This document shows, piece by piece, positions 1-34,315 of a stretch of DNA of 34,315 bases. A program made the translations under genes and the position numbers. The notes beneath the pieces were generated by a model. That model was not told the origin of the DNA. It worked only from the letters and a program-made list of their open reading frames with translations, and did no database searches. The stretch lies in the NCBI GenBank assembly GCA_028710615.1, contig JAQTTT010000003.1:1-34315 (forward strand), written 5' to 3'. The stretch comes from Candidatus Nanoarchaeia archaeon (GTDB lineage: Archaea > Nanobdellota > Nanobdellia > Tiddalikarchaeales > Tiddalikarchaeaceae). Each line of letters starts with the position of its first letter. The first letter of the stretch is position 1.

Positions 1-595
1 GCAATTCTTCATCAGTTTTTTTTTCAATATTGCTTTTGGCATTAAACATTTCAATGCCCAATTTTTCAATGCTTATTTTTGCAATCTTGTTTAATCTATC
101 TTTAATTTTTAAATCAATATTTGTTGTTGTTGGGGATTTGAACAAATCCATGTCGCTAATCATTCCTGCCAATAATAATTTTGCAGTTTTTTCAGAAAGC
201 TTTATTTCTTCGTAAAAAAAATATTTTGCTATTATTGTGCATGTTGAGCCAACAGGCTCTGAATGATATTTTATTGGCTTAGATGTTTTAATGTCTCCTG
301 AAATGTTGTGGTGGTCAATTACTTCCATGATTTCCGCTTCTTCAAACCCTTCACCCATTTGGCAGCACGCGCAATGGTCAACAAGAATCACTTTTTTCCC
401 TTTTAATGAATCAATTTTTTTTGGCTCTGGAATATTGAATTTTTCAAGAATGAATCTTGTTTCATCATCAATTTTTCCAAAAACAAAAGCTTGGGCATTG
501 ACTCCCTGTATTTTTTTTAATTCAGCATAAGCTATTGCGCTTGCAACAGTGTCCAAATCAGGATTTTTATGCCCCATTATTATAATGCTTTCCAC
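1..595 (-). CDS. ppaC: Manganese-dependent (family II, DHH) inorganic pyrophosphatase, C-terminus cut by window edge
   Basis: Hydrolyses pyrophosphate to phosphate in the cytoplasm and so pulls biosynthetic reactions forward, including the nucleotide-sugar syntheses encoded nearby. About 198 residues are present of a family length near 310; the DHHA2 domain lies outside the window. The metal ligands of the family are visible: His9, Asp13 and Asp15 in GHKNPDLD, Asp73 in LVDH, His95-His96 in the DHH motif IDHH, and Asp148 in GMISDMD. EPVGSTCT (113-120) and LFKSPTTT (151-158) also match the family closely. The start is a GTG at 595-593, because no ATG precedes the first motif. After VDH the usual Asn-Glu is replaced by Cys-Ala-Trp-Cys. 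It is divergent from the isoaspartyl methyltransferase gene. Confidence 0.93.
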   Translation of the reverse strand, partial: MESIIIMGHKNPDLDTVASAIAYAELKKIQGVNAQAFVFGKIDDETRFILEKFNIPEPKKIDSLKGKKVILVDHCACCQMGEGFEEAEIMEVIDHHNISGDIKTSKPIKYHSEPVGSTCTIIAKYFFYEEIKLSEKTAKLLLAGMISDMDLFKSPTTTNIDLKIKDRLNKIAKISIEKLGIEMFNAKSNIEKKTDEEL

Positions 596-611
596 AATGT
601 TTTAATTAATG

Positions 612-628
612 AAAAAGGTTTAAAAAAA
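612..628. promoter_or_regulatory. Shared TATA-like box between divergent genes
   Basis: TTTAAA at 619-624 is the only clear TATA-like element in the 57-nt spacer. Its centre is about 31 nt from the GTG at 653 and about 27 nt from the GTG at 595, so one symmetric box may serve two leaderless transcripts. Confidence 0.5.
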
Positions 629-652
629 CTTTCGGCATAATTAATAATTGAA

Positions 653-1267
653 GTGAGCACCAAAAAAGCAATGCTTGAATCATTAAAAAACGGGAATTTA
701 ATAAAAAATTCAAATATTTTAAAAGCGTTTAATAAGATTAAAAGAGAGGATTTTTTGCCCGATTATTTGAAGGATTTGGCTTATGCTGATGCTCCTTTGC
801 CCATAAGCAAAACAGAAAGCATGAATCAAATCTCCACAACCCTTTTTTTTATTGATGCCTTGAATCTTAATTCAGGGCATACTGTTCTTGAGGTTGGGGC
901 TGGAAGCGGTTATTCCACAGCGATTTTGTCAGAGATTGTGGGAAAAACCGGGAATGTTGTAAGCTTTGAGCTTGACAAGGAACTGCATGAAAAAGCTAAA
1001 AAGAATTTGAAAAAATATTCAAACGTTACATTGGTTTTGGGCAATGGATTAAAAGGGTTTCCCGACAAAGCGCCGTATGACAGGGCAATCTTGTTTGGAG
1101 CTCTTGAAAAAAATCCTGAAGCAATCATGAATCAATTAAAAGTCGGCGGAGTATTGGTTTATCCCAAAGGCTCAATACTTCAGTCCCTTGTCAGGATTAA
1201 AAAGCTCCAGAAAGGATTGAAATCAGAATCTTTGGGAGAATACAGGCTTTCAAAGCTTATCAATTGA
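653..1267 (+). CDS. pcm: Protein-L-isoaspartate O-methyltransferase family protein
   Basis: SAM-dependent methyltransferase that repairs isoaspartyl residues in damaged proteins (family knowledge). The 204-residue product has the usual length. It has the N-terminal helical cap with REDFLPDYL (31-39), a divergent substrate loop PISKTESMNQIST (50-62), SAM motif I VLEVGAGSGYST (78-89), the acidic residue of motif II in VVSFELD, and the C-terminal MNQLKVGGVLVYPKG typical of the family. The start is GTG at 653, 31 nt after a TATA-like box. A T10 tract follows the stop, so it is probably monocistronic. The loop between 50 and 62 is less like the canonical family sequence, so substrate specificity is slightly less certain than the fold. 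Confidence 0.88.
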   Translation: MSTKKAMLESLKNGNLIKNSNILKAFNKIKREDFLPDYLKDLAYADAPLPISKTESMNQISTTLFFIDALNLNSGHTVLEVGAGSGYSTAILSEIVGKTGNVVSFELDKELHEKAKKNLKKYSNVTLVLGNGLKGFPDKAPYDRAILFGALEKNPEAIMNQLKVGGVLVYPKGSILQSLVRIKKLQKGLKSESLGEYRLSKLIN

Positions 1268-1272
1268 ATTGA

Positions 1273-1282
1273 TTTTTTTTTT
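1273..1282 (+). terminator. Oligo-T tract terminator
   Basis: T10 begins 6 nt after the stop of the methyltransferase gene and precedes the promoter of the Orc1/Cdc6 operon. Archaeal RNA polymerase commonly terminates at U-tracts without a hairpin. Confidence 0.5.
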
Positions 1283-1295
1283 GATTAAAGGAAAG

Positions 1296-1303
1296 TATTT
1301 AAA
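1296..1303 (+). promoter_or_regulatory. TATA box of the orc1/cdc6 operon
   Basis: TATTTAAA centred about 27 nt before the ATG at 1327; this fits a leaderless transcript beginning at or next to the start codon. Confidence 0.6.
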
Positions 1304-1326
1304 CTTTTAAAACTTCCTTTAATATC

Positions 1327-2391
1327 ATGTCTTTATTTAATGATTTATTGTCAAGCGAACAGACTTTATTCATTGATGAAAGCGTTTTGGATTTTGATTA
1401 CATTCCTGACTGCATTAAAAACAGGGATTTTGAAATGAATAAGATTGCTGACAGCATTAAGCCCTTGTTTTTTGACAAAAGGCCTGCAAATGTTTTTATC
1501 ACTGGAAAGCCGGGCATTGGAAAGACTTTGACAGTTAGGTATATTTTGCAGGATTTAAGCGAGAACAGGAATGAGGTGATTCCATGCTATATAAACAATT
1601 GGAAGTGCTCAACGTATCACAGCGTTTTTGTTGAATTAAGCAAGTTTTTTGGGGTTCCTTATCCAAGAAAAGGAGTAAGCACCGATGAGATAATAAGGAA
1701 TATTATTAAAAAAATTGAAGGAAAGAAAGGGGTTGTCATTGTTTTTGATGAGATTGACAAGGCAAAAGACACTGATTTTATTTATCCTTTGGTTGAAGGG
1801 CTTGGAAGAAAAATAGGGATAATTTTGATTTCAAATTATTCTGATTTTTTGAAAAGAATGGATTCAAGGCTGATTTCAAGGCTTAACATTGAAAATCTTG
1901 ATTTCAAGGAATATGATTATTCCCAAGTTTCGGATATTTTAAAGGAAAGGGTTAAATACGCTTTTTTTCCTGATGTTTTTGAAAGCGCTGCATTAAAATT
2001 AGTTGTTGACCATTGCTTTGAAAAAAGGGATTTAAGAATGGGGATATCCCTGCTTTTAAAATCAGGAAGGGCTGCAGAGAATGATGCAAGCAGGAAAATA
2101 AAAGAAGAGCATGTTTTGTCAGCAATTAAAACCCTTAAAAATTCTGCCAAGACCGACATGATTAAAGAATTGCAAGAGCATGAAAAAGCAATAATTAATT
2201 TATTGCAAAACAATAACGGATTAATAACAGGGGAATTATATGAATTGTTCATAAAATCAAATAAAGGAGTGAGCCTCAGAACTTTCAGGAAATACTTAAA
2301 CAGGCTGGAAACCCTTGAATTCATCACCACAGAAGAAACCGGGCAGGGTTTCAGGGGAAAGAGCAGGAAAATATTTTTGAGGAAAAATTAA
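1327..2391 (+). CDS. cdc6: Orc1/Cdc6 replication initiator
   Basis: AAA+ ATPase that binds origins and loads the MCM helicase in archaea. The 354-residue protein shows Walker A GKPGIGKT (60-67), Walker B VVIVFDEID (136-144), a sensor 1 strand ILISN (166-170), the box VII arginines in DSRLISRL (179-186), and a C-terminal region rich in helix-turn-helix character (about 280-354, including RTFRKYLNRLETL) as expected for the winged helix. It is the first gene of a coupled operon: its TAA shares an A with the ATG of the next gene. No origin recognition repeats were seen in the short upstream spacer. Operon partnership with membrane and glycosylation genes is unexpected from function alone. Confidence 0.93.
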   Translation: MSLFNDLLSSEQTLFIDESVLDFDYIPDCIKNRDFEMNKIADSIKPLFFDKRPANVFITGKPGIGKTLTVRYILQDLSENRNEVIPCYINNWKCSTYHSVFVELSKFFGVPYPRKGVSTDEIIRNIIKKIEGKKGVVIVFDEIDKAKDTDFIYPLVEGLGRKIGIILISNYSDFLKRMDSRLISRLNIENLDFKEYDYSQVSDILKERVKYAFFPDVFESAALKLVVDHCFEKRDLRMGISLLLKSGRAAENDASRKIKEEHVLSAIKTLKNSAKTDMIKELQEHEKAIINLLQNNNGLITGELYELFIKSNKGVSLRTFRKYLNRLETLEFITTEETGQGFRGKSRKIFLRKN

Positions 2392-3212
2392 TGGTTTTAG
2401 AAAGCTTAATAACTCCGCGTGAAGTCAGAAAAAACAGCTGGTACTTATTTTTTCTTGGAATCATTTTTTCAAGCTCAGGAATAATTCTTTCAATCTTTGT
2501 ATTTCCGGGAAACGCGGGAATATTCTCTGTTTTTTTGACAACTCTTGCGGCTGCGCCGTTATTCATATTGCTTCTTCAGGAAGAGGAATTATTGTCAATA
2601 AGATTGATTGAAAAAAAACAGCCGATATTCAAGAACAACATTGACATAATAAGCGCTTTCTTTTTTTTGTTTTTAGGATTCACGATTTCATGCATTCTAT
2701 GGTTTTGCTTTTTGCCTGAAGGAACATTTAATTTAGCATTTAATGAGCAATTGAATGAGATATCTTCAATTCAGTCAATAGCAACAGGAAACATTGCGTC
2801 TCCAGGATTATTTGAAACAGTATTAAAAAATAATTTAAGAGTCTTGTTTTTCTGCATGCTTTTTTCATTGATTTACGGGGCAGGAGCCGTATTAATACTT
2901 GCGTGGAATGCAAGCGTTTTAGGCACAGCTGTTGGATTGTTTATTCGGGAAAAAATGGCTTCTGATTCAAGCATGGTTGCAGTGTTTTTGTCAAACCTCC
3001 CTTTCGGGCTTGGGCAATACATGTTTCACGGAGCATTTGAATTAACTGCTTATTTTATAGGAAGCCTTATTGGAGGGATTTTAAGCGCGTCAATTGTGAG
3101 AAAAAGCTTCACTAACAGGAACTTTTTTAAATTATTTAAGAACATAATATTTTTATTGCTTATAAGCATAGCATTAATATTCATAGCAGCAATAATTGAA
3201 GTGAATCTGTGA
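2391..3212 (+). CDS. SpoIIM/DUF95-family membrane protein
   Basis: Integral membrane protein of 273 residues resembling stage II sporulation protein M (PF01944). In archaea, which do not sporulate, its role is unknown. About six hydrophobic segments are apparent (near 19-40, 47-64, 85-107, 148-180, 212-236 and 248-268). The family-like stretch is in the C-terminal half: NNLRVLFFCMLFSLIYGAGA, then WNASVLGTAVG, then LPFGLGQYMFHGAFELTAYF with its conserved His-Gly-x-Phe-Glu. The start overlaps the upstream stop (TAATG) and the stop overlaps the downstream ATG (TGATG), so translation of three genes is probably coupled. Confidence 0.8.
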   Translation: MVLESLITPREVRKNSWYLFFLGIIFSSSGIILSIFVFPGNAGIFSVFLTTLAAAPLFILLLQEEELLSIRLIEKKQPIFKNNIDIISAFFFLFLGFTISCILWFCFLPEGTFNLAFNEQLNEISSIQSIATGNIASPGLFETVLKNNLRVLFFCMLFSLIYGAGAVLILAWNASVLGTAVGLFIREKMASDSSMVAVFLSNLPFGLGQYMFHGAFELTAYFIGSLIGGILSASIVRKSFTNRNFFKLFKNIIFLLLISIALIFIAAIIEVNL

Positions 3213-5872
3213 TGGCAAAGAAAAAAAAAGCTAAAAACGCAAAAAAGGCAAAAGATGATGAAGATGATGATTTTGAATTGGATTTTTCAGGAGTCAAAAA
3301 CTGGCTTGTGAAAAAAAAGAAATACACTTATCCTTTGTCAATAATATTATTAATATCAATAGTCTGCTTTTTTGCTTGGAATGTAAGAACCCAGTCAGCC
3401 GCAAATCTGCAGGGCAAGTTTTTGCTTGGGCTTGACCCCTATTTTTTCTTAAGATACGCCAAAGACATTGTCAGCAATGAATACACGGAAACAGACATAA
3501 TGAGGTTTTATCCAACAGGATTTCAAAGGAATTTGGAATTGCCTTCGCCCTCTTTTGGAACAGCGATTTATTATAAAGCCCTTAATTTTTTGGGATTTAA
3601 TCTGTCAGTGACTGAAACTGGAATACTTTTTCCCGCAATTTCAACAATTTTTGCAATGATATTCTTTTTTTTGTTTGTTAAAGAGGTTTTTAAAAGCAAT
3701 AAAATTGCCTTTGTTTCATCAATGCTTTTAAGCGTAGTGCCGGGATTTTTATTCAGGACCAGCGCAGGATTCCTTGACAAAGAAAGCATAGCAATGGTTT
3801 TCTTTTTTGGATTGATGTTTTTCATGCAAAGGGCTTTTAATCAAAAAATCATTCTTAAAAAAGCGTTTTATGGTTTGCTTTCAGGGATTTTCTTAATGGG
3901 TTCAGCACTATCTTGGGGAGGGGCAAACATACTTTTAATTCCAATGGGAATAAGCTTTGTTTTTTTGATATTTTTCAAGATATCAAAAAGAAGCGATTCA
4001 ATCATTTATCTTATTTTAACTTTATTTTCATTCAGCGTTTCACTAATCACTCCCAGGTATGGCGTGGGGATTGATGTGCTGGAGCATTACATGTTTTTAT
4101 TGATTCCAATATCCCTTTTTTTAAACATCTATTGCCATGAAATTTATCCAAAAATATCAAAATATTTAATCAAATACAAGCCCCAAAATTTGCCTGAGCA
4201 TTTTTATATGCTTGCTGTTGCAATCATCATTATTTTTATAGTTAGCCCAATTTTTCCCGGAATTGATTTTTATCAAAGAATATTTGCATTTATTCAGGAG
4301 CAATTGAATCCTGTTGGCGATGCGTTTTCAAGAAGCGTCAGCGAAAATCAGCCCCCATATTTCATAAGCCTGCAAAGCAATGATTGGTGGAGCGCTTTGA
4401 ATTTCATATTTTTTACAATGATAATAGGCTCCTTTTTTTTATTCTATGAAATGCTTAAAAAATTTCCAAAGCAAAGGCTTGTTTTTTCAATAATTTATGC
4501 ATTAATAATCATGGCGTTTATTTTTTCAAGATTCAGCGATTCGCAGGAATATGCAACATTCAACAGCTTTTTTGAGATGAGAATTCTTGGAATAGAACTG
4601 CATTACATAATACTTTCCTTGTTTTTGATATATTCAGCGTATTTTATCTATAAAAACAGAGAAAGGATGGATGATTTCAGCGAGATAAAATTTGAATATT
4701 TATTCTTGTTCATATTGTTTTTTTTATCAATTGTTGTTTCAAGAGGCTCAATAAGGCTGATTTTCATGGTTTGCCCCTCTGCTGCAATTCTTTCAGGATA
4801 TGCTTTTGAAAAATTAAGCGTGCAAGCGTCAAAAATAATAAAATCATCAAATATTTCATATTTTTTGATTGGAGCAATATTTTTGCTAATATTTTTCCAT
4901 AATTACAATATTTCTTTTAACTCAAACAAGAATTTTTACTCAAGCTTCACAACTGAATGGGATGAGGCAATGCAATGGGTAAGGGAAAACACTGCGAATG
5001 ATAGTGTTTTTACGCATTGGTGGGATTACGGCTACTGGGTGCAGACAATGGGAGAGAGAGCCACAACGCTTGATGGAGGAAACTATTATGTTCAAAGAAA
5101 CCATTTGACTGGAAGGTATTTATTTGCATCAAGGATTTATCAGAATGGAGCATATAATATGACTGAGCCTGCAACGCATTTAATCCATGATTTTGCTGAA
5201 CCGGATTATTTCTTAATCATTGATGATGATGTCTTGAAATTTGTCCAGATGGGAAGGATTGGAAAAAGGCCTGTTCATTATTCTGTTGGAGGATTTTCTG
5301 AAGAGATTGAAAATCCGGGAATTGACAATGCAACGCTTTTTCCAAAGTTATTGTTTTTTGATTCAATTTATGGAGCTTTTCCTGTTCAGGAAGATTTTGT
5401 ATACAATAACTTTATTTTTAAAAAAGAATCGACTTTTGTGTTGGCAATAATTTATCCGTTTAATCCCGAAGAATATGCTTTTGGCAACCCATATGCTTAT
5501 ATTTATAATCAATACATACCTGACCAAAGAATTGTAATTCCCTTTAATGGGCAATGCTTTTTTGGTGAAGGATGCTTTACCCACAGGAGTGATGGAGTCA
5601 GGGAATATCCTCTTTTATTGCAGGATGGGGTTGTATTAATAACTGAGAATGCGTCGGATAATTTATTCACGTATTTATATTTGTTGAATATGAGCGTTCC
5701 GGGATTTGAAATAGCGTATGACAATGAAAGGGCTTTGACTGTTCAGGGAATGGCAAGCCAATCTTTGACAGACATTAAAATTTACAAGATTAACTATGAT
5801 GAATTGGGAAAATGGGCATTGGATGAAGGCTTGCCTGAATATTGGTCTTATCCGGGTGATGCAATTTGGTAA
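3212..5872 (+). CDS. aglB: AglB/STT3 oligosaccharyltransferase catalytic subunit
   Basis: GT66 membrane enzyme that transfers a dolichyl-linked glycan to Asn in surface-protein sequons; the last step of archaeal N-glycosylation, acting on the outer face of the membrane. With the ATG at 3212 it has 886 residues. Seen in order: a charged Lys-rich then Asp-rich N-terminus (1-23), a first TM near 40-56, the first acidic motif in GLDPYF (Asp75), a second acidic site in GFLDKES (Asp189), about a dozen further TM segments, an SVSEN sequence (375-379) at the place of the SVAE/TIXE loop motif, and the hallmark WWDYGYW (603-609) opening the soluble domain, followed by a DK-like stretch ending IYG near 720. 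ATG 3212 was preferred over GTG 3209 because it overlaps the previous stop as TGATG. Confidence 0.95.
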   Translation: MAKKKKAKNAKKAKDDEDDDFELDFSGVKNWLVKKKKYTYPLSIILLISIVCFFAWNVRTQSAANLQGKFLLGLDPYFFLRYAKDIVSNEYTETDIMRFYPTGFQRNLELPSPSFGTAIYYKALNFLGFNLSVTETGILFPAISTIFAMIFFFLFVKEVFKSNKIAFVSSMLLSVVPGFLFRTSAGFLDKESIAMVFFFGLMFFMQRAFNQKIILKKAFYGLLSGIFLMGSALSWGGANILLIPMGISFVFLIFFKISKRSDSIIYLILTLFSFSVSLITPRYGVGIDVLEHYMFLLIPISLFLNIYCHEIYPKISKYLIKYKPQNLPEHFYMLAVAIIIIFIVSPIFPGIDFYQRIFAFIQEQLNPVGDAFSRSVSENQPPYFISLQSNDWWSALNFIFFTMIIGSFFLFYEMLKKFPKQRLVFSIIYALIIMAFIFSRFSDSQEYATFNSFFEMRILGIELHYIILSLFLIYSAYFIYKNRERMDDFSEIKFEYLFLFILFFLSIVVSRGSIRLIFMVCPSAAILSGYAFEKLSVQASKIIKSSNISYFLIGAIFLLIFFHNYNISFNSNKNFYSSFTTEWDEAMQWVRENTANDSVFTHWWDYGYWVQTMGERATTLDGGNYYVQRNHLTGRYLFASRIYQNGAYNMTEPATHLIHDFAEPDYFLIIDDDVLKFVQMGRIGKRPVHYSVGGFSEEIENPGIDNATLFPKLLFFDSIYGAFPVQEDFVYNNFIFKKESTFVLAIIYPFNPEEYAFGNPYAYIYNQYIPDQRIVIPFNGQCFFGEGCFTHRSDGVREYPLLLQDGVVLITENASDNLFTYLYLLNMSVPGFEIAYDNERALTVQGMASQSLTDIKIYKINYDELGKWALDEGLPEYWSYPGDAIW

Positions 5873-6882
5873 TCCTGCTTATTTCATTATTTTTAAGTTT
5901 TTTTATCACGTATTTTGCAACCCCCCAGTTTATCAAATTTTTCAAAGAAATAAAAACAGAAAGCACGGATGTTCATAAAAAAAAGAATCCATTGATTCCA
6001 ATGGGAGGGGGAATATGCGCATTATCAGGATTATTGTCCGGAGTTTTTGTATTCATTGCATTGAATACTTTTTTTCTTAAAAGCCAGCAGGATTATACTG
6101 AATTATTTAGCGGAATTATTTCAATAATGATAATAACTTTTTCAGGATTCTTTGATGATTTGGCAAGCAAGCAGGTAAAATATGAGGGATTCACCTATAA
6201 AAAAGGTTTAAAGCAGTGGCAAAAACCGCTATTAACGCTTCCAGCAGTAATACCTCTAATGGTTATAAATGCGGGCTCAACAGTTATTAATCTCCCTGTT
6301 TTTGGATTTATTGATTTAGGCCTGCTTTATCCCTTGCTAATAATACCTGTTGGAATAATTGGCTGCGCAAACATGGTTAATCTATTGGGGGGATTTAATG
6401 GTTTAGAGGCAAGCATGGGAGCTGTTTATACTTTAAGCCTGGGATTATTTGCATTAAGCATTGGGGAAAATTTGGTTGCTTTAATGCTATTGTGCTCAAC
6501 AGCAGCTTTAATCGCATTTCTAATATTTAATTATTTTCCTGCTAAGATTTTTCCAGGAGACAGCTTGACTTATTTTTTGGGGGTTTTGGTTGCTGTTTGC
6601 GCAATAATGGCTGACATGGAAAAATTTGCATTAATAACAATGTCTTTATTCATTATTGAAGGATTGCTGAAAGCAGCGTCTTTTATTAAGCTTAAAAAAT
6701 TTGCTTCAAGCCTGGGAATGCTTGATGATTCTACTGGGATAATAAAATCAAAATATAATAAGATTTATTCCTTGACTCATTTTGCAATGGGCAAAAAAGG
6801 GGCAACAGAGCAGCAGATAGTCATAAGGTTGCTAATAATGCAGGTATTTGTTGCAATAATTCCATGGCTTCTTTATGCATAA
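5866..6882 (+). CDS. Dolichyl/polyprenyl-phosphate GlcNAc-1-phosphate transferase (GPT/MraY superfamily)
   Basis: Membrane enzyme that moves a sugar 1-phosphate, typically GlcNAc-1-P from UDP-GlcNAc, to dolichyl phosphate and so starts the lipid-linked glycan that AglB later uses. The 338 residues contain about ten TM segments and the superfamily motifs: DVHKKKNPLIPMGGG (35-49), an acidic pair in SGFFDDLAS (96-97), the strongly conserved NMVNLLGGFNGLEASMG (168-184) and FPGDSLTYFLG (228-238). These fit the eukaryotic Alg7/archaeal AglH branch better than bacterial MraY. The only usable start is TTG at 5866, overlapping the end of aglB by 7 nt, implying coupling. Its stop abuts the stop of the convergent GT2 gene. 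The exact sugar cannot be read from sequence. Confidence 0.9.
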   Translation: MVILLISLFLSFFITYFATPQFIKFFKEIKTESTDVHKKKNPLIPMGGGICALSGLLSGVFVFIALNTFFLKSQQDYTELFSGIISIMIITFSGFFDDLASKQVKYEGFTYKKGLKQWQKPLLTLPAVIPLMVINAGSTVINLPVFGFIDLGLLYPLLIIPVGIIGCANMVNLLGGFNGLEASMGAVYTLSLGLFALSIGENLVALMLLCSTAALIAFLIFNYFPAKIFPGDSLTYFLGVLVAVCAIMADMEKFALITMSLFIIEGLLKAASFIKLKKFASSLGMLDDSTGIIKSKYNKIYSLTHFAMGKKGATEQQIVIRLLIMQVFVAIIPWLLYA

Positions 6883-7758
6883 TCATTTGGTGCTTTCAAC
6901 CCTTTTCCAGACCTGCTTGAATTTTTTTTTAGTTAATTTATCATAAAATATTAATATCCATAAATACAATCTTGCTGGAAACAAAATCAAGCTCCAAAAT
7001 AATTCCCTTAAATTTTTAGCATAGCTGATAGCGTAAAAAGGGCCTTTAATTGCTTCAATTAAAAAACTTCTCATTTTAGGAGTTTTTTTAAAATATTTAT
7101 TTAATTGAGGGTATCCTCCGGCGCTTCTTCTTTTTTGCTTAATCCAATCAGAAAAATTATCAGGGTATTTTGCATAAACTTTTGCTTTAGGCACGTATTC
7201 AGTGTCAAATCCCTTATTCCAAACATATTTGCTCATGTACGCGTCTTCGCTTAATAAATCAGCAGGCAATTCGCTTATAATGCCCGCCCTTAATCCGATT
7301 AAGTTTCCGCTGCAATCAATAAAATTCTTGTTTTTTCTTCTTTTTAATTTTTCTTTATGGGCCGCATCTGCCAATAATTTAGACCAATACCCCATCAAAT
7401 TTTTATTTTTATTTGTGCTTAAAACTTTTCCGCCAGAAATTCCGACCTCCTCATTATCAAAAGAATCAATAATTAAATTAATGCTGTCTTTGTCCAAATA
7501 ATTATCCCCATCGCAAAGAATTAATATCCTTCCTTTTGCTTTCTTAAATCCCATATTCAAAGCATTCCATTTGCCTATTGCATTATCCTTTATTAATCTG
7601 GCTTTTGGATTCGCTTTTTTTGCAGAATCCAAGGTTTCCTTGTCAGGAGCAATAATCAATAATTCATAGGGTTCCTTGATTTTTTGGGAGGCAATGGATT
7701 TAATGCATTTTCCAATAGTTTTAGATTCATTATAAGCAGTGATAATGACTGAAATCAT
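6883..7758 (-). CDS. GT2 glycosyltransferase with C-terminal membrane segment
   Basis: Inverting GT-A glycosyltransferase of 291 residues, probably acting on the cytoplasmic face in assembly of the surface glycan. Seen: N-terminal strand and turn SVIITAYNES (3-12), nucleotide-binding Asp83-Gly-Asp85 in LCDGDN, a catalytic-type Glu-Asp at 171-172 in SEDAYMS, and a QKRRSAGGY sequence (208-216) at the place where processive GT2 enzymes carry Q/RxxRW. A hydrophobic stretch near 249-272 followed by Lys/Arg-rich sequence probably anchors it to the membrane. It converges with the GPT gene with no base between the two stop codons. Donor and acceptor are unknown. Confidence 0.88.
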   Translation of the reverse strand: MISVIITAYNESKTIGKCIKSIASQKIKEPYELLIIAPDKETLDSAKKANPKARLIKDNAIGKWNALNMGFKKAKGRILILCDGDNYLDKDSINLIIDSFDNEEVGISGGKVLSTNKNKNLMGYWSKLLADAAHKEKLKRRKNKNFIDCSGNLIGLRAGIISELPADLLSEDAYMSKYVWNKGFDTEYVPKAKVYAKYPDNFSDWIKQKRRSAGGYPQLNKYFKKTPKMRSFLIEAIKGPFYAISYAKNLRELFWSLILFPARLYLWILIFYDKLTKKKFKQVWKRVESTK

Positions 7759-7781
7759 AAAGTTTTAAATTGGTTATGTTT

Positions 7782-7789
7782 TTTTAAAA
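7782..7789 (-). promoter_or_regulatory. TATA-like box for GT2 gene at 7758
   Basis: TTTTAAAA, centre 27-28 nt from the ATG at 7758 on the minus strand; fits a leaderless start. Confidence 0.5.
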
Positions 7790-7854
7790 GTTATGGGAAA
7801 TAATTTATTGGGATTATCTGATTCATTTCATCTTTTAAGCATTTTTTGGAAAAA

Positions 7855-7863
7855 GATTTAAAC
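7855..7863 (+). promoter_or_regulatory. TATA box of the rfbFG operon
   Basis: GATTTAAAC, with its TTTAAA core centred about 25 nt before the ATG at 7884. Confidence 0.55.
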
Positions 7864-7883
7864 TTAATGCTTATTAATTTATT

Positions 7884-8573
7884 ATGAAGCCAGCTGAATT
7901 GTCTCTTGTAATCCCTCTTTTTAATGAGGAAGAAAATGTTGTTTCTCTTTTGAATGTTTTGACCTCTGCTTTGAAAAAAGAAGGCATTAGTTATGAAGTG
8001 TTGGCAGTTGATAATGGCTCCATGGATAACACTGGGGATTTAATTGATAAATTTTCTAAAAAATGCAGGAATGTCATAAAAATAAAGGTAAAAGAGAATA
8101 AAGGGTATGGCTTTGGAGTTTTGTCCGGATTAAAAAAAGCCAAAGGAAAATACATTGGATATCTTTGGGGGGATAATCAGATTTCTCCAAAAACAACGAT
8201 TCAGGTTTTTAAAAAATTAAAAAAAGAGAATCTGGATCTATGCAAAATAACAAGGATTGAAAGGACAGAGTCATTGTTAAGGATAATCCAATCCATGATA
8301 TATAATTTACTGGTTAAATTATTGTTTGGTGTTGATTCAAAGGACATGAATGGCTGCCCTAAAATATTCAAAAAAGAGGCGTATGAGAAACTGAATCCTG
8401 AATCAAAAGACTGGTTTTTGGATGCTGAAATAATGATAAAATTGAAAAAAAATAATTTAAAATTCGGAGAAATATCAGTTGTTTCAAAAGACAGGGAAGG
8501 TGGAAAATCAAGCGTCAGCTTATTAACGGGGTTTGAGTTCTTAAAGAATATATTTAAATATAGGTTTATTTAA
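7884..8573 (+). CDS. GT2 glycosyltransferase, dolichyl-phosphate sugar synthase-like
   Basis: A compact GT-A domain of 229 residues without TM segments, of the DPM1/polyprenyl-phosphate glycosyltransferase type. Visible: LVIPLFNEEENV (8-19), the nucleotide-binding AVDNGSMDNTGD (41-52), ENKGYGFGVLSGLKKAKG (71-88) and WGDNQISP (95-102), which is the acidic metal-binding site with Asp97. It lacks the usual DADLQ sequence, having GDNQ in its place. It opens an operon with rfbF, rfbG and an SDR reductase (gaps of 9 and 4 nt, then a 4-nt overlap), so it probably handles a lipid or acceptor step in the same deoxysugar pathway. Whether it makes a lipid-phosphate sugar or transfers directly is undecided. 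Confidence 0.84.
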   Translation: MKPAELSLVIPLFNEEENVVSLLNVLTSALKKEGISYEVLAVDNGSMDNTGDLIDKFSKKCRNVIKIKVKENKGYGFGVLSGLKKAKGKYIGYLWGDNQISPKTTIQVFKKLKKENLDLCKITRIERTESLLRIIQSMIYNLLVKLLFGVDSKDMNGCPKIFKKEAYEKLNPESKDWFLDAEIMIKLKKNNLKFGEISVVSKDREGGKSSVSLLTGFEFLKNIFKYRFI

Positions 8574-8582
8574 TTAAATAAT

Positions 8583-9368
8583 ATGGATAATGTTAAAGTA
8601 GTTATTTTTGCCGGAGGAGCGGGAACCAGGCTAAGGGAAGAAACTGAGTATCGGCCTAAACCAATGGTAACTATTGGCGGAATGCCAATATTATTGCACA
8701 TTATGAAAATTTATTCTCATTATGGTTTTAATGATTTTGTCATTGCATTGGGGTATAAGGGGGATATGATAAAAAAATATTTTTTGGATTATCTTGAATT
8801 GAATAATGATATTGAAGTTAATTTAAAAACAAAAGAAGTTAGGTTTTTGACGGATTTAAAAGAAAATTTGAAGGTGACTTTGGTTGATACGGGCTTGGAT
8901 ACCATGACTGGTGGAAGGCTGAAAAAGCTTCAAAAATATGTTGGGGACAGCACGTTCATGGTTACTTATGGGGATGGGGTTGCGAATATTAATCTGAGAA
9001 AATTATATGATTATCATAAAACTCATGGAAAAATTGCAACAATTACAGGGGTTAGGCCTTCTTCAAGGTTTGGAGAATTAAACATTGAAAAAAACATTGT
9101 CATGGATTTCAGGGAAAAGCCCCAGATTTCAGGAAGCTATATTAACGGAGGCTTCTTTGTTTTTGAGCCCGAATTTTTCAATTATTTAAATGATGATGAG
9201 TCATTGATACTTGAAAGGGAGCCTTTGGAAAAAGTGGCAGAAGATAAAAATTTAATGATATTCAAGCATGACGGATTTTGGAAATGCATGGACACTTATA
9301 AGGATTTTTTGGATTTAAACAGAATAATGTCAGAATCTGCGCCATGGATAAAGGATTTGGAGGATTAA
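8583..9368 (+). CDS. rfbF: Glucose-1-phosphate cytidylyltransferase
   Basis: Makes CDP-glucose from CTP and glucose 1-phosphate, the entry step to CDP-6-deoxy- and 3,6-dideoxyhexoses. The 261 residues match the family length (about 257). Seen: the nucleotidyltransferase signature FAGGAGTRL (9-17) with the pyrophosphorylase lysine in YRPKPMVTIGG (23-33), a YGDGV metal-binding Asp motif, then the family-typical ITGVRPSSRFGELNI, INGGFFVFEPEFF and FWKCMDTYKD. These distinguish it from RmlA and GalU. It sits 4 nt before rfbG, the order found in bacterial O-antigen clusters, which supports the pathway assignment. Confidence 0.95.
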   Translation: MDNVKVVIFAGGAGTRLREETEYRPKPMVTIGGMPILLHIMKIYSHYGFNDFVIALGYKGDMIKKYFLDYLELNNDIEVNLKTKEVRFLTDLKENLKVTLVDTGLDTMTGGRLKKLQKYVGDSTFMVTYGDGVANINLRKLYDYHKTHGKIATITGVRPSSRFGELNIEKNIVMDFREKPQISGSYINGGFFVFEPEFFNYLNDDESLILEREPLEKVAEDKNLMIFKHDGFWKCMDTYKDFLDLNRIMSESAPWIKDLED

Positions 9369-9372
9369 ATCC

Positions 9373-10446
9373 ATGGATGATTTAAAGGAGTTTTATAATA
9401 ATAAAACAGTTTTAATTACTGGGCACACAGGATTTAAAGGCTCTTGGATGACTTTATGGCTGGTTGAATTAGGGGCAAAGGTTATTGGCTACTCCATTGA
9501 TTCTTCATCTGAAAAAGGCTTGTTTAATCTGTCCGGGTTAAAAGACAAAATTATTGATATCAGGGGGGATATAAGGGATTTAAATAAATTAAAAGAAGTT
9601 TTTGCCAATTATAATCCTGAAATCGTTTTTCATTTGGCAGCTCAATCCCTTGTGAGAAAATCTTATGATGAGCCGATTCATACATTTGAAACAAACATTA
9701 TTGGCACTGCAAACATGCTTGAAGCAATAAAGCACTGCAAAAATGTTAAATCTGCAGTTTTAATAACTTCAGACAAGTGCTATAAAAATAAAAACCATGT
9801 TTGGGGATACAGGGAAAATGATGAATTGGGGGGCGATGACCCTTATAGCGCAAGCAAAGCATGCTCAGAAATGATTATATCTTGCTGCAAAGATTCTTTT
9901 TTTAAAGATTCAAAAACAAACATTGTGTCAGTGAGGGCTGGAAACGTTATTGGCGGAGGGGATTGGGCAGAGGACAGGATAATCCCGGATTGCGTCAGAT
10001 TTTTAGAAAAAGGCGAAAAAATAATTGTAAGAAACCCTGATTCCACTCGGCCTTGGCAGCACGTTCTTGAGCCACTGCAAGGGTATCTGCTTCTTGCGCA
10101 TTCTTTATACAATGACTCCTCATTTTCAGGAGCATGGAATTTTGGACCAAGCAAAAACAATATAATTACAGTAAAAGAATTGGTTGACAGATTTTTGAAT
10201 TGCTGGGGAACAGGCTCTTGGGCCCATAATGGCACAGAACATGAGAAAAAGCATGAAATGAAGCTGTTAAGCCTTGATTCAAGCAAAGCTCATTTTATGC
10301 TGGGATGGAAGCCAATATTAACCTTTGATGAGACAATTGATTTCATTGTTGATTGGTATAAGAATTATAAAAAAGAAGATGCCTATGCTCTTGCTTTAAG
10401 CCAGATCAAAAAATTCAATGAGTTAAAAGAGCAAAGAATAAAATGA
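9373..10446 (+). CDS. rfbG: CDP-glucose 4,6-dehydratase
   Basis: NAD-dependent SDR that converts CDP-glucose to CDP-4-keto-6-deoxyglucose. The 357-residue protein has the Rossmann motif ITGHTGFKGSW (15-25), the active-site sequence TSDKCY (132-137) with the Asp-Lys pair typical of CDP-glucose dehydratases, and Tyr158-x3-Lys162 in DPYSASK. RAGNVIGGGDWAEDRIIPD and RPWQHVLEPLQGYL are highly characteristic of RfbG. Its end overlaps the next gene by 4 nt (ATGA). Its product is the substrate for the RfbH homologue encoded at 12780-14072. Confidence 0.96.
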   Translation: MDDLKEFYNNKTVLITGHTGFKGSWMTLWLVELGAKVIGYSIDSSSEKGLFNLSGLKDKIIDIRGDIRDLNKLKEVFANYNPEIVFHLAAQSLVRKSYDEPIHTFETNIIGTANMLEAIKHCKNVKSAVLITSDKCYKNKNHVWGYRENDELGGDDPYSASKACSEMIISCCKDSFFKDSKTNIVSVRAGNVIGGGDWAEDRIIPDCVRFLEKGEKIIVRNPDSTRPWQHVLEPLQGYLLLAHSLYNDSSFSGAWNFGPSKNNIITVKELVDRFLNCWGTGSWAHNGTEHEKKHEMKLLSLDSSKAHFMLGWKPILTFDETIDFIVDWYKNYKKEDAYALALSQIKKFNELKEQRIK

Positions 10447-11336
10447 AAAAAATATTGATTTGCGGAATTGGAGGGCAATTAGGGTTATCATTGAAGAATA
10501 TTTTTTCAAAAGACAATAAATACCAAATTCATGGAATTGATTTAAATCCAGATGGTTCATCAAACATGCATTCTTGCGATATAGCCAATAAAAAAGATTT
10601 GTCGAATATTTTTAAAAAAATAAGCCCTGATATTGTGATAAATGCGGCTGCATTGGTTAATGCTGAAATTTGCGAAGAAAAAAAGGATTTGACATACAGC
10701 ATCAATTATTTGGGTAATAAAAACATTCTTGAGCTTTCAAAAAAATATTCAAGCGATTTTGTTTTCATATCATCTTATTATGTTTTTGATGGAACAAAAA
10801 AAGAATATTATGAAACCAGCACTCCAACGCCAATAAATTATTATGGAATAATGAAATTATTGGCAGAGCAGGATTCATTAAGCTATGAAAAAACATTGGT
10901 AATACGGCCTGGAAAAATATTCAGCCTTGGATATGATTTGCGCAATTTTATTGCAAGAACGCAGCAATCCCTTGCAAGAAATGAAAAAATAAAGGCAATA
11001 AATGACCAATTTAACAACCCAATTCATGCGGATTTCTTGTCAGATTCAATAAAGCAATTGATAGAAAAAGGAGAAAAAGGCATTTATAATGTTGCAGGAA
11101 AAGATTATGTAAGCAATTTTGAATTTGCAAAGCTATTTGCAAAACATTTTAATTTTAATGAATCTTTGATTGATTCCATAAAAACAGATGAAACAAATCA
11201 AATTGCCCAAAGGCCGAAAAATGTTGAATTAAAGCTTGATAAGCTGGAAAAAGCAGGCATTAAAGCGCATTCGCTTGAAAAAATGTTTGAACACATGGAA
11301 TCAATTTTTAGCAAAAACCAGCTCTTTAAGGTATGA
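10443..11336 (+). CDS. RmlD-like SDR, probable CDP-4-keto-deoxyhexose reductase
   Basis: Short-chain reductase of 297 residues of the RmlD/NAD-epimerase type. It shows ICGIGGQLG (6-14) as the nucleotide-binding turn, NAAALVN (67-73), SSYYVFDG (110-117) and the catalytic Tyr134-x3-Lys138 in YYGIMK. RmlD enzymes reduce a 4-keto group of dTDP sugars, but this gene overlaps rfbG by 4 nt and no rmlABC genes are present, so reduction of a CDP-4-keto sugar is the better inference: either CDP-4-keto-6-deoxyglucose directly or the 3,6-dideoxy product (a paratose/abequose synthase role). Its last 36 bp are also coding on the opposite strand, for the end of a radical SAM gene. Confidence 0.82.
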   Translation: MKKILICGIGGQLGLSLKNIFSKDNKYQIHGIDLNPDGSSNMHSCDIANKKDLSNIFKKISPDIVINAAALVNAEICEEKKDLTYSINYLGNKNILELSKKYSSDFVFISSYYVFDGTKKEYYETSTPTPINYYGIMKLLAEQDSLSYEKTLVIRPGKIFSLGYDLRNFIARTQQSLARNEKIKAINDQFNNPIHADFLSDSIKQLIEKGEKGIYNVAGKDYVSNFEFAKLFAKHFNFNESLIDSIKTDETNQIAQRPKNVELKLDKLEKAGIKAHSLEKMFEHMESIFSKNQLFKV

Positions 11337-12725
11337 TTTTGCCATGCTTAAAAAATATTTCACTTCATCAAAGGATTTTATTTTCTTTATTTGATTCCAA
11401 ACATATTTTGGAGATTTATAATAATTTTTTAAAACACTGCTTTGCAATTTTATCATTTCATCAGAAGTCATGTAATTCAATTTTTCATATCTTTTCAGGT
11501 TTCCAAACAAGCTGAATTGAGACCAGTCAGGATTTTTTGGCAATAATTTGCTTTTAATCAAAATGTCATAAATTTCTGTTCCAGGAAAAGGGCAAAGAAT
11601 GCTAAACGCAAGAAAATCAGGCATTAATTCATGCATTAATTTTATGGATTTTTCAACATCTTCAATTTTTTCATCAGGATGAGAGCCAATCATAAAAGTG
11701 CATTCAACAAAGCGAATTCCCGCTTTTTTTGCATTTTTCACTGCATTCTTCACATCTTTAATCCTGATATTCTTTTTTATTTTTTTGAGTATTTTTGGGC
11801 TTCCGCTTTCAACGCCAAAAGATATTTTTTTGCATCCTGATTCCGCCATCATTTTCAATAATTTTAAATTAACAGTATTTACCCTGGAGTTGCAATTCCA
11901 AGACAATTTTTTTTCTTTGAAAAATTCGCATAATTTTATCACCAAAGGCCTGTTTATCGTAAAAGTGTCATCTTCTATTGAAATATGATTTATATTAAAT
12001 TTTTCAATGTTTTCCTCGATTTCTTTTTTTATATTTTCAAAACTTCTGAACCGCAACGTGCCTTTGTAATTAACATGCCCAGCGCAAAATATGCATTTAT
12101 TTGGGCAACCCCTGCTGGTTAATATTTCAATTATTTTATTATTTTTCCTGGAAAAACCTCGTGTAACATGGTGCTTTGAATATAATTCCATGTCAATTAA
12201 ATCCCTGTTTGGAAAAGGTATTGAATCCAAATCCTTAATCAATTCCCTTTTTTTATTTATTATAATGCCATTTTTTTCCCTAAAAGCAATGCCAGGGATA
12301 TTATGCATTTTTTTCCCTTTTTTTATAAAATCAACAAGCTCAACAACAGTTTCCTCCCCTTCCCCATGAACCAAAAAATCCAAATTTTTTATTTCTTTCA
12401 TGGTTTCAAAAGGCAAAGCAGAAGCATGGCAGCCCCCAAGAACAGTTATTATTTTTTTATTTTTATCTTTTATAATGTCAATTGTTTCCCCTGCATTATA
12501 AATTGATGAAGTCATAGAAGTCAAACCCGCAATTTGAGGCTTGAATTTTTTAATAATTTTTAGCAATTCTTTTTTAGGCATGACATTCAAATCAATCATC
12601 TTAACTTCATTGTTCGCCTTAATCAGTGAAGAAGCAATGTATCCAAGATTTATTGGATATTGCAATGACAGAAATTCCTTGTTAACAGCTTTTGTTGCTT
12701 CTGGCTGTATTAGCAAAATTTTCAT
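11301..12725 (-). CDS. B12-binding domain radical SAM protein
   Basis: 474 residues. The N-terminal Rossmann-like cobalamin-binding domain (about 1-135) includes LGGCHASALPFE (96-107) and VHGEGEETVVEL (119-130); no DxHxxG motif is seen, so cobalamin would bind base-off without a His ligand, as in many class B enzymes. The radical SAM core follows, with Cys207, Cys211 and Cys214 in SRGCPNKCIFC, which bind the 4Fe-4S cluster. SIEDDTFTINRP and FGVESGSPKILKKI are typical of this superfamily (P-methylase/BchE-like annotations). Likely chemistry is methylation of an unactivated carbon or a ring rearrangement; the substrate is unknown. The gene overlaps the SDR gene by 36 bp tail to tail and is divergent from rfbH. 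Confidence 0.87.
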   Translation of the reverse strand: MKILLIQPEATKAVNKEFLSLQYPINLGYIASSLIKANNEVKMIDLNVMPKKELLKIIKKFKPQIAGLTSMTSSIYNAGETIDIIKDKNKKIITVLGGCHASALPFETMKEIKNLDFLVHGEGEETVVELVDFIKKGKKMHNIPGIAFREKNGIIINKKRELIKDLDSIPFPNRDLIDMELYSKHHVTRGFSRKNNKIIEILTSRGCPNKCIFCAGHVNYKGTLRFRSFENIKKEIEENIEKFNINHISIEDDTFTINRPLVIKLCEFFKEKKLSWNCNSRVNTVNLKLLKMMAESGCKKISFGVESGSPKILKKIKKNIRIKDVKNAVKNAKKAGIRFVECTFMIGSHPDEKIEDVEKSIKLMHELMPDFLAFSILCPFPGTEIYDILIKSKLLPKNPDWSQFSLFGNLKRYEKLNYMTSDEMIKLQSSVLKNYYKSPKYVWNQIKKIKSFDEVKYFLSMAKSYLKELVFAKN

Positions 12726-12742
12726 AATTAAGCTAATAAAGT

Positions 12743-12753
12743 AAAATTTTTAA
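12743..12753. promoter_or_regulatory. Shared A/T box between radical SAM gene and rfbH
   Basis: AAAATTTTTAA is the only TATA-like element in the 54-nt spacer. It lies about 30 nt before the ATG at 12780 and about 23 nt before the minus-strand ATG at 12725. Confidence 0.45.
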
Positions 12754-12779
12754 CTCTTTTTATTGTATATTATTCAGTA

Positions 12780-14072
12780 ATGAACAACAAAAACATAATT
12801 GATTTTATTGAAAAAAACGCTTTTTTTCAAAGCAATGAATTTATTCCGGGAAAAACGCAAATAAAGATTTCAGGCAAAATTTATGACCAAAATGAATTGC
12901 TTTTAGGGATACAATCAATTATTAATGGCTGGTGGACTGAAGGGGAATTCAATAAAATGTTTATATCCAAATTTTCTTCTTTTTTGGGAATCAAGCACGT
13001 TTTGCCCGTTAATTCAGGTTCTTCAGCAAATCTTCTTGCTTTTGCAGCATTAACATCTCCCCTGCTAAAAGAAAAAAGGATAAAAAAAGGGGATGAAGTC
13101 ATAACTGTTGCGTCATGCTTTCCCACAACAGTGAATCCAATATTATTATATGGATGCATTCCAGTATTTGTGGATGTCAATTTAGAGACTTATAATGCTG
13201 ATTGCGATTTAATTGAAAATGCGATAACGCAAAAAACAAAAGCAATATTCTTAGCCCACACATTGGGAAATCCGATTAATCTGGACAAAATTCAAAAAAT
13301 TTGCAAAAAATATGATTTATGGCTGATTGAAGATTGCTGCGATGCTTTAGGCTCTGAATATGGAGGCAAAAAAGTTGGAACTTTTGGAGACATTGGCACA
13401 TTCAGCTTTTATCCTGCGCACCACATTACTGCTGGAGAAGGAGGAGCAGCAGCTACAAATAATGATTTGTTAAATAAGATAATGAAATCAATCAGGGATT
13501 GGGGAAGGGATTGTTTTTGCGAAACAGGGCATGACAATACCTGCCAAAGCAGATTTTGCCAAAAGCACGGAGAATTGCCGCAAGGATATGACCATAAATA
13601 TGTTTATTCCAATATGGGTTTTAATTTAAAATGGACGGATTTTCAGGCAAGCATTGCATGCGCACAAATGGATAAACTGGATTTTTTTATCAAAAAAAGA
13701 AAAGAAAATTTTAATTTACTGCATAAAGGATTAAAAAAATTTGAAAAGCATTTAATTCTTCCAAAGGAAGAGAATAATTCAAATCCCTCATGGTTTGGCT
13801 TCCTGCTCACTGTAAAACCTCCAATCAATAGGAATGATTTAATAGAGCATTTGGAAAATAGCAAAATTTCAACAAGGCTGTTATTTGCAGGCAATGTGAC
13901 AAAGCAGCCGTATTTCAAGGATTTAAAATATAGAATATGCGGAAATTTAAAAAACACGGACATAATCATGAATTCAAGCTTTTGGATAGGGGTATATCCA
14001 GGAATAACACCTGAAATGATAGATTATATTTTGATGAAATTTGAGGATTTTTTTAAAAAATCAGAGAAATAA
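12780..14072 (+). CDS. rfbH: CDP-4-keto-6-deoxyglucose 3-dehydratase (E1, PMP and [2Fe-2S] dependent)
   Basis: Removes the 3-hydroxyl from CDP-4-keto-6-deoxyglucose, the committing step to 3,6-dideoxyhexoses. The 430-residue protein has the aminotransferase (DegT) fold: NSGSSANLLA (78-87), the pyridine-binding Asp185 in IEDCCDALGSEY, and FSFYPAHHITAGEGG (208-222), where His214 takes the place of the PLP lysine as in the E1 dehydratases. The iron-sulfur ligands fit the published E1 spacing C-X57-C-X1-C-X7-C exactly: Cys187, Cys245, Cys247, Cys255. GELPQGYDHKYVYSNMGFNL also fits the family. It needs a flavin/iron-sulfur reductase (E3), which is not encoded here. It is monocistronic, separate from rfbFG. 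Confidence 0.95.
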   Translation: MNNKNIIDFIEKNAFFQSNEFIPGKTQIKISGKIYDQNELLLGIQSIINGWWTEGEFNKMFISKFSSFLGIKHVLPVNSGSSANLLAFAALTSPLLKEKRIKKGDEVITVASCFPTTVNPILLYGCIPVFVDVNLETYNADCDLIENAITQKTKAIFLAHTLGNPINLDKIQKICKKYDLWLIEDCCDALGSEYGGKKVGTFGDIGTFSFYPAHHITAGEGGAAATNNDLLNKIMKSIRDWGRDCFCETGHDNTCQSRFCQKHGELPQGYDHKYVYSNMGFNLKWTDFQASIACAQMDKLDFFIKKRKENFNLLHKGLKKFEKHLILPKEENNSNPSWFGFLLTVKPPINRNDLIEHLENSKISTRLLFAGNVTKQPYFKDLKYRICGNLKNTDIIMNSSFWIGVYPGITPEMIDYILMKFEDFFKKSEK

Positions 14073-14136
14073 AAAAATATTGCATCGGCATTTAAGAATA
14101 TAATGCAAAATAGACCAAAAAATACGCCCATAATGA

Positions 14137-14144
14137 TTTTAAAT
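14137..14144 (+). promoter_or_regulatory. TATA box of the GT2-methyltransferase operon
   Basis: TTTTAAAT centred about 27 nt before the ATG at 14167. The rest of the 94-nt spacer holds nothing else convincing. Confidence 0.5.
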
Positions 14145-14166
14145 CAATAAAGCATTTTAATATTAC

Positions 14167-14838
14167 ATGGTAGATATTATTGTTCCAACACTCAATGAGT
14201 CAGAAAGCATTTTGGAATTCTTTAAAACATTAAAAAAAGAGCTTAAAAGCACTGATTTCAGGGTAATACTTATTGATGATTCAGCGGATAATACCAGCAA
14301 AATAGCAAAAAGTTTTTGCAAAAAAAACAAAATTAAAATAAAGGCAATTAACCGGAAAAAAGCCAAAGGGAAAGGGAGCGCAATTAATAGGGGATTAAAG
14401 GAATTAAATTCTGAGGAGGCAGTCATTATTGATGCAGACATGGAGTATCATCCAAAATATATTTTGCCAATGATAAAAATGCTGAAAAAAAATGATTTGA
14501 TTTTGTCTGTGCGAAAAAGAAAAGACCCTGTTTACAGGAAATTTTTGGGATATTTTTTCAAGCAATTAGTGAAGCTGTTATTCGGATTTAACTTTGACAC
14601 ACAGTCTGGATTAAAAGCATTTAAGGCAAAATCATTAAAAAATCTTGATTTAAAATCAAAAAATTGGGTGTGGGACATAGAATTTATCAATCATTTTTTT
14701 AAAAATAATCTGAAAATAGGTTTTTACGAGATAGAGTATAATACCAGGAAAAAAGGCAAAAGCAAGATAAAAATAAGCAGTTCTTGTGGAATGCTTAAGG
14801 ATTTGATTAAATTAAAAATGCTTAATTTTTTAAAATAA
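14167..14838 (+). CDS. GT2 glycosyltransferase, dolichyl-phosphate mannose synthase-like
   Basis: A 223-residue soluble GT-A domain of the DPM1 class, which charges polyprenyl phosphate with mannose or glucose for use by GT-C enzymes outside the membrane. Visible: IIVPTLNESESI (4-15), LIDDSADNTS (35-44), RKKAKGKGSAINRGL (63-77) and the metal-binding Asp89-Ala-Asp91 in IIDADMEYHPKYI. The C-terminal FDTQSGLKAFK resembles the DxxSGF(R/K) region of these synthases. A YfhO-type GT-C candidate that could use such a donor is encoded at 16712-19015. It is followed 19 nt later by a methyltransferase gene, probably in the same transcript. Confidence 0.86.
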   Translation: MVDIIVPTLNESESILEFFKTLKKELKSTDFRVILIDDSADNTSKIAKSFCKKNKIKIKAINRKKAKGKGSAINRGLKELNSEEAVIIDADMEYHPKYILPMIKMLKKNDLILSVRKRKDPVYRKFLGYFFKQLVKLLFGFNFDTQSGLKAFKAKSLKNLDLKSKNWVWDIEFINHFFKNNLKIGFYEIEYNTRKKGKSKIKISSSCGMLKDLIKLKMLNFLK

Positions 14839-14857
14839 CTTAATTTATAATAATTCA

Positions 14858-15571
14858 ATGGACATAAAGGATTTAAACAAGGGCATAAAATCAGATGATG
14901 ATTCTTTTTATTTCAGGGCAAAAAATGAATTAATAATTCAGCAGGTTTCAAAAATAAACAATAAAAATTTGAAAATATTGATAGTGGGCAATGGGCCTTC
15001 GCAAAACCTTAAAAATTTAAAAAAATATGGGCACGTCTATGCAACTGACATAAACCAAAAAGCTTTGGATTTGATTCCGAGCAACATTTTTTTTAAAAAA
15101 ATGAAACTTGACATAAGCAGCGAGGCAAAATTTAAAAAAAATTATTTTGATGTGATTATTGCTTGCGATGTTTTGGAGCACATTACAAATGATAAAAAAG
15201 CGGTTTTCAATATTTGCAATATCTTGAAAAAAAATGGAGTTGTTTTTTGCACAGTTCCAGCATTCCAGTTTTTATTCAGCGCCCACGATTCTGCTTTGGG
15301 GCATAAAAGGAGATATTCAAAAAACACTTTAAAAAAATTATTTGATGATTTTAAAATAAAGAAATTGAGCTATTGGAATTTTTTAATGTTTGTTCCAATA
15401 GCCATTAAAAGAGCATTAAGCAAAAATTCAGCATCAAAAATTGATGATTTGTCAAAGGTTCCTCCAATAATCAACAAAATACTGTATTTTTTTCTTAAAA
15501 TTGAAAATTTTTTAATCAATTTTGTGGATTTTCCTTTTGGATTATCATTGTTTTTAATTGCAAAAAAATGA
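14858..15571 (+). CDS. Class I SAM-dependent methyltransferase
   Basis: A 237-residue protein with the Methyltransf_11/23-like core: a glycine motif LIVGNGPSQN (41-50), acidic residue after strand 2 in YATDINQKAL (61-70), and post-motif ACDVLEHI (102-109). AHDSALGHKRRYSK (142-155) is characteristic of a subgroup common in polysaccharide clusters. The C-terminal 60 residues are hydrophobic and could contact a membrane or lipid-linked substrate. The role is inferred as methylation of a glycan or lipid carrier from its neighbours, not shown by sequence. Its TGA forms the loop of a perfect palindrome shared with the convergent GT4 gene. Confidence 0.82.
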   Translation: MDIKDLNKGIKSDDDSFYFRAKNELIIQQVSKINNKNLKILIVGNGPSQNLKNLKKYGHVYATDINQKALDLIPSNIFFKKMKLDISSEAKFKKNYFDVIIACDVLEHITNDKKAVFNICNILKKNGVVFCTVPAFQFLFSAHDSALGHKRRYSKNTLKKLFDDFKIKKLSYWNFLMFVPIAIKRALSKNSASKIDDLSKVPPIINKILYFFLKIENFLINFVDFPFGLSLFLIAKK

Positions 15572-15582
15572 TTTTTTTGCAA
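15558..15582. terminator. Perfect bidirectional palindromic terminator with stop codon in the loop
   Basis: Arms TTGCAAAAAAA (15558-15568) and TTTTTTTGCAA (15572-15582) are perfect 11-bp reverse complements. The 3-nt loop is the TGA stop of the methyltransferase gene. It lies immediately after the stop of the convergent GT4 gene and presents a T7 tract on both strands. Confidence 0.65.
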
Positions 15583-15584
15583 GA

Positions 15585-16649
15585 TTACTTCAGCAGCTTC
15601 AAATACAATTTTTTATATTTTTCATAAACAGCGTCCCAGCTGAAATTTTTAACCCATTTAATGCCATTAATTGATAATTTTTTGCAAAAAGCCTTATTCT
15701 TATGCAATTTAACTATTTTTTCAATAAATTCCGTCTCATTTCCCTGCTCAAAATATTGGCAAACATTTCCTCCAGCTTCGCGTATTGCAGGCTGGTCAGA
15801 GGCAATTACCGGAACCCCGCAAGCCATTGATTCCAATATTATCAACCCAAAACCTTCAGACATGAATGTGGGAAAAACAACCAAATCGCTTTCAGCAATT
15901 TTTTTGGAATACTCGCTGTTTGAAAGATTTGTAAAATATTTTATTCCGCTCTTTTTCAAAGAATCATAATAGTTTTTGTCGCTTATGTGACCAATAATTC
16001 TCAGCTCGCATTTATCTTTGATTTTATCAGGCAATTTATCAAAGCATTTTATTGTGAAATCCTGCCCTTTTTCAGGGCTAATTCTTGAAATATTGCTTAT
16101 TATGAATTTTTTATTTTTTTTATTTTTAATGGGCTTAAATTCATTTAAGTTTATTCCTCCAGGTATTACGACTATTTTTGCAGTAACTCCCATTTTAACC
16201 AAATCTTTTTTTGTATTATTGCTTATGGTTGTTAATATTGATGCCTTGTTTGCCTGCCAAACCACCAGTTTAGCCATTAATTTATTAATCCAATTTTGAT
16301 GCCTAACGCTTTCATAAATGAAATGTCCAACATGGTGAATTGTTAATATAAACGGCTTTTTGGTTAATCTTAAGCATTCAATATTGGTTGCGTGAATCAA
16401 ATCGCAGTTAAAAACGCTTTTTAAGCTCATATTTTTCATATAATAAAAATAATTTAAAATCTTATTTTTAGTTTTTAATCTTTTGAAAATGGATGAATTT
16501 TTTGGAAAAACTGAATTATCAGAATAACTGCTTATTATTCTGCAATCAAAATCCTTTTTTGCCCTTTTTATAATTTCATAAAAAACCTTTTCAGCGCCGC
16601 CAGGGCTGTCAAGAAAGTAGTTTCTTGACACAAAATTTATTTTTTTCAT
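15585..16649 (-). CDS. GT4 glycosyltransferase
   Basis: Retaining GT-B glycosyltransferase of 354 residues. The N-terminal domain has SPGGAEKVFYEI (15-26), the glycine-rich acceptor-side loop, and LTIHHVGHF. The C-terminal domain starts near 175-190 with ISNISRISPEKGQ, a linker sequence common to GT4 enzymes, and ends with the EX7E donor motif: Glu265 and Glu273 in SEGFGLIILESMACGVPVIA. The donor sugar cannot be read. It is transcribed alone from a divergent promoter shared with the YfhO-like gene, and converges on the methyltransferase gene with a common palindromic terminator. Confidence 0.9.
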   Translation of the reverse strand: MKKINFVSRNYFLDSPGGAEKVFYEIIKRAKKDFDCRIISSYSDNSVFPKNSSIFKRLKTKNKILNYFYYMKNMSLKSVFNCDLIHATNIECLRLTKKPFILTIHHVGHFIYESVRHQNWINKLMAKLVVWQANKASILTTISNNTKKDLVKMGVTAKIVVIPGGINLNEFKPIKNKKNKKFIISNISRISPEKGQDFTIKCFDKLPDKIKDKCELRIIGHISDKNYYDSLKKSGIKYFTNLSNSEYSKKIAESDLVVFPTFMSEGFGLIILESMACGVPVIASDQPAIREAGGNVCQYFEQGNETEFIEKIVKLHKNKAFCKKLSINGIKWVKNFSWDAVYEKYKKLYLKLLK

Positions 16650-16668
16650 ATTTTTATTAATTTCTTAA

Positions 16669-16678
16669 TATTTAAATA
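16669..16678 (-). promoter_or_regulatory. TATA box of GT4 gene (16649)
   Basis: Perfect palindrome TATTTAAATA, centred about 25 nt before the minus-strand ATG at 16649. Confidence 0.6.
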
Positions 16679-16680
16679 AT

Positions 16681-16690
16681 TATATAAATA
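16681..16690 (+). promoter_or_regulatory. TATA box of YfhO-like gene
   Basis: TATATAAATA, centred about 27 nt before the ATG at 16712 and only 2 bp from the box of the divergent GT4 gene, so the two promoters probably compete for factor binding. Confidence 0.6.
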
Positions 16691-16711
16691 ATAGTCTGTT
16701 TTTTTATTTAG

Positions 16712-19015
16712 ATGAAAAAAGACGCTTATTACTTGCTTTTTTTGGTAATCATAACCATTTTTTTTTATAATAGCATTGTTTTCAAATTTGATGAAATACT
16801 TGATTCGCCAGATGTTTATGATCTCTCATATCCATGGCTGTCCTTTTTTAATGAATATTTTTTAAAAAGCCAGATTCCATTATGGAATCCTTATAATTTT
16901 TTTGGGGACAGTTTTGTCGGAAATCCGCAAACATCAATGTTTTACATGTTTAATTTTATTTTTTCGCAGGTATTCAATGAAAAGTACATCTTTACTTTTG
17001 GTATAATATTTCACACGCTTTTGTCGGGAATTTCCATGTATTATCTATGCAAAACTTTCAAGCTAAATTCAAAATCATCCTTTGTTTCAGCAATACTTTT
17101 CATGTTCAACAGCTTTATGGTGAATAGGGTGGGGCATTATATGCTGTTTTGCGCAATGTCTTATTTTCCGCTCATATTTTTAATTTTTAAAAAAAGCTTG
17201 GATGAAAAAAGCAAATATTTTTCTTTTTTAACAGGATTTTTTTTAGGAATAGTTTTGCTCATAAGCGTTACTCAAATTTTTCTATATTTAATGATGGCAT
17301 TGTTTGCTTTTTGGCTTTTTAATTTTGTTGCAAAAAAGGAGTATGGAAGCAAAAGCCGAATATTGAATTATGCTGTTTTAATGCTAATTCCAGTATTTTT
17401 TTCTGTTTTTATTTCAGGGGCCCAGTTTTTTCCCTCATTAGAACTGTCAAGCCACACACTAAGAAGCCATATGACTTATGAATATGCATCCACGTATTCA
17501 ATGTCTATTGAAAAATATATTAATATTTTTTCGCCGAATTTTTTTGGAAATGGAAAAGATATGCCATTTTGGCTGAAAGGATTAAGTGCAGTGGAAACCG
17601 CGCCGTATATCGGCATTTTTGCATTGTTTTTGGCAATATTTGCCATAAAATTCAAAAATAATAATAAAAATGTCTTGTTTTTTTCTTTGCTTTTATTGCT
17701 AAGTTTTGTTTTCAGTTTTGTAAATCCTTTTTTGTTTAATTTACCGTTTTTCGGAAGCTTCAGGGCATATGCAAGGATATTGATTGTTTCAAATTTTTCC
17801 ATTTCAATTCTCGCGGGATTCGGCTTTGATTTTTTTTTAGGAAAATCATTTAAAAAAAACAAGGAAAGCATATGTAAGACAATAAAGCATTTTTCATTTT
17901 TCATAATTTTATTTTTTGCTCTAAGCTCAATCATTGTTTTATTCAGAGTTTATGAGCAGTTTAATTCGATGAACATAAACATTGAGCAGGATTCTTCAGC
18001 AATATCAAAAATAAGCTATGATAACAAATCATTTTCAATAAAAGATTCATTGATTTTTTCCCTAAAAGACTTTTTTTATTTTGTGTTGTTTTATGCGGGC
18101 AGCATTGCCATCATTTTTTTAAAAATAAAAAATAAAAGCAAACATGTTCCACTCATGGCAATATCATTCATAATATTCAATTTATTCTTTTTTAATTATG
18201 GGGGCATAAAAACAGCGCCATTGGATTCTTTGGAGTCATCCAACAATTTTAATGAAATCAATTCTTATAAAGAAAATTTGGGTTTATACCGCTATTTTGA
18301 CACATTGGATCAGGGCAATTCAAACATGCTTGATAAATATTTTAATATAAGGGGAAATAATCCCTCAAGATTTTATGATTCTGAATTGTTTTTTTCAAAT
18401 AATTATGATTATGGGGCATATTTTAACATAACCACGGACTATAATGACAACCTTACCTATGAAAAATATGATTTAATGGGGGTAAAATACATTTTTTCAG
18501 ATATTTTAATTCATGATTCAAGCTTAGAATTAATCAATGAAACAGACAAACATTTTGTTTATGAAAATACTGATGTTTTGCCAAGGGCATTTTTGCTTTC
18601 AAAAGAAGAAAATTGCAGCAAAACATTCAATTCATCACTGAATTATTTAATAAAAGAAGGTTGCTCATTGAATTTAAGCAACTATTGCTTGCAAGAAGCC
18701 AATATAAGCAATTATTCAATACATGGAGTGGTTTTGTCTTTAAATGCAGGCATCAAAGGTTTTGTTGTTTTAACAGACGCTTATTATGCTGGCTGGAAAG
18801 CAAGCATTGATGGCATTGAGGCGCCCATTATGAAATACTCAAATATTTTCAGGGCTGTTGAAGTTGATGAAAATTCAAAGGAAATCATCTTCTCATATGA
18901 GCCGGAATCTTTCAAATTCGGAAGTCTTTTATCTGTTTCTTCCCTGATTTTTTTCGCAATCATGTCATTTTTTAAAATTATTGGCGTTTATGAAAAAAAA
19001 CTTTTAATAAAATAA
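16712..19015 (+). CDS. YfhO-family membrane protein, putative GT-C glycosyltransferase
   Basis: A 767-residue membrane protein of the YfhO type (PF09586), whose members use polyprenyl-phosphate sugars to modify outside glycans. The family hallmarks are in the first extracellular loop: acidic residues in DSPDVYDLSYPWLSFF (31-46), then IPLWNPYNFFG (55-65) and NPQTSMFYMFNF (71-82). Roughly eleven TM segments reach to about 495, followed by a long soluble region (500-735) and a last TM near 740-758. TDAYYAGWKASIDG in the C-terminal part is another family feature. A DPM1-like synthase at 14167 could supply the lipid-linked donor. Its last 28 bp overlap the convergent GT2 gene. Confidence 0.85.
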   Translation: MKKDAYYLLFLVIITIFFYNSIVFKFDEILDSPDVYDLSYPWLSFFNEYFLKSQIPLWNPYNFFGDSFVGNPQTSMFYMFNFIFSQVFNEKYIFTFGIIFHTLLSGISMYYLCKTFKLNSKSSFVSAILFMFNSFMVNRVGHYMLFCAMSYFPLIFLIFKKSLDEKSKYFSFLTGFFLGIVLLISVTQIFLYLMMALFAFWLFNFVAKKEYGSKSRILNYAVLMLIPVFFSVFISGAQFFPSLELSSHTLRSHMTYEYASTYSMSIEKYINIFSPNFFGNGKDMPFWLKGLSAVETAPYIGIFALFLAIFAIKFKNNNKNVLFFSLLLLLSFVFSFVNPFLFNLPFFGSFRAYARILIVSNFSISILAGFGFDFFLGKSFKKNKESICKTIKHFSFFIILFFALSSIIVLFRVYEQFNSMNINIEQDSSAISKISYDNKSFSIKDSLIFSLKDFFYFVLFYAGSIAIIFLKIKNKSKHVPLMAISFIIFNLFFFNYGGIKTAPLDSLESSNNFNEINSYKENLGLYRYFDTLDQGNSNMLDKYFNIRGNNPSRFYDSELFFSNNYDYGAYFNITTDYNDNLTYEKYDLMGVKYIFSDILIHDSSLELINETDKHFVYENTDVLPRAFLLSKEENCSKTFNSSLNYLIKEGCSLNLSNYCLQEANISNYSIHGVVLSLNAGIKGFVVLTDAYYAGWKASIDGIEAPIMKYSNIFRAVEVDENSKEIIFSYEPESFKFGSLLSVSSLIFFAIMSFFKIIGVYEKKLLIK

Positions 19016-19872
19016 AAAAGCATTATTAATTTTGAAAAGACATCAATGAAAGGGTAGCATAGAAATTCCAACAGCATATTTTTTTTTAAAAAATATTTCA
19101 TAAAATTAATTTTTTTAAAATAAAAGCAAAAAAGATAAACCAAGCCATAAATCATGAATATTGGAGAATAAAAGCTTAAAAAAATAGACAGAACAAATGC
19201 AATGGAAAGAAGCATTAAATATGCGGGCTTAAAGTCTTTGGTTTTTTTTATGTATTTTTTTATAGTATTGCCATACCACCTGTATCTTTTGAAAAACAAG
19301 CTAAAATTATCAATTGAAGAGTCATTGAACATCTCTCTTTCTATGGTGATGGGGTTTTTGCTGTTTTTTTCAAGCCTTGAATAAAAATCCGCGTCTTCCC
19401 CGTATTCTAAATTTTCATCAAATCCCGAAGCCATTATTTTTTTTTCAAATATTATGGGCCAAAAAACATCATTTGAATGCGGAGTGTCTTTTATGTTTAT
19501 GATAGTTCTTAGAAATGATTTTTTTTTGGAAGGGTAATGAAATGAAATATTTGCCGCATCCGCATTTTTTTTAATGATTTCATCCATAATGTCGGATATT
19601 ATGTTTTTGTCTTTTTTATATGATGAAAATTCATCAGAATCCCTAAGCATAATGAATTTTCCGGAGGCTTTTTTTATTCCCAAATTTCTTGCATGGCTTG
19701 GGCCCCTTTTCGGATCCTTGATTAAAATAAGGTTTTTTGATTTTATTTTTTTTGTTTCAGGCGTTACCACAATCAATTCTTTGTTTTTATAGGATTGATT
19801 TTTCCAGGTTTTTATGGTATTATTTAATCCGCCATTATATTCTTTTGAAATTATGATTATGGATATTTTCAT
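18988..19872 (-). CDS. GT2 glycosyltransferase with C-terminal TM segments
   Basis: 294 residues. The GT-A domain shows SIIIISKEYNGGLNNTI (4-20), RGPSHARNLGIKKASG (56-71), the metal site Asp78-Ser-Asp80 in LRDSDEF, a catalytic-type Glu-Asp at 159-160 in YGEDADFYSRL, and RYRWYG near 200, which resembles the Q/RxxRW element. Residues about 220-290 form two or three hydrophobic segments that should anchor it in the membrane. Its promoter spacer is made of an 8-bp tandem repeat. The gene ends inside the YfhO-like gene on the other strand (28-bp overlap). Donor and acceptor are unknown. Confidence 0.86.
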   Translation of the reverse strand: MKISIIIISKEYNGGLNNTIKTWKNQSYKNKELIVVTPETKKIKSKNLILIKDPKRGPSHARNLGIKKASGKFIMLRDSDEFSSYKKDKNIISDIMDEIIKKNADAANISFHYPSKKKSFLRTIINIKDTPHSNDVFWPIIFEKKIMASGFDENLEYGEDADFYSRLEKNSKNPITIEREMFNDSSIDNFSLFFKRYRWYGNTIKKYIKKTKDFKPAYLMLLSIAFVLSIFLSFYSPIFMIYGLVYLFCFYFKKINFMKYFLKKNMLLEFLCYPFIDVFSKLIMLFYFIKSFFS

Positions 19873-19874
19873 TC

Positions 19875-19898
19875 ATTATTTTATTATTTTATTATTTT
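19875..19898 (-). repeat. Three perfect tandem copies of an 8-bp repeat in a promoter spacer
   Basis: ATTATTTT x3 on the plus strand (AAAATAAT x3 on the sense strand of the GT2 gene). The array fills the interval between the TATA box and the ATG at 19872. Confidence 0.75.
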
Positions 19899-19905
19899 AT
19901 AAACC
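19895..19905 (-). promoter_or_regulatory. TATA box of GT2 gene (19872)
   Basis: GGTTTATAAAA on the minus strand, centred about 27 nt before the ATG; its 3' end runs into the 8-bp repeats. Confidence 0.6.
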
Positions 19906-19944
19906 TCTCTATATTTTTATATAAAAATCAACGCAAATAAAATG

Positions 19945-20742
19945 CTATTTTGCTTTAATCATTTTTTCTTGGCTCATTTTATGCCCGGCAAATTTGCCTT
20001 TTTTTCTTTTCCCGTATTTTGGGGGCATATAAATTTCTTTTAATGTTTTTTTCACAAAATTATTTTTCATCAATTCTTTTTTTACAAAAAAAGCGTTTGA
20101 GCCGTTGCTGTCGCAGGCAACTAATTCATAACCCTTTAATTTTCCCAGCAAATAAAGCGCTTTTATGCCTGCCCCAAAATAATTGGTTCCATCCCACATT
20201 CTCTTGGGCTCATATTTCACAACCAGAGGTTCATTGTAGGGCACTGATGAATTGTATTCAATAACAACAACCCTTGGTTCATATTTTTTTATTGCTCTCC
20301 AGACATAATAATCATTAAAATCTATGTCAATGGACAGCAAATCAAATTTTTTTGGAACATTGTATTTTTTGAATAATTTATTGATATTTTCAGCAGTGAT
20401 AAATTCTTTTTTAATTAAAGGATTGCCATAACCATTCCCATCCATAATCAGCCCGTTCCATCCCTTTTTTTCTCGCAAATTCCTGGTATTGCATTCTTTT
20501 CCATCTTCAACTCCAAATTCTACAAAATATTTATTGGTGGTGCCGATTTTATCAAACATTATTTCTATTATTCCGTCTTCTCCGTTTTGCGAATAAACAC
20601 GCTTTTCAAATTTGTTGAGATTTTTAATGGGCTTATTTTTTAAGAATAATGAAGATATGGAGTAATTAATATAAAATTTGTGGTTATACTTCAAAAAAAT
20701 GAATATTTTGCGGAGAAACTTGCGAATTGCTTTTTTAAACAA
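19945..20742 (-). CDS. FkbM-like methyltransferase-fold protein (YSQNGED family)
   Basis: A 265-residue protein of a widespread, poorly characterised family found in polysaccharide clusters. It carries VYSQNGEDGII (49-59), the glycine-rich FVEFGVEDGKECNTRNL (73-89) followed by GWNGLIMDGN (94-103), which together look like SAM motifs I and II, and LLSIDIDFNDYYVW (135-148) at the position of the FkbM acidic motif. The N-terminus (1-40) is basic and hydrophobic and may sit on the membrane. It begins 4 nt after the upstream FkbM methyltransferase gene, so the two are co-expressed and may act in sequence on one glycan. Function as a sugar O-methyltransferase is inference. Confidence 0.75.
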   Translation of the reverse strand: MFKKAIRKFLRKIFIFLKYNHKFYINYSISSLFLKNKPIKNLNKFEKRVYSQNGEDGIIEIMFDKIGTTNKYFVEFGVEDGKECNTRNLREKKGWNGLIMDGNGYGNPLIKKEFITAENINKLFKKYNVPKKFDLLSIDIDFNDYYVWRAIKKYEPRVVVIEYNSSVPYNEPLVVKYEPKRMWDGTNYFGAGIKALYLLGKLKGYELVACDSNGSNAFFVKKELMKNNFVKKTLKEIYMPPKYGKRKKGKFAGHKMSQEKMIKAK

Positions 20743-20746
20743 AAGA

Positions 20747-21520
20747 TTAACCCCTCCTAATAGCTGTTATCAATCCTGTTTGCTCGTTTTTTTTCATTTT
20801 TTTTATCTCAAAATCATTGTTTTTTAAAAATTTTTTTAATTCATTAAAGCTTTTTCCATTGTCGATATCATGGTATTCCATTGTTATTGTCTTTATTTTT
20901 TTTATATTGTCTTTTTTAGATTTAAATAATATTCCATATTCTGAGCCTTCGCAATCCAATTTAAGCAATTCTATTTTTTTTATTTTATTTTCTTTTATAA
21001 AATCATCAAAGGATATTGTTTTTATTTTTTCTCTTTTTTTTGATTTTATTATTAAGGAATGCCCTCCGCTATTATTGTCATCAATATTTATATAGCACTC
21101 CCCGGAATAATTGAAAAGGGCCTTATTTATTGCAACAACATTTTTATTGTTATTTAATTCAATGTTTTCTTTCAATAATTTAAAGTTGTCTTTCATGGGT
21201 TCAAATGAATAAACCGTTGAATTCGGATATTTCTTTGAAATATAATTTGAAAATACGCCAATTTGGGCCCCAACATCCAATATTATGCTTTTTTTTTTGC
21301 CAATTTTATCATAATACTCTTTATCTATTATTATTTTATTTATTATTTCCAAATCAGTTTTATTTCTCACCTTTAAAACAAGGCCGTTTTTTAGCCTGAT
21401 TATTTTATTTTTAATGAAAGATTTTCTTATAAGAAAATAATCTATGAAACTTTCATAATTATTGATTATTCTGCTTATTTTTTCAGCGAATTTCATATTT
21501 TTAAATATTGATATTAACAT
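20747..21520 (-). CDS. FkbM-family SAM-dependent methyltransferase
   Basis: 257 residues with the FkbM pattern: SAM motif I ILDVGAQIGVFS (80-91), acidic motif in YSFEPMKDN (104-112), and LLKLDCEGSEYGIL (185-198), the conserved (D/H)xEGxE-like strand. FkbM enzymes methylate hydroxyl groups on sugars or polyketides. It is the third gene of the minus-strand operon starting at 23324. ATG 21520 is taken as start because it lies 20 nt after the previous stop; an in-frame ATG at 21496 is an alternative that loses nothing conserved. Lys, Ile and Asn make up 112 of 257 residues by hand count, unusually high even here. Confidence 0.88.
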   Translation of the reverse strand: MLISIFKNMKFAEKISRIINNYESFIDYFLIRKSFIKNKIIRLKNGLVLKVRNKTDLEIINKIIIDKEYYDKIGKKKSIILDVGAQIGVFSNYISKKYPNSTVYSFEPMKDNFKLLKENIELNNNKNVVAINKALFNYSGECYINIDDNNSGGHSLIIKSKKREKIKTISFDDFIKENKIKKIELLKLDCEGSEYGILFKSKKDNIKKIKTITMEYHDIDNGKSFNELKKFLKNNDFEIKKMKKNEQTGLITAIRRG

Positions 21521-21540
21521 TATAAATCTTTTTAAAATAT

Positions 21541-22632
21541 TTATTTCATTAAATATTCAAACACTTCATTTAAATGCTCCTTTTTTATTTTATGGGGCAG
21601 TGTTATTTCTTCATTTGAAAGGGGTTTTATTTTATTGTTTTTAATGCTTTGAATTTTTTCTGACAATTCTTTGATTGTTGAAAATACAAACCTGCGAGGC
21701 AATATTTCGCTGATTCCATTGCTAACATGGGATACCATTGGTTTTCCTGAAGACATGCATTCCAAAGGGACTATTCCGAAATCTTCATCATAAGAAGTGT
21801 AAACTGCCAAAAAAGATTTATCATACCATTTTTGGATTTCATTGTCGTCAAGCTCTCCCAAGAATTCAACGGGCAAATTGTTTTCTTTAACAATTTTTTT
21901 TAAATATTCATAATATTTTTGGTTGGATATTTTTCCTATTATTGCTGTTTTAGGCTTATTTTTAATTAATTTTAAAGCTTCCAATAAAATAGCCTGGTTT
22001 TTTTCAGGGCTGATTCTTGAAACGCTAATCAAATATTCGCCTGTTTTATTTGATTTTTTCATTAATTTTCCTGCAGGAGGGTAAAGAACAGAATGCTCAT
22101 TAAATTCGTATATTAAATTAAATTTAGTCCACATTTTATGGGAGTTAACCCAGATTCTATCAAAATATTTAATGCTTTCTTTGTCTAATTTTTCCCCTTT
22201 TTTTAAAATTGCCTTAAAAATCCATTTTTTATCATTCAAAGTCTTGAAAAGCTTTGGATACAGGTGCTTTTCCGGGTGGCTGCAATACCAAAAAATTTTT
22301 GTTTTGTATTTTTTTTTGGCTTTCATTGCTAAAATATTTGTAAAAGGCCTGTAGCAAATAAGGGCATCGTATTTTTCCAGAAATGAAACATCCAAATCAA
22401 TAATGTGCCTTGACAACAATGTGCTTCTTATTTTTTTTTTATTTTCATAATTTTTTGCGTATTCTTTTATTTTAAATTTTTTAAAATCATTTGGAAAAAC
22501 ATTTTTATTGTAATATCCGCACAATATTTCAACATCAAGCCCCTTTTTTTTTAAAAAATTCGCATGGGTTGCAATAAGCCTTTCTGTTCCCGCATTCATT
22601 TCTATTTCAACATTCAATAATCCTATTTTCAT
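21541..22632 (-). CDS. GT4 glycosyltransferase, ALG2-like
   Basis: Retaining GT-B glycosyltransferase of 363 residues. The opening VEIEMNAGTERLI (8-20), where the usual glycine-rich loop is NAGTER, and IFWYCSHPEKHLYPK (113-127) resemble the ALG2/ALG11-type mannosyltransferases of lipid-linked oligosaccharide synthesis. The donor half has LISVSRISPEKNQ (201-213) and the EX7E pair Glu283 and Glu291 in DEDFGIVPLECMSSGKPMV. It lies 5 nt after the HddC-like gene, so it may transfer the sugar activated by that enzyme, plausibly a GDP-heptose; this is inference. A T10 homopolymer lies within the coding region at 22431-22440. Confidence 0.88.
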   Translation of the reverse strand: MKIGLLNVEIEMNAGTERLIATHANFLKKKGLDVEILCGYYNKNVFPNDFKKFKIKEYAKNYENKKKIRSTLLSRHIIDLDVSFLEKYDALICYRPFTNILAMKAKKKYKTKIFWYCSHPEKHLYPKLFKTLNDKKWIFKAILKKGEKLDKESIKYFDRIWVNSHKMWTKFNLIYEFNEHSVLYPPAGKLMKKSNKTGEYLISVSRISPEKNQAILLEALKLIKNKPKTAIIGKISNQKYYEYLKKIVKENNLPVEFLGELDDNEIQKWYDKSFLAVYTSYDEDFGIVPLECMSSGKPMVSHVSNGISEILPRRFVFSTIKELSEKIQSIKNNKIKPLSNEEITLPHKIKKEHLNEVFEYLMK

Positions 22633-22637
22633 CTTAT

Positions 22638-23324
22638 TTATTTTATCATCTCATTAAATTTTTTATAGTTGTCGGGAGTTCCTATATCAATATATTTTTC
22701 ATTATATTTCACTGCTTTTAAGCCTTTTTTTATTATTATTGGAAATATCTCTTTTTCCAGGCTGACTTTTTTGTTTTCAGGTATTAAATCCAAGACATTT
22801 TTTTTAAAAATATAAACTCCCGCGTTCATGTATTTGTCGTTTTTTGAAGGATTTTTGGGCCTTTCTTTTAATTCAACAACATCATTGTCTTTGTTAAGTT
22901 TTACAATTGTTACTTCAGAGGGATTGATTGTTTTTGTTATCACCATTAAATGTTTTTTATTTTTATTGAATTCTTTTATTATTTTTTCATAATCCAATTC
23001 GTGGTAGGTGTCTCCATTTAATAGGATAAAATCTTCCCTGATTAAATTTTGAGCATTTTTTAGCGCACCAGCAGTTCCCAATGGCTCTTTTTCAATTGAA
23101 TATTCTATTTTAATTCCATATTCTTTTCCGTCCTCGAAATATTCCATTATTTTTTCATGCTTATGTCCAACGCAAATTATTATTCTGTTAAAATGATTTT
23201 TTAATTGGGAAATGAGATAGTGCAAAAACGGTTTTTTATTAAATTCAGCCATTGACTTTGGCAGATTATTAATTATTCCGCTTAATCGGGTTCCCAGCCC
23301 TCCGGCCAAAATCACTGCTTCCAT
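22638..23324 (-). CDS. hddC: Sugar-1-phosphate nucleotidyltransferase, HddC-like (heptose 1-phosphate guanylyltransferase)
   Basis: 228-residue nucleotidyltransferase: ILAGGLGTRL (5-14) and the catalytic-type lysine in NLPKSMAEFNKKPFL (20-34), then ILLNGDTYHELD with the metal-binding Asp, MNAGVYIFKK and YIDIGTPDNYKKFNEM at the end. The short length and the wording PKSMAEFNKKPFLHYLI resemble HddC, which makes GDP-D-glycero-D-manno-heptose, more than the ManC or GalU families. The divergent gene is an HddA-like kinase, which supports this. It could still be a mannose-1-phosphate guanylyltransferase-like enzyme. It heads a four-gene operon with gaps of 5, 20 and 4 nt. Confidence 0.78.
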   Translation of the reverse strand: MEAVILAGGLGTRLSGIINNLPKSMAEFNKKPFLHYLISQLKNHFNRIIICVGHKHEKIMEYFEDGKEYGIKIEYSIEKEPLGTAGALKNAQNLIREDFILLNGDTYHELDYEKIIKEFNKNKKHLMVITKTINPSEVTIVKLNKDNDVVELKERPKNPSKNDKYMNAGVYIFKKNVLDLIPENKKVSLEKEIFPIIIKKGLKAVKYNEKYIDIGTPDNYKKFNEMIK

Positions 23325-23344
23325 TTTTAATTAATATTAGTTAA

Positions 23345-23356
23345 ATATTTAAATAT
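23345..23356. promoter_or_regulatory. Single perfectly palindromic TATA box for two divergent genes
   Basis: ATATTTAAATAT is a perfect 12-bp palindrome. Its centre is 26.5 nt from the ATG at 23324 (minus) and 25.5 nt from the ATG at 23376 (plus), the exact leaderless spacing for both genes. No second TATA-like element of comparable quality is present in the 51-nt spacer. Confidence 0.7.
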
Positions 23357-23375
23357 CTTAACTTTTATTATATCC

Positions 23376-24380
23376 ATGATAATTTGCAGGGCTCCGGTAA
23401 GAATTGATTTTGGGGGCGGAGGCACAGATATTGAGCCATATTCTTCTGAGCATACAGGATTTGTTTTAAACTCTGCCATTAATAGGTTTGTTAAAACAAT
23501 TGTGGCAAAAAGAGACGATAAAATAATAAAAATAATATCCAGCGATTTTAATTCAATAATAGAAAAGGAATCAATAAATGATTTGACTTATGATTCAACA
23601 TTGGATTTAATAAAAGGATTGATTAAAAGGATGAACCCTTTAAAAGGAATTGATTTATTCACAAGAAGCGATATTCCAACAAAATCCGGATTGGGGGCGA
23701 GCGCATCGCTTAGCACCAGCGTAATAGGCGCTTTAAATGAGTTGGAAAAAAAGAATTTAACAGAATGTGAAATAGCGGAATTGGGCTATGGCGTGGAGCA
23801 TGATGATTTAAAAAATGAAGGCGGAAGGCAAGACCAATATGTAAGCGTTTTTGGAGGATTTAATCAAATAGAATTTTTAGGGAATTCGAATGTAAAAGTC
23901 AGCAAGCTCACTTTAAAATCATCATTTTTAGAGCATTTAAACAAGAATTTGATTTTAATTTATACTGGAATTCCCCATATTAGCGGAAATATAATTTCAA
24001 AACAAGTTGATTCTTACAATAAAAAGGAGCAAATAGCGGTTGAATCATTGCATAAGGTAAAAGAAATAGCAATGAATATGAAAGATTCTTTGCTAAAGGA
24101 AGATTATGAATCTTTTGCCAAAGGATTGGAAAAAGATTGGGAATATAAGACAAAATTGAATCCCTTAATAACAACTGACAGGATGAGGGCGCTTAATAAT
24201 ATTGCATTAAAAAATGGGGCTATTGGCGGAAGAGTTTGCGGGGCAGGAGGGGGAGGATGCATGATTTGGCTTTGCAATGAAGGAAAAAAAGACGGGGTTG
24301 TTTCTGCATTAAAAAAAGAAAATGCCCATGAAATAAAATATGAATTTAACAGCAAGGGATACGAAGTCGTGGATTTTTAA
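23376..24380 (+). CDS. hddA: GHMP kinase, HddA-like (D-glycero-D-manno-heptose-7-phosphate kinase)
   Basis: Phosphorylates a heptose 7-phosphate at C1 to feed the guanylyltransferase (family knowledge). The 334-residue protein starts with CRAPVRIDFGGGGTDIEPY (4-22), the signature of HddA and related L-fucose/heptose kinases, then the GHMP ATP loop PTKSGLGASASLSTSVIGAL (101-120), GGRQDQY (149-155) and the C-terminal GRVCGAGGGGCMIWL (285-299). Isomerase GmhA and phosphatase GmhB, needed to complete the pathway, are not in the window. It is read from the same symmetric promoter as the HddC-like gene. Fucose/other sugar kinase activity is the main alternative. Confidence 0.85.
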   Translation: MIICRAPVRIDFGGGGTDIEPYSSEHTGFVLNSAINRFVKTIVAKRDDKIIKIISSDFNSIIEKESINDLTYDSTLDLIKGLIKRMNPLKGIDLFTRSDIPTKSGLGASASLSTSVIGALNELEKKNLTECEIAELGYGVEHDDLKNEGGRQDQYVSVFGGFNQIEFLGNSNVKVSKLTLKSSFLEHLNKNLILIYTGIPHISGNIISKQVDSYNKKEQIAVESLHKVKEIAMNMKDSLLKEDYESFAKGLEKDWEYKTKLNPLITTDRMRALNNIALKNGAIGGRVCGAGGGGCMIWLCNEGKKDGVVSALKKENAHEIKYEFNSKGYEVVDF

Positions 24381-24394
24381 TTGCCAAAGAAAGA

Positions 24395-24402
24395 TTTTAA
24401 AA
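24395..24402 (+). promoter_or_regulatory. TATA-like box before the SPASM gene
   Basis: TTTTAAAA centred about 30 nt before the TTG at 24429. An ATG at 24424 opens only a two-codon frame (ATG TTT TGA) that overlaps the TTG. Confidence 0.4.
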
Positions 24403-24428
24403 TGGATAAAGTTTAATTTTTTTATGTT

Positions 24429-25544
24429 TTGAAAAATGTTAGAAAATTGCTTAAAATGCTAAGCACTAAAAATTTTAATTACCTGATTAATATTATTAAG
24501 CACAGAATTGCTGGAATAAATTATAAAAAAATTTCTGAAACAGGCATTGTTAATCCAATATATGTTCAAATAATGCCAACTTTAAAATGCAATCTTAAGT
24601 GCAAAATGTGCCTTCAAAAAGAAATTAAATGCAATAAAAACGAGCTTGATTATGGTAAAATGGTTGTTGTTTTAAAAAACCTTGAAAAAATGGGAATAAA
24701 AAGGGTTGATTTTATTGGGGGAGAAATATTTTTGATGAAAGACATATATAAAATCCTTGATTTGTTTAAAAAAAGGGGATTTATTCTGTCTTTGGGCACA
24801 AATGGAACCTTGTTAAAAGAAAAAGACATGATTTTGCTGTCAAAATATAATAACATCATAAGCATAGGATTTTCTTTGGATGGCCTTGAAAAAACCCATG
24901 ATAACATCCGAGGAGTTAAAGGTTCTTTTAAAAAAACAGTAAATTCAATTGTTGAAATTAAAAAAAGGGGCATTGATGTTGGCATTACCTGTGTTTTGCA
25001 GAAAGACAATTTTGATGAAATACCCAAATTAATGCTTTTTCTTAAAAAAAGAGGCATTAATAATCTTACCATTTTATTTGAAATTTATTCAACGTCAAAT
25101 GATGTGATGATTACAAAAAACATAATTAAAAAAATGATTGGGCATTCTCCTCAAATATTTTTAACCCCTAAAAATGAAATGGATTACTCTCCTGATGAAG
25201 TTGAAAGGGCTGTTAAAAAAATAAAAAAATACGCAAAAAAAATCAAGTTTAATGCAATTTTTAAAAATGAGGATTATATTCCAGAAATTTTCAATAACAC
25301 GGTTAGAAAAAAACATAAAGTTACTTGTGACATTCTTGCAACAGGAAACACTCAAATTGATTGGAATGGCGATTTAAATGTTTGTCCTTTTATAGGCTTA
25401 AATGTTTTGGGGAATCTTTCTAAAAAAGAGATAAAAAAAGACATTTTTAACAGCGATATTTATAAAAAAATAAGGAAAAAGATGCTTAATTGCAATTTAT
25501 TGCCCATATGCGATCATTGTTGCCAATTGAATGTGATTAAATGA
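24429..25544 (+). CDS. Radical SAM/SPASM-domain protein
   Basis: 371 residues. The radical SAM cluster ligands are Cys54, Cys58 and Cys61 in LKCNLKCKMCLQKE; FIGGEIFL (95-102) is the GGE motif and GFSLDGLEKTHDNIRG (147-162) is typical of the SPASM family. A C-terminal set of cysteines (300, 319, 355, 361, 364, 365) provides ligands for auxiliary Fe-S cluster(s). Such enzymes modify peptides or sugars, or act on carbohydrates in glycan clusters; no precursor peptide gene was seen nearby, so a glycan or nucleotide-sugar substrate is the more likely inference. TTG 24429 is chosen as start because the next in-frame ATG (24456) would shorten it with no better promoter spacing. Confidence 0.85.
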   Translation: MKNVRKLLKMLSTKNFNYLINIIKHRIAGINYKKISETGIVNPIYVQIMPTLKCNLKCKMCLQKEIKCNKNELDYGKMVVVLKNLEKMGIKRVDFIGGEIFLMKDIYKILDLFKKRGFILSLGTNGTLLKEKDMILLSKYNNIISIGFSLDGLEKTHDNIRGVKGSFKKTVNSIVEIKKRGIDVGITCVLQKDNFDEIPKLMLFLKKRGINNLTILFEIYSTSNDVMITKNIIKKMIGHSPQIFLTPKNEMDYSPDEVERAVKKIKKYAKKIKFNAIFKNEDYIPEIFNNTVRKKHKVTCDILATGNTQIDWNGDLNVCPFIGLNVLGNLSKKEIKKDIFNSDIYKKIRKKMLNCNLLPICDHCCQLNVIK

Positions 25545-25590
25545 TTTTTAATTTTATAAGACAACAATCAGAAAAATTTAATAGAAAAAG

Positions 25591-25598
25591 TTATAAAC
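25591..25598 (+). promoter_or_regulatory. TATA box of B12-binding radical SAM gene
   Basis: TTATAAAC centred 26-27 nt before the ATG at 25621. Confidence 0.6.
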
Positions 25599-25620
25599 AT
25601 TTGTAAATTTCTTTTTTATA

Positions 25621-27129
25621 ATGAATACTTCACTGAAAGAAATTTTAAACTTTAAAAAAATAGCGCAGGCAAAGGCTAAAAAAAACATATTATTAATAAA
25701 TCCCAGAAGAGACAATTGTGATGTTTATATTCCCCACATGGGTTTAGCCATGCTTGCGTCAATATTAAAAAAAAGGGGCCATGAGGTTGTGGTTATAGAT
25801 TATGTTTTAACCCCCAATGCTCCCCAAGTTTCTTATTTTTTGAATAAATACAGGCCGGATGTTGTGGGCATAAGCATGATTACAGGAACTTTTTATGAGT
25901 CAATTGATATAATGAAAAAGATAAAATTGCATTATCCAAAACTGCCGGTTATTGTTGGCGGTCCCCATGCTTCGCTTTATCCAGAGCATCTTAAAAAAAT
26001 AAAAGGAATAGATTACGTTGTTGTGGGAGAAGCTGAATATATTATAATTGATTTGGTTGAAAAAGCAAAAAAAAATATTAGTGCAGAGATTATTTATCCA
26101 AAAACCATAGTGGATCCAAAATTGCTTCCTTATCCGGATTATACCGCATTTCATAATTGGAAAGAAATAAATCATTATTCAATAATGACTTCAAGGGGGT
26201 GCCCTTTTAGATGCAGTTTTTGTGCGGTTTGCCATGTTGGTCAAAAGAAATGGAGGCCCAGAGACCCTGAGGATTGCATCAAAGAATTGGAATATGCAAA
26301 AAAGATTTTAAATAAAAAATTCACTGTTTTTGTTCAGGATGATAATCCGTTGGTTATTCCGGAAAGATTTTATGATTTTTTAAGACTGTTTATAAAAAGA
26401 ATAAATTTGCCAATACATGTTATAAATGTCAGGGCAGATAGCATCAATGAAAAATACTTGAATTTAATAAAAAAAGCCGGAATTGATACTGTTGGCATAG
26501 CTGTGGAATCTGCGAATCCAGAAGTTTTTAAAATGATAAATAAAGGCGAAAGCTTAGAAACAATAGAAAAAGCGGTTGGATTAATCAAAAAGCATAAAAT
26601 GTCTTTGAATTTTTGTTTTATTATTGGATTGCCGGGAGACAATTTGGAAAGAGTGAAAGATTCTATTAATTTTGTTAATAAGCACAAGCCCGAAATAGTT
26701 TATTTGAACATGGTCATTCCTTTTAAAAAAACAGATATAAGAAAATGGTTTGAAATGAATGGAACCATTTTTGATGAAATTGGAAAAAGCACTGGAATTT
26801 CCAGAAAAAGCAAAATTAGATGCGATGTTCCTCCTGTTGAAACACCGGATTTTACGAGATGGCAGAGGGAGAAAGCGTATTACATGTTTTTATTCAGGAC
26901 CGTTCATGATGTATTAAAATTAAGGCATGTGGTGGAAATTTTTAAAATAGCAGCAGAGTATAAAGAAATCAATAATTTTTTATATTGGCTTCCCAGGGGA
27001 ATAATGAAATCAATTAAAAAAAAAATAATGCTGTTGTTTAGATTTTTTTATTTTTTAAAAAAGTGGGGGCTTAAGCAAACTTTGAATCGCACAGTCATTT
27101 TTTTTAAGAATAGAACTAAGAAAAATTGA
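25621..27129 (+). CDS. B12-binding domain radical SAM protein
   Basis: 502 residues. Cobalamin-binding-type domain (about 20-150) with NILLINPRRDNCDVYIPHMG (22-41), VGGPHASLYPEH (112-123) and VVVGEAEYIIIDL (133-145); a B12-ligand His motif is not evident. The radical SAM core has Cys194, Cys198 and Cys201 in SRGCPFRCSFCAVC, with an extra Cys204, followed by VQDDNPLVIPERF and IAVESANPEVFKMI. The basic, hydrophobic C-terminal tail (about 440-502) suggests membrane association, so a lipid or lipid-linked substrate is possible. It resembles the protein at 11301-12725 in architecture. It carries its own promoter and terminator-like T-tract. Confidence 0.87.
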   Translation: MNTSLKEILNFKKIAQAKAKKNILLINPRRDNCDVYIPHMGLAMLASILKKRGHEVVVIDYVLTPNAPQVSYFLNKYRPDVVGISMITGTFYESIDIMKKIKLHYPKLPVIVGGPHASLYPEHLKKIKGIDYVVVGEAEYIIIDLVEKAKKNISAEIIYPKTIVDPKLLPYPDYTAFHNWKEINHYSIMTSRGCPFRCSFCAVCHVGQKKWRPRDPEDCIKELEYAKKILNKKFTVFVQDDNPLVIPERFYDFLRLFIKRINLPIHVINVRADSINEKYLNLIKKAGIDTVGIAVESANPEVFKMINKGESLETIEKAVGLIKKHKMSLNFCFIIGLPGDNLERVKDSINFVNKHKPEIVYLNMVIPFKKTDIRKWFEMNGTIFDEIGKSTGISRKSKIRCDVPPVETPDFTRWQREKAYYMFLFRTVHDVLKLRHVVEIFKIAAEYKEINNFLYWLPRGIMKSIKKKIMLLFRFFYFLKKWGLKQTLNRTVIFFKNRTKKN

Positions 27130-27140
27130 TTTTTTTTTTT
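27130..27140 (+). terminator. T11 tract terminator
   Basis: Eleven T residues start directly after the stop codon of the radical SAM gene, upstream of the gmd promoter. Confidence 0.55.
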
Positions 27141-27173
27141 AATTATTTTACATAAATGCAATTAAATTCAAAG

Positions 27174-27182
27174 AATTTAAAA
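27174..27182 (+). promoter_or_regulatory. TATA box of the gmd operon
   Basis: AATTTAAAA, with the TTTAAA core centred about 27 nt before the ATG at 27206. Confidence 0.55.
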
Positions 27183-27205
27183 AACGCAATAGTTAAATTA
27201 AAGCC

Positions 27206-28246
27206 ATGAAAACAGCGATTATTACAGGAATTACTGGCCAGGATGGCAGCTATTTGGCTGAATTGTTATTGTCAAAAGGGTACAGGGTTTATGGCATTCT
27301 TCGCAGGTCAAGCACTCCGCATACCCAAAGAATAAAGCATTTAATGGGCAATCCTGATTTTATATTGCGCCAAGGGGATGTGACAGATAAATCTTCAATT
27401 GAAAGGGTTATATTTGAAGCAAAGCCCGATGAGTTTTATAATCTTGCAGCCCAGTCTTTTGTTCCTGCTTCATGGACTAATCCTGAATTTACAGCAGAAG
27501 CAACAGGATTGGGTGTATTAAGGTGCCTAGAAGCTTTAAGGTATTATGAGGAATATTCCGGGAAAAAAGTAAGGTTTTATCAGGCAGGCTCAAGCGAGCA
27601 GTTTGGAAAAGTAAAGCAAATTCCTCAAAATGAAGAAACTCCATTTTATCCAAGAAGCCCTTATGGCGTGGCAAAATGCTTTGGTTATGAAATAACAAGG
27701 AATTACAGGGAAAGCTATGGAATGTTTGCTGTAACTGGATTATTGTTTAATCATGAGTCTCCAAGAAGGGGATTGGAATTTGTCACGAGAAAGATTACTT
27801 CAACCATTGCAAAAATAAAAAATGGGGAAGACATTGTTCTTGAGCTTGGAAACATATATTCTAAAAGGGATTGGGGTTTTGCCGGAGATTATGTTAAGGC
27901 AATGCACTTAATGCTTCAGCAAAAAGAGCCGAAAGATTATGTTATTGCAACAGGGGAGGAGCATACAATCAAAGAATTTGCGAGTCTTGTATGCGAATGT
28001 GCTGGAATAAAGATAAAATGGGTTGGCGAAGGAATGGATGAGAAAGCAATGGATGAAACAGGCAAAACAATAATGGCAATAAATAAGGAATATTATAGGC
28101 CTGCTGAAGTTGAAACTTTGCTGGGAGATTCAAGCAAAGCAAGGCAAGAGCTGGGATGGAAAATTGAAACAAGCTTTGCTGAATTGGTTGAAATGATGGC
28201 AGAAGAAGACATAAAAAGAGTAAAAAATAATGATTTGAATTATTAA
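27206..28246 (+). CDS. gmd: GDP-mannose 4,6-dehydratase family enzyme
   Basis: NADP-dependent SDR that forms the 4-keto-6-deoxy form of a GDP-sugar, normally GDP-mannose. The 346-residue protein shows TGITGQDGSYLAELL (7-21), the NADP-binding RRSSTPH, GSSEQFGKV (128-136) carrying the catalytic Ser-Glu, and Tyr153-x3-Lys157 in SPYGVAK. FNHESPRRGLEFVTRKI is a Gmd hallmark. Because HddA/HddC-like enzymes are encoded nearby, GDP-heptose is a credible alternative substrate, as for the GMD-like dehydratases of Campylobacter and Burkholderia that make GDP-6-deoxyheptose. Its Lys+Ile+Asn content is low for this window (62 of 346 by hand count). The partner reductase follows after 12 nt. Confidence 0.93.
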   Translation: MKTAIITGITGQDGSYLAELLLSKGYRVYGILRRSSTPHTQRIKHLMGNPDFILRQGDVTDKSSIERVIFEAKPDEFYNLAAQSFVPASWTNPEFTAEATGLGVLRCLEALRYYEEYSGKKVRFYQAGSSEQFGKVKQIPQNEETPFYPRSPYGVAKCFGYEITRNYRESYGMFAVTGLLFNHESPRRGLEFVTRKITSTIAKIKNGEDIVLELGNIYSKRDWGFAGDYVKAMHLMLQQKEPKDYVIATGEEHTIKEFASLVCECAGIKIKWVGEGMDEKAMDETGKTIMAINKEYYRPAEVETLLGDSSKARQELGWKIETSFAELVEMMAEEDIKRVKNNDLNY

Positions 28247-28258
28247 AAAAATGAAAAA

Positions 28259-29116
28259 ATGGGTTCTTATGATTTTTTTGAAAAAAGCGTTTCATCGCGT
28301 TTTTTTATAACGGGGAATGCGGGATTCATAGGCAAATGGCTTATGAAAGAAACAAATGCTTTTGGATTTGATGCAAAAGATTGCGATATAAGGAATTATG
28401 ATTTGCTGAAAAAAAAAATAATCAGCGCCAAACCAACGCATTTAATTCATTTGGCTGCAATTGCAAATCCTGAAGTTTGCGAAAAAAATCCGAATCTTGC
28501 CTGGGATGTTAATGTGACAGGAACAGAAAATATTTTAAAAATATGCGAAGAGCAGGGAATAAAAGCAACAATAATGAGCACTGCCCAGGTTTACAAGGAA
28601 AAAAACGCGCCTTTAAATGAAAGCAATGAATTAAAGGATTCAGGAAGCGTTTACGTTAATACAAAAATAGAATGCGAAAAGCTTGCAAAAGAATATGGTT
28701 CAACAATAATAAGGGCTTTTAACCAGGAAGGGCCAAACAGGCCTGCTGAATATTTTACAAGCAAAGCAATATTGTCTTGCATTAATAATGATTCTTTAAA
28801 GTTATGGAACCCGAATCAAGTGCGCGAATACATGGATGTTCGTGACGGAGCAAAAGGAATACATTTAATCAGCCTAAAAGGAAAGGGAATATTTAATTTA
28901 AGCACGGGAAGAGGAATAAGCAAATTGGAATATGTGAAGCTTGTTGAAAAAGTATTAAATAAAAAAATAAATTATGTGGTAGAAAAAAATGAGAATAAAT
29001 CAGTGATTGTTGGCGACAATTCACGCTTAAGGGAATTGGGATGGGTGCAGGATTGCCTTTTGGAAAAAACAATATTTGACCAGGCAGAAACATTAAAAAG
29101 CCAATTTATTTTTTAA
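28259..29116 (+). CDS. GDP-4-keto-6-deoxy sugar reductase-like SDR (Rmd/RmlD type)
   Basis: 285-residue SDR with FITGNAGFIGKW (16-27) as the NAD(P)-binding turn, IHLAAIANPEVC (63-74), MSTAQVY (106-112) and the catalytic Tyr132-x3-Lys136 in VYVNTK. AFNQEGPNRPAEYFTSKAIL resembles the FNHxGPGQ region of GDP-6-deoxy-D-mannose reductases. Placed 12 nt after gmd, it most likely reduces the dehydratase product, giving GDP-rhamnose, GDP-6-deoxytalose or a GDP-6-deoxyheptose; the stereochemistry cannot be predicted. ATG 28259 is used; an ATG at 28251 is out of frame. The last 11 bp overlap the convergent uridylyltransferase gene. Confidence 0.84.
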   Translation: MGSYDFFEKSVSSRFFITGNAGFIGKWLMKETNAFGFDAKDCDIRNYDLLKKKIISAKPTHLIHLAAIANPEVCEKNPNLAWDVNVTGTENILKICEEQGIKATIMSTAQVYKEKNAPLNESNELKDSGSVYVNTKIECEKLAKEYGSTIIRAFNQEGPNRPAEYFTSKAILSCINNDSLKLWNPNQVREYMDVRDGAKGIHLISLKGKGIFNLSTGRGISKLEYVKLVEKVLNKKINYVVEKNENKSVIVGDNSRLRELGWVQDCLLEKTIFDQAETLKSQFIF

Positions 29117-29858
29117 GAATTTCTTCAGACTTTTCAGCATCTTCCCAGTTTCCAATGTCAAAAGCCTCTCCTTTTAATTGATGAACCCTTATTTTTTTTT
29201 TATCTCTTAATGCAAGCATTATTGAGTCGGTTATTTGATATTCGTTTTTTGCTCCTGCAGGGGTTTTTTCAATATAATCAAATATTTCTTTTTTAAATAT
29301 GTAAATTGGAGAAACGCATAAATATTTTCCATTATTTGTTTTAAAATTTTCCGCCTGTTTAATTGTTGGCTTTTCAATGGCATCAACCAAATACCCCCTA
29401 TCATCAACTTTTAAAATTCCGTATTTTGTGGGATCGCTTATTTCTTTGGCAAGGACCAAAGCAAAAGGATTTTCTTTATTAAATGTTTGAATTGCCTCCT
29501 TTATTTCGCTTTTTGGATGAATAAAAGAATCTCCTGCATGAACCATGAAATTCTCATTTATGAATCCCTTTCCCCGATAAATTGCGTGCGCCAATCCTTT
29601 TCTTTCTTCCTGAAAAACATAAGCAATTTTTAATTTGCCGGAATTATGCATGCTTCCATCCCCAACATGGTCAATTATTGCCCCCTTATGCGAGCCAACA
29701 ACAACGAAGATTTTGTCAACGCCCGCTTGATCATGAAGCGTTTCTATTGCGTGATCTATTACCGCTTTTCTTTGAATATGGAATAATTCTTTTGGCATTG
29801 CCCGCGTGAAAGGCATCATTCTGGTGCCAGAGCCCGCTGCAGGAATCAACCCAATCAT
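29106..29858 (-). CDS. GalU-like nucleotidyltransferase (UTP-glucose-1-phosphate uridylyltransferase family)
   Basis: 250 residues. IPAAGSGTRMMPFTRAMPKE (5-24) has the GalU-type signature with its catalytic lysine; FMVHAGDSFIHP carries the metal-binding Asp; KYGILKVDDRGYLVDAIEKP, GAKNEYQITDSIMLAL and AFDIGNWEDA follow in the order seen in GalU and RmlA-like enzymes. It probably makes UDP-glucose or a related UDP/dTDP sugar as donor for the local glycosyltransferases. It is shorter than typical bacterial GalU (about 290-300). A minimal frame ATG-GGA-GAT-ATA-AAA-AAA-TGA precedes it and its stop overlaps the gene's start codon as ATGA. Confidence 0.83.
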   Translation of the reverse strand: MIGLIPAAGSGTRMMPFTRAMPKELFHIQRKAVIDHAIETLHDQAGVDKIFVVVGSHKGAIIDHVGDGSMHNSGKLKIAYVFQEERKGLAHAIYRGKGFINENFMVHAGDSFIHPKSEIKEAIQTFNKENPFALVLAKEISDPTKYGILKVDDRGYLVDAIEKPTIKQAENFKTNNGKYLCVSPIYIFKKEIFDYIEKTPAGAKNEYQITDSIMLALRDKKKIRVHQLKGEAFDIGNWEDAEKSEEILKK

Positions 29859-30002
29859 TTTTTTATATCTCCCATGAATTTAAGACGCTCTTTAAAAGAA
29901 TATCTTGGCTTTCAATTTAATAATTTTTCGGATTTTGAATATAATCACAATCAATTAAATTTTTGCTTAAAATCCGCAATGCAAGCGACAAATACGCAAA
30001 AC

Positions 30003-30012
30003 TTTATTAATA
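30003..30012 (+). promoter_or_regulatory. TATA box of FkbM gene at 30034
   Basis: TTTATTAATA centred about 26 nt before the ATG. The rest of the 175-nt spacer (29859-30033) shows no other feature besides possible A/T boxes for the minus-strand gene. Confidence 0.5.
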
Positions 30013-30033
30013 ACTTTTAGATATAAAAATAAT

Positions 30034-30759
30034 ATGGGCATTTTTTTAAAAATTAAAAAAGCAATCCGCAATCCCAAACTTATTTTAGGATATTTGCGCG
30101 AAAAAAAGTCATATTTCAACAAAATGTTTATGGAACGCATGATTGTAAAAAATCATAAAAAATCATTCCCCGATTTTTTTTTTATTCAAATAGGCTCTAA
30201 TGATGGAGTAACCGGAGATCCCATTAGCAAATACATAAAAAAATATTATTGGAAAGGAATTTTTGTAGAGCCGGTAAGATATTTGTTTAAAAAACTTAAA
30301 AAAAATTACGACTCCCATAAAAATGTTTTTTTTGAAAATGTTGCAATTTCGAATAAAACGGGCTTGCGCAATTTTTACAGAATAAAAAAAAATAATGAGC
30401 TGAATAATCCCGTTTGGTATGACCAATTGGGGTCTTTTAATAAAGAGGTTGTATTAAAACATAAAAATTTAATACCTAATTTTGATAAGCATTTTATCCA
30501 AGAAAAAGTGAAATGCGTTACTTTTTTAAATTTATTGAATAAGCATAAAATAAAATCAGTGGATTTTTTGCACATTGACACCGAAGGATATGATTTTGAA
30601 ATAATTAAACTCATACCATTTAAAATCTTGAAGCCCCAAATGATACTTTTTGAATATGTGCATTTGTCAAAAAAAGACCAAAAAAAATCTTTGGAGCTGT
30701 TAAAAAAAGAAAAATACAAATTTTTGTATTTAAATCAAGACATTTTTGCGTATTTGTGA
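30034..30759 (+). CDS. FkbM-family SAM-dependent methyltransferase
   Basis: 241 residues. SAM motif I is IQIGSNDGVTGDP (51-63), the variant typical of many FkbM proteins, then KGIFVEPVRYLF (74-85) with the ribose-binding acidic residue, and FLHIDTEGYDFEII (178-191), the FkbM hallmark. The basic N-terminus (6-45) could interact with membrane lipids. It is expected to O-methylate a glycan hydroxyl; the target is unknown. It has its own promoter, and T-tracts follow, so it seems monocistronic. Codon and residue use are strongly A/T-driven (Lys, Asn, Phe rich). Confidence 0.87.
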   Translation: MGIFLKIKKAIRNPKLILGYLREKKSYFNKMFMERMIVKNHKKSFPDFFFIQIGSNDGVTGDPISKYIKKYYWKGIFVEPVRYLFKKLKKNYDSHKNVFFENVAISNKTGLRNFYRIKKNNELNNPVWYDQLGSFNKEVVLKHKNLIPNFDKHFIQEKVKCVTFLNLLNKHKIKSVDFLHIDTEGYDFEIIKLIPFKILKPQMILFEYVHLSKKDQKKSLELLKKEKYKFLYLNQDIFAYL

Positions 30760-30762
30760 CAA

Positions 30763-30770
30763 TTTTTTTT
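30763..30770 (+). terminator. T8 tract terminator
   Basis: T8 starts 4 nt after the stop of the FkbM gene; a second tract (T9, 30801-30809) follows before the next promoter. Confidence 0.45.
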
Positions 30771-30845
30771 GTGCGCTAAAAAATAAGCAATTTATCGCCC
30801 TTTTTTTTTCATGGTTCATTTTTTAAATAAAAAAAGCATGGAAAA

Positions 30846-30855
30846 TATTATAAAC
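30846..30855 (+). promoter_or_regulatory. TATA box of GT2 gene at 30879
   Basis: TATTATAAAC, with the TTATAAA core centred 27-28 nt before the ATG. Confidence 0.6.
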
Positions 30856-30878
30856 ATTGGATTTTAATCAAGGTTAAT

Positions 30879-31712
30879 ATGGTAGTTAAAGTTTCAGTGG
30901 CAATGGGGGTCAGGAACAGGAAAAAAAACATAATAAAATGCATAAAATCTTTAATAAATCAAACGCTTTCAAAAAAATATTTTGAATTAGTGATAACTGA
31001 TTATGGCGGAACCGATGATTTGGAAAAAAGCATAAAACCTTTTTATTCTGAATTAAACATAAAATATATTTTTGTAAAAACAAGTCTTCCTTGGAATGAA
31101 GCAAGGGCAAAAAATATAAGCATAAAAAATTCTTCGCATAGCTTTATAATCTGCACCAATGCGGACATTATTTTTGAAAAAAATGTGCTAAAAAGAATGA
31201 TGGACATAGTGGATAATAATAAAAAAGAATACATATACCTTGTCAATAGATGGGATATTTTAGAAAATAAAAAGATTGTTTTAAGCTTAAAATCCCATAT
31301 TGGCGATTTTCAGGGATTTCATAAAAAAAATTGGCTTGGGGTCAGGGGCTATGATGAATCCATGACTGGTTGGGGTGAACTTGATGGGGATTTAAGGCTT
31401 AGATTTAAGAGAGTCTTGGATAAAGATGAGTTTTGGCTTGATGAAAACCATATTAAGATATTCCACACTTATCATGAACCAAAATTTAATATGCATGACC
31501 TTAGGTTGAATTGGTGGAAATCCAAGCTAAATCATTTTATAAAAGTCAACAATCCTTATTTCGGGGATAAAGAGAATATTTCAAAAACGCCTGTTATTAA
31601 AAATATTTATTTGTTTGCAAGGGTTTCCAATTTCATATACAATTTTTTTAACAGAATTTATTTGTTCATAAATAAAAGCATAAATAATCATTTAAAAAAA
31701 TTATACAAATAA
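30879..31712 (+). CDS. GT2 glycosyltransferase with galactosyltransferase-like C-terminal motif
   Basis: 277 residues. GT-A start VSVAMGVRNRKKNIIKCIKS (5-24), ITDYGGTDD (39-47), LPWNEARAKNISIKNS (70-85) and an NAD in place of DxD in ICTNADIIF (91-99). The C-terminal half has GDFQGFHKKNWLGVRGYDES (142-161) and TGWGELDGDLRLR (163-175), which match the Glyco_transf_7C region of animal beta-1,4-galactosyltransferases and polypeptide GalNAc-transferases, where this Trp-Gly/acidic stretch binds acceptor and catalyses. A His-containing FHTYHEP follows. The specific sugar is unknown. The last 12 bp overlap the convergent epimerase gene. Confidence 0.87.
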   Translation: MVVKVSVAMGVRNRKKNIIKCIKSLINQTLSKKYFELVITDYGGTDDLEKSIKPFYSELNIKYIFVKTSLPWNEARAKNISIKNSSHSFIICTNADIIFEKNVLKRMMDIVDNNKKEYIYLVNRWDILENKKIVLSLKSHIGDFQGFHKKNWLGVRGYDESMTGWGELDGDLRLRFKRVLDKDEFWLDENHIKIFHTYHEPKFNMHDLRLNWWKSKLNHFIKVNNPYFGDKENISKTPVIKNIYLFARVSNFIYNFFNRIYLFINKSINNHLKKLYK

Positions 31713-32768
31713 AAGTTTTAAATTTTCCTTGTTTTCATTCATCCATTCAATTATTTCTATTATTGTTTCTTTCAATTTTTTTTTGGGGCGCCAGCCGCTT
31801 ATTTTCTTTATTTTATTGGAGTCAGTGATGAACCATTTCACATCCGCTTGACGGGTTTTCGGCACCGATTTTATTTTAATTTTGTTTCCAGTCAATTCTT
31901 CGCAAACATTTGTCAGTTCTTTCAATGAAAAACTGTTTTCTTTGCCTCCGCCAACATTATAGATTAAATCTTTGAATTTGCTAAAATCATTTATTTGCAA
32001 ATCAATTAATTCGAATAAGTCGCTGATATTCAAAAAATCCCTGACTTGCTTTCCAGAACCCCCAAAACCAATATAGCTTAATTCCTGATTGAATAAATGC
32101 TTAGCAACCCACAAAGCCATTACGCCTTGGTCGATTTTTCCCATTTGCCAAGGTCCGGAAATAACTCCGCACCTGTTAATAATTGCTTTTAAGCCGTAGG
32201 AATCCGCGTATTCTCTTATTAACAGCTCTGAGCAAAGCTTTGTAGCGCCATATAAAGACCTCGCCTTGTCCAAAGAAAAATCTTCGCTTATGCCTTCATT
32301 TGATGCGCCCCTTATTTTTTGGTTTTCTTTTATCTCAAACCTCGTATTTGTTTCATTAAAATCCAAGGAATTGATGAAATCAATGGGATAAACCCTGCTG
32401 GTTGATAAGAATATTAAACTCGCATTTTTTTTCCTGCACTCTTCCAAGCAATTAATTGTTCCCATTAAATTGGTGTTAAGCAAATATGAGGGCGAAGAAT
32501 TTATTCCAGCCATTACAGAAGGTTCAGCAGAGCATTCAATCATTAAATCAAAATCAGGGATTTGCTCAAAATCCTCTTTATTTCTAATGTCTCCATGCAT
32601 AAACTCTATCCCTTTTTCCTTCAATCTTTTTAAATTAAGCTCTGAGCCCCTTCTTTTCAGATTATCAAAGCAAATTATTTCAGATTTTGGATATTTTTCT
32701 TTAAGCATTATTGCAAGATTAGAGCCGATAAAGCCAGCACCTCCGGTAATCAACACATTTTTATTCAT
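31701..32768 (-). CDS. rfbE: NAD-dependent epimerase, CDP-paratose 2-epimerase-like (second of tandem pair)
   Basis: 355-residue extended [14 protein letters not shown] (9-19), the nucleotide-sugar motif [16 protein letters not shown] (34-49), [20 protein letters not shown] (121-127) and the catalytic Tyr173-x3-Lys177 in SLYGATK are present. [17 protein letters not shown] and [16 protein letters not shown] are features of RfbE, which converts CDP-paratose to CDP-tyvelose. With rfbF, rfbG and rfbH in the window, that role is likely but specificity is inferred. It overlaps the upstream paralogue by 8 bp, so the two are co-translated. Confidence 0.82.
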
Positions 32769-33825
32769 TTTTTTTCATCTCAAATTCAACTATTTCTTTA
32801 AGTATGTCATTAATTGAATATTTGTATTCCCAATCAGGATAATCTTTTTTGAATTTTCCAACATCTGAGATGTACCAGATATGATCGCCTTCTCTGGGCT
32901 TTTCCTCGTAATTGATTATTGCTTTTTTTCCGCTTAATTTTTCAATCAATTCAATTGCTTCAAGCATTGAAATATTTGAATGCCTTGAGCCGCCCATATT
33001 GTAAACTTCACCTTTTTTAGGATTATTTGCAAAATGATTAAAAGCGTTTATTAAATCATAAGAATGAATATTGTCCCTCACTTGCTTTCCCTTATGCCCG
33101 ATTATTGTGTAGGGCTTTTGATGAATTATGCATTTAACCAAGTATGATAAAAAGCCATGAAGCTTTGTTCCTGAATGGCAAGGTCCAGTCAAGCATCCTC
33201 CCCTGAATATTCCCGTGTATAATCCAAAGTATTTTCCATATTCTTGAACAAGTATGTCTGCCGCAACTTTGGATGCTCCGAATAGGCTGTGCTTTGAATT
33301 GTCTATGCTCATGCTTTCATCAATGCCGTGTTTTGAAAATTTATGGGAAGAATCGAGTTCAAAGCGTTTTTCCTTTTCCATTATTGGGAGGCTGTTTGGA
33401 GTGTCGCCGTAAACTTTGTTAGTTGATGTGAAAATAAAAACCCCTTTTGGAGAATGTTTTCTGAAACTCTCAAGCAAATTAAGGGTTCCATTAGCATTAA
33501 CTTCAAAATCAGTAAACGGCTCTTTTGCCGCCCAATCATGCGAAGGCTGGGCAGCGGCATGAATAATTATTTCAAAAGGCCCTTCTTTTTTGAATAATTC
33601 CTCGATTTTTATTTTGTCGCGTATATCTATTGAATAATGAACATAATTTTGCTTGCATTCTTTTTTTGTATTTTCATTGTTGCTTTGGGTGCTGGCTTCC
33701 TTGCCGAAATAATAAGCCCGCATATCATTGTCAATGCCTATTACCTTAAAATTTTTTTTTGAGTAAAATTTTACAGCTTCTGAACCTATTAGCCCTGCTG
33801 AACCAGTTATTAATATTTTAAACAT
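32761..33825 (-). CDS. NAD-dependent epimerase-like SDR, CDP-paratose 2-epimerase family, catalytic Tyr replaced by Phe (first of tandem pair)
   Basis: 354 residues. Rossmann turn [20 protein letters not shown] (5-24), [15 protein letters not shown] (31-45), [19 protein letters not shown] (89-107), [16 protein letters not shown] (132-147), [26 protein letters not shown] and [14 protein letters not shown] follow in the order of RfbE-type epimerases, [10 protein letters not shown] and GKQVRD being especially alike. At the SDR active site the sequence is SLFGASK (180-186): Phe182 stands where Tyr is expected, with Lys186 retained. It could be a partner subunit, or use another residue as acid/base. 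It precedes the Tyr-containing paralogue with an 8-bp overlap. Confidence 0.8.
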
Positions 33826-33837
33826 ACTGTTTAAGTT

Positions 33838-33851
33838 ATTATTTATTATTT
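33838..33851 (-). repeat. Two tandem copies of a 7-bp repeat in a promoter
   Basis: ATTATTT x2 on the plus strand (AAATAAT x2 on the sense strand), overlapping the start-proximal end of the TATA box of the epimerase operon. Confidence 0.45.
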
Positions 33852-33856
33852 ATATC
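33847..33856 (-). promoter_or_regulatory. TATA box of the tandem epimerase operon
   Basis: GATATAAATA on the minus strand, centred about 26 nt before the ATG at 33825. Confidence 0.6.
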
Positions 33857-33946
33857 TTTTTTGTTGCATTTTTAATCTTTTTTAAGGCATTATTATGAAA
33901 AATAAAGGGCATTAATTGCATTCAAAATCTTTTTTTTTTCAAAAAC

Positions 33947-33956
33947 TATTTAATAA
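33947..33956 (+). promoter_or_regulatory. TATA box of the last radical SAM gene
   Basis: TATTTAATAA centred 26-27 nt before the ATG at 33978; a T10 tract (33930-33939) lies just upstream. Confidence 0.55.
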
Positions 33957-33977
33957 GCAAATAATTTGATTAATTTT

Positions 33978-34315
33978 ATGAAAAAAATAAGGTTTTTATT
34001 CATTAATTTGTTCAATCCCAGATTAAAAAATGAAAAATCTTATTTTCCATTATCCATCAGTTATTTAATAAGCTATGTCAATAAATACCTCAAAAATGCA
34101 AATCTCATTGAATTCAGCATGATAAATGATTGCTTTGAAGAGAATATTAAAAAAATTAAGCCGGACATTATTGGAATTACCTGCGTATCCCAATATTATG
34201 GCTGGGCAAAAAAAATTTCTGATTTTTCAAAAAAAATAGGCATAAAACACGTAATTATAGGGGGCATTCACATATCCTTGCATCCAGAATCCCTCAGTAA
34301 AAATATGGATATCGG
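33978..34315 (+). CDS. B12-binding domain of a radical SAM protein, N-terminal part only
   Basis: 112 residues before the window ends. The N-terminus reads FLFINLFNPRLKNEKSYFPL, then SISYLISYVNKY, IKPDIIGITCVSQYYGWAKK and HVIIGGIHISLHPESL. This is the Rossmann-like cobalamin-binding half typical of class B radical SAM proteins, parallel to LGGCHASALPFE and VGGPHASLYPEH in the two complete homologues in this window. The CxxxCxxC core should follow beyond the edge. No cobalamin-ligand His motif is visible. It would be the third such gene within 23 kb. Confidence 0.8.
   Translation, partial: MKKIRFLFINLFNPRLKNEKSYFPLSISYLISYVNKYLKNANLIEFSMINDCFEENIKKIKPDIIGITCVSQYYGWAKKISDFSKKIGIKHVIIGGIHISLHPESLSKNMDI

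Follow-up and report, generated by a model that had tools for sequence, protein, structure and literature searches.

Can a single promoter element serve two genes that point away from each other across only 51 bp? In the window analyzed here (the whole stretch of 34,315 nucleotides, positions 1-34315), a sugar-1-phosphate nucleotidyltransferase gene on the minus strand (22638-23324) and a GHMP sugar kinase gene on the plus strand (23376-24380) are separated by the spacer 23325-23375, which runs from one ATG to the other, and a 5′ leader is expected on neither mRNA. Both ATGs are firm, as each protein starts with the N-terminal residues conserved in its family (MEAVILAGGLGTRL and MIICRAPVRIDFGGGGTD). 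Judged by its sequence, this spacer is likely a bidirectional, leaderless archaeal core promoter in which one TATA box serves the kinase and the nucleotidyltransferase.

One TATA box, the same on both strands

Direct reading of the spacer confirmed the palindrome ATATTTAAATAT exactly where the earlier note had placed it, at 23345-23356 (core TTTAAA, 23348-23353), identical on both strands. Its center, 23350.5, lies 25.5 nt from the plus-strand ATG at 23376 and 26.5 nt from the minus-strand ATG ending at 23324. In a 414-kb sample of the window's own genome, with ORFs called by a simple longest-ORF script, A-rich bases are most frequent at -37 to -34 relative to the start codon, and TTTAWA begins most often at -31 to -28 (202 to 209 upstream regions), a spacing suggesting that transcripts of this genome are mostly leaderless or nearly so. 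With offsets of -28 (kinase ATG) and -29 (nucleotidyltransferase ATG), the TATA box of the spacer falls within this TTTAWA peak; given that peak, its position between the two ATGs is not due to chance. Genes for TBP and for two TFB-like proteins are also present in the genome, with PF00352 and PF00382 matches above cut-off.

We scored the site with a promoter model of 18 positions, a position weight matrix fitted by expectation maximization to 202 promoters of the same genome. The BRE-TATA site toward the kinase, TAGTTAAATATTTAAATA (23338-23355, plus strand), reaches 10.84 bits, the 71st percentile of the genome's promoters, and the site toward the nucleotidyltransferase, AGTTAAGATATTTAAATA (23346-23363, minus strand), reaches 9.39 bits, the 53rd percentile. 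The TATA half contributes 8.98 bits in both directions, in keeping with the proposal that a symmetric TATA cannot by itself set direction and leaves this to the flanking BRE bases. Both sets of flanking bases score weakly (1.85 bits for the kinase direction and 0.41 bits for the nucleotidyltransferase direction), such that one direction could be poor. The asymmetry of the BRE flanks, a check suggested at the outset, is thus slight, amounting to 1.4 bits in favor of the kinase, all from the BRE half. Since the TATA halves are equal and the BRE halves weak, the DNA offers little direction. Moreover, the next best sites in the spacer score 5.0 and 5.7 bits and are misplaced, leaving ATATTTAAATAT as the only TATA-like site correctly placed for either gene; the use of a single TATA for both directions is therefore borne out as far as the model scores can tell.

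The palindromy itself is a different matter. The exact 12-mer ATATTTAAATAT occurs twice in the window (0.04 expected) and three times in the 726-kb genome, two of these copies being those of the window. When this AT-rich 51-bp spacer is shuffled by mononucleotides, 2.2% of the shuffles yield a palindrome of at least 12 bp near its center, and a perfect palindrome of that length is present in the TATA zone of 6 of 202 genome promoters (3%), compared with 0.7% in a control zone, at divergent and nondivergent promoters alike. A second palindrome, TTAAATATTTAA (23341-23352), overlaps the first. Because the two remaining copies of ATATTTAAATAT are not accompanied by a divergent gene pair, palindromy alone has no predictive value. 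As a mark of divergent pairs it is also ruled out by its longest relative, the 14-bp palindrome TATATTTAAATATA (8549-8562, plus strand), which places TTTAAA at -30 of the ATG at 8583 and serves a same-strand NTP_transferase gene with no divergent partner. This palindromic TATA lies within the 3′ end of the gene 7884-8573, into which it would be predicted to send an antisense RNA.

Two enzymes that belong together

The nucleotidyltransferase (NTP_transferase, PF00483) opens a minus-strand run of glycosylation genes that continues with a glycosyltransferase (21541-22632, minus strand) and an FkbM methyltransferase (20747-21520, minus strand), and the GHMP kinase (PF00288/PF08544) has radical-SAM genes behind it, at 24429 and 25621. 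The surrounding window is a dense sugar-nucleotide and glycosylation cluster, with NTP_transferases at 8583, 22638, and 29106, GDP-mannose-dehydratase-type epimerases at 27206, 28259, and 31701, and glycosyltransferases, FkbM methyltransferases, and B12/radical-SAM proteins.

The kinase resembles HddA, and HddC is among the best NCBIfam matches of the nucleotidyltransferase, both below the equivalog cut-offs (243 versus 600 bits for HddA and 156 versus 300 bits for HddC). Because these scores fall far short and gmhA (TIGR00441) was not found in the genome, which at 88% completeness leaves some doubt on this point, assigning the pair to the HddA/HddC GDP-heptose pathway is unsafe. For the same reasons, the term "guanylyltransferase" used in the earlier note is uncertain.

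The partnership of the two enzymes stands on firmer ground. A similar nucleotidyltransferase lies within 3 kb of the kinase in 39 of 80 named kinase relatives, in tandem in 37 cases and divergently in 2, with gaps exceeding 200 bp. In one genome of the same class (L005:745-2517), the nucleotidyltransferase and the GHMP kinase are fused in a single 591-aa protein (P0001), which is the relative closest to both window genes within the class. The tandem order and the fusion in relatives argue that the two are genuine partners, which in turn makes a coupled, matched expression plausible. They also lead us to reject the pair as a conserved divergent arrangement, the nearest relatives being tandem or fused. 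Since relatives are mostly tandem and that of L005 is fused, the divergent shared-TATA arrangement is probably derived, a rearrangement standing in for the tandem or fused order rather than a dedicated switch. The kinase match is absent from the same-genus genome (G001) and from the same-family genomes; hence, these provide no orthologous spacer for comparison.

Compact divergent promoters across the class

When two divergent ATGs are about 50 to 58 bp apart, two TATA boxes at their native offsets must coincide. The centered placement of the TATA box follows from the gap length and the leaderless geometry, and a shared TATA at a 51-bp gap between leaderless genes is unexceptional. Nine genomes of the class yielded 192 divergent pairs with gaps of 30 to 130 bp, and in 9 of these pairs both scores are at least 6 and the TATAs overlap. 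One of these 9 pairs is a second pair in the window, with a 54-bp spacer (12726-12779; 10.5 and 9.0 bits) between a B12/radical-SAM gene (11301-12725, minus strand) and a DegT aminotransferase gene (12780-14072, plus strand). The symmetry that had been treated as special is thus not upheld as such, given the same-strand palindrome upstream of 8583 and the recurrence of shared TATAs.

On a wider scale, the pattern CAT-N23-TTTAAA-N22-ATG is present in 286 of 378 class genomes, versus 193 and 169 for controls in which the CAT is displaced (+10 or -10 bases). The corresponding Poisson rates per genome are 1.41 versus 0.71 and 0.59, and the shared-TATA layout is therefore about 2-fold enriched across the 378 class genomes. 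Several genomes of one family carry a recurrent, better conserved spacer between divergent CAT and ATG, GATAGTTTTTAAAAGTTG(C/T)TGTG and close variants (e.g., G070:C1:177306, G021:C15:56700, G182:C42:25462, and G353:C40:9762), which points to conservation of a shared-TATA pair within that one family.

Some of the genes sharing a TATA encode related functions. A CDP-archaeol synthase-like (CarS-like) gene and a CDP-alcohol phosphatidyltransferase gene, consecutive enzymes of lipid synthesis, share one TATA across 54 bp (L052:5377-6525). Fructose-bisphosphate aldolase and triose-phosphate isomerase do so across 57 bp in genomes of two genera (G002 and G003); in G004, the aldolase faces an aldehyde ferredoxin oxidoreductase-like (AFOR_N) gene instead, the gap being 57 bp here too and the TATA central (aldolase-containing loci L080:8835-10340, L105:16323-17822, and L255:2-1540). 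Further partner pairs are debranching-enzyme-like/glycogen-synthase-like (L204) and L21e/Rpb4 (L202), and unrelated pairs, such as FEN1/flippase and PolB/NFACT, were found as well. Compared with a set of 15 divergent pairs with wider gaps (80 to 118 bp), functional links were called by eye and unblinded in 5 of 10 shared-TATA pairs versus 0 of 6 wider-gap pairs, a difference that is not significant at this small sample size (Fisher P = 0.09). With doubtful cases included on both sides, the equally by-eye, unblinded counts are 6 of 11 versus 1 of 6 (P = 0.30, not significant). That shared-TATA pairs often join pathway partners is thus an exploratory observation, suggestive but not significant.

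A second compact layout appears at shorter gaps: 20 pairs have gaps of 34 to 39 bp versus 4 at 40 to 45 bp (binomial P = 0.0015, or 0.02 when the window's genome is left out). At the short gaps of 34 to 39 bp, the TATA of each gene falls within the promoter of the other, giving two interleaved TATAs. Such pairs, with gaps of 35 to 38 bp, occur in the window's genome on L040, L050, L065, L059, L038, L042, and L049. The L038 pair is a ThiI split into divergent genes (1034-1588, minus strand, and 1627-2424, plus strand; gap of 38 bp) with interleaved promoters, the PP-loop domain being encoded on one strand and the ferredoxin-like and THUMP domains on the other.

We tentatively raise the idea, which we hold to be less probable than its negation, that compact divergent promoters represent a standing, class-wide alternative to the operon, in which the shared-TATA (about 50 to 58 bp) and interleaved (34 to 39 bp) layouts would couple pathway partners, the partners being swappable while the 57-bp spacing is kept. 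Examples would, equally tentatively, include the kinase/nucleotidyltransferase, CDP-archaeol synthase/CDP-alcohol transferase, aldolase/triose-phosphate isomerase, and L21e/Rpb4 pairs and the split ThiI halves. If this pattern were true, small-genome archaea would use two-way promoters as "divergent operons," and the prediction of operons and coexpression in these organisms would change.

A working model and its relation to known promoters

We propose that TBP binds the single TATA box, whose two strands read the same, and that TFB may dock on either side of it, guided by the weak flanking BRE bases. RNA polymerase would then begin transcription at a distance of some 26 to 29 nt, on or beside the ATG of the kinase or of the nucleotidyltransferase; the use of both start sites and the absence of a leader are inferred. 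A likely consequence is that the output of the two pathway genes roughly covaries, with a small kinase bias. The support in hand consists of the site, its consensus position, the equal TATA scores, the lack of rival sites, and the TBP and TFB genes. The initial observation is confirmed, and in our best reading one TATA for two directions, the core of its interpretation, appears right, matched levels of the two enzymes being a plausible consequence.

A single TATA accommodates just one initiation complex at any time. From this structural knowledge, one could imagine a switch-like promoter yielding either kinase or nucleotidyltransferase, and the earlier note had indeed proposed mutually exclusive initiation. 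Per event, exclusion is physically, if trivially, true, and initiation one way would block the opposite direction only while a given complex persists. As a regulatory switch it finds no support: exclusivity would be maladaptive for enzymes that are normally co-operonic or fused, and the basal bidirectional promoters of E. coli fire too rarely for competition (PMC12825309). We therefore reject this explanation, to which we attach hardly any probability.

Somewhat less improbable, albeit still very unlikely, is that the TATA box and the imperfect inverted arms flanking it, GTTAA (23340-23344) and TTAAC (23358-23362), act mainly as the operator of a dimeric regulator that represses or switches both genes. 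The arms were read directly as GTTAA-N13-TTAAC and span the TATA box as a candidate regulator site, but they are off the TATA center by half a base pair in AT-rich sequence, are not seen at the other palindromes, and have no adjacent regulator gene; nor is an operator needed to explain the TATA symmetry. The most serious competitor, which we nevertheless regard as unlikely, is that one gene owns the TATA, the other being expressed mainly from elsewhere or barely at all, and that the second direction is a nonfunctional by-product of a symmetric archaeal TATA. Many second-direction transcripts of Pyrococcus furiosus are regarded as noise (PMC6640164), and the BRE is weaker on the nucleotidyltransferase side. 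However, in neither direction does the score fall below the median for promoters of this genome, and neither gene has an alternative well-placed site. A bidirectional promoter serving both genes remains the more likely explanation, and the spacer offers a clean natural test of how direction is set where an archaeal TATA is symmetric, the halves being identical and only the flanks differing.

Warman et al. (2021) reportedly described divergent transcription driven by promoter symmetry as widespread among bacteria and archaea. As in those systems, a symmetric promoter element would give two-way initiation here; unlike them, where the bacterial case uses a -10 element and start sites were mapped, the present case is known from sequence. 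The box A promoters of Nanoarchaeum equitans, an archaeon with a small genome, likewise have TTTAAA about 26 to 27 nt ahead of the start, although they drive RNA genes rather than protein genes and that paper does not describe a bidirectional case (PMC3491384). The closest parallel is found in P. furiosus, whose BRE-TATA-BRE promoters fire both ways, as seen also in vitro with start sites 49 bp apart (PMC6640164). In both organisms, a near-symmetric TTTAAA lies midway between opposite-strand starts about 50 bp apart, the starts being predicted in our case from an ATG-ATG distance of 51 bp. BRE support is weak here in comparison with BRE-TATA-BRE, and whereas the cases detailed in P. furiosus concern head-to-tail genes and antisense RNA (PMC6640164), the present spacer lies between two annotated genes with apparently leaderless mRNAs that encode pathway partners. 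The proposed bidirectional promoter is thus of a known archaeal kind, a well-formed example of a layout common in relatives rather than a new switch.
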